A stretch of DNA of 52,396 nt from a virus. The stretch covers positions 1 through 52,396 of IMG/VR virus record IMGVR_UViG_3300046692_000123. One strand, given 5' to 3'. How positions within the stretch are numbered: the first letter of the stretch is position 1; each line of letters opens with the position of its first letter. Below the pieces are notes generated by a model. It was not told the origin of the DNA. It ran no database searches and saw only the letters and a list, made by a program, of their open reading frames with translations. Made by a program: the position numbers and the translations under genes. Below are positions 1 to 52,396 of this stretch, one piece after another.

Positions 1-119
1 ACGGAGTGATCCGGAATATCACAGATCCGGCGCCATGCTGGATTGCGCTTGCACCAGTCGGCGGCATGCTGAGCGGCTTGATCGGCAGAGTAAAATTCTT
101 TGGTGTTTTTTTCGGCCAT
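1..119 (-). CDS. Partial duplicate of the 111-aa gene at 52053-52388
   Basis: This is the 5' part (about 40 codons) of the gene whose full copy lies at 52053-52388. It appears twice only because the circular molecule was opened inside it. It should not be counted as a separate gene. Its ATG overlaps the TGA of the upstream 65-aa gene. Confidence 0.85.
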   Translation of the reverse strand, partial: MAEKNTKEFYSADQAAQHAADWCKRNPAWRRICDIPDHS

Positions 120-127
120 CACTTCAT
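1..127. repeat. Left copy of 127-bp terminal direct repeat (circular overlap)
   Basis: The first 127 bases are identical to 52270-52396. The repeat ends inside two overlapping genes that continue in frame across the joint, so the contig is a circular molecule with a duplicated end. An overlap of exactly 127 bases matches a common assembler k-mer size, so it is more likely an assembly artefact than a biological terminal repeat. The non-redundant length is 52,269 bp. Confidence 0.95.
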
Positions 128-316
128 CCCCTTGTATCCGTTGTTGATGCGATCGGCGATATCTTCCAGCTTCTCGGCCATGTACCACATATCGTTATTG
201 TCCCGGCGCGATACGACTCGGCACCGGTGGACGTTGCGGCCCATCAGGATCTTGGCGGCCAGCCGGATCAATGCGGCCTCGAACTTTCGGCGCAGAAGGC
301 CGTCGCGCGGGATCAT
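119..316 (-). CDS. Small hypothetical protein, 65 aa
   Basis: A basic 65-residue protein with no motif I recognise. It is held in a chain of coupled minus-strand genes. Its ATG overlaps the stop of the upstream gene (ATGA at 313-316), and its own TGA overlaps the start of the gene continuing at 52388. The tight coupling is the main reason to call it real. It may be a small accessory protein of the leftward early operon. Confidence 0.6.
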   Translation of the reverse strand: MIPRDGLLRRKFEAALIRLAAKILMGRNVHRCRVVSRRDNNDMWYMAEKLEDIADRINNGYKGMK

Positions 317-642
317 ATTTCGAACTCGTCGCCGGCATCGCTCGGCGTTCCGGCCTTGGCCAGCGCGATCGCCTCTTCGGCCTGCTTGACCAGCTCCGGA
401 TATTGATCGTTCCAGTTCTGCTTGTAGGCCTTGTCCAGCATCGCTTCGAGCGACTTCAGCAGCTGCGGCGCGGTGCGCATCAGGTAGGCATTGGCCCAGG
501 ACTCGTCGCCGATGACGTACTTGATGCCGTTGTGATCCATGGCGCCGATGCTGGCGATTTCCAGCGGCTCGCCGTCACGCTCTACGCAAATCGAGTAGTC
601 CTGCCGATCGACCAGCCAGTCTTCCTTCGTGTGGTTGCTCAT
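313..642 (-). CDS. Conserved phage hypothetical protein, 109 aa
   Basis: The middle of the protein contains NAYLMRTAPQLLKSLEAML. This resembles the 'NARLIAAAPELLEALE' segment found in many small early proteins of phages of GC-rich hosts; the function of these is unknown. The C-terminus is acidic. It overlaps its upstream neighbour by four bases and its downstream neighbour by an ATGA, so it is part of the leftward operon. Confidence 0.65.
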   Translation of the reverse strand: MSNHTKEDWLVDRQDYSICVERDGEPLEIASIGAMDHNGIKYVIGDESWANAYLMRTAPQLLKSLEAMLDKAYKQNWNDQYPELVKQAEEAIALAKAGTPSDAGDEFEI

Positions 643-992
643 GCCCTAACCTCCTGCATGGCTTTGCCGATCTCTGCGGCAGCCTGGACGATGACGCGGC
701 GCGTTTCGATATCGCCAAGGGCCGACACATGGATGTTGAATGGCTCGCCAGTCGTGCTGCGCTCCTGATAAACCTGAACCGTGTCGCATTCTGGAATGAA
801 CTGGATGCAAATCCCGAGCTTGATCGCCAGGCGCAGCGCCTCGCCATCGTTATGCAGCGGGTTGAACCATCCCTTTTCCTGAGGCCAAGAGCACGACCGG
901 CGGAAGAACGCCTTTTCTGTCTTCAGCCATTCCACATCCTCGCCGGCAGCGATGGCCGCCAGCTCAAGCAATTCGCGATCTGTCATGCTCAT
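639..992 (-). CDS. Phage hypothetical protein, 117 aa (RELLELAA family)
   Basis: The start at 992 is chosen because its ATG overlaps the preceding stop (ATGA, 989-992). The N-terminus reads TDRELLELAAIAAGED and the centre has WFNPLHNDGEALRLAIKLGI. This is a pattern of small phage proteins of unknown role. A clear paralogue lies on the other strand at 21330-21671 (RELLELAAKALG, WNPLKDDGD), so the phage carries two diverged members. No catalytic residues are evident. Confidence 0.65.
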   Translation of the reverse strand: MSMTDRELLELAAIAAGEDVEWLKTEKAFFRRSCSWPQEKGWFNPLHNDGEALRLAIKLGICIQFIPECDTVQVYQERSTTGEPFNIHVSALGDIETRRVIVQAAAEIGKAMQEVRA

Positions 993-1147
993 GGCTTCAC
1001 ACTCCAAACCGTTTCATTGGCAAGCGATTCAACCGGAACAAACTTCGCCCCGCCCGTCAGGTGATGCAGGATCGCGAACTCTGCAGAAGTGCGAGCCAGC
1101 GAATAGGTGCGCCCGGTCGGTCGGTGGGTGTAGGTTGTGGTTTCCAT
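989..1147 (-). CDS. Small hypothetical protein, 52 aa
   Basis: The frame is open back to a GTG at 1192. The ATG at 1147 is preferred because a GGAG Shine-Dalgarno sits about eight bases upstream and the gene then lies after the stop at 1164 rather than inside its neighbour. The protein begins METTTYTHRPTGRTY. The family is not recognised. Its stop overlaps the next start. Confidence 0.5.
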   Translation of the reverse strand: METTTYTHRPTGRTYSLARTSAEFAILHHLTGGAKFVPVESLANETVWSVKP

Positions 1148-1163
1148 GCGGGTTACTCCGTGG

Positions 1164-1889
1164 TCACAGGGCCATTTCGACTTGGCTTTCACGAAGCCAG
1201 ATCGGTGAGCTGTTGTGCGATTCGATCCGGTCGGCGATCACGTTGGCGCGCTGGCCGGCCGTTGGCGGGGCGTACATTCCGAAGCGGCTGATGCTTCCAC
1301 CGTTCATGGCGGCGTTCGTTGAGTCGGCCGAGGCCAGGGGCATGTACTGGAAAACGGCAGGGTCAAGCATGCGCAGGCCGTGCAGCTTGCAGATAGGCCG
1401 CCCGAGGTCGTCACAGATGGCGTCCATCGCGGCGCCGATCCGCTTCCACCATGACGGCGTGCCGGGCGATGACCACTGCCCGGAACTGCCGATTGCTACC
1501 GTCTGCCACTCACTGGCCAGGCGTTTCAGGCGATCGATTGATTCGTGCAGATGCCAAACGGGCACGCCGCGCAGTTCGCGGGGCCAGTCTTGAATCATCC
1601 GATCATTGTCCTTCTCGTCGCCGTCGATCACGTCAGGGATCAGCGCCCAGTCAAAGCCGGGGTGCCGGTGCCAATGCTCAACCCAGAGGGTGTAGCCGTC
1701 GACATCCAGCTTGTTGCCCTTGGTCCAGGCTGAAAACGCGCCGTTGTCGAATACGAACGACTGGCACACGTCGGCGACGATGCCCATGTCGTCCTGGCGC
1801 GGGAACGGCACCAGCGCGTGACGCCCAGCAAGGAATTTTGCGCTGTCCTCGCGCCGCCCCCCGACCGGAGTGCCGTGATACGCGATCAT
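1164..1889 (-). CDS. Queuine tRNA-ribosyltransferase/DpdA-like TIM-barrel protein
   Basis: This 241-aa protein shows a series of motifs matching the tRNA-guanine transglycosylase barrel. Residues 48-52 read DNGAF (TGT: DSGGF) and residues 84-87 read IPDV. Residues 134-137 read GSSG and residues 169-174 LHGLRM. SADSTN at 187-192 sits where TGT has its nucleophilic Asp. No zinc-binding Cys cluster of classical TGT is seen. Phage members of this fold include DpdA, which exchanges guanine in DNA for a 7-deazaguanine precursor. No queC/D/E/F or folE gene is visible, so any precursor would come from the host. The start overlaps the upstream stop. The fold is moderately sure; the substrate is inference. 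Confidence 0.5.
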   Translation of the reverse strand: MIAYHGTPVGGRREDSAKFLAGRHALVPFPRQDDMGIVADVCQSFVFDNGAFSAWTKGNKLDVDGYTLWVEHWHRHPGFDWALIPDVIDGDEKDNDRMIQDWPRELRGVPVWHLHESIDRLKRLASEWQTVAIGSSGQWSSPGTPSWWKRIGAAMDAICDDLGRPICKLHGLRMLDPAVFQYMPLASADSTNAAMNGGSISRFGMYAPPTAGQRANVIADRIESHNSSPIWLRESQVEMAL

Positions 1890-2230
1890 CCCGGCAGCCT
1901 CACGGTTTCGATCTCTACGCCCTGATGCGTGGCGATGATCGTCTGCTCTCCTCCAAGGGACTCAGAAAGGCGGTCAGCAATCTGTTCGTGCCATCCCTTC
2001 TTGATCAGGGCTGTAGCGGTCTTGATGTGCTCGACGTGAATCATCTGAAGGGATCGAATTTCCAGACTGTAGACGATCATTTCGCCATCGGCAGGGCATT
2101 TCGCCACAAAGGTGTGCCTGTAGATGTTCAGCCCTGATGCTGGCTGTTCCTTGCTGATCCGATCTCGGCAGGCGCTGCAAGTCATATGGATGAGGTCGCA
2201 GTAGCATCCTGGGGTTTCTTGCTCAGACAT
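1886..2230 (-). CDS. Hypothetical protein with N-terminal Cys cluster, 114 aa
   Basis: The start at 2230 is chosen over the longer open frame because GGAGA lies just upstream and the product then begins MSEQETPGCYCD. Four cysteines near the N-terminus (CYC then CSAC about ten residues on) suggest a small metal-binding knuckle. The rest is a mixed alpha/beta region without a known motif. It overlaps the previous gene by eight bases and is translationally coupled to the TGT-like gene downstream. Confidence 0.6.
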   Translation of the reverse strand: MSEQETPGCYCDLIHMTCSACRDRISKEQPASGLNIYRHTFVAKCPADGEMIVYSLEIRSLQMIHVEHIKTATALIKKGWHEQIADRLSESLGGEQTIIATHQGVEIETVRLPG

Positions 2231-2612
2231 GATCGATCTCCAATTTGGCGGCTTGTTCATCCGGGCCGTGCGGCAGGCGGTTCGGCTCGACGACTTCGTA
2301 CTCACTGTCATCACCGTGATTACCGGCTTCACGTCGCGACTTTTCATCGAATTTGTTGAGCAGCGCTTTGCTGATCGTCACTTTGTGGCGCGGCTCTGCT
2401 AGGAATTCGATCAACTCGGCGTCGGTCATGTCGTCCATCTTCCTGATGGCTCGCTGCATAACGTCGCTGATTTCTTTGATGCCGGATCGATCTCGGATGC
2501 GGTCCATCTTCTGATGAGTGCCGAGCCGAACCCGGTGCCTAAGCTCCTTCTCGTCGTACTGCTCGCGCTTCTTCGCGGCCTTCGCTGACCGCTCCTGCGT
2601 ACTCTTCGCCAT
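2223..2612 (-). CDS. Small basic protein, possible RHH-type regulator, 129 aa
   Basis: It begins MAKSTQERSAKAAKKREQ and continues with ELRHRVRLGTHQKMDRIRD. This resembles a common Pseudomonas phage family with an 'ELRHRVRPGTRQ' segment, thought to be ribbon-helix-helix-like. The start at 2612 has a GGAAGG ribosome site, and the upstream extension would run into the neighbouring gene. The C-terminus is acidic. A DNA-binding role is inference from the N-terminal pattern. Confidence 0.6.
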   Translation of the reverse strand: MAKSTQERSAKAAKKREQYDEKELRHRVRLGTHQKMDRIRDRSGIKEISDVMQRAIRKMDDMTDAELIEFLAEPRHKVTISKALLNKFDEKSRREAGNHGDDSEYEVVEPNRLPHGPDEQAAKLEIDHV

Positions 2613-2613
2613 G

Positions 2614-3072
2614 TTATGACGCCTTCCTTTGGTTCCATGCCCCGGCGGCCTCGAACAGCTGAGCCGCCTGCTTTTCTTCCAGTGATGTTTCGTAGGGAAT
2701 CGCAATCCAGCCGCTCGCGGCCAGGTGCTGGGCGTTGCAGGAATCGCGCAGCTCTACATAGAAGTGCTCGATCACATCCGATAAGTTGGGAGCCAGATGC
2801 ACACCTACGGGCGACACCTCGACGGACTTGCAGTATTCGGCGCCGGCCTGGTCGATACACATGCAGCTGATGTAAATCGTCCATCGGTGCGCTATTTCAA
2901 AGATGGCGCTACCGATTTGATGGCTGACAATTCGCCGGGAGTTGGCCACGTTGAACAGCGACTGCTTGCCGCTCGGGTCGATGTTCACGATGCAAGTGTG
3001 ATTGGTTCGGAGTAGCGCTCGGCAGGAACGCTCGACCCTGGCCCGCATGTTGTTCGGCTTGCGCTTTTTCAT
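2614..3072 (-). CDS. Conserved Pseudomonas-phage hypothetical protein, 152 aa
   Basis: The protein starts MKKRKPNNMRARVERSC and contains NIDPSGKQ, AHRWTIYIS and ASGWIAIPYETSLEE. I associate this arrangement with a conserved early protein of Pseudomonas phages; its function is not known to me. It ends one base before the start of the next gene. The upstream ATG at 3117 has no good ribosome site, so 3072 is preferred. Confidence 0.7.
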   Translation of the reverse strand: MKKRKPNNMRARVERSCRALLRTNHTCIVNIDPSGKQSLFNVANSRRIVSHQIGSAIFEIAHRWTIYISCMCIDQAGAEYCKSVEVSPVGVHLAPNLSDVIEHFYVELRDSCNAQHLAASGWIAIPYETSLEEKQAAQLFEAAGAWNQRKAS

Positions 3073-3144
3073 TCGATAGCCCGCTCGCTGGCAGCTGGTG
3101 TTGGATGAGGCGCGCACGGTGGCGCACCCCGGATCTGAGTCGCA

Positions 3145-3639
3145 TTACTTGCGCGTCCCCTGGAATCGAACCTGGTAGGTGTCGACCAGTCGCGTCATCT
3201 TGTGCCAGCCGATTTTCAGGTGGGCGCCGGCCTGGCGCTTCGATACACCGATCTCAGCCATCGCGCGAAGCCGTTCGACCAGCTTCGCGTCATCTTCCGG
3301 GTCGATGATGTAGACGCCCTTCTTTCCCGAGGCTCGACCGGCGCCGGACTTGAGGCTTATCCCGAACTGCTTGCAGATCTTCGTCACACGGTCTTGCGAA
3401 ATGCCAAGGTGCTTGGCCAGGTCCAGCTTGATCATCGTCACGCTCAGCGTTCGGATTTGATCGGCCATCTGTCGTAGCTCGATCTCTTCCTGCGTCAGCC
3501 GAGGTTCGATGCGCGGGGGTAGCGGTTTGAATTCGAAGGTTTCCAGTACGTCGATCTTGCCGCCAGAGCGCAGGAATGCGTCTTGCGCAGAGGCCAGGGT
3601 CGATCGGTCCATCATTCGGAGGTCGTTGTATTGGTTCAT
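3145..3639 (-). CDS. Double helix-turn-helix DNA-binding protein, 164 aa
   Basis: Two HTH-like segments are visible: LAKHLGISQDRVTKICKQFG in the middle and SKRQAGAHLKIGWHKMTRLV near the C-terminus. The start at 3639 (MNQYNDLRMMDRS) is favoured; ATG 3666 in the same frame is an alternative. It is probably a regulator of the leftward operon, but no target is known. It overlaps no neighbour and leaves about 50 bp to the exonuclease gene. Confidence 0.65.
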   Translation of the reverse strand: MNQYNDLRMMDRSTLASAQDAFLRSGGKIDVLETFEFKPLPPRIEPRLTQEEIELRQMADQIRTLSVTMIKLDLAKHLGISQDRVTKICKQFGISLKSGAGRASGKKGVYIIDPEDDAKLVERLRAMAEIGVSKRQAGAHLKIGWHKMTRLVDTYQVRFQGTRK

Positions 3640-3691
3640 TTGGCACCCAAAAGAAAGGGCGCTCATGGCGCCCTGTCGGTTACTTGGTCGG

Positions 3692-4363
3692 TTATTTGGC
3701 AAGCGCCTTGCGCAGGTACGGATCAACGTCGGCCTGGCCGAGCAGCCAGCGCTTATAGTCGGCCGGGATGTCGGCGATTTTCGATCCGGCGTGCTTGCCG
3801 AAGCGGATCACGGTCGGAATGCGCGCCTCTTCGGAGATCATCCAGAGGTCTTCGAAGCTGAAAACCGCTGCGCCGTTGCGGAGGGCGATCTCTTCCAGGA
3901 TCTTGACCAGAAGTCGGCGGCAGTTGAGTACGTCGTCGAGCGCGGCGTGAGCGTTCTGCAAGAGCCCGCGCGCATGTTCCCGGTAGTGCAGGTAGATCAT
4001 TGCCGACTGGCTATGCGAGTCAGCATCCGGCCAGAGCGCGCGGCTCAGCGCCTGGGTGCAGATCCGCTTCACGTCCGGCTGACCGATCACGCCCCAGTCA
4101 TAGTCGACGTTGTGGCCGATGATGTACTGAGTGCCTTCAGGAAGCGCGAAGTCGGTGTGCGGCGGGCAGTCGACCAGTTCTTCGTCGTAGATGTGGCTGG
4201 TGGCCAGCGCGCCCAGCTCGATCGGCTTCGACGGCTTGTAGCGCTGCAGGAATTCTTCGACGACGCCCAGGGTCTGGATGTCGGCGAGCTTGAGATAGGC
4301 GCCTTCGACCATCTGCGGGTCTTTCAGGCCTGTAGTCTCGGAATCGAAAATAATTGCGTTCAT
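3692..4363 (-). CDS. DnaQ-like 3'-5' exonuclease with DUF3820 tail
   Basis: A 223-aa DEDDh exonuclease. Motif I is FDSETTGL (D7, E9), motif II GHNVDYDW (around D87) and motif III HAALDD (H139, D144). The C-terminal 35 residues (RFGKHAGSKIADIPADYKRW) match DUF3820, often fused to such nucleases. With the SSB and ERF genes upstream it forms a recombination and repair set. It likely trims 3' ends during recombination. A strong hairpin (4393-4416) separates it from ssb. Confidence 0.85.
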   Translation of the reverse strand: MNAIIFDSETTGLKDPQMVEGAYLKLADIQTLGVVEEFLQRYKPSKPIELGALATSHIYDEELVDCPPHTDFALPEGTQYIIGHNVDYDWGVIGQPDVKRICTQALSRALWPDADSHSQSAMIYLHYREHARGLLQNAHAALDDVLNCRRLLVKILEEIALRNGAAVFSFEDLWMISEEARIPTVIRFGKHAGSKIADIPADYKRWLLGQADVDPYLRKALAK

Positions 4364-4392
4364 TGGTTACCCCTATGGTTTTTGCTGGATGA

Positions 4393-4416
4393 CCGATGCC
4401 GACATTCCGGCATCGG
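4393..4416 (-). terminator. Intergenic hairpin between ssb and the exonuclease gene
   Basis: CCGATGCCG and CGGCATCGG form a perfect 9-bp stem with a 6-nt loop. There is no T-tract on the minus strand, so it is more likely an attenuator or RNA-processing stop that lowers exonuclease expression relative to SSB than a full terminator. Confidence 0.4.
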
Positions 4417-4443
4417 CTTTGCTTCGGGCCGGATCAGTTCAAA

Positions 4444-4905
4444 TCAGAACGGGATGTCCGGGTCATATTGCGAGTCATCGGGTTGTGGCTGATGCGCCGA
4501 CTGACGATTCGACGACTGCTGGCGCGGTGCCGATTGCTGGTTGCCGCCTTGCTGGCCATCGGGGCGACCGCCGAGCAGCTGCATGGTGCCCTGCATGTCG
4601 ACGACGATTTCCGTGGTGTAGCGCTTGATGCCGTCCTTCTCCCATTCGCGGGTCTGCAGCTTGCCCTCGATGTAGACCTGCGAACCTTTGCGCAGGTACT
4701 CCCCGGCGATCTCGGCGACCTTGCCGAACAGTGACACGCGGTGCCATTCGGTCTTCTCGACCTTCTGGTTCGTCTGCTTGTCGGTCCATTGCTCGCTGGT
4801 GGCCAAGCTCAGGTTGGTTACCGCGTTTCCGTTGGGCAGGTACCGAACTTCCGGATCCTGCCCGCATGTACCCACAAGGATTACTTTGTTTACACCGCGT
4901 GCCAT
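4444..4905 (-). CDS. ssb: Single-stranded DNA-binding protein
   Basis: A 153-aa SSB. The N-terminal OB fold begins [12 protein letters not shown] and includes [10 protein letters not shown] and [11 protein letters not shown] Gln/Ser-rich disordered linker follows, then the acidic tip DPDIPF, which in bacterial SSBs recruits repair proteins. It follows the ERF annealing gene and probably supports phage replication and recombination. Full-length for the family. Confidence 0.95.
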
Positions 4906-4954
4906 ATCTCTCTACCTCGATTGGATGCCCCGGCGTCTGCCAGGGCTTGAATGG

Positions 4955-5545
4955 TTATGCCGCCTGGTTCTGTGGTGCCAGCTCGGCCTTGCGCTTGTCT
5001 TTTGCCTTGCCGAAGGTCTCGCCCATTTTCTTGTTGTTCGCGTCCTTCGCGGCTGCCAGGCCGGTGTCGAATGCCTTTTTCAGCGCCGCCATGTCCGGCG
5101 CCTTGGCGATATCGGCGATCATGGCCGTCCAGTCGTACTGGTTCGTCGATTGCTGCCGGCTCTGCTGCTGGGCCCCCGTCGTCGAATCGAGTGCGTCGTG
5201 CTCGACGATTTCCAGCGCCGTCACATACAGGTAGCGCCGCTGGTAGGTTTCAACTGCGCCGATGTTCTGGACTTCGTGGCAGCCCTTGAGCGCCGCGCTG
5301 CCCATCGGGCTGGTGAACTCGACAGACGTACCGTCTTCCACGTCCACAACCTTCAGGGTGGCAAGCTCAACCCCAAACGAGACGATCCCGCACAGCCCCT
5401 TCTCTTTGAAAAGGTCATTGATTGTCGGCAGGAAGTCGCCCAGTTCGAAGTAGCTGTAGCCCGCGAACTTGTTCTCGCCGGTCTTTTTCAGGGTCATGCG
5501 CTGCATTTCGCAGCGTGCTTCTTGGAGCTTTTTGTAGACGCTCAT
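4955..5545 (-). CDS. ERF-family single-strand annealing recombinase
   Basis: A 196-aa protein starting MSVYKKLQEARCEMQ. The hallmark ERF segment VETYQRRYLYVTALEIVEHD lies in the middle; a Gln-rich linker and a Lys-rich C-terminal helical part follow. ERF proteins anneal complementary single strands in phage recombination and genome circularisation. The start at 5545 replaces a longer frame because the N-terminus then matches the family. SSB and exonuclease lie downstream. Confidence 0.85.
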   Translation of the reverse strand: MSVYKKLQEARCEMQRMTLKKTGENKFAGYSYFELGDFLPTINDLFKEKGLCGIVSFGVELATLKVVDVEDGTSVEFTSPMGSAALKGCHEVQNIGAVETYQRRYLYVTALEIVEHDALDSTTGAQQQSRQQSTNQYDWTAMIADIAKAPDMAALKKAFDTGLAAAKDANNKKMGETFGKAKDKRKAELAPQNQAA

Positions 5546-5553
5546 GGCGCACC

Positions 5554-5697
5554 TCAAATCGGTTGGTTGTCCCACTGGCGTTCAATTTTGATCGCCTCGT
5601 CTTCGTACTCTTTGCGCTGCTCGCCCTGGAACTGCTCAGGGTCGAACTCGCCTACCGTCATCCAGTCGAGCTGGGCGGTCAGTCGTGGTGTGCTCAT
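5554..5697 (-). CDS. Small acidic hypothetical protein, 47 aa
   Basis: A short gene between the coiled-coil gene and the ERF gene. It starts at ATG 5697 after a GAGG ribosome site, seven bases past the preceding stop, and ends nine bases before the ERF start. It reads MSTPRLTAQLDWM and ends QWDNQPI, and is rich in Glu and Gln. Spacing and coupling support a real gene; the function is unknown. Confidence 0.6.
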   Translation of the reverse strand: MSTPRLTAQLDWMTVGEFDPEQFQGEQRKEYEDEAIKIERQWDNQPI

Positions 5698-5704
5698 GCG
5701 AGCC

Positions 5705-6766
5705 TCAGAAGTTGATGGTGATGTTCGGCACTTCGCCGCGGTAGATCTTCAGAACGAGAGCCTTTGCCAGCTCTTCGGTGACGTTCATCGACATGATCGC
5801 CAGCTTCGCTTCGCCCATAATTTTCGACTTGTGCGCCTTGTCGGCCTCGCGCTCTTGCTGCTGGCGGATGATCTCGTCGGCTGCGTCCTGCTGGCGCTTC
5901 ACTTCGGCCAGTCGGGCTTCCTCGGCTGCACGCTCGGCGCGGGCCGTTGAATCCCTTCTTTCCTGTTCGGCGCGCTGTTCTGCTGCCTGCTGATCCGCCT
6001 TGGCCTGTGCCGCGACCCGCTCTGCCTCTTCGGTCTGCTGCTTCAGCGCCTTTTCACGCTGTTCGGCCTGGTCCCGCTCGCGCTGGGCTGCATCGTCGGC
6101 GTCCCTCTGCGCCTGCTCGGCCGCTTCCCTTCTTATCCGCTCGTCATGCTCCCGCTGTGCGCGCGCTTCGTCGTCAGCGCGGCGCTGAGCCAGTTCCGCC
6201 TGATCCGCCTCGTACTGCTCCTGGTCGGCCAAGGCCTTGCGCAGGGTCACCAGAGCGGCAGCCTTTGCCCGGTGTGCGTCGGCCTCGAACTCTTCCAGCT
6301 CCTGGTTGATCTCCAGGCTGTCCAGGTCCTGGACCTTGGCGCCGATCAGTGCCGCGGTCATGCCGGCGGTGTCGGTGTTTTCGATGTGCGCGATCACGGC
6401 CTTGTGCGCAGCGACCCGGGCTTCCTCGGCGGCCTCCCACTCATTCAGCGGGCGGCGGACCTGCTCCTGAAGCGATTCCAGGGTTTCGCGCATCCGCTTG
6501 CGCTCGGCGTCGATCAGCTTCGGGACTTCCTTCAGCTCGGCCACCAGCTTCTTGCCGGCGTCGTCCAGGGCCACTTTCGACTTGGCGACCTTGAAGGCGA
6601 TCGAGGCGATGGCCTCACGGCCTTTTCGGGTGCTGGTGTCTGGAACAAATGCCAGAACCTCGTCACGAATCTTTTGCAGCCACGGCTCCAGGCCGTTCGG
6701 CGCGCTGTACACGGCCAGCGCGGTTTCCTTTGGCGGCACGGTGGCCAGCTCAGTCGTTGCGTTCAT
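5705..6766 (-). CDS. Coiled-coil protein of the recombination region, 353 aa (445 aa with extension)
   Basis: The centre is a long charged coiled coil (repeated EQAQRD, EEAERV, EQRAEQ blocks, about residues 150-300). The start at 6766 (MNATTELA) has a strong AAGGGG ribosome site and matches how I remember related Pseudomonas phage proteins starting. However, the frame is open for another 92 codons to ATG 7042, which overlaps the upstream stop as ATGA. Two palindromes lie inside that extension. Either there are two products, or an upstream small gene lost its stop and became fused. The role is unknown; position suggests support of ERF recombination. Confidence 0.7.
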   Translation of the reverse strand: MNATTELATVPPKETALAVYSAPNGLEPWLQKIRDEVLAFVPDTSTRKGREAIASIAFKVAKSKVALDDAGKKLVAELKEVPKLIDAERKRMRETLESLQEQVRRPLNEWEAAEEARVAAHKAVIAHIENTDTAGMTAALIGAKVQDLDSLEINQELEEFEADAHRAKAAALVTLRKALADQEQYEADQAELAQRRADDEARAQREHDERIRREAAEQAQRDADDAAQRERDQAEQREKALKQQTEEAERVAAQAKADQQAAEQRAEQERRDSTARAERAAEEARLAEVKRQQDAADEIIRQQQEREADKAHKSKIMGEAKLAIMSMNVTEELAKALVLKIYRGEVPNITINF

Positions 6767-6788
6767 GTTCACCCCTTGTACGTCGAAA

Positions 6789-6804
6789 GTCCCGTGCAAG
6801 GGAC
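6789..6804. promoter_or_regulatory. Dispersed 16-bp operator S1
   Basis: GTCCCGTGCAAGGGAC: 6-bp arms (with flanking A/T 7 bp) around a TGCA-containing centre. It lies 22 bp upstream of the ATG at 6766 on the minus strand and only three bases from a second palindrome (6808-6821). It belongs to the genome-wide family described in the findings. Confidence 0.65.
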
Positions 6805-6807
6805 TGT

Positions 6808-6821
6808 TAGAAACATTTCTA
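6808..6821. promoter_or_regulatory. Palindrome adjacent to operator S1
   Basis: TAGAAACATTTCTA has 6-bp arms and a 2-bp centre. It directly neighbours S1 upstream of the 353-aa gene. It may be a second operator or part of an internal promoter. Confidence 0.35.
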
Positions 6822-7038
6822 TTCAGGCCGAAGAAGTCGCCGATCTGCCCGACCGCTGCATTGATCCGCACCTGGGCGGCCTTGCGTTCAGTCAGTCGGA
6901 TCGATTCCCGCTCAGCGCTCCGGGCGTCAAGCGCCTCGTAGTCGTGGAACAGGTCAGCCGGCGCCAGCTTGGGCCGGCCGTAGTCATCGAATCGCCTATC
7001 CCACTCCCGGGCCTGGGCGCTGTCTGCGTAGCTGGTGC

Positions 7039-7416
7039 TCATGAGTCAGCCCTCAGCAGCTGGTCTCCGATGATGCGCAGGCGATTGCGGATGCGGGCGC
7101 CTTGGGCGTTTATCTCTTTTCGCTCATCGAGCAGGATCGCCATCGATCGGTAGATGTCGTCCTCGTCTAATTCCGTGCCGTCCCATGCGTGGCACTCGTC
7201 AACCGCATGGAGCCAGCCTCGCCAAACGATGCTGCAATCAGGGTCGTCGGTCACATCGCCGCTCATGTAGCGGTTTCGGAAGGGCTTCAGGTCGACGAAT
7301 GTTTCTGCATCGGCATGCTGCTCCCGGATGGCCTGGGCGTTCTTTCGCCATGCCTCCCTATGCCGGGAATATGCCTTGGCCAGTTCGCGCAACTTGTCAT
7401 CAGTCGTCTGCGTCAT
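7039..7416 (-). CDS. Hypothetical protein, 125 aa
   Basis: The start at 7416 is chosen because it overlaps the upstream stop as ATGA (7413-7416). The protein starts MTQTTDDKLRELAKAYSRHR and is helical and charged, with the segment WRGWLHAVDECHAWDG. The family is not recognised. Its stop overlaps the possible long start of the coiled-coil gene. Confidence 0.6.
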   Translation of the reverse strand: MTQTTDDKLRELAKAYSRHREAWRKNAQAIREQHADAETFVDLKPFRNRYMSGDVTDDPDCSIVWRGWLHAVDECHAWDGTELDEDDIYRSMAILLDERKEINAQGARIRNRLRIIGDQLLRADS

Positions 7417-7607
7417 GGCCGCGCTCGCACGGCAATCCTGTTGCCTTTCTGCGTGGCGGAGAGCTTGACGGTCAGGTCGCATACCTTGAAGTCCGGCGAC
7501 TTGCCGATCACCTGGTAGAACGGGATGCCGTGGGCAATGATGGCCAGGCCGCGCTCGATCTCTTCGAGCTGTTCGTCTATCAGTGATTTAACCGGTGAAG
7601 TAGTCAT
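7413..7607 (-). CDS. Small hypothetical protein, 64 aa
   Basis: Start MTTSPVKSLIDEQLEEIER at 7607, with GAGAGG upstream and an ATGA overlap with the preceding gene. An N-terminal helix is followed by a short beta-rich half. Unknown function; clearly part of the coupled leftward operon. Confidence 0.55.
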   Translation of the reverse strand: MTTSPVKSLIDEQLEEIERGLAIIAHGIPFYQVIGKSPDFKVCDLTVKLSATQKGNRIAVRARP

Positions 7608-7846
7608 ACGTGCATCCTCTCGGTGGCGCTGCAAAGGCGGGAGACGCGAGCACTTCGGGCCGCCGCGAGACTGCTGTTCATCTGGCTAACTTCTTCGTAA
7701 CCAATGTCCCCGCTCCAAAGTGCGTAGGAGACAAAGCCCTGCAGGTAATTCAGTTCCGACTCGCTGCCAACCAGGTCGCCGGCGGGCATGGCGTGGATCT
7801 TTTTCAATCGTTCATCGAAAACCGCTCTCGCTGTTGAGTTGAACAT
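7604..7846 (-). CDS. Small hypothetical protein, 80 aa
   Basis: It begins MFNSTARAVFDERLKKIHAM with a GAGGG ribosome site. It is mostly helical with no recognised motif. About 45 bp separate it from the upstream gene, and that gap carries an operator-like sequence (7861-7876), so expression may restart here. Confidence 0.55.
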   Translation of the reverse strand: MFNSTARAVFDERLKKIHAMPAGDLVGSESELNYLQGFVSYALWSGDIGYEEVSQMNSSLAAARSARVSRLCSATERMHV

Positions 7847-7860
7847 TTCAGTTTCCCTCG

Positions 7861-7876
7861 GTGACGTGGAAGAGAC
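7861..7876. promoter_or_regulatory. Asymmetric operator variant upstream of the 80-aa gene
   Basis: GTGACGTGGAAGAGAC differs by one base from the reverse complement of 9683-9698. It shares the AAGRGAC half-site with the main 16-bp palindrome family. It sits in the short gap upstream of the gene starting at 7846. Confidence 0.45.
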
Positions 7877-7891
7877 CGCTAATTTCGTGCT

Positions 7892-8086
7892 TTAAAGGCG
7901 GCTGTGATGGCGGAAGGTGCGAGCCTGGCCGCTGCCTGGAATACGCTGGCGCGCTTGGCGTGCAACTCTTTCGCTCGGGTAGGTGGCAGATCCGCCCATC
8001 TTCCCGGTGACGAACAGCCCGCGAAGGCTGATCACGTTCATTTCAAAGTCCTCGCCCTGAAGGGCCATCCCTGTTTCGCTGTTCAT
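7892..8086 (-). CDS. First gene of the leftward operon, 64 aa, unknown
   Basis: Start at 8086 with an AGGGGTG ribosome site. An internal ATG (MNVISLRGLFVTGKMGG) is an alternative start. The C-terminus is very basic (RQARQRIPGSGQARTFRHH), like RNA- or DNA-binding peptides. Its place at the head of the leftward operon is that of lambda N, but no N-type motif can be claimed. Confidence 0.45.
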   Translation of the reverse strand: MNSETGMALQGEDFEMNVISLRGLFVTGKMGGSATYPSERVARQARQRIPGSGQARTFRHHSRL

Positions 8087-8171
8087 GCGCTTGCACCCCT
8101 GCTTGCTGTGGTTAGTTGATTTCCCGCTGCCGACTCATTGAATCGGCACTGGTGAAATGGTCCAGGCCGCG

Positions 8172-8264
8172 CTACTGGCGACCGGCCTGGATTGTTGCGT
8201 CATCGGTGTTGCCGGTTGCCCGCTGCTGATTGCAGGGCCTGGCGCGTCTGTCATAGGTTGGCAT
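8172..8264 (-). CDS. Possible 30-aa basic peptide
   Basis: ATG 8264 is preceded by AGGAAG at a good distance and reads MPTYDRRARPCNQQRA; the frame can also start at 8279. It lies in the leader of the leftward operon. Its short length and lack of family make it doubtful, and it could equally be chance. Confidence 0.2.
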   Translation of the reverse strand: MPTYDRRARPCNQQRATGNTDDATIQAGRQ

Positions 8265-8376
8265 CGGGGCTTCCTGCATCCAGCTCGATCAGCGTTGCTG
8301 GATGGTCATAGGTCAATACAACATGCGGCGTACAGCCCCTGGCGCCCGGTTAAGTAGGCGCGCCGCATGAGGTCCG

Positions 8377-8405
8377 GCGCCCCTCATAGCCGAAGCTCGG
8401 GGCGC
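8377..8405 (-). ncRNA. Stem-loop with UUCG cap in the control region
   Basis: On the minus strand GCGCCCC pairs with GGGGCGC. Inside, AGC-UUCG-GCU forms a capped inner stem. A second stem with ACCG/CGGU arms lies upstream near 8430-8450. This could be a leader structure, an antisense RNA or a terminator without a T-tract. I cannot assign it to a known RNA family. Confidence 0.35.
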
Positions 8406-8495
8406 TAATTCGTTACAGTCCGTCAAGCTACCGAGGCCGGTACAGCTATGCTCAGGGAGGTTCCTACCTATGAACATGCCAGCGGACTTTCCCAC

Positions 8496-8525
8496 TTGAC
8501 GGTTGTGTTGCGCAGGTTGTGTAAA
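8496..8525 (+). promoter_or_regulatory. Rightward promoter candidate upstream of operator S2
   Basis: TTGACG, 18 bases, TGTAAA. The expected start point falls just before the 16-bp operator at 8541-8556, so a bound protein would block early elongation or initiation. It would transcribe the cro-like gene through a leader of about 190 nt. Confidence 0.45.
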
Positions 8526-8540
8526 GAGCGATTCGTTCTG

Positions 8541-8556
8541 GTCTCTTGCAAGGGAC
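8541..8556. promoter_or_regulatory. Dispersed 16-bp operator S2
   Basis: GTCTCTTGCAAGGGAC, a near-perfect palindrome directly downstream of the promoter candidate at 8496-8525. A second partial site lies about 90 bp further on (8634-8650: two GGGACT half-sites in direct orientation). Confidence 0.65.
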
Positions 8557-8633
8557 CGTCTCGATGGATTGAAAGGTAACTCAAGGTTGCGGGCCTGTAA
8601 AGTCCTAGCCGTGAAATAATTTTTAATTTGCCG

Positions 8634-8650
8634 GGGACTTTAAAGGGACT
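8634..8650. promoter_or_regulatory. Tandem half-sites of the operator family
   Basis: GGGACT occurs twice about ten bases apart, ending in AAAGGGACT. These are half-sites of the 16-bp family in direct orientation, placed about 20 bp upstream of a promoter candidate (TTGAAG, 17 bases, TACCAT at 8669-8697). Confidence 0.35.
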
Positions 8651-8668
8651 AGACTTGTCGTAATACCG

Positions 8669-8697
8669 TTGAAGACTCCGCAACCGTTAGTTACCAT
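8669..8697 (+). promoter_or_regulatory. Promoter candidate for the cro-like gene
   Basis: TTGAAG, 17 bases, TACCAT, ending about 20 bp before the GGGGGAG ribosome site of the cro-like gene. This is a moderate match to sigma-70 consensus. Confidence 0.35.
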
Positions 8698-8725
8698 AGC
8701 GTATCAACGGGCGGGGGAGTTTTTC

Positions 8726-8929
8726 ATGCAAGGTGTTCCGCTAAAGCAATTGGTTGCAGAGCTTGGCCCGGCCAAGGTAGGAAAGATGCTCGGTGTAAGT
8801 CATCAAGGAATAACGAAGGCGGTAGAGGCTGGGAGAGAAATTCTCATCACCGTGCTACCGGACGGAAAGGCAAAAGGGACAGAGCTTAGCGACTTCCCGA
8901 AAGCAAAGAAGAAAGCAGCACCAGACTGA
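8726..8929 (+). CDS. cro: Cro-like DNA-binding protein
   Basis: A 67-aa protein starting MQGVPLKQLVAELGPAKV. It aligns along its length with lambda Cro: helix-turn-helix (VGKMLGVSHQGITKAVEAG), then the beta-rich dimer arm (REILITVLPDG) and a Lys-rich tail. ATG 8726 is chosen over the longer frame because GGGGGAG lies seven bases upstream. It is the first gene of the rightward early operon, as in lambda. It should bind operators in the control region; no partner CI is seen. Confidence 0.75.
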   Translation: MQGVPLKQLVAELGPAKVGKMLGVSHQGITKAVEAGREILITVLPDGKAKGTELSDFPKAKKKAAPD

Positions 8930-8953
8930 TAATCGTAAAACCAAGGGGTTGAT

Positions 8954-9157
8954 ATGGCATACGTACCAGAAGAACTGATGCACGAAAAACAGATTAAGGT
9001 TCGACTCGTAGACAGCGAGTATGACGAGTGGAAAGAAATGGCTCACAAGGAAGGACAACTGCACAGCGTAATGGCTAGAATCGCCATGCGGGCCATTCTC
9101 GAAGAGTACCGCAGGACCGGTGAGCTGCCTGAGTTCATCGCCAAACAGCGCGCATAA
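8954..9157 (+). CDS. Small RHH/Arc-like regulator, 67 aa
   Basis: KQIKVRLVDSEYDEWKEMA followed by two helices (VMARIAMRAILEEYRR) has the strand-helix-helix plan of Arc-type repressors. A GGGG ribosome site precedes the ATG. It lies directly downstream of the cro-like gene, so it could be CII-like in timing, but its target is unknown. Confidence 0.55.
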   Translation: MAYVPEELMHEKQIKVRLVDSEYDEWKEMAHKEGQLHSVMARIAMRAILEEYRRTGELPEFIAKQRA

Positions 9158-9185
9158 CATTCACTAAATTTTTGGGGTGACCGCT

Positions 9186-9338
9186 TTGACCAAGGATGAA
9201 TTTGTAGAGTTTGCCGGCGATGAGTTCGCCGTCGTTGTAGTAGCCGCTGCAATCCCTGGCCCGACCAGGCTTTACCAGGTCGAGGCGGTTATGCCTTCGG
9301 TGCTTGCAGGCATGATCAGCAAGGGAGTGAATCCATGA
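9186..9338 (+). CDS. Small protein, 50 aa, TTG start
   Basis: TTG at 9186 follows a GGGGTG ribosome site. The product reads TKDEFVEFAGDEF and ends with TGA overlapping the next ATG (ATGA). Its first residues repeat in the next gene (TKDEYVLFAG), indicating local duplication. Function unknown. Confidence 0.5.
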   Translation: MTKDEFVEFAGDEFAVVVVAAAIPGPTRLYQVEAVMPSVLAGMISKGVNP

Positions 9339-9730
9339 CCAAGGATGAATATGTTCTGTTTGCAGGCGCCGACCTTGCCTTGATCGAAGAGATCGCAGCG
9401 CTCGCGGGCAAGACCGGCAAAGAGCTGGTGGAATACATTTCAGGGTCCAGCATTCAGACCCTGAAGGAAGTGATCGATCGCAACCTGGGAGCGCCGCGCA
9501 ATGCGGTCGTCGCCCAGGTCAGCGGAAATGTTATTCAGGTCAACTTCGGCGCCGGGGCGGTAGCTTCCTGGAATGGCCGGAAAGCGTACCAGGCGCCATC
9601 AAAACGCCGTCAGTTCGCCAATCGCGTCAGCCTCATGCCTATTCGAGTCCCTTCCACGGCACCAAGCGCAACCTCTGCTGCGGTCCCTTCCACGTCACCT
9701 GATACTGTTGTTCCATACAGTAGTCGATAA
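9335..9730 (+). CDS. Hypothetical protein, 131 aa
   Basis: The N-terminus (TKDEYVLFAGADLALIEEIAA) duplicates the start of the preceding gene. The last 35 residues are Ser/Pro/Thr-rich and unlike the rest. In the +1 frame the same DNA reads SPFHGTKRNLCCGPFHVT then stop, which looks as protein-like as the annotated frame, so a frameshift near 9640 is possible. Two operator-like repeats (9647-9662, 9683-9698) lie in this tail. Confidence 0.5.
   Translation: MTKDEYVLFAGADLALIEEIAALAGKTGKELVEYISGSSIQTLKEVIDRNLGAPRNAVVAQVSGNVIQVNFGAGAVASWNGRKAYQAPSKRRQFANRVSLMPIRVPSTAPSATSAAVPSTSPDTVVPYSSR
9647..9662. promoter_or_regulatory. Asymmetric operator variant (first of a pair)
   Basis: GTCCCTTCCACGGCAC, with the GTCCCTT half-site of the 16-bp family. 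A near copy begins 36 bp later. It is inside the C-terminal part of the 131-aa frame, so a coding repeat is an alternative reading. Confidence 0.35.
9683..9698. promoter_or_regulatory. Asymmetric operator variant (second of a pair)
   Basis: GTCCCTTCCACGTCAC. Its reverse complement differs by a single base from the site at 7861-7876, almost 2 kb away on the other side of the control region. Confidence 0.4.
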
Positions 9731-9750
9731 CTTACCAGACCAAACATGAG

Positions 9751-9786
9751 CGCGCCACGTTTTACGAGTCAGGCAAACGTAGCGCG
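9751..9786. repeat. 12-bp-arm inverted repeat
   Basis: CGCGCCACGTTT and AAACGTAGCGCG form a hairpin with one mismatch and a 12-nt loop, in the gap between two genes. The right arm plus one base (AAACGTAGCGCGG) recurs exactly at 23303-23315 as part of another inverted repeat. Confidence 0.5.
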
Positions 9787-9819
9787 GCATCATATAGATC
9801 AGACTTAGGGGTGACGATG

Positions 9820-10260
9820 ATGGCGCCAGAAAATAGTCAGGCCACTGGTCGAGTGGTTGAAATGCAGGTTTCGGACCTTGTTGGGCTGGCGCTTGATTGG
9901 GCGGTCGCGAAGGTTGATGGCGTAAAGACCATCATGCTCAGCGTGAAAAGCCAGCCAGCGAAGAAGCCCTTCGCGATGTTCGGCTCTTTGGCGCTTCCAG
10001 TCGGTGGCGATGAGGAAGGATATTCGCCCTCATCATGCTGGCATTGCGGCGGCCCCCTGATCGAGGCGCATCAAGTAAGCCTGCACTGCCCGCAGACGAC
10101 GGATGACGTGTGGGCTGCATGGATCATCACGAACAAAGGCGAAGTGGTTCAGGCCGGCGACACAGCTCTGATCGCCGCCTGCCGCGCCATCGTTTCTGCG
10201 CACCTGGGCGAGGTCGTGAGCGTGCCGGCCGAGGTGGTCGAAAATAAATCTCCGGAGTGA
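9820..10260 (+). CDS. DUF2591 (NinX-like) phage protein, 146 aa
   Basis: MQVSDLVGLALDWAVAK, then YSPSSCWHCGGPLIE and a C-terminal LIAACRAIVSAHLGE match the layout of DUF2591, seen in NinX-type proteins. The usual DWAQGGPII segment has changed to CWHCGGPLI with a CxxC-like pair. Start 9820 follows AGGGGTG; 9817 and GTG 9811 are alternatives. Function unknown. Confidence 0.65.
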   Translation: MAPENSQATGRVVEMQVSDLVGLALDWAVAKVDGVKTIMLSVKSQPAKKPFAMFGSLALPVGGDEEGYSPSSCWHCGGPLIEAHQVSLHCPQTTDDVWAAWIITNKGEVVQAGDTALIAACRAIVSAHLGEVVSVPAEVVENKSPE

Positions 10261-10289
10261 TTGCGGTAAAGCGCTTTTGCGCTTAGAGT
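10261..10289 (+). promoter_or_regulatory. Promoter candidate with palindrome in spacer
   Basis: TTGCGG, 17 bases, TAGAGT. The spacer holds AAGCGC-TTTT-GCGCTT (10269-10284), a 16-bp palindrome. This arrangement fits autoregulation of the TrfB/KorA-like gene downstream at 10315. The palindrome could instead be a weak hairpin after the DUF2591 gene. Confidence 0.4.
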
Positions 10290-10314
10290 TTATCGTGACA
10301 CGAAGAGGTGATTT

Positions 10315-10518
10315 ATGACGCTCGAACAGTTCAAGGCAATCGCAACGCTGATCAGCGCCAGGGGTGGCGTAACAGAGCAGGGCGCCATGCTCGTTCTGGT
10401 TGATGGCATGGAGCCGAAAGAGGCCGCCGAATCTCTAGGCGTCCCGGTGCAGACGGTTCAGACCGGTATGCGTCGTTTCAAGAGAGCTCTGGAGTTGGCG
10501 AAAACAGCAACCCAGTAA
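10315..10518 (+). CDS. TrfB/KorA-like helix-turn-helix regulator, 67 aa
   Basis: LEQFKAIATLIS, GAMLVLVDGMEPKEAAESLG and VPVQTVQTGMRRFKRALELA follow the pattern of the KorA/TrfB DNA-binding domain of IncP plasmids, including the VLVDG turn before the HTH. Plasmid KorA acts on many dispersed palindromic operators. A 16-bp operator of the phage family lies 39 bp downstream of this gene, making it one candidate for the protein that binds the network. The family call is moderate. Confidence 0.6.
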   Translation: MTLEQFKAIATLISARGGVTEQGAMLVLVDGMEPKEAAESLGVPVQTVQTGMRRFKRALELAKTATQ

Positions 10519-10557
10519 CCTAGATTTTCGTTTCAAGGCGGTATACCGTGCAGCCTA

Positions 10558-10573
10558 GTCTCTACAGAGGGAC
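10558..10573. promoter_or_regulatory. Dispersed 16-bp operator S3
   Basis: GTCTCTACAGAGGGAC, between the KorA-like gene and the replication genes. The right 14 bases match S6 at 19203-19218 almost exactly. It could control transcription into replication. Confidence 0.65.
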
Positions 10574-10583
10574 CGGAGCGCAC

Positions 10584-10615
10584 AAAAAAATGCCCCGGCG
10601 GGCAAGGTCGGGGCA
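10584..10615 (-). terminator. Leftward-facing terminator before the replication genes
   Basis: On the minus strand TGCCCCG/CGGGGCA forms a 7-bp stem followed by seven T residues, a standard intrinsic terminator. It faces left, against the direction of the neighbouring genes, so it would stop antisense transcription coming from the replication region. Confidence 0.65.
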
Positions 10616-10642
10616 GATGGATCTATTACTAGCGAGGGAAGT

Positions 10643-10723
10643 ATGACATACGCAATTGAGTGCGCAAGTATCTATTCAACTAAAGGGGTTGAATCCAATG
10701 CCATTGGGAGAGCTCCCCTATGA
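10643..10723 (+). CDS. 26-aa leader peptide coupled to the replication gene
   Basis: ATG 10643 follows GAGGGAA. The product reads MTYAIECASIYSTKG, and its TGA overlaps the ATG of the initiator gene (ATGA at 10720-10723). Its coupling suggests that translating it sets initiator expression. Confidence 0.5.
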   Translation: MTYAIECASIYSTKGVESNAIGRAPL

Positions 10724-11649
10724 GCATGGAACTGATGGTCAAGGCCATGAAGGCTCGCGTCGGTAGTCCTCTGCGCAAGCTTGTGCTGATCAAGCTGGCC
10801 GATAACGCAAACGACATGGGCGAATGCTGGCCGTCCTACCAGCACATTGCTGACCAGTGCGAAATGAGCCGTCGCTCAGTGATGTCCCACATCGAAACCC
10901 TGTGCAAGGGCGGTCTCGTTCGCAAGGAAATTCGGAAGGGTGGGCCGAAAGGCAACTCATCAAACATCTACGTCCTGATGCTTTCCGATGGTGCAAAGCT
11001 TTCACTACCCCCTAGTGAACCTCCTGCACCAGGTGGTGAATCTCCTGCACTAGGTAGTGAAAATGCTGCACCACCTAGTGAAAATGCTGCACTAGGGGGT
11101 AGTGAAGGATCTGCACCCAGAACCAGTCACTCTTTTGAATCAGTCAGTGAACCAGTCAGTGAACCATTGCAGCCCGCCGCTGACGCGACAGGCATGCCGG
11201 AATCGAAGGTTGTGGCTTTAGTCGAGGTCATACAGCCCCGCATTGAAATCCCTGCAGACATGCCTGGACCAAAAGACCAGGACTGCAAAACCTTCAAGGC
11301 CTGGGCCAACTACGCCTTCGCCTACCGTAAGCGCTATCAGGCGTGGCCGGTGTGGAATGCCAAGGTCGCCGGACAAGTTGGTCAACTGGTTAACCGCCTG
11401 GGTGCCGAGATTGCCCACCACGTCGCGGCCTACTACGTTTCGATCAACGACGCCCGCCTGATCAACGACTGCCATTCGCTGAACAACCTGCTGGCCAAGG
11501 CTGAGGCCTACCACACGCAATGGGCCACCGGTCGCCAGATGAACGGCCGCACCGCCCGCCAGATGGAAGACACGCAAGCCAACATCAACGCAGCGCAGGA
11601 AGCCGCCCGCAACATCCTGGGGCAAGGAGAGCGAAATGCTTTCCTCTGA
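10720..11649 (+). CDS. Replication initiator protein with N-terminal winged helix
   Basis: A 309-aa protein. Residues 15-90 form a winged HTH (CWPSYQHIADQCEMSRRSV), as in phage O-like replisome organisers. A Pro/Ser/Glu linker follows, made of 7-residue repeats encoded by 21-bp iterons (11012-11120). The C-terminal part (about 180-309) is helical. As in lambda O, the origin seems to lie within the gene. The next gene overlaps it by 14 bases and probably encodes its partner. Confidence 0.75.
   Translation: MSMELMVKAMKARVGSPLRKLVLIKLADNANDMGECWPSYQHIADQCEMSRRSVMSHIETLCKGGLVRKEIRKGGPKGNSSNIYVLMLSDGAKLSLPPSEPPAPGGESPALGSENAAPPSENAALGGSEGSAPRTSHSFESVSEPVSEPLQPAADATGMPESKVVALVEVIQPRIEIPADMPGPKDQDCKTFKAWANYAFAYRKRYQAWPVWNAKVAGQVGQLVNRLGAEIAHHVAAYYVSINDARLINDCHSLNNLLAKAEAYHTQWATGRQMNGRTARQMEDTQANINAAQEAARNILGQGERNAFL
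11012..11120. repeat. Five 21-bp iterons, probable origin of replication
   Basis: Units start at 11012, 11033, 11054, 11075 and 11099 and share GTGAA-N5-CTGCAC. The first four are exactly 21 bp apart; the fifth follows after a 3-bp insertion. They encode repeated residues in the initiator linker. A region with TCTTTTGAATC and two CAGTCAGTGAAC copies follows. Lambda ori has this same plan: iterons and AT-rich DNA within gene O. Confidence 0.65.
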
Positions 11650-12415
11650 ACAAATTGCGCAGCTCGCAGGCGCTATTTGCGCGACCGCCGAGACCCTGGG
11701 TCAAACGGTGAGCGCTGGCGCGGCGAAGATGATGGCCGAAGATCTGGCTGGCTATGCCCTTGAACACATTCGCAGCGCCTTGCAGGCCTGTCGCCGAGAG
11801 TTACCAGGAAAGCTCACGCTGTCCGCCATCCTCCAGCGCATTCAGGCCGAGGACGGCCGGCCGGGCAAGGATGAGGCATGGGCAATCGCTCTGGCCTCAA
11901 GCGATGAATTCGAAACCGTTGTGATGACGGATGAAATCCAGGTCGCACTGTCTGCTGCCCGCCCGGTGCTCGATGCCGGCGATAAGATCGGAGCGCGCAT
12001 GGCGTTCATGAGCGCCTACGAGCGTCTGCTGATCAACGCCCGTGCCGAGCTGAAGCCGGTCAACTGGCATATGTCGATCGGCTTCGATGCCGCCCGCCGG
12101 GTTGCCGCCGTGACTGCCGCCGTGCAGATGCAGCGAATCCCCCGGGATCATGGGCAAATGTATCTGGCCGACCTTTCGCATGTGCCAATTACCAACGACG
12201 GGCGCGCTATTGCGGGCCTGCTGACCGGCGATGTCGTGGAGCCCAGTCCGAAGGTGCGCCAGAAGCTGAAAGTCCTCAAGGAGGGCATGCAGGCGATGAG
12301 CAAGGCCAGCGAAGAAGAACGGACAGAAATGAAGATCGCAGCGGCAAGCGATCTGGCCGAGCGGCGCGCGCTGCTCATCAAGCAGGCGGAACAACTCAAG
12401 GGGCTGACGGTATGA
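11636..12415 (+). CDS. Replication accessory protein (lambda P position), 259 aa
   Basis: A helical protein, MLSSEQIAQLAGAICATAE at the start, with RIPRDHGQMYLADLSHVP in the centre and a charged helical C-terminus. No Walker motif is present, so it is not a DnaC-type ATPase. Its overlap with the initiator gene suggests it works with it, perhaps as helicase loader or adaptor. The role rests on position. Confidence 0.5.
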   Translation: MLSSEQIAQLAGAICATAETLGQTVSAGAAKMMAEDLAGYALEHIRSALQACRRELPGKLTLSAILQRIQAEDGRPGKDEAWAIALASSDEFETVVMTDEIQVALSAARPVLDAGDKIGARMAFMSAYERLLINARAELKPVNWHMSIGFDAARRVAAVTAAVQMQRIPRDHGQMYLADLSHVPITNDGRAIAGLLTGDVVEPSPKVRQKLKVLKEGMQAMSKASEEERTEMKIAAASDLAERRALLIKQAEQLKGLTV

Positions 12416-12777
12416 GCATGGACAAAGATCGCGAAGCATTCGAAACGATGGCGCGCCGATTCGGTGCGACCGAGGATCAGCTCCGGCAGGACGAGGAAGG
12501 CTGCTATTTCGACCGGGAAACCCAGTCGCATTGGGTTGTGTTCGGCATCGCCTGGGGCGAGTCGCTTGATTCGGTCGGCGTACGTCCTGCCAGCGCATGG
12601 CGGGTCATCGACCGAAAGGGCAAGCGCTTCACCGTCTACAACGAGGGCCTGGCCAGCGCCGTCGCTGCTGAAGGATTGTCCGTGACGCCTATGTGCGACC
12701 TTCCACCAGAAGGCTGGGAATGCAGTCGGGCGCCTGATCATTCTGGCCCGTGCGCCGCATCGGAGGTGCAGCCATGA
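12412..12777 (+). CDS. Hypothetical protein, 121 aa
   Basis: Coupled to the previous gene by ATGA. Contains HWVVFGIAWGESLD and ends with a Cys pair region (MCDLPPEGWECSRAPDHSGPC), possibly metal binding. Not recognised. Confidence 0.6.
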   Translation: MSMDKDREAFETMARRFGATEDQLRQDEEGCYFDRETQSHWVVFGIAWGESLDSVGVRPASAWRVIDRKGKRFTVYNEGLASAVAAEGLSVTPMCDLPPEGWECSRAPDHSGPCAASEVQP

Positions 12778-12995
12778 CCATCGACATAGCCAGCCTGACC
12801 ATCCGCGAGGTCGCGCACTACAACGGCGGCAAGGCGTTCTTTGCCTACGGTTACGAGTGCGTCCAGCATCCGCGCCTGACTCTGTTCAAGCGGTTTGATC
12901 GGAAGCTGAAGACCGTCACGGTAACCTGGCGCGTCGATGGCGCCGATCATGTCAGCCTTGAATCGGCAGTCGCAGCCCTGGAGGCGTCCCAATGA
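12774..12995 (+). CDS. Hypothetical protein, 73 aa
   Basis: Start 12774 overlaps the upstream stop (ATGA). It begins MTIDIASLTIREVAHYNGG and is beta-rich with a C-terminal helix. Its stop overlaps the next ATG. Unknown function. Confidence 0.55.
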   Translation: MTIDIASLTIREVAHYNGGKAFFAYGYECVQHPRLTLFKRFDRKLKTVTVTWRVDGADHVSLESAVAALEASQ

Positions 12996-13159
12996 CCAAC
13001 AACCAGCGCGCCACCGTCAACCAGCTCGTCGCTGACGGGTTCAAGGTCGTCACTGCCAGCGTCGAAGTAGTCCGCCTGACCAAGGGCGCAGACCGGCGCA
13101 TCGTTTTCCCTGATGGCAGCCAGAAGCGGGCGAACCACGTCGAGCACAAGCTCGCCTGA
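12992..13159 (+). CDS. Small basic hypothetical protein, 55 aa
   Basis: ATG 12992 overlaps the preceding TGA (ATGA). Reads MTNNQRATVNQLVADGFKV and ends NHVEHKLA. Coupled and in the same direction as its neighbours; function unknown. Confidence 0.5.
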   Translation: MTNNQRATVNQLVADGFKVVTASVEVVRLTKGADRRIVFPDGSQKRANHVEHKLA

Positions 13160-13208
13160 TCCCGTGTGGATAAACGGTCGCGATGGTTGCTCGCAAAACG
13201 TAATAGAG

Positions 13209-13233
13209 CCTGCCTGGCGCGATGTCAGGCAGG
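13209..13233 (+). terminator. Intergenic hairpin before the Ead-like gene
   Basis: CCTGCCTG and CAGGCAGG form an 8-bp stem with a 9-nt loop in the 100-bp gap after the replication cluster. No T-tract follows, so it may be an attenuator. Confidence 0.3.
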
Positions 13234-13259
13234 ATCAACGGGACATATGGGTGGAAGGT

Positions 13260-13814
13260 ATGAATGATTATTCGAAATTGCAGGAGCTGGCTGAGGCGGC
13301 AACACCTGGAGAGTGGCGCGCAGGAAATGCCTACGACAAACCGTTTGTACCGAAGTACGAGGTCATAGTCGACACGCAAGATGGCCCATACGTAATCCTG
13401 TCGGGGAATCATAATTTTATTGAGGATGCAGAGGCGAATATTGCCTTTGTAGGGGCCGCCAACCCTGTCGCCGTGCTGAGCCTGCTGGCCGAGATCGAGC
13501 GCCTGCGGACTGCCGAAGGCGATGCCATGACCTACAAGGCCGGAATGGAGAACGTCGCCCAGCAGCGCGACCAGATCAAGGCTGAGAACGAGGAGCTTCG
13601 TGGTCAGCTTGAGGACGCAGACGAGAATGTCGTCGCCCTGGAGAAGCAGAACAAGGCGCTGATGCGTGAGTATGAGCCCATGCGCAAAGACGCCGAGCGC
13701 TATCGGTGGCTGCGCACTCAGTGCATCCCGCTCAATGGGCACGACTTCCTAAGCTCTCACGAAATCCTTGATCGGCGAGTCGACGCCAAGATCCTCAAGG
13801 GTGCCGACCAATGA
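13260..13814 (+). CDS. Ead/Ea22-like phage protein, 184 aa
   Basis: MNDYSKLQELAEAATPGEW and NIAFVGAANPVAVLSLLAEIERL match the N-terminal module of Ead/Ea22 proteins, which are accessory early phage proteins. A coiled coil follows (about residues 85-150). Start 13260 replaces a longer frame that lacks family similarity. Its stop overlaps the next start. Confidence 0.7.
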   Translation: MNDYSKLQELAEAATPGEWRAGNAYDKPFVPKYEVIVDTQDGPYVILSGNHNFIEDAEANIAFVGAANPVAVLSLLAEIERLRTAEGDAMTYKAGMENVAQQRDQIKAENEELRGQLEDADENVVALEKQNKALMREYEPMRKDAERYRWLRTQCIPLNGHDFLSSHEILDRRVDAKILKGADQ

Positions 13815-14041
13815 TCTGTGGCCTGAGCGACGTGCCGGCGATCCTCGGTGCGCTGACAGTCATCGTCTGCGCGCTGATGCTGGGCTGGAGCTTTGGCAGT
13901 GTCAGGGCGAGTGCCCGGCATCGAGCAGATATCAAGTCTGCGCTGCGCCAGCTCGATCACATGAATGGGCAGATGGCCACGGCCAGCCGGGTGATCGACA
14001 AGCTTCAGGAAATGGCCGAGCAGAGCGCCGGCCGGCAGTGA
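13811..14041 (+). CDS. Small membrane protein, 76 aa
   Basis: One hydrophobic segment (VPAILGALTVIVCALMLGW, residues 8-26) is followed by a charged helical cytoplasmic part. Coupled by ATGA to the Ead-like gene. Last rightward gene before the inverted partition cassette. Confidence 0.6.
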   Translation: MICGLSDVPAILGALTVIVCALMLGWSFGSVRASARHRADIKSALRQLDHMNGQMATASRVIDKLQEMAEQSAGRQ

Positions 14042-14097
14042 GTACCAGGCGCACAGTGAGTCGCATACTCACCGTGCGCCCAGTCATTACCGTGAGT
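14038..14097. repeat. GTGAGT/ACTCAC cluster downstream of the partition genes
   Basis: GTGAGT occurs at 14038, 14056 and 14092, and ACTCAC at 14067. GTGAGT-CGCAT-ACTCAC (14056-14072) is an inverted repeat within a larger hairpin (14048-14080, 14-bp stem with one mismatch). Two GTGAGT copies are 18 bp apart. This is a candidate centromere-like site and may also end transcription between the converging genes. Confidence 0.5.
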
Positions 14098-14305
14098 TTT
14101 TGGCAATGTACTCGTCGATAAACCGCTGAATCTCCGTCGTCATGTCCGACTCGTTGCGCATGCAGGCCCGGCGGAACCGGTCGTGCTTATCGGCATCGAG
14201 GCGCACGTTCAGTCGCTTCTCTTCCGCGACTGGCTTGCTGGCCTGGGCCAGGATCTTCGGCGCCCTGTCGGCGACCTTGCTTGGTGCTGTGGTGAGTAGT
14301 GCCAT
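14087..14305 (-). CDS. ParG/CopG-like ribbon-helix-helix protein, 72 aa
   Basis: A flexible basic N-terminus (about 30 residues) is followed by RLNVRLDADKHDRFRRAC and EIQRFIDEYI, a strand-helix-helix fold. The second gene after parA in a minus-strand pair, two bases apart, it is the likely centromere-binding partner that also represses the pair. TP228 ParG has the same plan: disordered tail plus RHH. Confidence 0.7.
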   Translation of the reverse strand: MALLTTAPSKVADRAPKILAQASKPVAEEKRLNVRLDADKHDRFRRACMRNESDMTTEIQRFIDEYIAKNSR

Positions 14306-14307
14306 GA

Positions 14308-14916
14308 TCAGGCCTCCAATAGTTTCTTGACAGCTTCAGCGAATCGCAGCGACTCCAGGCGTATTGCACTGTCGCCGCTTCTCGTTGGGGTTTTCCCTCT
14401 GGCGATGGCTGTCGGGTATCCGATCCGGTCGCACAGGGGCACGCTGACAACGGGCAGTTCGTAGCCATACAGCGCCTCGGCGATATCCCGGCCGAGCAGC
14501 GTGTTCTGATCCAGTCGGTTGACGAACAGTGCGGCGATGAACTCGGGACGATGCGCCAGGTGCGCCTTCATCAGCTCGATTGAGTCGGCGGCTGCCCAAA
14601 TGTCAAAGATGCTCGGCGCGCACGGCAGCAGTGCCATGTCCAGGTAGGGCAGCGCATCCGCTGACAGCTCCCCCTTTGTATCGATCACCGCATAGTCAAA
14701 CCCCGACAGCCCCTTCAGGTCTGACAGGCGCTCGGCGGTGAATATCTCGAGCGTGTTTGGCAGATTCGCAATCTCCACCCACCGGCTGACGCTGCCTTGC
14801 GGATCGGTATCGATCAGGGCAACGCGGTGTTTCTGAGCCAGCGCCCCGGCCAGGGTGACCGCGCTGGTTGACTTGCCAGCCCCGCCCTTCTGCGTCCATA
14901 GCCCGATCTTCTTCAT
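14308..14916 (-). CDS. parA: ParA/ParF-family partition ATPase
   Basis: A 202-aa protein with the deviant Walker A KGGAGKST (residues 10-17), IDTDPQGS (switch I region, about 36-43) and VIDTKG near residue 77 (Walker B area, ending in Lys rather than the usual Pro-Pro). It lacks the N-terminal HTH of large ParA proteins, so it resembles the small ParF/type Ib class. It runs against its neighbours, so the cassette appears to be a separate module. Starts 14931 and 14949 are possible. It could segregate an extrachromosomal prophage. Confidence 0.8.
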   Translation of the reverse strand: MKKIGLWTQKGGAGKSTSAVTLAGALAQKHRVALIDTDPQGSVSRWVEIANLPNTLEIFTAERLSDLKGLSGFDYAVIDTKGELSADALPYLDMALLPCAPSIFDIWAAADSIELMKAHLAHRPEFIAALFVNRLDQNTLLGRDIAEALYGYELPVVSVPLCDRIGYPTAIARGKTPTRSGDSAIRLESLRFAEAVKKLLEA

Positions 14917-14932
14917 GAGTACAGTGCCCATC

Positions 14933-14949
14933 GTGAGTATTTGACTCAC
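14933..14949. promoter_or_regulatory. GTGAGT-N5-ACTCAC operator upstream of parA
   Basis: A perfect 6-5-6 inverted repeat, the same form as 14056-14072 at the other end of the cassette. It lies 16 bp before the preferred parA start, where RHH partner proteins bind their operator. GAGT also recurs at 14917. Confidence 0.55.
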
Positions 14950-14975
14950 AGATTACACGACTGCGCGAAATCCGC

Positions 14976-15005
14976 TTGTGTATTCCGCGATTGTCGCGCT
15001 ATAGT
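14976..15005 (+). promoter_or_regulatory. Rightward promoter overlapping operator S4
   Basis: TTGTGT, 18 bases, TATAGT. The last two bases of the -10 box are the first two of the 16-bp operator, so a bound repressor would block this promoter. It would drive the HTH gene at 15067 and the nin-like region. Confidence 0.55.
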
Positions 15006-15030
15006 CCCTACACAGGGACCAGCAAGGGAC
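15004..15030. promoter_or_regulatory. Dispersed 16-bp operator S4 plus half-site
   Basis: GTCCCTACACAGGGAC (15004-15019) is followed five bases later by the half-site AAGGGAC (15024-15030). It overlaps a promoter candidate and lies between the divergent parA and HTH genes, about 55 bp from the GTGAGT operator. Confidence 0.7.
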
Positions 15031-15066
15031 CACAACCAATCAGGGGTGATACGAGATGGCGATTCC

Positions 15067-15273
15067 ATGAGGCTTGATCCGAAGGCGCTAAAAACTGACC
15101 CGGCCTACATCCGAAGCCTGGTCGAGCAAAGCGGCATGAGCCAGAAGCAGGCCGCCGCATCCATCGGTGTCGGTCAGCGCACGTTGGTTGACTGGCTCGG
15201 CGGCAAGATCAAGTGGTCCTACCCGGCGCAGTACGCGCTGGAGTGTCTTGTTAAATACGGGGTGAAAAAGTGA
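15067..15273 (+). CDS. Small helix-turn-helix protein, 68 aa
   Basis: TDPAYIRSLVEQSGMSQKQAA and IGVGQRTLVDWL form an HTH; the tail reads YPAQYALECLVKYG. A paralogue with the same plan is at 49033-49275. An upstream GTG (15043) is an alternative start. Being the first gene after the S4-controlled promoter, it is a candidate regulator. Confidence 0.65.
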   Translation: MRLDPKALKTDPAYIRSLVEQSGMSQKQAAASIGVGQRTLVDWLGGKIKWSYPAQYALECLVKYGVKK

Positions 15274-15872
15274 TGAGCACAATTGATTGGAGCAAGGCGC
15301 CGGAAGGCACCACGCACTTCGGGCCAAAGCATGATTTTCTCGTAGAGAACTGGTTCAAGAGAGATGAGTGCGGCTGGTCTATTTGGGAGTGCGCTCGCTG
15401 GGCGGCATGTCGTGGCGGCCTGCAGAAGCTACGCGAGGACACGATGGTCCGGCGTCCTCCGCAGAAGCCGTGGGCCGTCGAAGGCCTGCCACCAGTTGGG
15501 ACTGTGTGCGAGTTCGCAGGTGGAACGCCATGCCCGGAAGATCCCTTCGACAAGGATTTGAAGGTAGGCATGAAAGTAACAATCATCGCTCACTTCAAGT
15601 GCGGCGACTTTACGCTGGCGGCTTTTACCTTTGACCCTAAAAATCAAGATCGCGGAATGGTGCAAGTTGAACAGGGTAACTTCGGTTGCTTCCGCCCAAT
15701 CCGCACGCCCGAGCAGATCGCAGCGGAAGAGCGCGAGAAAGCACGCGATGAAGTTCTGAATGCCATGGCGGAAAAAATGGCTATCGAGAAGAACGAAACC
15801 CTTTGGCAACATCGTCTGCAGGTAGTTGGCGAAATGCTGGACATGGGCTACCGCAAGCAGGTGATGCCATGA
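15273..15872 (+). CDS. Phage hypothetical protein, 199 aa
   Basis: Coupled by TGATG to the HTH gene. It contains LPPVGTVCEF and CFRPIRTPEQIAAEEREKA, segments typical of a modular phage family of unknown function, and a helical C-terminus. Confidence 0.65.
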   Translation: MSTIDWSKAPEGTTHFGPKHDFLVENWFKRDECGWSIWECARWAACRGGLQKLREDTMVRRPPQKPWAVEGLPPVGTVCEFAGGTPCPEDPFDKDLKVGMKVTIIAHFKCGDFTLAAFTFDPKNQDRGMVQVEQGNFGCFRPIRTPEQIAAEEREKARDEVLNAMAEKMAIEKNETLWQHRLQVVGEMLDMGYRKQVMP

Positions 15873-16681
15873 CCGATAAAACGATTTGCCGCGATGACGG
15901 ACGCTGCGAGTACGCGATCCAGTCCGGCGCCGAAGAGAATGGTCGTTGCCCGAATGGCAAGTGCGCGATGCCTGCCTCGGCACCTGGAACTGGTAGCGAT
16001 GTCCTCGACTGCATCCTGGGCGTTGGCGGCTTCGCAAGCTTCGGCCCTCTGGATGCACAACCCGCCGCCCACCTGACCATCCCCGGCGCGCTGGAGTGGG
16101 ATGGTGATAATGGTACTCACGGTGCGGACGGTGAGTCGTGTGCTCATGGTGAGTCAGCTGCTGCCATCGCCACCCTGAAATCGCTCGGCTACACCCATAA
16201 CGGCGGCACCCACTGGAAGCCTCCGGTTGGCCAGAAGCCGGACTTCGACCTGATCGACTCACTGCGCGCCCAGCTGGCCAACACCGAACAATCGCGCCGC
16301 TCGTTCTTCGACTTGAGCCAGGATCTGGAGAAGAGGCTGGCCGAGCGGGATGCGCTGCTGCGTTCGAAGTCGGGCGACCTCATCCAGTACGCGGCACGAC
16401 TACTTGGCGCCCCGCTGCGAGAACTGAACGGCCTCATTGACGAGGGAGCAAGAATGACCCGCCCAAGGGTTGAGGCTGCCGTCGACTTCGCGGATAGCCA
16501 TATGAAGGACGTAGCCGTCCAGATTCGCCATATCGCTGACGCACTGTCCGCCATCACCAAGCCCGCCAAGCCCAAGGCCTGCGCCGCCTGCGACGGCTGG
16601 GGAACCATCTCGACGGGAATCGACGAGGCGCCATCGACCAACTGCAAAAAATGCGACGGAACCGGGAAGGTGGCGCCATGA
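15869..16681 (+). CDS. Hypothetical protein with C-terminal zinc-finger pairs, 270 aa
   Basis: Start MTDKTICRDDGRC at 15869 overlaps the upstream stop. A helical central part (residues about 130-190) is followed by CAACDGWG and CKKCDGTG, DnaJ-like CxxCxGxG zinc-finger repeats. The first 40 residues are also Cys-rich. The DNA for residues 83-96 carries a GTGAGT/ACTCAC cluster. Function unknown. Confidence 0.6.
   Translation: MTDKTICRDDGRCEYAIQSGAEENGRCPNGKCAMPASAPGTGSDVLDCILGVGGFASFGPLDAQPAAHLTIPGALEWDGDNGTHGADGESCAHGESAAAIATLKSLGYTHNGGTHWKPPVGQKPDFDLIDSLRAQLANTEQSRRSFFDLSQDLEKRLAERDALLRSKSGDLIQYAARLLGAPLRELNGLIDEGARMTRPRVEAAVDFADSHMKDVAVQIRHIADALSAITKPAKPKACAACDGWGTISTGIDEAPSTNCKKCDGTGKVAP
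16115..16154. repeat. Third GTGAGT/ACTCAC cluster, inside a gene
   Basis: ACTCAC at 16115 and GTGAGT at 16131 and 16149; the last two are 18 bp apart as in the 14038-14061 pair. The flank ACTCACGGTGCG resembles ACTCACCGTGCG at 14067. This could be an outlying partition site. Confidence 0.35.
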
Positions 16682-16917
16682 GGAATATTAAAACCAGGGA
16701 GGGGTACGACCTGTGGGACAAGGTTCACGAACTGCCTCGCTTCAACTTCTGGCGCGGCGGTGAGGATGAAAAAGGCAGCGTTATCCGAGTACCGGAAAAG
16801 CACGGGCACTGGGTCAACTTCAATGACCTGACAACCTTGGCCGACCAGTACCAAGACGAGATCAACGGCCTGCGTGAGCGTCTTTCGCGCCTTGAGCCAA
16901 AGGTGGTGCAGTCATGA
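16678..16917 (+). CDS. Hypothetical protein, 79 aa
   Basis: Start 16678 overlaps the previous stop (ATGA). It reads MRNIKTREGYDLWDKVHEL and ends with a short coiled coil (DEINGLRERLSRLEPK). Not recognised. Confidence 0.55.
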   Translation: MRNIKTREGYDLWDKVHELPRFNFWRGGEDEKGSVIRVPEKHGHWVNFNDLTTLADQYQDEINGLRERLSRLEPKVVQS

Positions 16918-17021
16918 TCGGGCTCGCTATCTGGCTGGCAGTCCAGCTCCCGCTTGGCCATCTGATCGGCCGGGCTCAGCGCCAAAAGCGCAAGTTTGAC
17001 GAGGCGTTCAGGCATGGCTAG
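16914..17021 (+). CDS. Small membrane-anchored peptide, 35 aa
   Basis: ATG 16914 overlaps the previous TGA. A hydrophobic stretch (IGLAIWLAVQLPLGHLIG) is followed by a basic tail (RQKRKFDEAF). Its stop overlaps the start of the DUF1367 gene by eight bases. Confidence 0.5.
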   Translation: MIGLAIWLAVQLPLGHLIGRAQRQKRKFDEAFRHG

Positions 17022-17529
17022 CGCACCCAAGCCAAAGCCGATGCCGGTCTACCTGATGCTCAGGAAGATGATCGACCCGGCGACGGGCAACCAGGTCGCA
17101 GCGTTCGTGCCGGCCTCGGATGCCGATCAGTCGATCTTGCGCGAGAAGGGTTACAAGTTTAACGCCAAGGTGCGGGCCGACCTGAAACAGCCGCGCAACG
17201 AGCGGTTTAACAAGTTGGTCCACGGCCTGGGCAAGATCCTGGCGCAGAACATCGACCGATTCAGCGGCAAGCAATCCCACGCGGCCATCAAGGCGTTGCA
17301 AACCGAGTCGGGCATCTACTGCGAAGAAGACCTGCTCGAAGTGCCAGGCATCGGCTCGCTGATCATCAAGCGACCGCAGAGCCTGTCCTACGACTCGATG
17401 GGCGAGGAAGTGTTCCAGGACTTCTGGGCGAAGGTCTGCGGTTACCTGGTGCTGAAGGACTGGCCGACGCTCACGCCCGAGCGATTGACCGAAATGGCGG
17501 AATTTGAAGGGTTCAGGGAGGCGGTATGA
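17014..17529 (+). CDS. DUF1367 (YdfU-like) phage protein, 171 aa
   Basis: YLMLRKMIDPATGNQVAAF, YKFNAKVRADLKQPRNERFN and the C-terminal LTPERLTEMAEFEG fit the DUF1367 family found in the nin-like region of lambdoid phages. No catalytic motif is evident. It precedes the DUF1364 nuclease, as in many lambdoid genomes. Confidence 0.75.
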   Translation: MASAPKPKPMPVYLMLRKMIDPATGNQVAAFVPASDADQSILREKGYKFNAKVRADLKQPRNERFNKLVHGLGKILAQNIDRFSGKQSHAAIKALQTESGIYCEEDLLEVPGIGSLIIKRPQSLSYDSMGEEVFQDFWAKVCGYLVLKDWPTLTPERLTEMAEFEGFREAV

Positions 17530-17756
17530 AAAAAGCAATCAAGGCGTTCAAGTGGGCATTCTGGCCGGCAGTGTTCGGCATGGCATTTGCGCTGCTGGCA
17601 ATCGGAATTTACGACCGGTTCGCCCATCAGAGCGAATTTACGACGTTCTATGCTAAGAGGATCGATGCGACCTGCATTACCGCAACCGTTCACGGCAAGC
17701 CGGTGATGTGGTGCTTTGGCGGCGACCGTACCGCCGAAGCAGAGGTAGAGCCATGA
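17526..17756 (+). CDS. Small membrane protein, 76 aa
   Basis: One transmembrane segment (AFWPAVFGMAFALLAIGIY, residues 11-29), then a short outer domain with two cysteines (ATCITATV, VMWCFGGD). Coupled at both ends. Function unknown. Confidence 0.6.
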   Translation: MKKAIKAFKWAFWPAVFGMAFALLAIGIYDRFAHQSEFTTFYAKRIDATCITATVHGKPVMWCFGGDRTAEAEVEP

Positions 17757-18055
17757 GCAAGCAGGACAAGATCACCAAAGCTGCCCGGGGCCGGGATTGC
17801 CAGGTTCGTTTACCGGGCTGCCCGAACAACACCGAAACAACCGTGCTCGCCCACTACCGGCTGGCGGGTACGTGCGGAGTCGGTATCAAGCCTTCTTCGC
17901 TCCAGGGTGCATGGGCCGACCATTACTGCCACGACGTAATCGACGGCAGAATCCCTCCCCCTGAGTCTCTTTCAAGGGACGAGATCCGGCTGTATCACGC
18001 CGAGGGCTGCTTTAGAACGATGGATACATTGGTAAGGGAAGGGGTGATCAAGTGA
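17753..18055 (+). CDS. DUF1364 (YbcO-like) nuclease-type protein
   Basis: A 100-aa protein with GRDCQVRLPGCPNN, VLAHYRL and a HxxD-type CHDVIDGR segment, as in YbcO/DUF1364, an HNH-like nuclease family of the lambda nin region. In this copy the usual second Cys pair reads ADHYCHDVI. A full 16-bp operator (17965-17980) lies within the gene. Confidence 0.75.
   Translation: MSKQDKITKAARGRDCQVRLPGCPNNTETTVLAHYRLAGTCGVGIKPSSLQGAWADHYCHDVIDGRIPPPESLSRDEIRLYHAEGCFRTMDTLVREGVIK
17965..17980. promoter_or_regulatory. Dispersed 16-bp operator S5 (intragenic)
   Basis: GTCTCTTTCAAGGGAC inside the DUF1364 gene. A site far from any clear promoter is more like a stoperator or centromere site than a normal operator. 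Confidence 0.55.
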
Positions 18056-18336
18056 GCAAGCGCCATCCAATGCAGCCAGTCGAAATGGCTGGCGATCAGG
18101 TCGTCAGATTCAAGCGAAACCAGATTATCTGCGACATGCAGGAGCTTTGCGCAAAGCACGGCCTTGATCTGAATGAGATTGCCTGCCGGGATTACTCCAA
18201 AGATGACCGCTCCCAGCTAATGCAGCTTATCGGCTACAGCGTCAGCGGGTACGGCAACCTGAGCTGCTCCCGCGCCAAGCATGTCATGCGCGCTGATGAG
18301 AAAGCCGCATCAATGGTCGAAGAGGTGAAGCCATGA
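18052..18336 (+). CDS. Conserved phage hypothetical protein, 94 aa
   Basis: HPMQPVEMAGDQVVRFKRN, DLNEIACRDYSKDD and LIGYSVSGYGNLS match a conserved small phage protein with unknown role that recurs in this position of the nin-like region. Coupled both sides. Confidence 0.65.
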   Translation: MSKRHPMQPVEMAGDQVVRFKRNQIICDMQELCAKHGLDLNEIACRDYSKDDRSQLMQLIGYSVSGYGNLSCSRAKHVMRADEKAASMVEEVKP

Positions 18337-18491
18337 CCCGCCGCCCATCCATGTTCCAGCAGCCAGCGCCATCGCCCTGGTACGTCAACAAAACCAAATG
18401 CACCGAGTGCAACAAGTCTCGCGCCACCGGCAGTCATGCGAAGTGCAGCCGGGCGCGGCAGATGCGGTTTGCGGGGGAGAACAAGGCATGA
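18333..18491 (+). CDS. Small Cys-containing protein, 52 aa
   Basis: MTRRPSMFQQPAPSPWYV, then CTECNKSRATGSHAKC, a possible zinc knuckle, and a basic tail. Both ends overlap neighbours by ATGA. It resembles short NinF-type proteins only in size and place. Confidence 0.55.
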   Translation: MTRRPSMFQQPAPSPWYVNKTKCTECNKSRATGSHAKCSRARQMRFAGENKA

Positions 18492-19183
18492 GCCTGATCA
18501 AGCGATTCGAACGAAACACCGCCGGTCGTGACTTCGCAGTCGGCGACATTCACGGGCACTTCACCCGGCTACAGGCCGCGCTTGACGCCATCGGCTTCGA
18601 TCCGGCCGTAGACCGGCTATTCAGCGTTGGCGATCTGGTCGACCGCGGGCCTGAGTGCCGTGACGTGCTGGCCTGGCTGGATAAGCCATGGTTCAACGCA
18701 GTGCGCGGCAACCATGACGATTACGTCGTGCGCTTCGACACTTGCGAAGTGGAAAACTGGGTCTACAACGGCGGCTCCTGGTTCGCCGGGTTGAATCGCG
18801 ACGAGCAGGAAGAGTTCCGCGTTCAGTTTGCCGAGCTGCCGATCGCCATCGAGGTCGAGACTGCCGGCGGGCTGGTCGGCCTGGTGCACGCTGACTGCCC
18901 GTTCCCGTCCTGGCATGAGCTCCAGTTCGAACTGGAAGGTGCGACGACACCGAAACGCCTGAAGCTGGTGCAGAACACCTGCATGTGGTCGCGCTCCCGG
19001 GTTGAGCAGGGCGACGTTTCGGGCGTGCTGGATATTCGGGCTCTGGTGGTTGGGCATACGCCGCTGAGCGAGGTCACCGTCCTCGGCAACGTCTACCACA
19101 TCGACACCGCCGGCTGGGTTCCAGATCGCGGACACTTCACGCTGCTGAATCTGGACACGCTGGAGCCTGCCAAAAATAAGTGA
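18488..19183 (+). CDS. NinI-like Ser/Thr protein phosphatase
   Basis: A 231-aa metallophosphatase close in length and motifs to lambda phosphatase (NinI): GDIHGH (D20, H22), GDLVDRG (D49), RGNHDD (N75, H76) and later the metal-binding H in VVGHTPLSE. It is expected to remove phosphate from Ser, Thr or His in host proteins. Last gene before operator S6. Confidence 0.85.
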   Translation: MSLIKRFERNTAGRDFAVGDIHGHFTRLQAALDAIGFDPAVDRLFSVGDLVDRGPECRDVLAWLDKPWFNAVRGNHDDYVVRFDTCEVENWVYNGGSWFAGLNRDEQEEFRVQFAELPIAIEVETAGGLVGLVHADCPFPSWHELQFELEGATTPKRLKLVQNTCMWSRSRVEQGDVSGVLDIRALVVGHTPLSEVTVLGNVYHIDTAGWVPDRGHFTLLNLDTLEPAKNK

Positions 19184-19202
19184 TGGCATTCTGATTATTA
19201 CG

Positions 19203-19218
19203 GTCCCTACAGAGGGAC
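19203..19218. promoter_or_regulatory. Dispersed 16-bp operator S6
   Basis: GTCCCTACAGAGGGAC with 6-bp arms, in the 84-bp gap between the phosphatase and kinase genes. It fills the spacer of a weak promoter candidate (TTACGG at 19198, TATCGG at 19221), with TATGAT also nearby at 19228. Confidence 0.7.
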
Positions 19219-19267
19219 TGTATCGGATATGATAGCGCGCGTAGGCAAACAAACAGGGAGTGACCGA

Positions 19268-19810
19268 ATGAGCAGATTGATTGGCATCGCTGGCCGGGCC
19301 GGCAGTGGAAAGGATACGGCGGGTGCGCACCTGGTCGAGCAACACGGCTTCCGGCAGTACGCCTTCGCCGATCCGATCCGGGCAATGCTCGGCGCGCTCG
19401 GCGCATTCCCTGCGAGCGACCTGATCGACCGCGACACCAAGGAAGTGGTCATTGATTGGCTGGGTAAGAGCCCGCGGCAGATGGCGCAGACCCTGGGCAC
19501 CGAGTGGGGCCGCGAACTGGTTCACCCGCAATTATGGGTTCTGATGGCGCAGCGCCGCTGGGAGGCCTTCCGGTCTATCGGTGAAAGCCTGGTCATCACC
19601 GATGTTCGATTCGAGAACGAAGTCAACTGGATCAAGGCGCAGGGCGGCGTGGTTATTTACTTGGACCGCCCCGGAGTCGCATCGGTCAGCGCTCACGCAA
19701 GCGAGCAGTTCGATCTGAGCAGGGTTGCCGACTCAGTGATCCGCAATGACGGCACCGTCGGCTATCTGAAAGACATGATCGATTACTTGCTGGCGGGGTT
19801 GTCCGAATGA
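19268..19810 (+). CDS. Deoxynucleoside monophosphate kinase-like P-loop protein
   Basis: A 180-aa protein with the P-loop GRAGSGKDT (residues 7-15), FADPIRAML and TDVRFENE, as in phage dNMP kinases (T4 gp1 type) and related AAA adenylate kinases. Start 19268 follows a good GGGAGTG ribosome site. It likely raises dNTP precursors for phage replication. Confidence 0.8.
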   Translation: MSRLIGIAGRAGSGKDTAGAHLVEQHGFRQYAFADPIRAMLGALGAFPASDLIDRDTKEVVIDWLGKSPRQMAQTLGTEWGRELVHPQLWVLMAQRRWEAFRSIGESLVITDVRFENEVNWIKAQGGVVIYLDRPGVASVSAHASEQFDLSRVADSVIRNDGTVGYLKDMIDYLLAGLSE

Positions 19811-20940
19811 AAGCGAAGGCGACCGACGAGCAGCTGAAGGAAGCGCTGGCCACCATGACCGTGGCCGAGGCTGCCGCCCACTTCGACATGCACGAACGCA
19901 CCGTCTGGTCGCGCAAGGCCAAGCTGGCCCGCCAAGGCTGGAGCCCCGAGCACGACATGACCAAGACTGTTCCGGACGGATTCCACCTGAAGGGCACATC
20001 GACGCTGTACGACGAGGACGGCAAGGCCAAGCTGCAATGGGTCAAGACCTCGATCGACCATGAGCGCCAGGCCGAAATGATGCGCGAGGCGGTGTCGGCG
20101 CTGTCTGCCGAGATCGTTCCGGAGATTGCGGTAAAGGCCCCGGCCCATACCTTGGATCAGCTGCTGAATTGCTACGTCATCACCGACTACCACCTGGGAA
20201 TGAACAGCTGGGGCGAAGAGACCGGCGGCGACTGGGACATGAAGATCGCCGAGGACTTGCTTGTGAGCTGGTTCGGCGCGGCGATCGCCCAGGCCCCCGA
20301 CTCCCGATCCGCCGTATTCTCCCAGCTCGGCGACTTCCTGCACTGGGACGGCATCAGTGCGGTAACCCCGACATCCGGCCACATCGTTGACGCTGACACC
20401 CGGTTCCAGAAGGTTGTTCGGGTTGCCATTGGCGTGATCCGCCGTATCACCTCGATGCTGCTGGCCAAGCATGAGCGCGTCGTTCTGCTGATGGCCGAGG
20501 GCAACCATGACCTGGCCTCGAGCATGTGGCTGCGCGAGCTGTTCGCCGCCCTGTACGAGAACGAGCCGCGAATCGAGGTCATCACCCGTCCAGATCCGTA
20601 CTACTGCCTCGAGCACGGCCTGACTTCCCTGTTCTTCCATCACGGCCATAAGAAGCGCATCGACTCCCTTGAGACCGTGTTCATCGCTAAATTCCGCGAA
20701 GTGTTCGGCCGCACCAGGTTCAGCTACGCACACACCGGCCACCTGCACCACAACGTATTGCGCGAAACCAACACCATGCAGCTGGAGCAGCACCGGACAC
20801 TGGCAGCGCCAGATAGTCACGCGAGCCGCGGCGGCTGGATGTCCGGGCGTGACGCCAAGGTGATCACCTATCACAGCCAGTACGGCGAAGTAGGCCGGAC
20901 CACGATCAGTTACGAAATGCTCGGGGGAGGTGCGGCATGA
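19807..20940 (+). CDS. Calcineurin-like metallophosphoesterase with N-terminal HTH
   Basis: A 377-aa protein. Residues 1-45 look like an HTH (TVAEAAAHFDMHERTVW). The catalytic part carries ITDYHLG, LGDFLHWD, EGNHD, FFHHGH and HTGHLHH, a full binuclear metal set. Proteins like this in phages are of uncertain substrate, perhaps nucleic acid. Coupled to the kinase upstream and RusA downstream. Confidence 0.75.
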   Translation: MKAKATDEQLKEALATMTVAEAAAHFDMHERTVWSRKAKLARQGWSPEHDMTKTVPDGFHLKGTSTLYDEDGKAKLQWVKTSIDHERQAEMMREAVSALSAEIVPEIAVKAPAHTLDQLLNCYVITDYHLGMNSWGEETGGDWDMKIAEDLLVSWFGAAIAQAPDSRSAVFSQLGDFLHWDGISAVTPTSGHIVDADTRFQKVVRVAIGVIRRITSMLLAKHERVVLLMAEGNHDLASSMWLRELFAALYENEPRIEVITRPDPYYCLEHGLTSLFFHHGHKKRIDSLETVFIAKFREVFGRTRFSYAHTGHLHHNVLRETNTMQLEQHRTLAAPDSHASRGGWMSGRDAKVITYHSQYGEVGRTTISYEMLGGGAA

Positions 20941-21326
20941 CCCAGGCGCCTGAACTGATCCCGGCGCCGGAAGGATTCACTATCGATCTGCCGTGGCCGC
21001 CGAAAGAGCTGAGCCCAAACGCCCGCGTCCACTGGCGGAAGCGCCACAAGCACGCCAAGGCGTATCGGCTGGCATGCGGGCTCATCACCAAGGCGGCGCG
21101 CAACGAGGCGCCGGACGGGAAGCTCTATTTTTGGGTGACGTTCTTCCCGCCCAATCGCAGGAAGCTGGACGACGACAACCTCATCGGCCGATTCAAGGCG
21201 GGCCGCGATGGCGTGGCTGACGGCCTGGGCATCGACGACGCTCGATTCATGACAACAGTAAACATTGGCGATCCGGTCCCGGGAGGGTCGGTTCGAGTTC
21301 ACATACGCGGGCAAATTCAGGGGTGA
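20937..21326 (+). CDS. rusA: RusA-family Holliday junction resolvase
   Basis: A 129-aa RusA homologue: IDLPWPPKELSPNARVHWR, FFPPNRRKLDDDNLIGRFK with the three Asp residues that bind metal, and DGVADGLGIDDARF. RusA cuts Holliday junctions at the end of recombination and aids packaging. Full length. Confidence 0.9.
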   Translation: MTQAPELIPAPEGFTIDLPWPPKELSPNARVHWRKRHKHAKAYRLACGLITKAARNEAPDGKLYFWVTFFPPNRRKLDDDNLIGRFKAGRDGVADGLGIDDARFMTTVNIGDPVPGGSVRVHIRGQIQG

Positions 21327-21329
21327 ATT

Positions 21330-21671
21330 ATGGAAGATCGGGAATTGTTGGAGCTGGCGGCCAAGGCGCTGGGGAAGGTTTTTGTTTATGGCCGACCAAC
21401 GATAATGGGCGGCAGCGCCACTCCATTCTTGGATGGGTACGGCTACTGGAATCCGCTCAAGGATGATGGCGACTGCGCACAGCTTGAGGTTGAGCTATGC
21501 ATGGATGTCCAGATTGACGAAAGCGGTGTCAGATCCGTGAAGTACCTGCGCGATGGCATGGAGTTCATCGAAAGCATTCAGCTGGCCTGCAACCATGGAG
21601 GCGACATGAACAAGGCGAGGCGCCGGGCAAGCGTAGAGGTTTCAGCTGAGATCGGGAGGATGAAGCCATGA
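21330..21671 (+). CDS. Phage hypothetical protein, 113 aa (RELLELAA family)
   Basis: It begins MEDRELLELAAKALGKV and carries GYWNPLKDDGDCAQLEVEL, matching the gene at 639-992 in order of motifs. Two copies on opposite early operons suggest duplication or two separate acquisitions. Function unknown. Confidence 0.65.
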   Translation: MEDRELLELAAKALGKVFVYGRPTIMGGSATPFLDGYGYWNPLKDDGDCAQLEVELCMDVQIDESGVRSVKYLRDGMEFIESIQLACNHGGDMNKARRRASVEVSAEIGRMKP

Positions 21672-22216
21672 TCTACAGAAGCGTAATCGCAGCAGTCGTC
21701 CGGGCGCTGGCAGCTGAAACCATGAGCGGCACCGGTGGCCAGGACTTCGAGCCGAAGGTGCAGGCGGCAAAGCAGAAGGGGGCGATTGTCGGGAAGGAGG
21801 ATGCATTCCTGACTGACTGCTGGGTGTTCGGCCGGCTGCACAAGGGGCTGAGCGCTGATCACTGGGATGCACTGGTGGCGAAGTTCTCGACCCATGAAGA
21901 GCGAAAGCATTCTGCAATCCTGGCGCTGTATCGGTCCGTCCGTTCGCCAGCCCCGACAAGATTCCGAGAGCTAGCCGTTCTGACCTGGGCAATCCCGCAA
22001 GTGGCAGGGGTCAAGGATGGGAAGCGCTCAGCGCATGTTCTGCCGTTAGCCTGGTACGACATGGCAAAATGGGATAACAGCGGCCGACCAGACTCAACCC
22101 TGCGCCGGTGGCGCAACGAGATCCGCAAAGCACTGGATCGGCAAGTAGATGAGGCTTTATGTGCGGCTCAGGCACTGCTCGATGCCGAAGGCCTGATCTG
22201 CTCGGAGGCGGCGTGA
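21668..22216 (+). CDS. Last early rightward gene, possible late regulator, 182 aa
   Basis: A mostly helical protein with HEERKHSAILALYRSV and RSAHVLPLAWYDMAKWDNSG, then STLRRWRNEIRKALD. It is in the place of lambda Q, and the next 300 bp hold a promoter and terminator-like hairpins, as expected for antitermination. No sequence motif of Q could be confirmed, so the role is positional inference. Confidence 0.5.
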   Translation: MIYRSVIAAVVRALAAETMSGTGGQDFEPKVQAAKQKGAIVGKEDAFLTDCWVFGRLHKGLSADHWDALVAKFSTHEERKHSAILALYRSVRSPAPTRFRELAVLTWAIPQVAGVKDGKRSAHVLPLAWYDMAKWDNSGRPDSTLRRWRNEIRKALDRQVDEALCAAQALLDAEGLICSEAA

Positions 22217-22226
22217 TAAAAAAGTG

Positions 22227-22255
22227 TTGACCAAAAGTGATCAAACGATCACTAT
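22227..22255 (+). promoter_or_regulatory. Late promoter candidate
   Basis: TTGACC, 17 bases, CACTAT. The spacer contains the palindrome GTGATC-AAAC-GATCAC (22237-22252). A regulatory site between -35 and -10 recalls the Q-binding element at lambda pR'. Confidence 0.5.
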
Positions 22256-22266
22256 CAATCCCATCC

Positions 22267-22334
22267 TGCCGTTGTTGCGGGTCAGGTAGTAACACAGTCC
22301 CTCGCAAGAGACTGACTACCTGTCAGCAACGGCA
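22267..22334. repeat. Triple nested inverted repeat with operator S7
   Basis: Outer arms TGCCGTTG/CAACGGCA, middle arms CAGGTAGT/ACTACCTG, inner palindrome GTCCCTCGCAAGAGAC (22297-22312). The three share nearly one centre. As RNA it would form a long interrupted stem right after the late promoter start; as DNA its core is an operator of the dispersed family. Confidence 0.6.
22297..22312. promoter_or_regulatory. Dispersed 16-bp operator S7
   Basis: GTCCCTCGCAAGAGAC, at the core of the nested repeat and about 40 bp downstream of the late promoter candidate. Binding here would block late transcription. Confidence 0.65.
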
Positions 22335-22410
22335 CAAAAGAGCATGGTCACCCCTGTCCTGCACCGCCGCGAACCCGTCCACCCCTCGGGCTAGCGGCAC
22401 CTATTAAAGA

Positions 22411-22433
22411 GCCTCGCCATCGTGCGGGGCTTT
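22411..22433 (+). terminator. Terminator-like hairpin in the late leader
   Basis: GCCTCGC, 6-nt loop, GCGGGGC then TTTCT. The stem has seven pairs, one G-T. It would stop early read-through and late transcripts unless antiterminated. Confidence 0.5.
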
Positions 22434-22540
22434 CTCGTATTCGGCACCCGTGCAACCGTCCTTGCTCCGAGCGGACGCGATATGTGCGGAGTGCCGAACC
22501 TATTACACCGCCGAGACTGAGGCGTATGAGATCAACCCTT

Positions 22541-22945
22541 ATGTCTGAACCCGGCCCACTGACTGCCGCTGGCGGTATCGCGCTGTACAAGCTGGGAGCC
22601 TTCGGCTTCGTGGCTGTCTTGGCGGCCGTCGTCGTAATGGCTATGACCCTGCCCAAGACTGTGCGCGAGTTCACCGTCGCCATGATCAGCACGTCGGTGT
22701 CGAGCATCTGCGGCGGCGCATTCGTTGTCCGCTGGCTTGGCATTGCCCACTGGGTAAACGACGACGCCGGAATGATCGCCATTGGCGGAATCATTTTTGT
22801 GTGCGGCCTGCCTGCGTGGGTATTGGTTCGCGCCTGGTTCAAGTGGGCCGAGAAGCGCCGTGACAACGACCTGGCCGAGATCGTCGGTGACCTGGCCGAG
22901 CTACGCAAAGCGGTCTCCGACGCCGTCCATCAACAGAATCCGTAA
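22541..22945 (+). CDS. Holin-like membrane protein, 134 aa
   Basis: Three hydrophobic segments (about residues 13-37, 46-66, 73-95) and a charged C-terminus (KWAEKRRDNDLAEIVGDLAEL) fit a class I holin. ATG 22526 in frame is an alternative start. Holins open the inner membrane at lysis. The endolysin lies far away at the end of the late operon. Confidence 0.65.
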   Translation: MSEPGPLTAAGGIALYKLGAFGFVAVLAAVVVMAMTLPKTVREFTVAMISTSVSSICGGAFVVRWLGIAHWVNDDAGMIAIGGIIFVCGLPAWVLVRAWFKWAEKRRDNDLAEIVGDLAELRKAVSDAVHQQNP

Positions 22946-22955
22946 GGAGTGCCCC

Positions 22956-23150
22956 ATGCAACTGATCGACAACTGGAAGGACAGCCTGAAGCTGAGCAGC
23001 GTCCAGACCGGTCTGGCTATCTCTGCCCTCGGTTTCGCTGAGCAGGCTATGCCGCAACTGCAAGCTGTACTGCCTCCCGCTGCCTATGGCGTGCTGGGTT
23101 TGCTTGTGTGGGTTGCCCGCTTGATCGTCCAGAACAAACTGAGCAAGTGA
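22956..23150 (+). CDS. Second holin-like protein, 64 aa
   Basis: MQLIDNWKDSLKLSSVQ is followed by two short hydrophobic helices and a basic end (QNKLSK). AAGGAG lies eight bases before the ATG. Its size and place after the larger holin suggest a small holin or a holin partner. Confidence 0.6.
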   Translation: MQLIDNWKDSLKLSSVQTGLAISALGFAEQAMPQLQAVLPPAAYGVLGLLVWVARLIVQNKLSK

Positions 23151-23151
23151 C

Positions 23152-23274
23152 ATGCCGTCCTACACCATGACCCACTTGTGGCTTGGGCTCCTGGTCGCGA
23201 TGTTCTGCGTGGTCCTGTATGGGATTCACCGGTTACAGCGCAGGCACAGGAAGGCGATGGGCCTTGATCGGTAA
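23152..23274 (+). CDS. Small membrane protein, 40 aa
   Basis: ATG two bases after the preceding stop. A single transmembrane helix (LWLGLLVAMFCVVLYGI) then a very basic tail (HRLQRRHRKA), so N-out and C-in. It could be part of lysis; no spanin motif. Confidence 0.5.
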   Translation: MPSYTMTHLWLGLLVAMFCVVLYGIHRLQRRHRKAMGLDR

Positions 23275-23277
23275 TGG

Positions 23278-23313
23278 CGCGCTACGAATTCACGATGCGC
23301 GAAACGTAGCGCG
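23278..23313. repeat. 9-bp-arm inverted repeat related to 9751-9786
   Basis: CGCGCTACG and CGTAGCGCG with an 18-nt loop. Its right arm and flank (AAACGTAGCGCGG) equal 9775-9787. It lies between two small genes; no T-tract. Confidence 0.45.
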
Positions 23314-23329
23314 GATTTCAGGAGGCAGA

Positions 23330-23593
23330 TTGAGAGTTCTCATTCTTGGGTGTGCCGCTATCGGCCTGGCCGCTGCGCTGATGGCTGGCGGGCATCAGGT
23401 CGTCGACCATGAGCAGCTGACCGCTGTAGAGCCGCACTATGAATCCCTGATGATTGGGTCGGCCTCCGTGATCGACGCCGAAGACGCCCGGGTCATTTTC
23501 GAGCGGCGCAAAAAGTATCCCCCGCGGCAAATAGCCAAAACCGAAGACCAACCCCGTGCTGTATGGGATCGCGACCATAAGGCGGTCGTATGA
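23330..23593 (+). CDS. Hypothetical protein, 87 aa, TTG start
   Basis: TTG 23330 follows AGGAGG and gives RVLILGCAAIGLAAALMAGG, a hydrophobic N-terminus that may be a signal segment (a dinucleotide-fold glycine loop is a weaker reading). The rest is soluble and charged. In a lysis region it could be an exported partner; not recognised. Confidence 0.5.
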   Translation: MRVLILGCAAIGLAAALMAGGHQVVDHEQLTAVEPHYESLMIGSASVIDAEDARVIFERRKKYPPRQIAKTEDQPRAVWDRDHKAVV

Positions 23594-23657
23594 ACCATGG
23601 ATGCGGGGAGCATGACTGAGGCGGTCCGAGTGGCCGCCAGATCAAAGAGGAATGACC

Positions 23658-23756
23658 ATGTCAGCGAATACCAATTCATCGAAAGGCGTTTCAACCCTCG
23701 GCTGGTCGGCTATCGGCCTGATTGTGCTGGTCCTTGCTGCGTTCAGCTTCGTATGA
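23658..23756 (+). CDS. Single-pass membrane peptide, 32 aa
   Basis: MSANTNSSKGVSTLGW followed by a strongly hydrophobic end (AIGLIVLVLAAFSFV). AGAGG lies seven bases before the ATG, and its TGA overlaps the next ATG. It could be a small lysis or membrane-associated peptide. Confidence 0.45.
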   Translation: MSANTNSSKGVSTLGWSAIGLIVLVLAAFSFV

Positions 23757-23941
23757 GCAACGTCACGAACATTCGGCACGCCATCCCGGTTAGCGCCGAC
23801 ATGAGCAAGGCGATACAGGCGTTCAGCATGGCGATTGCTACGGCGATTGACGATGCGAAGGCTGTCGGGCTTCCGCAGGGTTTCGTCGTGTCCATCCTGC
23901 ATGGGCAAGCCCTGTCCGAAACGCAGAAGCTGATCGACTGA
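23753..23941 (+). CDS. Small hypothetical protein, 62 aa
   Basis: MSNVTNIRHAIPVSADM and IATAIDDAKAVGLPQGFVVS. Helical, coupled to the membrane peptide by ATGA. Similar small genes often precede terminase in Pseudomonas phages, but the role is unknown. Confidence 0.55.
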   Translation: MSNVTNIRHAIPVSADMSKAIQAFSMAIATAIDDAKAVGLPQGFVVSILHGQALSETQKLID

Positions 23942-24002
23942 CCGTATCCCCTGAGCGCATTCGCTGAGTGCGCTGACGAGATACCAACACCAAGGAATTC
24001 AC

Positions 24003-24530
24003 ATGGCAGACAAGCAACCCGACTGGGAGGCAATCGAGCGCGCCTACCGGGCTGGATCATTGTCTCTGCGTGGGATCGCCGATAAGCACGACACCAACGA
24101 AGGCACGATACGCAGCCGCGCGAAGAAGCACGGATGGCAGCGCGACCTAACCCAGCAGGTTCGCACGGCAACCAGTGAGAAGCTGTCACGCAGCCCGTCA
24201 CGCACTGCCGTCACGCATCACGCAGATGTGCGTGAAGATGCAGAGATTGTGGAAGAGGCGGCTACAGAGGCGGCCTCAGTCGTTCTGGCTCACCGTACCG
24301 ACCTTGCCCAGTGGCGCAGCATTGCGAACAAGCTGGGCGATGCACTGTCCGGCATGGACGTGAACGAAGCCAACCTGAGCGACTTCTCCCGGGCACTGAA
24401 TGCCGGCGTCGACGCTCAGCTGAAGGTTATCAAGGGCGAGCGCCAGGCTTACAACCTCGACACCGACGAAGGCAGCAAGACTGTCAACGACCTGTCCGAC
24501 CTGATGGACGAGCTATCGAAGGAAGCGTGA
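24003..24530 (+). CDS. terS: Terminase small subunit
   Basis: A 175-aa protein with an N-terminal HTH (SLRGIADKHDTNEGTIRSRAKKHGW), a helical centre and an acidic tail. It binds the packaging site and loads the large subunit. Its place three bases before the large subunit gene and its HTH make the call firm. Confidence 0.85.
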   Translation: MADKQPDWEAIERAYRAGSLSLRGIADKHDTNEGTIRSRAKKHGWQRDLTQQVRTATSEKLSRSPSRTAVTHHADVREDAEIVEEAATEAASVVLAHRTDLAQWRSIANKLGDALSGMDVNEANLSDFSRALNAGVDAQLKVIKGERQAYNLDTDEGSKTVNDLSDLMDELSKEA

Positions 24531-24533
24531 CCG

Positions 24534-26021
24534 ATGAAGCCCGAGCACAAAGCGCTGCTCAGGGATCGATTCTGGCGGTTGAATTCGCTGTACTGGATAA
24601 CCGACAAGAACGGCAAGAAAGTCCGCTTCCGCATGACGCAGGAGCAGATCGACTACTTCCAGGGCATGCACACCCGAAACATCATCCTCAAGGCGCGTCA
24701 GCTGGGGTTCACGACCCTGGTCTGCATCGTCCAGCTGGATGCTGCGCTGTTCGAGGCTGCCAAGTGCGCACTGATCGCTCACACCCTGACGGACGCCAAG
24801 CGTCTGTTCCGGGAAAAGATCAAGTACGCCTACGACAACCTTCCGGCTGAGATCAAGGCGGCCAACCCGGCACGCAACGACGCGGCAGGCGAGCTGGTAT
24901 TCAGCAAAGGCGGCTCGCTCTACGTCAGTACGTCCTTCCGGGGCGGCACGCTGCGTTACCTGCACGTTTCCGAGTTCGGGAAGATCTGCGCCAAGTATCC
25001 GCACAAGGCGCGGGAGATCGTCACTGGCGCCTTCGAGGCGGTGGCAGCAGATTGCTTTGTCACCATCGAGTCCACGGCAGAGGGTCGGGCCGGCTACTTC
25101 TTCGACTACTCGCAGAGCGCCGAGAAGCAGCAACTGTCCGGCACTCCGCTGGGTCTGCTCGACTGGAAATTCTTCTTCTTCAGCTGGTGGCGTAACCCGC
25201 TGTACTGGCTGGACCCGGCGACGGCGGTTATCCCGCAGCGCCTGACCGACTATTTCAACGACCTGGAGGCCAAGCACGGCATCCAGACGAACCCAGGGCA
25301 GCGCGCCTGGTACACCGCCAAGGAGAAGACCCTCGGCGATGACATGAAGCGCGAGTATCCGTCGATCCCTGCCGAGGCGTTCCAGCAATCGGTAGAAGGC
25401 GCCTACTACGCCCAGCAGTTCACCAAGCTTTACGCGGCAGGGCGCATCGGCAAGCTGCCGGACAATTCGCACCTGCCGGTCATGACGATCTGGGACATCG
25501 GCGTCGGCGACTCTACGGCCATCTGGTTCGTGCGTCAGGTCGGCACCGAATACCACGTCATCGACTACTACGAGAACAGCGGCGAAGGCCTGCGGCACTA
25601 CATGAAGGTGCTCAAGGACAAGGGTTACACCTATTCCGAGCACTGGGGGCCGCACGACATCGAAAACCGCGAGTTCGGTAGCGATGCCAAGACGCGCAAG
25701 GAAATCGCCCAGGAAGGCTACGAGATCGACGGCCAGCGTTACAGCCTGACGTTCACGGTCGTGCCGAAGATCGGTGTCGATGACGGCATCGAGGCGGCGC
25801 GGGAGATCCTGCCGCGTTGCGCATTCGATGAGGAAAAGTGCGACGAAGGCATCACCCATCTTGAGGGCTATCGCAAGGAGTGGGACGACAAGCGCGGCTG
25901 CTGGAAAGACAAGCCATTGCACGACGGCACGTCTCACGGCGCGGACGCCTGGCGTTACTTCGCGGTTTCCCAGACCAAGCGCAAGACCATGACCGATATC
26001 CCCGTGACATTCACCTTCTGA
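24534..26021 (+). CDS. terL: Terminase large subunit
   Basis: A 495-aa packaging motor. ATPase: KARQLGFTTL (deviant Walker A, residues 53-62) and LHVSE (Walker B plus catalytic Glu, 143-147), then TIESTAEG coupling motif. Nuclease: IWDIGVGDST, GVDDGIEAAR and GADAWRYF, giving the acidic residues of an RNase H-like fold. Full-length. It cuts and pumps the genome into the prohead. Confidence 0.95.
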   Translation: MKPEHKALLRDRFWRLNSLYWITDKNGKKVRFRMTQEQIDYFQGMHTRNIILKARQLGFTTLVCIVQLDAALFEAAKCALIAHTLTDAKRLFREKIKYAYDNLPAEIKAANPARNDAAGELVFSKGGSLYVSTSFRGGTLRYLHVSEFGKICAKYPHKAREIVTGAFEAVAADCFVTIESTAEGRAGYFFDYSQSAEKQQLSGTPLGLLDWKFFFFSWWRNPLYWLDPATAVIPQRLTDYFNDLEAKHGIQTNPGQRAWYTAKEKTLGDDMKREYPSIPAEAFQQSVEGAYYAQQFTKLYAAGRIGKLPDNSHLPVMTIWDIGVGDSTAIWFVRQVGTEYHVIDYYENSGEGLRHYMKVLKDKGYTYSEHWGPHDIENREFGSDAKTRKEIAQEGYEIDGQRYSLTFTVVPKIGVDDGIEAAREILPRCAFDEEKCDEGITHLEGYRKEWDDKRGCWKDKPLHDGTSHGADAWRYFAVSQTKRKTMTDIPVTFTF

Positions 26022-26029
26022 GGCCATCC

Positions 26030-27445
26030 ATGGCGAATTACAGCGACACCCGGCAGGAATATGCCGACGCCTTGCCTGGCTGGCGTCTGGTGAAGCGATG
26101 CGTCAAGGGCGCGCGCGAGGTGCGCAAGCACGACGAATACCTACCGATGCCTGACCCTACGGACAATTCCCCGGAGAACCAGGCTCGGTACAAGCAACTC
26201 AAGAAGCGGGCGATGTTCCTCAACGTCACCGGTCGTACCCGGGCCGGTCTGCTGGGCGCTGTGTTCCGCAAGACTGCCGAACTTGGACTGCCGACCGAAG
26301 TCGAGTATCTGAAAGAGAACGCCAGCGGCGACGGAACCAGCCTTGAGCAGCTGTCGAAGAAGGCTGTCGGCGAATGCCTGGACACCGGGCGAGGCGGTTT
26401 TCTGGTCGATTACCCGAAGGTAGAGGCAGCCAGCGGCGTTTCATCCATGGCGGATGCGGCCAAGCAGAAGGCCTTGATCCACTTCTACGACGCCGAGTCG
26501 ATCATCGACTGGGACGAGCAGGTCATCGACGGCGTGAAGCGCCTGGTCTACGTCAACCTCCAAGAGTGCGTGTCGAAGTTCGACGCTGCTCAGCTGTCGC
26601 GCGAGGAAGAGAAACAGAATCGTGTTCTGCTGCTGATCGATGGGCAATACGTCCAGCGCCTGTACAAGGAGGGCGACCCGACGCCAGTCGACAACATGCC
26701 GACTGACAAGGATGGGAAGCCATTCGACCACATCCCGTTCAGCTTCTTCGGCTCCGAGAACAACGACGCCGACATCGACAAGTCGCCGCTCGAAGACCTG
26801 GCCGACGTGAACATCCTGCACTATGGCAACTCGGCCACGGTGGAAGAGTCGGGCTTCATCAGCAGCCAGCCGACGCTGTTCCTGACCACGGACATTTCCC
26901 CTGATGAGTTCAAGAAGCTCAACCCGAACGGGATGCGCATCGGAAGCCGCCGCGGTTACAACCTCGGAAAGTCCGGCACTGCCACGCTGGTACAGGCTGA
27001 GGCAACCCAGCTGACCCGCGAGCTCATGAAGGACAAGCAAGAGCAGATGGTCATGATCGGCGCTCGCATCGTCCAAGAGGGCGGTGGCAACGAGACTGCC
27101 GAGGCTGCGCGCATCCGTTACAGCTCGGACAATTCAATCCTGGGCACTGTGGCGGGCAATGTATCCGAGGCGTTGAAGCGGGCCATCCTGGACGCCGAGC
27201 GCTTCATGATCGGCGAGCCGAACGAGAAAGACACCGTGTTCTGGCTCAATCAGGCCTTCTTCGACGAGGTGATGACCGCTCAGGACATCGCGGCGCAAGT
27301 CCAGCTGTGGCAGCAGGGCGTCATCGCCAAGAAAGACCTTCGCACCAACCTTCGCCAGTCGGGCACGATCGAGGCTGATCGCTCCGATGAGGACATCGAC
27401 GATGACATCGAGGCGGCCGCTCCGGTGGTCGGTAGCGATGTATGA
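26030..27445 (+). CDS. Portal protein (DUF4055 type)
   Basis: A 471-aa protein. GRTRAGLLGAVFRK, GTSLEQLSKKAVGECLDTGR and GGFLVDYP match the DUF4055 portal family. The C-terminal helices (ETAEAARIRYSSDNSIL) form the crown region. Start 26030 replaces a longer out-of-family frame. It forms the DNA channel at one vertex; the MuF gene follows with an ATGA overlap. Confidence 0.9.
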   Translation: MANYSDTRQEYADALPGWRLVKRCVKGAREVRKHDEYLPMPDPTDNSPENQARYKQLKKRAMFLNVTGRTRAGLLGAVFRKTAELGLPTEVEYLKENASGDGTSLEQLSKKAVGECLDTGRGGFLVDYPKVEAASGVSSMADAAKQKALIHFYDAESIIDWDEQVIDGVKRLVYVNLQECVSKFDAAQLSREEEKQNRVLLLIDGQYVQRLYKEGDPTPVDNMPTDKDGKPFDHIPFSFFGSENNDADIDKSPLEDLADVNILHYGNSATVEESGFISSQPTLFLTTDISPDEFKKLNPNGMRIGSRRGYNLGKSGTATLVQAEATQLTRELMKDKQEQMVMIGARIVQEGGGNETAEAARIRYSSDNSILGTVAGNVSEALKRAILDAERFMIGEPNEKDTVFWLNQAFFDEVMTAQDIAAQVQLWQQGVIAKKDLRTNLRQSGTIEADRSDEDIDDDIEAAAPVVGSDV

Positions 27446-28485
27446 GCGCCGAAGGGTTCCTGACTGACGCGGCAACCCGTCATCAGATCTACGTCCAGCG
27501 CTATGCCGGCGGCAACCTGAAGCGGGCGGCCAAGTTCATCAGTAAGGCGATCAACACCGCCAAGGAGCGCGTAGCGGCTGGATTGAGCGCCTACGGCACC
27601 AAGCGGTACGCCTCGCAGATTGACGCGCTGTCCGGCGATCTGGCGGCCATATACGGCGACATGAAGGGTCAGGTCGTCATGGATCTGACCGAGTTCGGCG
27701 CCTATGAGGCCGAATTCAACGCGACCATGCTCGGAAAGGCGGTAAAGGCGGTTTTCCAGTTCAATGTCCCTGCGCCCGATATGGTCGCCGCGGCTGCGCT
27801 GGCCGACCCGCTGGAGCTGGAGGCGCGCAAGGGCCTACAGAGGATCAGCATCAGCGGCGCGCTCGACCAGTTCGGAACCAAGAAGGCGGCCGAGATCATC
27901 GGCGAGATCCAGATCGGTTCAGCCTTGGGCGAGACCAGTCAGCAGATTGGCGGGCGCCTATCCAGCGTGCACCAGATGCAGCAGGATCAGGCGTCGGCAC
28001 TGGTTCGCACCATGACCAACCACGTCGCATCGACGGCGCGCATGGAAGTGATGACAGCCAACGACGACATCCTCGAAGGGTGGCGAGCGATTGCCACTCT
28101 GGACGGTAAAACCTCCCCGTTCTGCCGCCAGGTGGATCAGAAGGTTTTCCCGTTCGATGCGCCGAAGCCGCCATTCCATTGGAACTGCCGAACGTCGACC
28201 GCGCCAGTGCTCAAGGCGGAATACGCCCGCGAGATAAAAGGCTCCACGCGCCCCGCTGTCGGGCCGGACGGGGCTGAACTGGTATCGAGCAAGACCACCT
28301 ATCAGGAATGGCTATCCCGCCAGCCTGCATCGTTTCAGCGCGACGTGCTGGGGCCTAATCGTTACGAGCTTTTCACGAAGGGCGAGTTAACCCTGGATAA
28401 GTTCGTGGACGACAACGGCAAGACGCTAACCCTCGCACAGCTGCGCGAAAAAGAGGCCGCTGCTTTCGAGCGAGCAGGTCTCTAG
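27442..28485 (+). CDS. MuF-like head morphogenesis protein
   Basis: A 347-aa protein. The C-terminal MuF motif reads GWRAIATLDGKTSPFCRQVD and FHWNCRTSTAPV, with the paired Cys typical of SPP1 gp7/Mu F proteins. A minor head protein beside the portal. No toxin domain appended. Confidence 0.85.
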   Translation: MSAEGFLTDAATRHQIYVQRYAGGNLKRAAKFISKAINTAKERVAAGLSAYGTKRYASQIDALSGDLAAIYGDMKGQVVMDLTEFGAYEAEFNATMLGKAVKAVFQFNVPAPDMVAAAALADPLELEARKGLQRISISGALDQFGTKKAAEIIGEIQIGSALGETSQQIGGRLSSVHQMQQDQASALVRTMTNHVASTARMEVMTANDDILEGWRAIATLDGKTSPFCRQVDQKVFPFDAPKPPFHWNCRTSTAPVLKAEYAREIKGSTRPAVGPDGAELVSSKTTYQEWLSRQPASFQRDVLGPNRYELFTKGELTLDKFVDDNGKTLTLAQLREKEAAAFERAGL

Positions 28486-28495
28486 CAAGTCACCC

Positions 28496-28515
28496 GGCCA
28501 GCCTCATAGCTGGCC
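28496..28515 (+). terminator. Hairpin after the MuF gene
   Basis: GGCCAGC-CTCATA-GCTGGCC, a perfect 7-bp stem, no T-tract; another short stem GCAGGC-AGG-GCCTGC lies at 28523-28537. Probably RNA-stability or attenuation elements. Confidence 0.35.
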
Positions 28516-28561
28516 TCAATTCCGCAGGCAGGGCCTGCACCAAAGTCTCTGGGAGACAGCA

Positions 28562-29272
28562 ATGACCTTGAAATTCCAACTGGACACCCTCGAAGGCGTC
28601 GACGATTCCGTAAAAGCGCTATACGTCGAGAAGGACGGCAAATTCGTGCTGGGCATCGAAGGCTTGCCGCAACCCGAAGACGTGAGCGGCCTGAAGTCGA
28701 AGGTCGAGGAACTGCTGAGCGAGAAGAAAGCGGCCGAGAAGGCCCGTCGCGAAGCTGAAGAAGCAGCCCGCACCGAGCGCGAAGAGGCGGCCCGAAAGTC
28801 CGGCAACGTCGAAGAGCTCGAAAAGTCCTGGTCCGAGAAGTACGCCCGCCGCGAGGCTGAACTATCCGGCCAGCTGGAAAGCACCAACAGCGCCCTGCAA
28901 GGCCAGATCCGGGATCTGACCGTAGGCCGCACCGCTACCGATATCGCCACCACTCTGGCTATCCCGGGCAGCGCCAAGGCATTGCTCCCCCACATCGAAC
29001 GCCGACTGAGCGTCGAGCAACGCGACGGCAAACCCGCCGTTGTCGTGCTGGACGCATCCGGCAAGCTCTCGGCGGCGACGCTGGACGAGCTGAAAGCAGA
29101 ATTCACCAACGATCCGGCCTTTGGTCCGCTGATCGCTGGTAGCAAAGCATCTGGCGGCGGGGCCGGCGGTGCAGGTAAAGGCGGCGGGGCCGCACAAGGC
29201 AACATCGGCGGCAACAAAGACGAGCGCACTAAAGCGATCGCAAGCAAGTACCCAGACCTCCCCCTCAAGTAA
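28562..29272 (+). CDS. Capsid scaffolding protein
   Basis: A 236-aa protein with a long charged coiled coil (about residues 50-120: KKAAEKARREAEEAARTERE), a Gly-rich hinge and a basic C-terminus (KDERTKAIASKYP). Position just before the major capsid gene and composition fit a scaffold. Confidence 0.8.
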   Translation: MTLKFQLDTLEGVDDSVKALYVEKDGKFVLGIEGLPQPEDVSGLKSKVEELLSEKKAAEKARREAEEAARTEREEAARKSGNVEELEKSWSEKYARREAELSGQLESTNSALQGQIRDLTVGRTATDIATTLAIPGSAKALLPHIERRLSVEQRDGKPAVVVLDASGKLSAATLDELKAEFTNDPAFGPLIAGSKASGGGAGGAGKGGGAAQGNIGGNKDERTKAIASKYPDLPLK

Positions 29273-29284
29273 AGGATTGACTTT

Positions 29285-30253
29285 ATGTCCCTGTCTCAAA
29301 TGCAAGTGTTCAACGAATACATCATGCCGGCCGCGCTGGAATCGCTGGATCAGATGACCGAGGCGTTCAACGCTGCCAGCAATGGCGCGATCATCCTGTC
29401 CCCGGACGGTTTCACTGGCGACTTCCTGCAAGAGTCGTTCTTCCAGACCCTGGCCGCCGCCCAGCGCCGCGTGGATCGCTACGCTGCCAACGGTGCAGCA
29501 GCCATCACTGACCTGACCGAGCTGAAAAACGCCACGGTGAAGGTTGCCGGTGGCTTCGGTCCGATCCGCTACGAGCCATCCCAGATGACCTGGCTCCAGC
29601 GTCCAACCGTGCAGGGCATCGAGGTCGCCTCGCGCGCCTTCGCCGAGATCCTGCTGAAGGACCAGCTGAACACCGCCATCGCCGCGCTGACTGCTGCGAT
29701 CACTGCCCAGGCAACCGCCACCAACGATGTATCGGCCACCGCCGGCATCACTCAGGCCGCCCTGAACAACGCTCACGCCAAGTTCGGCGATGCCTCGCAG
29801 AACCTGGTAGCCCAGATCATGCAGGGCACCACCTACCACAAGCTGGTAGGCCAGAACCTGGTCAACGCCGCGCAGCTGTTCCAGGCCGGCAACGTCCGCG
29901 TCGTGGACATCCTCGGCAAGGTCTCCGTCGTAACCGACGCCCCGGCCCTGGCTCAGGCTGGCACTCCGAACAAGGAGATCATCCTGTCCCTGGTGTCGGG
30001 CGCCGCGCTGGTGCATGACGCCCGCGACCAGATCTCGAACGTCGACACCTCGAACGGCAAGGAGCGCATCGAGACCACCATCCAGGTCGATTACACCTTT
30101 GGCCTGGGCCTGAAGGGTTACACCTGGGATGTCACCGCCGGTGGCAAGTCCCCAACCGACGCCGAGCTGGCCACCGGTACCAACTGGGACAAAACCGCTA
30201 CCAGCATCAAGCACACCGCCGGTGTCGCTCTGATCGGTGACGCTTCCAAGTAA
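29285..30253 (+). CDS. Major capsid protein
   Basis: A 322-aa protein starting MSLSQMQVFNEYIMP. It is rich in Ala, Thr and Gln with even codon usage, and the order scaffold-capsid-connector supports the call. A separate protease gene is not seen, so maturation may not need cleavage. A GC-rich hairpin (30264-30289) directly follows. Confidence 0.85.
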   Translation: MSLSQMQVFNEYIMPAALESLDQMTEAFNAASNGAIILSPDGFTGDFLQESFFQTLAAAQRRVDRYAANGAAAITDLTELKNATVKVAGGFGPIRYEPSQMTWLQRPTVQGIEVASRAFAEILLKDQLNTAIAALTAAITAQATATNDVSATAGITQAALNNAHAKFGDASQNLVAQIMQGTTYHKLVGQNLVNAAQLFQAGNVRVVDILGKVSVVTDAPALAQAGTPNKEIILSLVSGAALVHDARDQISNVDTSNGKERIETTIQVDYTFGLGLKGYTWDVTAGGKSPTDAELATGTNWDKTATSIKHTAGVALIGDASK

Positions 30254-30263
30254 CCCACTGAAT

Positions 30264-30289
30264 GCCGCGCCGGGGCAGCCTGGCGCGGC
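30264..30289 (+). terminator. Hairpin after the major capsid gene
   Basis: GCCGCGCC and GGCGCGGC, 8-bp stem, 10-nt loop, no T-tract. It could lower transcription of genes after the capsid or protect the capsid mRNA. A second stem with UACG loop lies at 30813-30826. Confidence 0.4.
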
Positions 30290-30301
30290 TGAGGATCAAG
30301 C

Positions 30302-30808
30302 ATGACCGATAAGAGCATCTGGTATCTGCCAGGCCCGTTTCACCGCTACGAAGACGACGTGAAGGCCATCGCCAAGAAGGCCGGACTGATCATCGTCGAC
30401 GCCAACGTGACCGAGAGTCGCGACGGCGAGTGCGAGAAGCCGCCGAAGGTGAAGCTCAAAGAGCTGCCGGCACCGGCTGATCTGGTAGTCGAGGTTTCGC
30501 TGTCGCAGGTCGAGGTCGAGCTGAAAGAGGCGATCGGCAACCTGAATGCAGAGCGTGACGGCCTGCGCGGCCTGATCGAATCCCTCGAAGGGGAGAGCCC
30601 GCTTGAACATCCAGGCGCTGGCGAGCTGCCGATCCGCCTGTTCGACGCGCTGACCAAGATCCACGTCGGTTTTACCGAGCTGGCAGAAAGTCGCGATCAG
30701 ATCACCCAGGAGCGCAACGCCCTGCAGGTAGAGGTCGAGGCGCTGAAGAAGGCAGAAGCCGAGCGCGCCGAGAAGGCCGGCAAGGCCAAGCCTGACGCCA
30801 AGGCGTAA
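30302..30808 (+). CDS. Head-region hypothetical protein, 168 aa
   Basis: The N-terminus (KSIWYLPGPFHRYEDDVKA) is globular. The rest is helical with a Lys/Ala-rich end. Position after the capsid gene suggests a head or connector accessory. Not recognised. Confidence 0.6.
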   Translation: MTDKSIWYLPGPFHRYEDDVKAIAKKAGLIIVDANVTESRDGECEKPPKVKLKELPAPADLVVEVSLSQVEVELKEAIGNLNAERDGLRGLIESLEGESPLEHPGAGELPIRLFDALTKIHVGFTELAESRDQITQERNALQVEVEALKKAEAERAEKAGKAKPDAKA

Positions 30809-30847
30809 CACCGGGGCTACGGCCCCACTCATTCAACCGGAGGCCGG

Positions 30848-31237
30848 ATGGCTACCTACATCACCGTGGCCGACGCGGACACCATCCTCGGCACTGACTG
30901 GACCACTCCAGAGAAGAAAGACCGCGCCGTCATGCAGGCCAATGCCTATCTGACCTCGCTCAATCTGACTGGAATCGACATGGACGCGATCCCTGACGAG
31001 GTCAAGCAGGCAGGCGCCGAGCTGGCCAAGTGCGCCGCTGACGGCGTTCTCTATCAGCAGCAGTCGTCTGGATCGCTGGAAGCCAAGACCGTCAAGGCGG
31101 GATCGGTAACGACCTCGAAGACCTTCGGCGCGATCGATTCCAGTTCCACCAAGGCCCAGGCCGAGGGAATCCAGTTCGCCCTGGCGCTGCTGAATCCCTG
31201 GCTTCGGTCGTCCTTCGGCTTCGACGTGTACAGGTGA
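30848..31237 (+). CDS. Head-tail connector (adaptor), 129 aa
   Basis: YITVADADTILGTDWTT, KAEG-type linker and ALALLNPWLRSSFGF fit the helical phage adaptor family (annotated in some phages as DnaT-like). It should dock on the portal as the first ring of the neck. Confidence 0.7.
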   Translation: MATYITVADADTILGTDWTTPEKKDRAVMQANAYLTSLNLTGIDMDAIPDEVKQAGAELAKCAADGVLYQQQSSGSLEAKTVKAGSVTTSKTFGAIDSSSTKAQAEGIQFALALLNPWLRSSFGFDVYR

Positions 31238-31240
31238 CCC

Positions 31241-31597
31241 ATGGGAATGCGCGAAGAGATCCAGGCCGATCTGGCCGAGGCGTTCGACACTGACCTGGCC
31301 GACGCGGTTGCGCCATTCAGTGGCGGCATTACGCTGCCAGGCACCTGGGATCCGGTCAATGAAGAGTCGACTGACCCTGTTGTCATCGCCTACACCGGGC
31401 GCGGCGTGATGGATGCCTTCAAGGCTCAGGCCGTGGACGGAATCAACATCCTTGCCACCGACCAGCTGCTGATCGCGCTGACCAACGAAACGACCGGCAC
31501 GCCTGCCGTAGGCCACAAGATCAACGGTTTCAGTGTGATCAATGTCCAGGTCGACCCGGCCGGCGCTCACTACGAGATCCAGCTGAGGAAGACGTAA
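31241..31597 (+). CDS. Head closure/neck protein, 118 aa
   Basis: A beta-rich protein (PGTWDPVNEESTDPVVIAY, FSVINVQVDPAGAHYEIQLR). Its size and position after the adaptor suggest the stopper or head-tail joining protein. The call is mainly positional. Confidence 0.6.
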   Translation: MGMREEIQADLAEAFDTDLADAVAPFSGGITLPGTWDPVNEESTDPVVIAYTGRGVMDAFKAQAVDGINILATDQLLIALTNETTGTPAVGHKINGFSVINVQVDPAGAHYEIQLRKT

Positions 31598-32173
31598 ATG
31601 AACGCCAAAGCCGGATGGAGCCATAGCCTGCGCGACTTCGCCGACCAGATCGACGAGGACGTGACGCAGCATGTGCGCGTGATCGCCATGGCCATGCTGA
31701 CCGAAGTCGTCAACCGCTCGCCCGTGGGTAACCCGGACTTGTGGAAGGCGAACACCGAGCTTCGAGCGCAGAACACGGCACTGGCCGATGCCTACGACGC
31801 CAACGTCGACGCGCGCAACGCGACCAACACAGGCAAGAAGAAATTCAAGAAGCTGACCCAGCGTGAGCGCAAGGAGAACTTCTTTGTCGATGCCAAGGCC
31901 GCCGGCAAGGGCTACATCGGCGGGACATTCCGCGGCAGCCACATCGTTTCGGTGGGCTCGCCTGACTACACGGTCGTCGAAAACGTCGACCCGTCCGGCC
32001 GCGACACCATCAACAAAGGCGCGATGATGATCAAGGCGTCAGGTAGTTACCCCGTGATCTACATCCAGACGAACAGCCCATACGGCGAAATGCTTGAGCT
32101 CGGGCATTCGACCCAAGCCCCGGGCGGCGTCTATGACCTGGCCTGGATTGGCGTATCAGAGGCCTACCGATGA
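31598..32173 (+). CDS. HK97 gp10-like neck/tail completion protein, 191 aa
   Basis: VNRSPVGNPDLWK, GSYPVIYIQTNSPYGEMLELGHS and the final IGVSEAYR follow the gp10-like pattern (TPVDTG.., YA..LEYG). It starts right after the previous stop and overlaps the next start. Confidence 0.7.
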   Translation: MNAKAGWSHSLRDFADQIDEDVTQHVRVIAMAMLTEVVNRSPVGNPDLWKANTELRAQNTALADAYDANVDARNATNTGKKKFKKLTQRERKENFFVDAKAAGKGYIGGTFRGSHIVSVGSPDYTVVENVDPSGRDTINKGAMMIKASGSYPVIYIQTNSPYGEMLELGHSTQAPGGVYDLAWIGVSEAYR

Positions 32174-32562
32174 CCTATGAAGACATCCGCAAGCTGATCA
32201 CGGCGCGCATGGTCGCCTTTGCCGGTCTGCCGCAGTCGAGCATCGACTACCCGAACACCCCGACCTTCACGCCTCCGGCTGCCGGACTCTGGTGCCGCCT
32301 GAACATCCAGCACGCAACGGCCTTCATGGCCGGCATGGCTGACAAGCCGTACACCCGCAAGCCGGGGCAGATCAGCATCCAATGCTTCGCCCGGGTCGGC
32401 ACCGGTACCAAGGCGCTCAACGTCCTGTCTGATCAGCTCGAAGCGCACTTTGCCTACTGGCAATCAGGCGACCTCGAATGCCTGGAGGCCAGCCAGATCC
32501 CGGCCGGCGAGTTCGAGAGCTTCTATCAGGTCAACGTGAATATCCGCTTCCGCGCCGGCTGA
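32170..32562 (+). CDS. Tail terminator protein (DUF4128-like)
   Basis: A 130-aa protein with IDYPNTPTFTPPAAGLWCRL and FESFYQVNVNIRFRAG. This matches the tail terminator-like DUF4128 family, which caps the tail tube and joins it to the head. Confidence 0.75.
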   Translation: MTYEDIRKLITARMVAFAGLPQSSIDYPNTPTFTPPAAGLWCRLNIQHATAFMAGMADKPYTRKPGQISIQCFARVGTGTKALNVLSDQLEAHFAYWQSGDLECLEASQIPAGEFESFYQVNVNIRFRAG

Positions 32563-32585
32563 TCCAGCGCAACGCACCAACTACA

Positions 32586-32606
32586 GCCCGCCGCGTGCGG
32601 GCTTTT
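32586..32606 (+). terminator. Terminator-like hairpin before the tail tube gene
   Basis: GCCCGC-CGCGT-GCGGGC followed by TTTT. It may be leaky, as essential tail genes follow. Confidence 0.5.
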
Positions 32607-32632
32607 CCATGCCCGCAATCTGGAGACTCACT

Positions 32633-33553
32633 ATGTCGAGCGGCGCCAAAGTCACAAGTTACATCATCCCCGAGGTGACGCCCGGCGTTACTCCCGGCTC
32701 CGGCACCTGGGACACGCTACGGCTGACCGGCAATGCCATGACCCCGACCGTCAACACGGCGACCAGCGACGAGATCACCGACTCGCGGATCAGCCAGGGT
32801 TCGGTCGTGACCAGTACCGACATCGGCGGCGACCTGACCGCCGAACTGTCCTATGGCAGCTTCGACAAGCTGCTGGAGGCCGCTTTCTACGGCGCCTGGA
32901 CCGCCAACGTGCTGACCGTGGGCGACGTGCGCCACACCTTCAGCATCGCCAAGAACTACATGGATGTGGGTGTTTACTCCCTGTTCAAGGGTGTGCACAT
33001 CCCGACGTTCGCCCTGGACATCCCGAGCGACGGCAAGGTCACCGTCACCTTCGGCACCGCCTGCCTAGACTACACCGACAGCAACGTGCCGATCGTACTC
33101 GCACCGGCGGCCCCGACTTCCACCCCATTCATGAGCAACGGCAACGTCGGCACTCTCCTGGTCGATGGCGCATCGCTCGAAGGCCAGGCCTGTGTCTCTG
33201 GTATGACCATCAGCCTGGACAACGGCCTGCAGGCTCAGCGCTGCATCGGCACCGACAAGCTTGGGCCGGGCGCGCAGATCGCCACCGAGGCGGCAATCAC
33301 CGGCACTATCACGCTGGCCTGGTCGGCGACGGCCTGGGGCATCTGGAAGAACACCTTCACCCGTGTTCCGGTCTCCGTCGAGTTCCCGATCACCGACAGC
33401 GCTGGTAACAAGTACACCTTCAGTTTCCCGGCGGTGGAAGTCGACGGCGAGCTGCCGAGCGGCGGCAAAAAGGATCTGATCGAGGTGACGCTGAATTACA
33501 CCGTGGCCAAGATCGCCCCGACCATCACTCGCGCGCCATACGTGGCGCCGTAA
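32633..33553 (+). CDS. Major tail (tube) protein
   Basis: A 306-aa protein: VTSYIIPEVTPGVTPGSG, DSRISQGSVVTSTDIGGDL and ELSYGSFDKLLEAAF match the siphovirus tail tube family. The C-terminal part may be an Ig-like or second tube domain. Start 32633 chosen from the family N-terminus. Confidence 0.85.
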   Translation: MSSGAKVTSYIIPEVTPGVTPGSGTWDTLRLTGNAMTPTVNTATSDEITDSRISQGSVVTSTDIGGDLTAELSYGSFDKLLEAAFYGAWTANVLTVGDVRHTFSIAKNYMDVGVYSLFKGVHIPTFALDIPSDGKVTVTFGTACLDYTDSNVPIVLAPAAPTSTPFMSNGNVGTLLVDGASLEGQACVSGMTISLDNGLQAQRCIGTDKLGPGAQIATEAAITGTITLAWSATAWGIWKNTFTRVPVSVEFPITDSAGNKYTFSFPAVEVDGELPSGGKKDLIEVTLNYTVAKIAPTITRAPYVAP

Positions 33554-33573
33554 CACCGATCCACCCCTTGACT

Positions 33574-33599
33574 GCCCCGGCACCAACGCCAGCCGGGGC
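33574..33599 (+). terminator. Hairpin after the tail tube gene
   Basis: GCCCCGGC and GCCGGGGC, 8-bp stem, 10-nt loop, then GGTCCTTTT. A partial terminator could set the tube to chaperone ratio. Confidence 0.45.
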
Positions 33600-33630
33600 G
33601 GTCCTTTTCGGCGTGGCGTGAGGAATAACC

Positions 33631-34101
33631 ATGGCTTTGCGACTGACCAAGAAAGACCAGAACATCTCGGAATACAAGTGGGTCGACTATGACGACGACA
33701 CTAAGGTGTTGCTGGCGCGAATTGATAACCCTGAATACCAAGTCGCCCTTGAGCGCGAACGCCGCAAGTTGCGCAACGCTGACGCCCAGTTCGGCGTCGG
33801 TGTCGTGGGCGTGATCGACGGCGAGACGACCGAGCATCAGACCCAGTGCAGGCTGTTAGGCCAGTTCATCGTCAAGGACTGGGCCGGCGTGCTGGATGCG
33901 GACGACAACCCGCTGGCGTACAGCGCAGAAGTTGCCGAGCAGATGCTCGATGCCAACGTCGAATTCTTCCTGTTCGTCCTGCGCGAATCTGGCAATGCAG
34001 CCATCGAGGCGCAAAAGGCCCTGGCTGAGACCGTGGGAAAGTCGCAGCCCGCTTCGAGTGGGAAAAAGAGTGGGGCGGCGAGACAGAAAAGCGCCGGCTG
34101 A
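33631..34101 (+). CDS. Tail assembly chaperone (lambda G-like)
   Basis: A 156-aa protein between tail tube and tape measure. Near its 3' end is the slippery heptamer G-GGA-AAG (34035-34041) in the right phase. A -1 shift would add the frame ending at 34361, giving a G-T fusion of about 242 residues as in lambda. These chaperones coat the tape measure during tail assembly. Confidence 0.8.
   Translation: MALRLTKKDQNISEYKWVDYDDDTKVLLARIDNPEYQVALERERRKLRNADAQFGVGVVGVIDGETTEHQTQCRLLGQFIVKDWAGVLDADDNPLAYSAEVAEQMLDANVEFFLFVLRESGNAAIEAQKALAETVGKSQPASSGKKSGAARQKSAG
34035..34041 (+). other. Programmed -1 ribosomal frameshift site
   Basis: GGGAAAG, the same heptamer as in lambda G-T, with zero-frame codons GTG-GGA-AAG. 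The -1 frame stays open for 106 codons. Confidence 0.7.
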
Positions 34102-34361
34102 TTTACCAGAAGTTGAAAATGGCGGTCCCGGATGAGCCGGAAACGGACCCGATGACCGACTACCTGCTGAGCACGTTCCGCAACATCACCCGCGGGCGCC
34201 GGTTTGTCTCGTCGATGGCGGGAGCCTTCCCTCTGCCACTGTCGGCCCGGGAGATATCGGATTGGCTGGAAGCGCACCCGCCGGCGATGCCTCGGGCAGA
34301 GATTGACGAGGTGGTTTATACCCTTGATGCGCTTTGCCTCAAGGCGGCAGGGGAAGAGTAA
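34041..34361 (+). CDS. -1 frame extension of the tail chaperone (lambda T-like)
   Basis: Open from the slippery site to 34361: WEKEWGGETEKRRLIYQKLK, TDYLLSTFRNITRGRRF and a helical end. No good independent start is seen (TTG 34113 is possible). The long open frame right after a lambda-identical slippery heptamer supports programmed frameshifting. Confidence 0.75.
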   Translation, partial: VAARFEWEKEWGGETEKRRLIYQKLKMAVPDEPETDPMTDYLLSTFRNITRGRRFVSSMAGAFPLPLSAREISDWLEAHPPAMPRAEIDEVVYTLDALCLKAAGEE

Positions 34362-34372
34362 ACCGCGCCTCT

Positions 34373-34396
34373 GTGATGCTATATTGCCAACATCAC
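34373..34396 (+). promoter_or_regulatory. Promoter and operator of the lipoprotein gene
   Basis: An extended -10 (TG-C-TATATT, -10 at 34380-34385) lies inside an inverted repeat GTGATG-N12-CATCAC. A protein bound here would cover the -10. It gives this gene its own switch within the tail operon. Confidence 0.5.
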
Positions 34397-34412
34397 ATGG
34401 GGGAGAAGTTGA

Positions 34413-34985
34413 ATGCTCAGGATTGCAGCTGTAGTGGCGGCGCTGGTTGTTGTTGGGGGCTGCGCCTCTGACGCCAAAAGCTTGTACAGGTACGGCCAGC
34501 CAGTGATTGATGGTAATTATCTGAAGTCATTCGAGGTAAGCGGGTCAGGTCCGGTGGCGCCAGGGAAGATTGCCATGTGCGCAGCAGGCGCTGTCAGGAA
34601 TGACCCGGTATCGCTCAGCGACTCGTCGAGAACCTTCGTTGGCGCGTATACGGGCAACTATTACCAGGCAGGAAGCAAGCGAGAAGTTGGTGGTGGCAAC
34701 GCCATTCAGTACGTGGCGCCGGATGAGTCCAGCGTCGTGGCGAAGGGCGAGACAGGCTACACAAGCGGCATGGTTTCGCGATCCGTGCGCTACACCGTGA
34801 CAGTCAAGAGCTCCGGCCCTGAAAGGAAATATCTGTTCGCCGGCATTCAGCAGGCGCAGCTCGATACCGGATCCATGGTCAACGCGGGCTACAGTCCCGT
34901 GCATGTGATGATGGGTGGCGGCTCAGAAGATGTCGCTCGCTCGCTGAGTGCTGTAGCTGAAGAGATAGAGACCTGCATTCGATAA
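34413..34985 (+). CDS. Lipoprotein, probable lysogenic-conversion gene
   Basis: A 190-aa protein with a lipoprotein signal: hydrophobic residues 4-14 and lipobox VGGC with Cys17. The mature part has no family I recognise. It sits between the tail chaperone and tape measure genes, where no structural gene is expected, with its own promoter/operator and terminator. This is the layout of a moron. Phage lipoproteins of this kind can block superinfection, but that function is inferred. Confidence 0.7.
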   Translation: MLRIAAVVAALVVVGGCASDAKSLYRYGQPVIDGNYLKSFEVSGSGPVAPGKIAMCAAGAVRNDPVSLSDSSRTFVGAYTGNYYQAGSKREVGGGNAIQYVAPDESSVVAKGETGYTSGMVSRSVRYTVTVKSSGPERKYLFAGIQQAQLDTGSMVNAGYSPVHVMMGGGSEDVARSLSAVAEEIETCIR

Positions 34986-35003
34986 GGTCGACAAATTACC
35001 AAG

Positions 35004-35025
35004 ACCCGCTCCGGCGGGTTTTTTT
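35004..35025 (+). terminator. Intrinsic terminator of the lipoprotein gene
   Basis: ACCCGC-TCCG-GCGGGT followed by seven T residues. It ends the moron transcript; late transcription must read through it to reach the tape measure gene. Confidence 0.8.
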
Positions 35026-35042
35026 ATACCTGGAGAAAGGCA

Positions 35043-37976
35043 ATGGCCCAAACATCCCGCCTCGTCATTGAGCTGGACAGCCGAGACGCCGAGCAGAAGG
35101 CTGTCGATATGCGCAAGGCGCTGGAAGGCGCTGAGAAGGCAGGCGCCAGTCTTAATCCAGCACTCAAGCGCACCAGTGACGCCATGCAGGATGTCGGCAA
35201 GAGCGCTGATAAGGCGACCAAGTCCATTGAGGATGAGGCCGACGAACTGGAGAGGCTGCTGGGGCAGATTGATCCGGTAGTTCGACGCCTGGGAGAGCTC
35301 AGCAAGCAAGAGCAGGATCTGGCCAAGCATCGCAAGGCTGGAAAGCTCGACGATGCCGCCTATGACAAATACCAGGCGAAGATCGCCGCGACTCGCGCCG
35401 AGCTCGTCCGCTTCAACGCCGACATGGGAAAGACAGGCATTTCCGCAAATCAGACAGCGGCTGCATTGCGAGGTGTGCCGGCGCAATTCACCGATATCGC
35501 CACGTCGCTCCAAGGCGGCCAAGCTCCGCTAACGGTATTCCTGCAGCAAGGCGGCCAGCTAAAAGACATGTTCGGCGGCGCCGGGCCGGCAGCCAAGGCT
35601 CTGGGCGGTTACGTCCTTGGCCTGGTCAACCCGTTCACCGTGGCTGCCGCGGCGGTCGGCACGCTTGGCCTGGCCTACTACCAAGGATCAAAAGAGGCTG
35701 ATGCCTACAGCCAAGCCCTGATTCTGACTGGCAACGCAGCAGGCACCAGTGCCGGCGCCATCAGCTCGATGGCAGCAAATGTCAGCAGATCCGTGGGAAC
35801 CATCGGCGCGGCATCGGTAGTGCTGGCTCAGCTGGCTGGCTCATCGAAAATACCCGCATCGTCCTTCGAAATGATCGCGACAGCGGCGCTCAAGATGGAA
35901 AGCGCTACTGGAAAGGCTGCAAGCCAAACCGTGGCGGACTTCGAGAAGCTGGCGAAAGACCCAGTGAGGTACTCGGCAGAGCTGAACGAACAGCTTGGCT
36001 ACCTGACTGCATCCACCTACGCGCAAATTGAGGCCTTGGCGAAGCAGGGCGATCAGCAAGGCGCCGCAAACCTTGCCGAGAAGGCCTACGCCGAAGCGAT
36101 CAGCTCTCGGGCTGACCTCATTAAAAGCAAGCTCGGCCTGGTCGAGACGGCATGGGACGGGGTTAAGTCGGCAGCCAAGGGCGCATGGGATGCGGTCCTG
36201 GACATTGGCCGGGAAGACACGTTCGAGCAGAAGCTGATCAAGCTTGAGGATCGGCTGAATCGAGTGCGTAACGCCAAGACGCCGACCATCTTCGATGACA
36301 ATCCAAACCTTGGCGAGCTTGGTGCTGGCGAGAGCGGAGCGCAGTCGGCAATCACCGATCTGTATGTTCAAAAGGCTGAGGATGATCGACGCGCCGCCGC
36401 CAAAGCTGAGGCGCTGCGACTGGATAAGAAATCAATCGAGAGCCAAGGGAAGCTTAGCGAGGCGCTGAAAAATTCGGCCTCAAATGCGGACAAGCTGAAA
36501 GCGCGGTACGTCGAGATTGATGAGCTGATCGCGTCCGCAAGTCGCCGCGGCCAGGCGTATACAGCATCACAAATCAAGCAGCTGAAAGACGCGGCGGCAG
36601 AGCAGTTCAAGGATCCAAAGGCGCCGACGCCAAAGGCTTACACCGAAGACGCCGGGCTCAAGATGCTGGACGCAGCCCGTCAGACCAATGCCGTGTTACT
36701 TCAGCAGAATGCTTCGATCAATGGCCAGGGAATCTCCACCCAGAAGCTCGGCACCCAGGCGCAGGCGCTGGTCAAGTGGGAGCAGCAACTCGCCGATATC
36801 AAGGGCAAGAAGACGCTCACCGCTGACCAGAAGTCTTTGCTGGCCAGTCAGGATCTGATCACCGCCCAACTGAAGAAGAATGCCGGGCTTGAGCGTGAGG
36901 CCGAGATTCAGAATGGCATCAAGCAGGCGAACGACGACCAGGTAAAACTTCTGACCTTGACCGGCCAGCTTCGCGAGGCGAACAAACTGAAGTCCGGCCT
37001 CGATGACGCCCAGCAAATGGCTGAGTACGAGCGTCAGGGCAATACCGAGGCCGCAAAACGACTTGAAACGCTGATCAAGATCCGCGACATCAATCTCAAC
37101 GCTGCGCAGAAGCCCGGGACGATTGAGGGGGTAACCAAGGCGCCGACTGCAACCGGTCTCGACCCGTCCGTAGGTGGGGCTGACAGCGAGGTCACTCGAC
37201 TTAATGAAGAGTCGGTCAGACTGGATCAGTGGAGAGCTACCGAGCTTCAAAAGCAGAAAGCCTATCTCGACCTCAAGGCAATCAATGAGCAGACCTACGC
37301 CGAGCGCATAGCCAACATCAACAATCAGGCGGCCGAGAATCGGGCCAGGATCGAGCAGGCCAAAAACACGGCGATCATCAATCAGTCGTCGAGCTTTTTC
37401 GGGATCATGGCCACGCTGAGTCAATCAGGTCACGGCAAGCTAGCCGAGATCGGCAAGGCCGCAGCTATGGCCCAGGCGACGATCGACGGTTACTTGGCCG
37501 TCCAGAAAGCATTGGCTGCATTCCCTCCGCCGTTCAACTTTATTGCGGCCGGGGTTGTAGGTGTGGCCACGGCTGCCAACGTGTCGGCTATTGCTGGTAT
37601 TGGATTCTCGAGCGGCGGCTATACCGGTTCAGGTGGCGTCAATGACCCAGCTGGCACCGTGCACAAGGGTGAAGTCGTATGGAGCCAAGACGATATCCGC
37701 AAGGCTGGCGGCGTGGCCACGGTTGAGGCGATGCGAAAAGGCAACGTCTCGGTGGGCTCGGGGTCAGGCGGCGGCGGTTCAACCGCTTCCAGTTCTTCGC
37801 CGGTCGGCGCGGCATCTATCACCCAGGTCATCACCGTTCAAGGTTCTGCCAGCGATGAGACGCTGACCCTGATCCAGCAGGCTGCACGGCAGGGCGCGCA
37901 GGAAGGCTACAACCTGGTACTTCGGGACCTCAAGCAGAACGGCCCGGCCCGCCAGATGATCGCTCGCAACCGATAA
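35043..37976 (+). CDS. Tail tape measure protein
   Basis: A 977-aa lambda-type tape measure. The N-terminal region includes GVPAQFTDIATSLQGGQAP and a hydrophobic stretch (LGLVNPFTVAAAAVGTLGLAY). Helical coiled coil makes up most of the middle; the C-terminus has Gly/Ser-rich segments (GFSSGGYTGSGG). By the usual 1.5 angstrom per residue its length suggests a tail of roughly 145 nm. Confidence 0.95.
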   Translation: MAQTSRLVIELDSRDAEQKAVDMRKALEGAEKAGASLNPALKRTSDAMQDVGKSADKATKSIEDEADELERLLGQIDPVVRRLGELSKQEQDLAKHRKAGKLDDAAYDKYQAKIAATRAELVRFNADMGKTGISANQTAAALRGVPAQFTDIATSLQGGQAPLTVFLQQGGQLKDMFGGAGPAAKALGGYVLGLVNPFTVAAAAVGTLGLAYYQGSKEADAYSQALILTGNAAGTSAGAISSMAANVSRSVGTIGAASVVLAQLAGSSKIPASSFEMIATAALKMESATGKAASQTVADFEKLAKDPVRYSAELNEQLGYLTASTYAQIEALAKQGDQQGAANLAEKAYAEAISSRADLIKSKLGLVETAWDGVKSAAKGAWDAVLDIGREDTFEQKLIKLEDRLNRVRNAKTPTIFDDNPNLGELGAGESGAQSAITDLYVQKAEDDRRAAAKAEALRLDKKSIESQGKLSEALKNSASNADKLKARYVEIDELIASASRRGQAYTASQIKQLKDAAAEQFKDPKAPTPKAYTEDAGLKMLDAARQTNAVLLQQNASINGQGISTQKLGTQAQALVKWEQQLADIKGKKTLTADQKSLLASQDLITAQLKKNAGLEREAEIQNGIKQANDDQVKLLTLTGQLREANKLKSGLDDAQQMAEYERQGNTEAAKRLETLIKIRDINLNAAQKPGTIEGVTKAPTATGLDPSVGGADSEVTRLNEESVRLDQWRATELQKQKAYLDLKAINEQTYAERIANINNQAAENRARIEQAKNTAIINQSSSFFGIMATLSQSGHGKLAEIGKAAAMAQATIDGYLAVQKALAAFPPPFNFIAAGVVGVATAANVSAIAGIGFSSGGYTGSGGVNDPAGTVHKGEVVWSQDDIRKAGGVATVEAMRKGNVSVGSGSGGGGSTASSSSPVGAASITQVITVQGSASDETLTLIQQAARQGAQEGYNLVLRDLKQNGPARQMIARNR

Positions 37977-37992
37977 GCTCAAGGAGTAACGC

Positions 37993-38577
37993 ATGGCTAT
38001 CGCATGGCCGGCATCGCTGTTCCCGTCTGAAATGACGTGGGGCATCGTGAACAACAGCAGGTCCTTCACCTCAACGCTCTCCAATGCTCAGCAGATTGCT
38101 GGATATCCAGGCGCCTATTGGCAGTGCACGCTGACCTTTGGCTTGCTGACCAGGCTGCAGGAGCGCGAGCTGTCTGCATTTTTAGGTCGGCTTGATGGGA
38201 TGTTCGGGACCTTCAATCTTCCGGCCTTCACTCGCACGCGCTCCGACAATATAGGGGCGCTGGCGGTGGTGACTGGAAATGCGCAGGCGCGCAACATGCT
38301 GGTATCTGGCGCAACACCTGGCGCGCCCATCTTCAAAATGGGCGACTACATCACGGTGGCCGGGGAGATGTTCGAGGTGACCGATGCGGTTTCCTCAAAT
38401 GCCTCCGGCCAGGCCGTTGTCCCGCTGAACAAGCGGATCCGCAAGACGCTGACGCCCGGCGCTGCCATCGAGTACCGCAACCCGTATTCGGAAATGCGCA
38501 TGACCTCCGACACCTGGTCGATGGCTGTTCGCCCGGTTATTGCGAGCGGCAACTACCAGTTCAGGGAGGCTTTCTGA
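37993..38577 (+). CDS. Distal/minor tail protein, 194 aa
   Basis: SLFPSEMTWGIVNNSRSF, RLDGMFGTFNLPAF and TSDTWSMAVRPVIASGNYQF. This resembles minor tail proteins placed after the tape measure in siphoviruses that lack lambda M. Coupled to the next gene by a one-base overlap. Confidence 0.7.
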   Translation: MAIAWPASLFPSEMTWGIVNNSRSFTSTLSNAQQIAGYPGAYWQCTLTFGLLTRLQERELSAFLGRLDGMFGTFNLPAFTRTRSDNIGALAVVTGNAQARNMLVSGATPGAPIFKMGDYITVAGEMFEVTDAVSSNASGQAVVPLNKRIRKTLTPGAAIEYRNPYSEMRMTSDTWSMAVRPVIASGNYQFREAF

Positions 38578-39176
38578 TGCCATCAGCATTTCCATTCAGC
38601 CAGAGCGTGGTGAACATCATCGCGACCGGCAAGTTCATGGTGGTCTACGCCTGCCAGCTCGACTTCCAGGATGGCATGGTCTTCGCGCACACCGGTACCG
38701 GGCAGCTGGTGATCGACGGCATCACCTACGAGGGCGTCGGGACGTTCGGCGAGATCGGGTCGGCGACGGAAAGCGACAACTCTGGATCGCCCATGTCGAT
38801 AGACCTGACGCTGAACGGCCTGGACTCCTACATCCTGCAAGAAACCAATATCCGAGGATGTCGCGGCAGATCGGGGAAACTGATGTTCGTAGTGTTTGAC
38901 GAGGCTGGCAACTACGCGGCGGACATTCTGTTCTCCGGCCGCATGGATGCTGCCCAATTCTCATTCGCCGGCAACGGCCAGGACGGCAACAAAATCACAG
39001 TCCCGATCATTGATCGCATGGCTGAGTGGAGCCGAACCGGTACCGAGCGCTGGACCGACGAGAACCACCGGGCGCGCCATGAAGATGACCGCTTTTTCTA
39101 CGCCGTCGCACAAATGTCTGAGTGGCCCATCTATTGGGCGGCCACGAAAGATGCCCCGTCATTCACATACGACTAG
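38577..39176 (+). CDS. Minor tail protein (tail tip/hub), 199 aa
   Basis: FMVVYACQLDFQDGMVFAHT, SPMSIDLTLNG and ILFSGRMDAAQFSFAG match the hub-like minor tail protein family (DUF2163-like reading). It probably joins the distal tail ring to the J-like tip. Confidence 0.65.
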   Translation: MPSAFPFSQSVVNIIATGKFMVVYACQLDFQDGMVFAHTGTGQLVIDGITYEGVGTFGEIGSATESDNSGSPMSIDLTLNGLDSYILQETNIRGCRGRSGKLMFVVFDEAGNYAADILFSGRMDAAQFSFAGNGQDGNKITVPIIDRMAEWSRTGTERWTDENHRARHEDDRFFYAVAQMSEWPIYWAATKDAPSFTYD

Positions 39177-39182
39177 TGACCT

Positions 39183-39581
39183 ATGAGAAATCGAGACTGG
39201 ACCACGCGTCTGCATGACGTGATCAAGGCCGCCTTAGGGCGGCCTTTTTCATGGGGCGAATTTGACTGCTGCCTGTTTGCAGCTGAATGCGCGGTCGCCG
39301 TGTGCAACACCGACCCAGCCGCCGAATACCGGGGCAAGTACACGACCGAGACTGGCGCAAAACGCCTTCTCAAGAAAAACCACGGAAGCCTTGAGGCTGC
39401 TTGGGATGCGTGTTTCAGCCGGGTGCCGCCGGCGTATATCCAGCGCGGTGACGTGGCGCTGTATGACGGCCCTAACGGGCGGGGCGTGGCGGTGTTTTGG
39501 GCCAATGAGTATTGGTCTGTCGCCGAAGAGGGCGTCAGCCGGATTGCGTGCGAGCCATTGGCGGTATGGAGAGTTGAATAA
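39183..39581 (+). CDS. DUF6950-type tail-tip protein, 132 aa
   Basis: The motif FSWGEFDCCLFAAEC with a conserved Cys pair, then GRGVAVFWANEYWSVAEEG, fits DUF6950, which replaces the NlpC/P60 peptidase of lambda K in many phages. It may cut peptidoglycan on entry; activity untested. Confidence 0.7.
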   Translation: MRNRDWTTRLHDVIKAALGRPFSWGEFDCCLFAAECAVAVCNTDPAAEYRGKYTTETGAKRLLKKNHGSLEAAWDACFSRVPPAYIQRGDVALYDGPNGRGVAVFWANEYWSVAEEGVSRIACEPLAVWRVE

Positions 39582-42500
39582 TGAGCAAGGCAGTCAGCAA
39601 GGTAGCTCAGGTCGCGATCGGCGCAGTGGTTGGCTTTATGGTTGGGGGTCCAGTTGGTGCCTTTATTGGCGCTGGCGCAGGGCTCTTTTTGTCTTCCCAA
39701 CAAGAGGCGCTAAGCACTGGCTCATCTCTGCGCGACAATGAGCCGTCAGCGCAAACCGTGCGCTCCGCCAAGGCGCCGATCCGCTTCATCCTAGGCCGGG
39801 TAAGCACCGGCGGCGTCTTAGTCTGGGCTCAGGAACAGAGCGGGGCTCAAACAGCCGGGGAGTGGGTCCACCTTGTATATGTTCTGAGTGAAGGCCCTAT
39901 TGCCGCGCTGGAGGATATTCTTCTGGGCGAAGAATCCATCAGCACATTCGGGGCTGATGCTACCTACGAGCTGATCGTAAACCCAACCCAGGTCAACGCC
40001 TTCCTGAAGGCCAACTGCCCAGACTGGAAAGACAGCCAAATAGGGCGAGGACTATCGTTCGTTCGCCTGTCTCTACGCTACAGCGCGGAGAAGTTTCCAT
40101 CAGGAATCCCGGACGCTCGATTCATCGTTCGCGGGCGCAACGACATCTATGATCCGCGGTCAGGCGCCTCCGCATACTCGCAAAACACAGCTCTTCACAT
40201 TCTCTGGTATTTGCGCAATCGCTGTGGGATTCCAGATGACGAGATCGTTTTTGAAACTTTTGCTAGTGCGGCTAACGTTTGCGACGAGGCCGTCACCAAT
40301 GCGGACGGCTCGGTAAGTCAGCGGTACAGGTCGGCATGCGTGATCGGAGCTGACGAGCAGCGCACGGCCGTGATGCAGAAGCTTGAAGCTGCGTGTGCGG
40401 GGAGGCTGATTCGTGTCGGCGGCCGCTGGATGCTTCAAGTTGGCGCGTATTACGGCCCCTATGACTTCGAGATCAACGAAGACATGGTGGTCGGCACTAT
40501 CTCTGGCGGCACTGAGCCGACCAATGATGCCGCGATCAATACCGTGCGTGGCACCTTCATTGACACTACCCAGGCATGGGCTGAAACCGACTACCCAGAG
40601 GTCGTGGTGACCGAATGGGTGACTGAGGACGGCGGAGAGGCGGCCGAGACGCTCAGCTTCTCCTATGTGACGGATCCGTACCAAGCTCAGCGCCTGGCGA
40701 ACATCGAATTGCGCCGGCGCAGGGCTGGCGGGACGATCAGCATTCCCATGAACTTTGCTGGGTACAATTGCCGACCGGGCCGAGCTGTTCGAGTAAATCT
40801 GCCGTCGCTAAACATCCTCGGCGAGTTCGTCGTGACGAACTGGAGCATGGGGGCCGACGATGGCTGTAGGGTTTCGCTAGCCCAGTACGAGCAGGCTATC
40901 TTCGATGACGCCGTTGGCGAACCTTACAACCCGCTCGGGTTCATCAGTCTACCGTCCGGCGGTCTTGGATCTCCTACCGGGCTGGCCTGGACACAGAACA
41001 CTGGGGCTGAGGTCGTGCAGGGTGTTCTGTCCTGGACGCCGCCGGCGGGGATTGTGTCGTCCTACGTCGTCATCGTTCGTCAAGGCGCGACCGCTGTTCA
41101 GTCGCACTCGGTCCCGGCAACGTCGACTCAGTGCGCGATCAACGGACTGCCTTCTGGCAACTACTCGATGAGCGTGGCAGCCGTAGGACCTATGGCGCGC
41201 TCTGGCGAGGCGACCATCACCGTCAGCATCATGGGACCGCCAATTCCCGAGTCCTGCGTGGTGCAGTCCTCGATCGACAGCATCGTGCTGATCCCGCAGA
41301 ACACGCAGAACGGCCTCAACGGCGGCACCTACGAGTACTTCTTCAGCACGTCGCCGACGGCTACAGCGAATGATGCGGATTATCTGGGGCAGGGCTTGTC
41401 CTTCACGCATAACGGCCTGGCGTTTTACACGAACTATTACTACTTCATCCGCTCTTCGAATGCCTATGGGAAAAGCTCGTTCCTTTATGTGCCGACTCAA
41501 ACCTCGAACGATGTGTCTGCATACCTCGCTGCGCTTGCTGGGCAGATCACCGAGACGGAACTCGGCGAGGACCTGCTGGAGGAAATCCAAAAGATCCCTG
41601 GGCTTCAGGCGCAGATCGATGCGCTCGACGGCCTTAAGGGGTATGACCCGGAAATCACCTACGTTGAATACGACCTGGTGGTAGTGGGCAAGCGGATCTA
41701 TCAGGCGACCGGCGACGTACCGCTCAATACTCCGCCGCCGAACCCTGCCTACTGGCTCGACGTTGGTCAGACGGTCGAGACGGCCAATGGACTGGCGCAG
41801 CAGGTTGCAATCAACACCGCCGAGATCACCGATCTCGACGGCATAGTCAGCTCTCAAGCGACAGCATTCGAAGCGTTGCGAGCATCGTCGAGAGACGACA
41901 ACGGGGAAGGGGAACTGGCGGATGCGCTGAAAGGTTGGGACAGCACCGCATCGGCGGCCACGGAAACCAAGGTTCGGACCTCTGAAAACTATGCGATGGC
42001 TCAGCGGCAGACCACGCTCGATGCAAAGGTTGGCGAGAACGAGGCCAACATCACCACGCTTGAACAGGTGGTGGTTACGAATCAGCAAGCAACAGCTCAG
42101 CAGATATCTCAGCTGAACACGACAGTTGGCAGCCAGCAGACCGCCATCCAGCAAAACACATCGATCATCAACGACGTGAACGGCAAGGTGACGGCGAACT
42201 GGTCGGTAAGGATGCAATACAACTCCGGCACTGGGCAGTACATCGTCGCCGGGGTCGGGCTTGGCATTGAAAATGGCCCTGCCGGCCTGCAAAGCCAGTT
42301 CCTCGTCAGTGCGGATCGGTTCGCGATCGTCAACAGCATTGCTGGCGGCGCCGTTTCGGTTCCGTTTGCGGTGCAGGGCGGCCAGGTGTTCATGAACTCG
42401 GCGTTCATCCAGGACGGCACCATCACCAACGCCAAGATCGGTAACTACATCCAGTCAAACAACTATGTGGCAAACACTCAGGGCTGGCGACTTTGGTTCG

Positions 42501-42625
42501 ACGGCACGTTTGAGATCAACTCGGCGTTCGGCGGAGGCGGACGACAGCTAATCAACAATTCTGGCGGCAAGGTGTTCGATCCAAACGGCACGAAACGCTA
42601 CCAGTGGGGGGATCTAAGCGTATGA
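39581..42625 (+). CDS. Tail tip / host-specificity J-like protein
   Basis: A 1014-aa protein. A hydrophobic Gly-rich N-terminus (VGFMVGGPVGAFIGAGAG) precedes the tip domains (PIRFILGRVSTGGVLVWA). Fibronectin III-like repeats follow near residues 460-650. A helical domain and a C-terminal receptor-binding part close the protein. It decides adsorption together with the fibre genes downstream. Confidence 0.85.
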   Translation: MSKAVSKVAQVAIGAVVGFMVGGPVGAFIGAGAGLFLSSQQEALSTGSSLRDNEPSAQTVRSAKAPIRFILGRVSTGGVLVWAQEQSGAQTAGEWVHLVYVLSEGPIAALEDILLGEESISTFGADATYELIVNPTQVNAFLKANCPDWKDSQIGRGLSFVRLSLRYSAEKFPSGIPDARFIVRGRNDIYDPRSGASAYSQNTALHILWYLRNRCGIPDDEIVFETFASAANVCDEAVTNADGSVSQRYRSACVIGADEQRTAVMQKLEAACAGRLIRVGGRWMLQVGAYYGPYDFEINEDMVVGTISGGTEPTNDAAINTVRGTFIDTTQAWAETDYPEVVVTEWVTEDGGEAAETLSFSYVTDPYQAQRLANIELRRRRAGGTISIPMNFAGYNCRPGRAVRVNLPSLNILGEFVVTNWSMGADDGCRVSLAQYEQAIFDDAVGEPYNPLGFISLPSGGLGSPTGLAWTQNTGAEVVQGVLSWTPPAGIVSSYVVIVRQGATAVQSHSVPATSTQCAINGLPSGNYSMSVAAVGPMARSGEATITVSIMGPPIPESCVVQSSIDSIVLIPQNTQNGLNGGTYEYFFSTSPTATANDADYLGQGLSFTHNGLAFYTNYYYFIRSSNAYGKSSFLYVPTQTSNDVSAYLAALAGQITETELGEDLLEEIQKIPGLQAQIDALDGLKGYDPEITYVEYDLVVVGKRIYQATGDVPLNTPPPNPAYWLDVGQTVETANGLAQQVAINTAEITDLDGIVSSQATAFEALRASSRDDNGEGELADALKGWDSTASAATETKVRTSENYAMAQRQTTLDAKVGENEANITTLEQVVVTNQQATAQQISQLNTTVGSQQTAIQQNTSIINDVNGKVTANWSVRMQYNSGTGQYIVAGVGLGIENGPAGLQSQFLVSADRFAIVNSIAGGAVSVPFAVQGGQVFMNSAFIQDGTITNAKIGNYIQSNNYVANTQGWRLWFDGTFEINSAFGGGGRQLINNSGGKVFDPNGTKRYQWGDLSV

Positions 42626-42975
42626 GTTACGGCGCCAGAGTGTGGGACGAAAATGGCAATCTGACCATGGACACCACGACATTCACTTACCAGGTGATCT
42701 GGCAGGGCGTGATTGACTTCAGTGGCGCCACGCCCAGCTACACGCTGAACATTCCGGGCTTCAACCCGGCCAACTGCGTGTTCATGATCATTCCGACCAG
42801 GGCACAGGATGTGCAATCGGCAGAGAACGACGGCTTGGGAAACACCAAGTCGTACCCATACGTCACCACGGCAGTGGGGCAAGTAGTTGTCCTGCCTAAA
42901 AACCCATCCGCCGGTGCATCAACCGGGCAGACAAGGATTGTCGCCAAGGCCTACGCGATAAGGTTTGCAACATGA
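42622..42975 (+). CDS. Small tail-tip accessory protein, 117 aa
   Basis: MSYGARVWDENGNLTMD matches the start of DUF6453-type proteins, found after the J gene. Beta-rich. Coupled to J by ATGA and to the next gene by the same overlap. It shares the MSYG start with its neighbour. Confidence 0.6.
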   Translation: MSYGARVWDENGNLTMDTTTFTYQVIWQGVIDFSGATPSYTLNIPGFNPANCVFMIIPTRAQDVQSAENDGLGNTKSYPYVTTAVGQVVVLPKNPSAGASTGQTRIVAKAYAIRFAT

Positions 42976-43631
42976 GCTATGGATTCCTAAGCATCAATGA
43001 CAACTCCTTTGTTCAGATCGATTCCGAAGCGCCGCGACTGTGCCTGCTGACCAAAGGATCGTATTCAGGCACCACCAATGCGTCGGGGGTATTTGCCAGG
43101 GCAATCACCAGCCAGGATCCGCCGCTGGTGTTTATCCGGCCGGATGCAGGCGTTATTCAGGTGCCGATATCGGTGTGGTTTACCGGCGGCCCGGGTAACT
43201 GGACTGGCTTCGCCATGAAGGCGTCCAACGTCACGGCAACGCTGAGCGGTCAATATTTCGTGGCCGCTTGGGCTTCGATGGGCACTGCCGCATATGGCCT
43301 GCGGCTATGGGACCAGAACGCCGCGCTGGTTTATGACAGCGGCGCGCCGGCGGTGGTGGTGACCTTCGCCGCGGGTAACTGGACGTATCTCGGCGACGAG
43401 GTGCTAACCGTTGGTCGCCGTTATATCTGGAGCATCAGCAAACTGCTTGGCGCGGGCGAATATATCTCCCTCAACCCTTTCGCCATGAACTGCCACAACG
43501 GGGCCTCCGGTGGTGGTTGCGCGCTTGGCGTCGATTACGCCAACAGCCGCATCCTCATGTACAGCCTCGCAACAACCGCCTGGACCGACCAAGGTCACCG
43601 GCCATTCCTCTGCGCCAAATTGCTGGCCTGA
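42972..43631 (+). CDS. Tail-tip accessory protein, 219 aa
   Basis: It starts MSYGFLSINDNSFVQIDSE and is beta-rich with Gly/Asn repeats. GLRLWDQNAALVYDSGAP looks like the family start repeated internally, so it may contain two related domains. Likely part of the tip or fibre. Confidence 0.6.
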   Translation: MSYGFLSINDNSFVQIDSEAPRLCLLTKGSYSGTTNASGVFARAITSQDPPLVFIRPDAGVIQVPISVWFTGGPGNWTGFAMKASNVTATLSGQYFVAAWASMGTAAYGLRLWDQNAALVYDSGAPAVVVTFAAGNWTYLGDEVLTVGRRYIWSISKLLGAGEYISLNPFAMNCHNGASGGGCALGVDYANSRILMYSLATTAWTDQGHRPFLCAKLLA

Positions 43632-43656
43632 ACCCCTATATTTCTGGAGATACTCA

Positions 43657-44577
43657 ATGCCTTGGCACAGATTGGGGACGGTTTCTGTCACCCTCAATTC
43701 CAGCACCGTGACCGGTGTTGGTACCGGTTTTGCTGCGAATGCCCGGATCGGCGATGCCTTTATTGGCCCTGACGGACGGCAATACGAGCTAGGAAACGTC
43801 GCAAGTGATACGGTCATTTCGATCATCCCGGCCTACCTCGGGCCGACTGCATCTGGAGCGGCCTACGCAATAGTGCCGGTTCAGGGCTATCAGAAAGGCC
43901 TGGCTGATCAGGTGCGCGACTGGGTAAACACCTACGGCGCGAAGATGGCCGCCCTGGGCACCACCGGCAACTACGATATCTTGCCCGTGACCAAGGGCGG
44001 TACTGGCGGGACTGATCAGGCCAGCGCCCGGACTGGCTTGGCGGCAGCGAAAAGTGGTTCCAATAGCGATATCACCGCGCTCACCAGCATGACTACCGCG
44101 TTATCTGTAGAGCAGGGTGGAACCGGTGGCAAAACACCAGCCGATGCGAGGGCAGGTATTGGCTTAGGACCAACGGCTTCGCTCGCAATTGGCAGCATTG
44201 AGGTAACGGCAGCCACCCCATTCATCGACTTCCACTTCAACAACTCCGTTTCCGACTATGACGTGAGGCTGATTAACTCGGCAGCAGGCACGCTCAATGC
44301 CCTTGTAACAAACCCCAACGAGTTCAGAATCAACGGTTTCACAGCCTGGAACGATTCCAACTGTGGTAACAAGCTTGGGTCTATCTCGGTTGGCGGGGTT
44401 GGGTCATACGGTTTTTTCTTGACCAACACCGGTCTTACACCTGGAACAACTATAGCTGGCGGAAATTTGCAGTACGCCTTTGCGGTAGGGAACGGGCAAA
44501 CAAGCCCCACCGGTCTTTGGCGTTGCATGGGTGACACAACGGCCGGTCAACGAACACTTTTCCAGCGGGTGTCCTAA
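43657..44577 (+). CDS. Tail fibre protein, 306 aa
   Basis: MPWHRLGTVSVTLNSSTV and VTGVGTGFAANARIGDAF are a typical fibre attachment domain. Two VTKGGTGG / VEQGGTGG repeats in the centre are trimeric fibre signatures. The distal part (about 185-306) is a likely receptor domain. Start 43657 has a TGGAGA ribosome site. Confidence 0.8.
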   Translation: MPWHRLGTVSVTLNSSTVTGVGTGFAANARIGDAFIGPDGRQYELGNVASDTVISIIPAYLGPTASGAAYAIVPVQGYQKGLADQVRDWVNTYGAKMAALGTTGNYDILPVTKGGTGGTDQASARTGLAAAKSGSNSDITALTSMTTALSVEQGGTGGKTPADARAGIGLGPTASLAIGSIEVTAATPFIDFHFNNSVSDYDVRLINSAAGTLNALVTNPNEFRINGFTAWNDSNCGNKLGSISVGGVGSYGFFLTNTGLTPGTTIAGGNLQYAFAVGNGQTSPTGLWRCMGDTTAGQRTLFQRVS

Positions 44578-44990
44578 TGAACTATTCAAATCCCCATTCC
44601 CCTGTTTGGGGAAATACCTCACACACAACTATCAATCTTATGGTCACTTTCGAATGGCTGCGTGAGGAAGTCGAGTTTACAGCGGCGCCTTTTGACGTTG
44701 AGGAGCATGGCCGTGAACTGTTTGAGCGGGCGTTTAGCGGTGAGTTTGGCGAGATAGCCGAATATGTGGAGCCACCCCAATCGATCGATCAACTGATCGC
44801 CATTGAAGACGCCTGGAAACTTTACGAGATGGCGTTTATCGCCGACCAGCTGATTGCTATGGAGGACGGCGACCCTAGCGCGCTCCCGGGAACCGACCGG
44901 CAGTGGCGTGATTACAGGACGCAAGTCAGGGCCTGGAAGGAAGGGGTTTCGGGATTTCCAGATTCCGCCGGTCGTCCGCATCGCCCATAA
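44577..44990 (+). CDS. Tail fibre assembly/chaperone-like protein, 137 aa
   Basis: An acidic helical protein whose end (LPGTDRQWRDYRTQVRAWK then FPDSAGRPHRP) matches phage tail assembly chaperones that follow fibre genes. TAATG coupled to the fibre gene. Confidence 0.7.
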   Translation: MNYSNPHSPVWGNTSHTTINLMVTFEWLREEVEFTAAPFDVEEHGRELFERAFSGEFGEIAEYVEPPQSIDQLIAIEDAWKLYEMAFIADQLIAMEDGDPSALPGTDRQWRDYRTQVRAWKEGVSGFPDSAGRPHRP

Positions 44991-45083
44991 CCTCGGGCAT
45001 CTAATGGGTGCTGTTTTCAAATGGTGAGTTGTTTTGTAAAAACCAATACAATCGCTGCATATTCCTAATGTGAGCGATACACC

Positions 45084-46106
45084 GTGCCCGAACAAAAAGG
45101 ACTTTTGCAACCTAACGGCATTGATCTTGCACGATCAATAGCTTGTTTTCTTGTTGTGCTTATACACGTATCCGGTATTCGTTTCGGCGAGTTTGGTGCT
45201 GGATGGTGGGCGAGTAACGCGTTCGACTCTATCGCCAGAAGCAGCGTTACCGTTTTCTTTATGATTTCGGGCGCGTTGCTTTTGGTCAAGAATGAAGAAA
45301 TAGGTACGTTCTACAAAAAAAGGGTTCTTCGAATACTGCCGCCGATATTTTTCTGGTCGGTGGTTTACATGCTTTATTTTGGCGTGCCGGGCAAGGGTGT
45401 TTTTGATTCGTTTTTGTTGATATTTAACGGGCCGGTCATAACGCACTTATGGTATTTGTATGTGGTTATTGGGCTTACCATGTTTGTTCCGTTTCTCGGA
45501 ATGATATATCGCTCAGCAAGCGAAACTGAAAAACGAATATTCATAGCGATATGGTTTGTGGTTACCTCCATTTACCCTGTTGCCTGGGACATTCTCAACA
45601 TCAAGACAAATCCGGTTCAGGTGTACGGCCTTGGCCCCTTTACAGGGTTTATGGGGCTGTTCTTTCTTGGGGCCTACATTTATGAGCATCGGTGTATTAG
45701 AGGGTGGAAATGGCTAACCGCCAATGCCGTTGGGTTCCTTGCTACCGGATTACTCATCGCCGCTCTAACATTTCATTACTCTGTCGAAAGAAAGCAACCA
45801 GTTGAATTGTTCTATGCGTATCAGTCAGCATTGGTTGTTATTGCCGCGAGCTTCATTTTCAACATGGCGGTCTGCTTCCCTGAGCTGAAGGGTGTTTCCG
45901 CGAAAGCTGTTAGATTTATATCTGACTGTTCTCTCGGAATTTACTGTTTACATCCTCTGGTTCTGTTTTTGTCAACGAAAGTGCTTGGCGTGCAGATTGC
46001 TATTGGCTGGTTGCCGGTTGCACTCACAACCCTGTCTGTTTTCTTGTTGACGGCGGCAATTATATGGATTGCAAGGCTTGCGCCAGGGATGAAACATGTA
46101 GCGTAA
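45084..46106 (+). CDS. Membrane O-acyltransferase (acyltransferase 3 family)
   Basis: A 340-aa protein with about ten transmembrane helices. The N-terminus NGIDLARSIACFLVVLIHVSG carries the conserved Arg and His of the OafA/WecH family. GTG start. The DNA is clearly more AT-rich than its neighbours, indicating transfer. A strong terminator follows. It likely acetylates surface polysaccharide and changes the host receptor during lysogeny, as O-antigen-modifying phage enzymes do. Confidence 0.85.
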   Translation: MPEQKGLLQPNGIDLARSIACFLVVLIHVSGIRFGEFGAGWWASNAFDSIARSSVTVFFMISGALLLVKNEEIGTFYKKRVLRILPPIFFWSVVYMLYFGVPGKGVFDSFLLIFNGPVITHLWYLYVVIGLTMFVPFLGMIYRSASETEKRIFIAIWFVVTSIYPVAWDILNIKTNPVQVYGLGPFTGFMGLFFLGAYIYEHRCIRGWKWLTANAVGFLATGLLIAALTFHYSVERKQPVELFYAYQSALVVIAASFIFNMAVCFPELKGVSAKAVRFISDCSLGIYCLHPLVLFLSTKVLGVQIAIGWLPVALTTLSVFLLTAAIIWIARLAPGMKHVA

Positions 46107-46122
46107 ACAAATCATCCATTTA

Positions 46123-46149
46123 ATCCCGCCATCGAGCGGGATTTTTTTT
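46123..46149 (+). terminator. Terminator of the acyltransferase gene
   Basis: ATCCCGC-CATCGA-GCGGGAT followed by eight T residues; a strong intrinsic terminator. Confidence 0.85.
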
Positions 46150-46163
46150 GCCTGGAGAAAAGT

Positions 46164-46262
46164 ATGCCGATCACCTCTGCGCAGCTCCTGCAGATCCTCC
46201 CGAGCGCCGGCAAACAAGCCGGCGTTTTTGCGTCAGGAGTTCCACATGCCAAGAATCAGTGA
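46164..46262 (+). pseudogene. Remnant of a GH19 (chitinase-like) endolysin gene
   Basis: A good ribosome site (GGAGAAAAGT) and ATG lead to MPITSAQLLQILPSAGKQAG, which matches the start of GH19 endolysins of Pseudomonas phages, but the frame stops after 32 residues. The new endolysin starts at 46246 within it. This looks like the edge of a recombination that replaced the old lysin. Confidence 0.5.
46205..46229 (+). terminator. Terminator just upstream of the endolysin
   Basis: CGCCGGC-AAACAA-GCCGGCG then TTTTT. It overlaps the GH19 remnant coding region, so the hairpin may derive from old coding sequence. Late transcripts must pass it to express lysin. Confidence 0.6.
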
Positions 46263-46740
46263 ATCACAGGCCGGCAGTCGAAACGCGCTGGCCTTCCTCG
46301 ACATGCTCTCAATCGCCGAGGGTACGTCCACTAGCAAGTACACGCGAAACGATGGCTATGACGTGATCGTCGGCGGAATCGACAGCCCGAACACTTTCAC
46401 TAGCTACGCCGATCACCCGCAGATCCTTGTCACCGTAAACCGGAAAGGCCTGAAGTCGACGGCTGCCGGCCGATACCAGCAGATGAAAAAGGACTGGGCG
46501 CATTACAAGGCCCTGCTCAAGCTGCCGGACTTCGGGCCGGCCAGCCAAGATAAGCTGGCTTTGCAGCACATCAAGGAATGCAGGGCTATTGCCGACGTGC
46601 ATGCCGGTCGATTCGATCAGGCCGTCAGAAAGTGCCGGAACATTTGGGCCTCGCTTCCGGGCGCAGGGTATAACCAGCGTGAGCACAAGCTGTCAGACCT
46701 TATTGCCTACTACATTGCGGCAGGCGGCAAGCTGGCCTGA
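46246..46740 (+). CDS. Lambda R-like endolysin (lytic transglycosylase)
   Basis: A 164-aa close relative of lambda R: ALAFLDMLSIAEGTS (catalytic Glu in AEGT), NDGYDVIVGGIDS, LKSTAAGRYQ and RNIWASLPGAGYNQREHK. It cuts the glycan chain of peptidoglycan after the holin opens the inner membrane. No signal peptide. No spanin genes follow. Confidence 0.9.
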   Translation: MPRISESQAGSRNALAFLDMLSIAEGTSTSKYTRNDGYDVIVGGIDSPNTFTSYADHPQILVTVNRKGLKSTAAGRYQQMKKDWAHYKALLKLPDFGPASQDKLALQHIKECRAIADVHAGRFDQAVRKCRNIWASLPGAGYNQREHKLSDLIAYYIAAGGKLA

Positions 46741-46792
46741 TCGTAGCTATATAAAGGAAGGGATTAGGTAGCCAGAACGGCTGAGAGGGTAG

Positions 46793-46811
46793 GCCCGCAC
46801 GGTTGGCGGGC
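46793..46811. terminator. Hairpin between converging endolysin and leftward genes
   Basis: GCCCGC, 7-nt loop, GCGGGC; followed by TTGT on the plus strand. Probably ends late transcription; weak T-tract. Confidence 0.45.
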
Positions 46812-46820
46812 TTGTCGTGG

Positions 46821-47342
46821 TTACGGCTTGCTGTCCAATTCTGCGTTGGAAGACAGGGCGTCACGGCAGATGCTAACCACGTCACCATCGTCGCTGTTAT
46901 CGGCCATCATTTCCATCTTCCCTAGAAGATCGGCCACCTGAGCGCGCAGGTCGATAAGCTCGCCCTCGGCCTTGTTCGCACGTTTCGACCATGCGCGGCG
47001 GCTTTTGTTGAGGCACGGGATGCAGTCATACACGGTGCCAACTTCCAGATAACCCGGTGGCACTCCGGCTTCAGGGTGCGGGTTTTTGGTTTGCTTCAGC
47101 CCGCAGAAGCAAAGAGGGCCTTTCTCATCTTGCTGTCCAGGTGTGGCGCAGACGTGGTTCGACTTAGCGCACATATCGTCGCGACTATTGGATTGCACCT
47201 TCACGAACAGATGAGCATTCCAGTTCTGGGAAACCTGCTCGAAGCGCTTGCTGGCGATCTCTTCGCCGAACATCGTTTCGACTTGGACTTCCGTGTCGTC
47301 AAACATGATGAGGTACATCGGCATACCTTCGATTCCACTCAT
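46821..47342 (-). CDS. Hypothetical protein with Cys motifs, 173 aa
   Basis: The N-terminus is beta-rich (MYLIMFDDTEVQVETMF). The centre has PLCFCGLKQTKNP and YDCIPCLNKSRRAW, a likely zinc site of HNH-like look without a clear His-Asn pair. The C-terminus is a coiled coil. Last gene of the leftward block. Confidence 0.6.
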   Translation of the reverse strand: MSGIEGMPMYLIMFDDTEVQVETMFGEEIASKRFEQVSQNWNAHLFVKVQSNSRDDMCAKSNHVCATPGQQDEKGPLCFCGLKQTKNPHPEAGVPPGYLEVGTVYDCIPCLNKSRRAWSKRANKAEGELIDLRAQVADLLGKMEMMADNSDDGDVVSICRDALSSNAELDSKP

Positions 47343-47377
47343 TGCTCACCCTTCCATTCTTATCTGTAGTTTTCCAT

Positions 47378-47398
47378 CCGGGGGATTTAAACCCCCGG
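47378..47398. terminator. Hairpin in the leftward block
   Basis: CCGGGGG-ATTTAAA-CCCCCGG, a perfect 7-bp stem in the 145-bp gap between two minus-strand genes. No T-tract; possibly a leader structure for the gene starting at 47342. Confidence 0.4.
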
Positions 47399-47465
47399 TC
47401 GGTCGTTGTATTCCGTGGCCTGTAGCGGTGTGGTAGCTGAAAAGCTGCTGAAACCGCAATTAGGC

Positions 47466-47491
47466 GTGACTAATAGTCCCTTTCTAGTCAC
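47466..47491. promoter_or_regulatory. Asymmetric operator variant within GTGACTA/TAGTCAC dyad
   Basis: GTGACTA-N12-TAGTCAC encloses AGTCCCTT. The 16-mer GTCCCTTTCTAGTCAC (47476-47491) aligns with the asymmetric operators at 7861 and 9683. It overlaps the 3' end of the methyltransferase gene and precedes the 173-aa gene. Confidence 0.45.
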
Positions 47492-47985
47492 CCGTTTTTT
47501 TCGGCGCTGACGGCGCGCTTCATGAAGGTGATCCAGTGGGTATTTCCGCGCTTGCCTGACTTGTGGCCAAACAGGGGCTTTTCGTCGGTCAGGGCCAGCA
47601 GCTCACTTACAGCCACCTGAATTTCATTCCACTTGAAGATCAGAAACCCTTCAGGCTCCAGCACTCGAAAGCATTCGGCAAAGCCTTTTCGGATGTCGTC
47701 GCGCCAGTCGCTGGTCAGTACGCCGTATTTTGCACGCATCCAGCTGTCGACTCCGGCCCGGGTCAAGTGAGGCGGATCGAACACGACCATTCGGAACGTG
47801 CCGCTATCGAACGGGAGCTGGCGAAAGTCCATCAGCACATCGGGCTCAACCTTCAGCACGCGACCATCACAAAGCAGGTGATTTTCGTCGCGGATGTCGC
47901 CGAACAGGGCGCGCTGGTCGTCCTTGTCGAACCACATCATCCGACTGGCGCTGCATGGGTCGAGAACTTTTGCCGCTGCACTCAT
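47488..47985 (-). CDS. Class I SAM methyltransferase with DPPH motif
   Basis: A 165-aa protein: VLDPCSASRMMWFDKDD, FGDIRDENHLL, then VVFDPPHLTRAG (DPPY-like catalytic motif) and a final HWITFMKR. DPP[YFWH] enzymes methylate exocyclic amino groups of adenine or cytosine. With the TGT-like gene it might modify phage DNA, but the substrate is not certain. Coupled to the upstream gene by ATGA. Confidence 0.75.
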   Translation of the reverse strand: MSAAAKVLDPCSASRMMWFDKDDQRALFGDIRDENHLLCDGRVLKVEPDVLMDFRQLPFDSGTFRMVVFDPPHLTRAGVDSWMRAKYGVLTSDWRDDIRKGFAECFRVLEPEGFLIFKWNEIQVAVSELLALTDEKPLFGHKSGKRGNTHWITFMKRAVSAEKNG

Positions 47986-48212
47986 GGCTCAAGCCCTCGC
48001 TCAATCTGGTGTTGCATCAGGTTGGCATTGATCAGGCCGCGCAAAGGGTGTTCTTGCGGAACGTGCTCGCGGGCCTGTTTGAGCAGATCGGCCAGCTCGT
48101 CGATCCTGGCTGACGCGGCATCAAAGTCGGTGGCCAGCACGCATTCGCCATCCTTGTTTGGGAAGTGTTCCTGCATGTGCCAGTTGGCCATCCAGCGCTT
48201 CACGTCGCTCAT
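47982..48212 (-). CDS. Small hypothetical protein, 76 aa
   Basis: MSDVKRWMANWHMQEHFPN and RIDELADLLKQAREHVPQ. Helical; overlaps both neighbours by ATGA. Unknown. Confidence 0.6.
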   Translation of the reverse strand: MSDVKRWMANWHMQEHFPNKDGECVLATDFDAASARIDELADLLKQAREHVPQEHPLRGLINANLMQHQIERGLEP

Positions 48213-48505
48213 TGCGCGCCCTCCTTGTTGGCCGGCTCGGCGCTTTGATTCAGCACCTTGATCGTGCCGCCTGCCGCGACAATGGCAGCGTCTACTTCAT
48301 GCGCCGGATACGCGTACTGCTCCGCCAGATCGCACGCCCTTTCCGCCTCAGGCAGCACTACCGCTAACGGCTCGGACGGCGAGGTATACGCGACCATCGT
48401 TTCAAACAGCTTGTGCTGCGACAGCTCAACATAGCGGGACCTGTCGCAAGTTGCGTAATCGCTCAGGCCCTTTCGGCGGTAGAGGTAGATCTGTTCGTTG
48501 CTCAT
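48209..48505 (-). CDS. Hypothetical protein, 98 aa
   Basis: Start 48505 overlaps the upstream stop as ATGA. It reads MSNEQIYLYRRKGLSDYAT and is helical. Not recognised. Confidence 0.55.
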   Translation of the reverse strand: MSNEQIYLYRRKGLSDYATCDRSRYVELSQHKLFETMVAYTSPSEPLAVVLPEAERACDLAEQYAYPAHEVDAAIVAAGGTIKVLNQSAEPANKEGAQ

Positions 48506-49029
48506 GCGCTTTCTCCCGATTCGGCTGGCTGCGTGTTGTAGTCCTGCACCAATTTCAGAAAGCGCGTGCGGCCAACTACGGTCATGGCGCTGCGCACTGC
48601 GTGATCTTGTAGTGCCAAGGACATTTCCGTAATGCACTCTTCAAGAGTTGACGACAGCTGTGCATTCCGCCGCTCAGCCCCATCAATGCTGTACGACTCT
48701 GTGAGCTCAGCACGCAGCGAGGCGATGAGGTTCTTCTGCTGCTCGACGACTGTGTTCAGGCGGTCGACCTCGCCGGCATCGGATCGGGTGAAGAGTGGAA
48801 CTAGGTTACCCTTTGGCGATTGCTCCCCGAAGGCGTAGCAGCACTCATCTTTTCGAAGTGTTGCCAGTACATCCGGCTTGATCCACGTCACCGGTTGCGA
48901 ATCAGCTTGCGGTGGGGCGAGCATGGCATTCAGCTCTCTGGCAAGGGCTGCGCAGTGGTTGCTGGTCAGCATCGCCTCATTGCTGATCTGGCAGTTCGCC
49001 GTCATTACGTCCTTCATTGTCAGCTGCAT
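48502..49029 (-). CDS. Hypothetical protein, 175 aa
   Basis: The start is ATG 49029, with GTG 49032 also possible; it lies right after the HTH gene's stop. Contains PVTWIKPDVLATLRKDECC, a segment often seen in phage accessory proteins, and a coiled-coil centre (VDRLNTVVEQQKNLIASLR). Unknown role. Confidence 0.6.
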   Translation of the reverse strand: MQLTMKDVMTANCQISNEAMLTSNHCAALARELNAMLAPPQADSQPVTWIKPDVLATLRKDECCYAFGEQSPKGNLVPLFTRSDAGEVDRLNTVVEQQKNLIASLRAELTESYSIDGAERRNAQLSSTLEECITEMSLALQDHAVRSAMTVVGRTRFLKLVQDYNTQPAESGESA

Positions 49030-49032
49030 CAC

Positions 49033-49275
49033 TCACCCCTTCGTTTGTTTGTCGCCGGACTGCCCGGCCTCATTTGCCAGCGCCTCAAGCGCGAACTGCA
49101 CGGTGTACGGTGCCTTGCGGTACGTTTCGTGGTCGGTGGCCACCAGGTAATAACGCAGCGCCCGGTCACTCATTCCGAGTGCGGCGGCAGCCTTTCGCTG
49201 GCTGATACCGGCCTTGTCCAGCAGCCCGCGCAGGTATTCCGGGTCTGGGTTGTAGGTTGTTGCGTCTGGCTTCAT
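49033..49275 (-). CDS. Small helix-turn-helix protein, 80 aa
   Basis: PDPEYLRGLLDKAGISQRKAA and LGMSDRALRYYL form an HTH. It matches the 68-aa protein at 15067 in order and spacing, including the APYTVQFALEAL tail, so the two are paralogues. It belongs to the leftward unit from the promoter at 49760-49788 and may regulate that promoter. Confidence 0.65.
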   Translation of the reverse strand: MKPDATTYNPDPEYLRGLLDKAGISQRKAAAALGMSDRALRYYLVATDHETYRKAPYTVQFALEALANEAGQSGDKQTKG

Positions 49276-49315
49276 TGTGAATGACCCGTCTGTTTTGGAA
49301 TTTGCAAAGCCCCGG

Positions 49316-49492
49316 TCAGGGGGATTGCTTCGGGAGCCTGTCCATCAGGAACTTTTCAAGCTTCTTGTTTGGCCAATCCGTGACGTCGATCCAGTCCGGA
49401 TGGACCTTCTCCACTTCAACAGGATGCAGCCAGCGGCCTTTCACCGCGTCGGGGCTCAGGCAGAACCTGAACCCTTGATCCTTTAGACTCAA
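49316..49492 (-). CDS. Hypothetical protein, 58 aa, TTG start
   Basis: TTG at 49492 overlaps the preceding TGA (TTGA); a GTG two codons upstream is an alternative. It reads SLKDQGFRFCLSPDAVKGRW and WIDVTDWPNKKLEKFL. Likely real from coupling and even composition; function unknown. Confidence 0.5.
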   Translation of the reverse strand: MSLKDQGFRFCLSPDAVKGRWLHPVEVEKVHPDWIDVTDWPNKKLEKFLMDRLPKQSP

Positions 49493-49713
49493 GCCCACAA
49501 CCGGCCGGCGTTGGCTTCGTCTGCGCAGTGCTGGCAAGCAGCAGCTACAAGCTTCGCAACCTCAGCCATGACATTAGGAACTTCTAGGGCGAAGGCCTGG
49601 CAAGCCAACTCAAAGGTCTGACCGTTTGTTTTGGCTACCAGCTTCAGGGCGTCTTCTACAGCGATTTGCATGAAGGCTGGGGATTGAGCGAATTGAGCGG
49701 CTGTGTAAGTCAT
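49489..49713 (-). CDS. Small conserved hypothetical protein, 74 aa
   Basis: Start MTYTAAQFAQSPAFMQIAV at 49713, with GGAG nine bases upstream. Helical with two Cys near the end. First gene behind the strong minus-strand promoter. Confidence 0.6.
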   Translation of the reverse strand: MTYTAAQFAQSPAFMQIAVEDALKLVAKTNGQTFELACQAFALEVPNVMAEVAKLVAAACQHCADEANAGRLWA

Positions 49714-49759
49714 GTTTGTTACTCCGGTTCGCCGCGCCGTTGTGGCTGGCATGGGTGTT

Positions 49760-49788
49760 ACTATAGGAACATTGTTCCTACTTTGCAA
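49760..49788 (-). promoter_or_regulatory. Strong leftward promoter with palindromic operator
   Basis: On the minus strand TTGCAA, 17 bases, TATAGT. The spacer holds TAGGAACATTGTTCCTA (49764-49780), a 17-bp perfect palindrome with 8-bp arms. It lies over the last codons of the integrase and drives the 74-aa, 58-aa, HTH and following genes. Binding would block the promoter directly. Confidence 0.75.
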
Positions 49789-50950
49789 GAGCCTGAGCTG
49801 GATATTTTTCAGGGCTGCCAAACATCGCCGCCGCCTTATCCCCCGACGAGTCGCCATCAGTTGGAATCCAGCGCCCGTATACCCGCGCAATCATCAACCA
49901 TGAAGCGTGGCCCATCTGCTTGGCCACCCACATAGGATGCTCGCCCGCGCTCAGCATCATGGATGCGTAAGTGTGCCGGGTCTGGTACGGGTTCCGGTAG
50001 CGCACGCCTGCCCGGCGGATGGTCGGCGTCCAGAGCGACTTGCGCAGTTCCTGGTCGCCGTTGAATGCCCGGTTATGCCTCGGGTCATGGAAAACGGCCT
50101 TCCCTTCTATATAAGTGTGCTCGCGCTGGGCCTTCAGCGCCTCGAACGACATGGGCAGCAGGCGCACGCTACGCACCCCGGCCGCCGTCTTCGGCGTCTC
50201 TGCCTCGCTGGCTGCCGCCGTCAGCCCCCGCGACACCCTCACTTCCCCTCGGTGCCAGTCAATGTCGCCCCACTCCAGCGCGACCAGCTCCGACGTGCGC
50301 AGGCCGGTCCAGAATGCGAACTGCAGAAGGTTCCGATACTGCCCGGTCGCCGCCGCCAGAATGGCCCGCTGCTCGTCCGGGCTGAATGGGTCGATCTCGT
50401 CCTCGGTGCGCGGCTTGCCCTTCACTGAATACGTCCAGCCGGCCAGTGGGTTCGATTCGATCAGCTCGTCGTCCACGGCATCGCTCAGGGCCGAGCGCAG
50501 GCACGATTGCACGTTGGCCAGCCGCTTGTTCGTCGCCGACATCTTGGCCATGGCCGCCCTGACCTCTTTGCGCGTGACCGATGCCAGCGCCAGACTGCCC
50601 AGCGCCGGTACCAGAACCCCCGCAACGATCTTGCGGTAACCGTCCAGCGTGGACGCCTTCAGGATGCCGGCCTTGCGCTCAAGCCATTCATCCAGGTACT
50701 GGCCCAGCGGAACCTGTCCGGATTGGCCGACAGCCGACACCGCCCGCTTCGACCGAGGAAACGCCTCGGCATATTCAAACTCGCCCCGGTGAATCGCCAG
50801 ATCAATCGACGCCTTCTGCTGCTGCGCCCGCTTCAGGTTGGCCGGCGTAGGCTCCAGCGGCAGGCGCTCCCGGCACTGCTTGCCGTCGACCATAAAGCTG
50901 ATCTCGATACTGCTTTTCGATGCCGCACGCACCCCGCGCTTCGCAGCCAT
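49778..50950 (-). CDS. int: Tyrosine-recombinase integrase
   Basis: A 390-aa phage integrase. An N-terminal arm-binding region (EISFMVDGKQCRERLPLEP; DUF3596-like) is followed by the core-binding domain (about 80-170) and the catalytic domain. Catalytic residues: R218 in TGLRTSE, K254, R325 in YQTRHTYAS (the first His of HxxR is Tyr), H348 in MGHAS and Y358 in VYGRWI. It integrates and excises the prophage. attP was not located; it is probably in the flanking 60-80 bp. Confidence 0.92.
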   Translation of the reverse strand: MAAKRGVRAASKSSIEISFMVDGKQCRERLPLEPTPANLKRAQQQKASIDLAIHRGEFEYAEAFPRSKRAVSAVGQSGQVPLGQYLDEWLERKAGILKASTLDGYRKIVAGVLVPALGSLALASVTRKEVRAAMAKMSATNKRLANVQSCLRSALSDAVDDELIESNPLAGWTYSVKGKPRTEDEIDPFSPDEQRAILAAATGQYRNLLQFAFWTGLRTSELVALEWGDIDWHRGEVRVSRGLTAAASEAETPKTAAGVRSVRLLPMSFEALKAQREHTYIEGKAVFHDPRHNRAFNGDQELRKSLWTPTIRRAGVRYRNPYQTRHTYASMMLSAGEHPMWVAKQMGHASWLMIARVYGRWIPTDGDSSGDKAAAMFGSPEKYPAQALAK

Positions 50951-51027
50951 ACGCCACCCCTGACGATTCGTTTAGTTGGCCGACAGTTTAGACCTGTGCC
51001 GCGCTGGGCGGCACCGGTTGGCACTGG
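50951..51027. other. Gap upstream of the integrase, possible attP or control DNA
   Basis: 77 bp containing GTTTAG twice, 17 bp apart, and TGCCGC-N5-GCGGCA (50997-51013). Arm-type sites or an integrase operator are possible; no tRNA-like end is seen. Confidence 0.3.
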
Positions 51028-51987
51028 TTATGCCAGCGGAGCGTAGACTTCTCCGCGCCGCTCGGCAGATGCCTTGCGATATGTTTCGTTGGTGTACGGG
51101 GCGTCAGGCTCGCGACGAATGAAGGTCATCGAGTAGGTGGCGCCTTTCGCTCGGTGGGTACTGGCGCAGTACTTCTCGATCAGGTACTGGGCGTCGTGCT
51201 TGTCGCCTTTCTCTGCTCGGCTGCCGGTGCCGATCGTTCCGCCTTTCCACGAACCCTTCTCCGGACCGGTCTCGCCGTCAAAGGCGATGTCCAGCTCGAT
51301 GAAAGTGCGAGTAGGGCGCAACGCGCCGAAGTACTTCTTCACCCAGCCAGTGCCGATACGGTAAACCCTCTTTTCCATATGGCAGTAGGCGCGGATCTCT
51401 TGCCCGTCATAATCCTTCAGCAGGAAGACGTAACGCGGCATCGCATCCTTTATCGCCGACTTCTCCTTGTAATCAAGGCAGACACCTTTGCCCTTTTCGA
51501 TATGCTCAGTGCCGTCCGCGTCGCATATGGCATTCAGTACAAGATCAAATTCACGCCAAGGGAAAGAAAAGTAACGGGACTTCGTGGTTCGAGAATCCCA
51601 AGTGCTCGGGCCGAAACTGGTGTGCAGTCCGTGTGTCTGCATATGAAAGCCGAACTTTCGGGCGTGGTACTCGAAGTAGTTGAGGTGCCCGAATTGCTCC
51701 AGTCTCCGCGCCGCGTCTTCAGGGCTTAGCGTGGTGAAGGCATGCTTCTGCGCCCATGGCTTGATGATGCGAGGAATCTTGATCCAGGCTGAATATTTCC
51801 AGACTTGGATGATGAGCTTGTTTCCCGGATAGTCGCCGTTGTCGCCAGAATCAAGGGTGATGCCGAACACGCTGTCGCGCTGACCCTTGTAGTAAAAGTC
51901 GATGAAGTTGAGGATCACGAGCTTGTCATGCCATGGGTTGGCCCGGAAAACATTGCGGGACCACCAAGCTTTGATGATTTCGAACAT
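51028..51987 (-). CDS. Conserved phage hypothetical protein, 319 aa
   Basis: FDLVLNAICDADGTEHIEKG, TGWVKKYFGALRPTRTFIEL and GPEKGSWKGGTIGTG match a conserved large phage protein of unknown function. N-terminal segment MFEIIKAWWSRNVFRANPW. It lies upstream of int in the leftward block. Confidence 0.7.
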   Translation of the reverse strand: MFEIIKAWWSRNVFRANPWHDKLVILNFIDFYYKGQRDSVFGITLDSGDNGDYPGNKLIIQVWKYSAWIKIPRIIKPWAQKHAFTTLSPEDAARRLEQFGHLNYFEYHARKFGFHMQTHGLHTSFGPSTWDSRTTKSRYFSFPWREFDLVLNAICDADGTEHIEKGKGVCLDYKEKSAIKDAMPRYVFLLKDYDGQEIRAYCHMEKRVYRIGTGWVKKYFGALRPTRTFIELDIAFDGETGPEKGSWKGGTIGTGSRAEKGDKHDAQYLIEKYCASTHRAKGATYSMTFIRREPDAPYTNETYRKASAERRGEVYAPLA

Positions 51988-52052
51988 GCAGAATTCCTCG
52001 CCCGCCGGTCACCGGCAGGCTCTTGTGTGGGGTAGGGGTTAGGCGAACGGGG

Positions 52053-52388
52053 TTATGGTTTCCAGCTTCGGCCAACGCGAAAAACTATCATCAGGTTGTG
52101 ATGGAGAGGAACCTTGAGCACGCTGTCGAAAAACTCGCCCTTTCCAGAGATGAACCCTGTAGGCACCTTGCTTCCTGCGGTCCCAAATTCTCGCCAGCAT
52201 TCCTCGCCGCCGTTCTCGTCCCAGTAGGCGCGTTCGCGCTTATGAATTTCATCGTAGGTTTTTATGAACACGGAGTGATCCGGAATATCACAGATCCGGC
52301 GCCATGCTGGATTGCGCTTGCACCAGTCGGCGGCATGCTGAGCGGCTTGATCGGCAGAGTAAAATTCTTTGGTGTTTTTTTCGGCCAT
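52053..52388 (-). CDS. Hypothetical protein, 111 aa (spans the circular joint)
   Basis: Start ATG 52388 overlaps the stop of the 65-aa gene through TGATG; GTG 52391 is the alternative. It reads MAEKNTKEFYSADQAAQHAA and has WCKRNPAWRRICDIP. Its 5' part is duplicated at 1-119 because the contig was opened here. Function unknown. Confidence 0.65.
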   Translation of the reverse strand: MAEKNTKEFYSADQAAQHAADWCKRNPAWRRICDIPDHSVFIKTYDEIHKRERAYWDENGGEECWREFGTAGSKVPTGFISGKGEFFDSVLKVPLHHNLMIVFRVGRSWKP

Positions 52389-52396
52389 CACTTCAT
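52270..52396. repeat. Right copy of 127-bp terminal direct repeat
   Basis: Identical to 1-127. Joining the copies places the 65-aa gene at 119-316 directly upstream of the gene at 52053-52388 on the minus strand, with a TGATG stop-start overlap. That continuity supports a circular map. Confidence 0.95.

Follow-up and report, generated by a model that had tools for sequence, protein, structure and literature searches.

A ParF-ParG-type partition cassette with unusually arranged sites in a clade of phages that also carries a conserved integrase

The window analysed here, 52,396 nt in length, is a virus genome assembled as a circle with an exact terminal repeat of 127 bp, and its source is probably a Pseudomonas phage. 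Head, tail and lysis genes are complete (terminase, portal, capsid, tape measure, endolysin). A search against Rfam gave no match, and a tRNA-Sec prediction at 38300-38390 was distrusted since it sits among tail genes. Between the replication and the nin-type genes lies a cassette of two genes, accompanied by clusters of short ACTC/GAGT boxes:
14308-14916, minus strand: parA, encoding a ParF-type Walker ATPase of 202 aa; alternative start at 14931
14087-14305, minus strand: parG, encoding a predicted ribbon-helix-helix centromere-binding protein of 72 aa; family match, adjoins parA
14917-14949, minus strand: putative parA operator, with the dyad GTGAGTCAAATACTCAC at 14933-14949 and a box at 14917; spacing 18 and 9 bp
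14038-14097, no strand assigned: downstream site cluster, with GTGAGT at 14038, a nested dyad/hairpin at 14048-14080 and GTGAGT at 14092, at the parG 3' end
14292-14297, plus strand: GTGAGT box within the start of parG, found at +634 in many relatives
15869-16681, plus strand: array-containing gene, without a match in Pfam; likeness to an Ea22-type phage protein by eye
16103-16156, plus strand: distal box array, candidate centromere (parS/parH), with boxes at 16115, 16133 and 16151; in frame, encoding GDNGTHGADGESCAHGES

A preliminary description had noticed a ParA with the motif KGGAGKST and a ribbon-helix-helix partner running opposite to their neighbours, and had read them as a partition cassette. 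Both genes are indeed on the minus strand between plus-strand genes, and family comparisons bear the reading out. The parG product matches the Pfam family ParG at 5.5e-8, above the family cut-off, and the ParG structure PDB 1p94 at 3.5e-6. The parA product, with its deviant Walker A motif KGGAGKST and a length of about 202 aa, is of the short ParF type; its best solved relatives are PDB 5u1g (8e-17) and ParF of TP228 (4dzz, 1e-16), and it also matches CbiA, VirC1 and AAA_31 in Pfam and the ParA-like partition protein in PHROG. Judged by these matches, the cassette is a ParF/ParG-type partition locus. Translation of parA probably starts at 14916 (MKKIGLWT), inside the operator region, rather than at 14931. 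Consensus scans returned no sigma-70 promoter at parA and neither promoter nor terminator in 14000-15100. An AlphaFold model of the ParG monomer was of low confidence (pLDDT 61) and uninformative.

Scans of viral contigs recovered parA from 24 further metagenomic contigs, 71-97% identical, giving a clade set of 25 contigs (the window and 24 relatives) and a long set of 12 (the window and eleven relatives). Gene content is strongly mosaic across the 25, most genes being present in some and absent in others; only parA and parG (25/25) and a neighbouring helix-turn-helix (HTH) gene are practically universal, the latter lacking only from one contig that starts beside parA (24/25). parA has a dN/dS of 0.16 (24 sequences) and the ParG strand RLNVR is invariant in 25 sequences. 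Five of the 12 long contigs are circular assemblies, each with a different start point, and exact terminal repeats of 127-131 bp are found in the window and four relatives. Circular assembly is compatible with a plasmid, with circularly permuted virion DNA or with replicating phage DNA, and is not specific to any of them.

The 17-bp dyads reported at the two ends of the cassette, GTGAGTCGCATACTCAC (14056-14072) and GTGAGTATTTGACTCAC (14933-14949), are exact at these positions. They share their arms, so that "the same dyad" holds to this extent, but the 5-bp spacer differs. Likewise, the sites do flank the cassette, but simple bracketing is not the right picture, as there is a third cluster, a conserved one, at a distance of 1.2 kb (16103-16156), which the preliminary description had missed. 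No exact copy of the dyad arose in 400 first-order Markov simulations of the window, and with up to two mismatches five sites are present against 1.3 expected, a number reached in 0 of 100 shuffles. GTGAGT alone is not enriched across the whole window (19 against 20.4 expected) and was dropped as a signal by itself; it is the clustering that stands out. The further copies said to lie near the cassette are there, seven hexamers in 14030-14960 against 0.34 expected, and three more occur in 16090-16160 against 0.025 expected. Across the 12 long contigs the density of hexamers is 2.05 per kb up to a distance of 2.5 kb from parA and 0.20 per kb elsewhere, and exact dyads number 18 near parA versus one far from it, the lone far dyad belonging to the same cassette, split by contig ends. 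The operator dyad is exact, spacer included, in 22/24 relatives, its position relative to the 14931 start being -18 throughout. The hairpin of the downstream cluster has a folding energy of -22.8 kcal/mol (z -5.5), and the box at the parG end is conserved among relatives, with variable DNA past it. Of the 127 spacings between boxes, 126 are multiples of 9 bp. As a separate observation, the clusters at 14038-14080 and 16103-16156 both border DNA that is unrelated between relatives; box clusters at such borders may aid recombination between phages.

The distal array, located 1.2 kb in front of parA in the window and 0.7-2.1 kb across relatives, is present in 22/25 contigs, that is in every contig reaching that far; the remaining three stop no more than 1.1 kb from parA on that side. 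By ungapped comparison its core is 95% identical between contigs, versus 25-30%, the random level, in the left flank. A question arises, is it kept as DNA or as peptide? All 22 contigs have the array in one and the same open frame, where it gives much the same peptides, of the GDNGTHGADGES type, at the point where the protein switches from conserved to variable, its C-terminal side differing between relatives. These facts would suit a conserved glycine-rich linker at a domain-swap point of the 15869-16681 product, with the likeness to ParG boxes incidental. However, codon choice within the array is biased: glycine is GGT in 79/83 codons versus 164/698 in the remainder of the same genes, and threonine is ACT in 23/23 versus 44/293, counts that come from related, not independent, sequences, so that P values for the bias are overstated. 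The same hexamers on the same 9-bp lattice also occur at the non-coding parA operator, which supports a constraint at the DNA level, and such sites are tenfold rarer elsewhere. We therefore regard the linker explanation as very improbable. As 9 bp equal three codons, an array on this lattice can sit within a gene with its frame unshifted. Among the sites of the cassette the distal array appears the strongest, and the likeliest candidate for the centromere.

ParG of TP228 is said to recognise tetramers with an ACTC core, and the preliminary description had linked the phage boxes to this. Plasmid relatives support the link: the nearest outside the clade are the parFG loci of Pseudomonas syringae and P. 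cerasi plasmids (ParA 61%, ParG 51-53%), and plasmid ParGs with the strand R[LV]NV[NR] have ACTC/GAGT boxes at parF, the enrichment alone being not significant for some plasmids, whereas two plasmid ParGs with other strands (RIQVIL, KLQMNI) have boxes at chance level. This correlation, with its two negatives, fits recognition of the boxes by ParG. No relative above 61% identity was found among plasmids, and a plasmid state has thus never been seen for the clade itself. A scan of genome contigs by exact peptide patterns, which detects close relatives only, found no relative of the clade ParA.

Replication and lysogeny control were considered next to the following features:
8726-8929, plus strand: Cro (PF09048, 8.5e-12), in 10/12 long contigs
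10720-12415, plus strand: lambda O-like replication initiator (10720-11649) with its partner (11636-12415); PHROG 391 at 1.1e-56 and PHROG 6028 at 5.7e-103
15004-15019, no strand assigned: dyad GTCCCTNNNNAGGGAC in the interval from parA to the HTH gene; the window has seven such dispersed copies in all
15067-15273, plus strand: small HTH protein, divergent from parA, candidate regulator (HTH_3, 5.1e-5)

The genes for replication are of lambda type rather than plasmid type and vary from one relative to another. In lambda-like phages cI lies to the left of cro; here, 7846-8650 to the left of cro holds no reading frame of repressor size, and no S24-type repressor was found in the 12 long contigs, with positive controls. 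Copies of GTCCCTNNNNAGGGAC with at most one mismatch are at 6789, 8541, 10558, 15004, 17965, 19203 and 22297, and each long relative has 5-9 of them versus 0-1 for a control dyad. This dispersal resembles that of the operators of the P1 or mycobacteriophage L5 repressors, and the HTH gene divergent from parA may, together with the GTCCCTNNNNAGGGAC dyads, belong to lysogeny control. Plasmids of the lambda-dv type need no more than cro, O and P for their replication, and we propose that a partition locus would suit a replicon of this kind. Two further small proteins are conserved in the clade, one at 8954-9157, adjoining Cro and by eye Arc-type ribbon-helix-helix-like, and an HTH protein at 10315-10518 with weak likeness to plasmid KorA/TrfB and to sigma-70 region 4.

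The integrase mentioned in the preliminary description alongside the partition cassette is present and under purifying selection:
49778-50950, minus strand: tyrosine integrase (PF00589, 1.7e-15; Arm-DNA-bind_2, 2e-20)
47375-47501, minus strand: attP, with a conserved arm and the core GGGGGTTTAAATCCCCC at 47380-47396

Next to the integrase, at 51028-51987, lies a protein of the CBASS inhibitor Acb3 family (PF25187, 1e-40). The window and each of its eleven long relatives carry the integrase, which is 84-98% identical in ten of the relatives and cut by a contig end in the eleventh; it has a dN/dS of 0.116 and no stops in 33 sequences. The attP arm is about 97% conserved in the clade; conservation stops at the core (47380), past which the DNA differs. 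The core is similar to the att sites that related prophages have at ssrA: integrases up to 73% identical belong to prophages in Pseudomonas isolates, and ten genomes with integrases 55-73% identical each contain two copies of GGGGGTTCAAATCCCCC, one of which is the 3' end of the tmRNA gene in 10/10 (ARAGORN), which identifies ssrA as the attachment site of these prophages. By sequence, the clade attP derives from the 3' end of ssrA (tmRNA), with its core changed and the tmRNA-restoring part lost. The window core reads TTTAAAT for the TTCAAAT of ssrA, a T for C, and is followed in the right arm by GGATGG instead of CGGCTCCACCA, the ssrA-restoring 3' end being absent from attP; the CGGCTCCACCA end is lost in all core-bearing clade members except the contig L209. 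Given the mismatch and this loss, integration at ssrA would be expected to leave tmRNA without its 3' end. L209/L293 were considered as an integrated form, as CGGCTCCACCA after the core suggested a junction with the host; further on, however, tail and lysis proteins of a phage are encoded, and the L209 site is a phage attP that has kept the ancestral end, and no host junction.

Does the phage, then, simply integrate? Partition genes of certain integrative conjugative elements are believed to act on the excised circle, and the clade could comprise integrating temperate phages whose prophage is normally chromosomal, the cassette serving only the excised or newly infecting circle. The constancy and constraint of integrase and attP arm, as well as the isolate prophages with related integrases sitting at ssrA, speak for such a course; the altered core with its lost CGGCTCCACCA, and the consequence for tmRNA, speak against it. 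Moreover, no integrated clade member was detected in about 85,000 genomes by exact peptide patterns, which find close relatives only, nor in 399 Pseudomonas genomes, and the exact attP core is found in a single one of 299 Pseudomonas genomes, where its surroundings are unrelated (L374, in which the DNA around the core has no phage match). We consider ordinary integration unlikely, though of all alternatives it carries the most weight.

The explanation we favour, and hold to be fairly probable, is that the locus is a ParF-ParG-type partition cassette and that the prophage exists for some or all of the time as a low-copy circular plasmid. Dimers of ParG would bind the ACTC/GAGT boxes arranged on the 9-bp lattice; at the parA promoter this would repress the operon, and at the downstream cluster, but chiefly at the distal array, it would build the partition complex. 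The ATP-bound ParF-like ATPase on the nucleoid would capture and move these complexes, so that each daughter cell receives a copy. The lysogen would be extrachromosomal, replicating in the lambda manner (Cro, O) and lacking an S24-type repressor; the integrase and its altered attP would bring about integration rarely or serve another role. Supporting this explanation are the family matches, the conserved operator and array, the codon bias in the array, the concentration of boxes around parA, the lattice, the match between ParG strand and boxes in plasmids, the near-universal presence of parA, parG and the HTH gene in otherwise mosaic contigs, the circles, the missing S24-type repressor and the missing integrated copy; weakening it are the ambiguity of circular assembly, the lambda-like replication genes, the lack of plasmid relatives above 61%, the missing sigma-70 promoter at parA and the constrained integrase, which suggests that recombination at attP still matters. 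Established are the protein family, the sites and their conservation, the lattice and the fact that an integrase always accompanies the cassette. Binding, autoregulation and segregation by the cassette are what we infer by analogy with TP228, and the extrachromosomal lysogen with a rare or different role of the integrase is suggested more tentatively. The earlier proposal of a phage-plasmid is plausible and has been strengthened by the cassette in every relative, the circular assemblies and the lack of an S24-type repressor; the double life that it envisaged, both integrated and as a plasmid, is unproven.

The ParF- and ParG-like proteins could instead act mainly in regulation, exclusion or positioning during lytic growth, for instance by par-based incompatibility, and not in prophage segregation. 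Boxes and ParG strand are practically shared clade-wide, so that mutual incompatibility is expected, several members come from one metagenome (3300044878), and a place between replication and nin-type genes is a usual one for cargo. Yet ATPase, adaptor, operator and a separate conserved array make up the full requirement for partition, and regulation alone leaves the distal array and the conserved ATPase unexplained; we judge such a role improbable. A bolder extension of the favoured explanation, which we rate as doubtful, is that the clade has shifted from integration to plasmid life and yet retained its integrase, attP having diverged until it ceased to match ssrA, integrase and attP now resolving circle dimers or using another site, and ParF-ParG segregating the circle from an in-frame centromere that doubles as a hinge for the exchange of gene halves among phages. 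In all, an unusual site layout is present in a real ParF-ParG-type cassette, in a clade with both partition genes and a conserved integrase, and plasmid maintenance is the most likely use of the cassette.

Among known systems the closest in kind is ParF-ParG-parH of TP228, with which the phage locus shares a small ParA-type ATPase beside a ribbon-helix-helix protein matching Pfam ParG and 1p94, ACTC/GAGT boxes at the promoter, and the gene order parA then parG. ParG of TP228 has degenerate tetramer boxes as its binding sites, both at parH and at the operator; its tail stimulates ParF, and the substitution R19K impairs it (PMC7308502, PMC5389482). ParG tails in the clade are of two types, one with Arg or Lys at the arginine-finger position and one different, and the position is not clearly conserved; given that Lys stands there in some tails while R19K impairs TP228 ParG, we count this doubt against the favoured explanation. 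Unlike TP228, the phage locus is phage-borne and has boxes also behind parG and as an array within a coding gene; its boxes are at multiples of 9 bp, whereas those of plasmid relatives are mostly at 8 bp. The 9-bp spacing is a variant, about 8 bp being a detail of layout that is not required for membership of ParF-ParG. The contrast between the two layouts is a clean one for the study of ParG assembly on DNA, and a partition site within a reading frame is easily tested by recoding. The P. syringae and P. cerasi plasmids pHelC, p58T3 and pB26-2, closest outside the clade, have boxes before parA and behind parG as well; they are ordinary plasmids, two of the three looking conjugative by typing, with few boxes and mixed spacings of 8, 9 and 17 bp. 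The temperate Pseudomonas phages represented by isolate prophages share with the clade a related integrase (55-73%) and attP core and, in contrast to it, are integrated at ssrA with tmRNA restored.

With the phage-plasmids P1, N15, VP882 and phiHAP-1 and cluster A mycobacteriophages such as RedRock the clade has in common a phage genome with ParA-type partition genes. Phage matches of the ParA include VP882, VHML, phiHAP-1 and KS14, and, at the sensitivity applied, none of 50,697 phage records matched ParG. What usually identifies phage-plasmids is the presence of partition genes together with the absence of an integrase. An integrase is typically absent from them (PMC12977533), and in cluster A mycobacteriophages parABS stands in place of the integrase (PMC7157519), whereas the clade constantly has both. 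The glacial phage CY1_63_1964 is likewise a circular metagenomic phage with ParA, ParB and an integrase, for which both lifestyles were proposed (PMC4490671), so that the idea of a double life is not new; as described there, it is a single 80-kb genome of the ParB type, unlike the clade. That both features are constant in one clade suggests an overlooked lifestyle, in a group that current rules could misfile.
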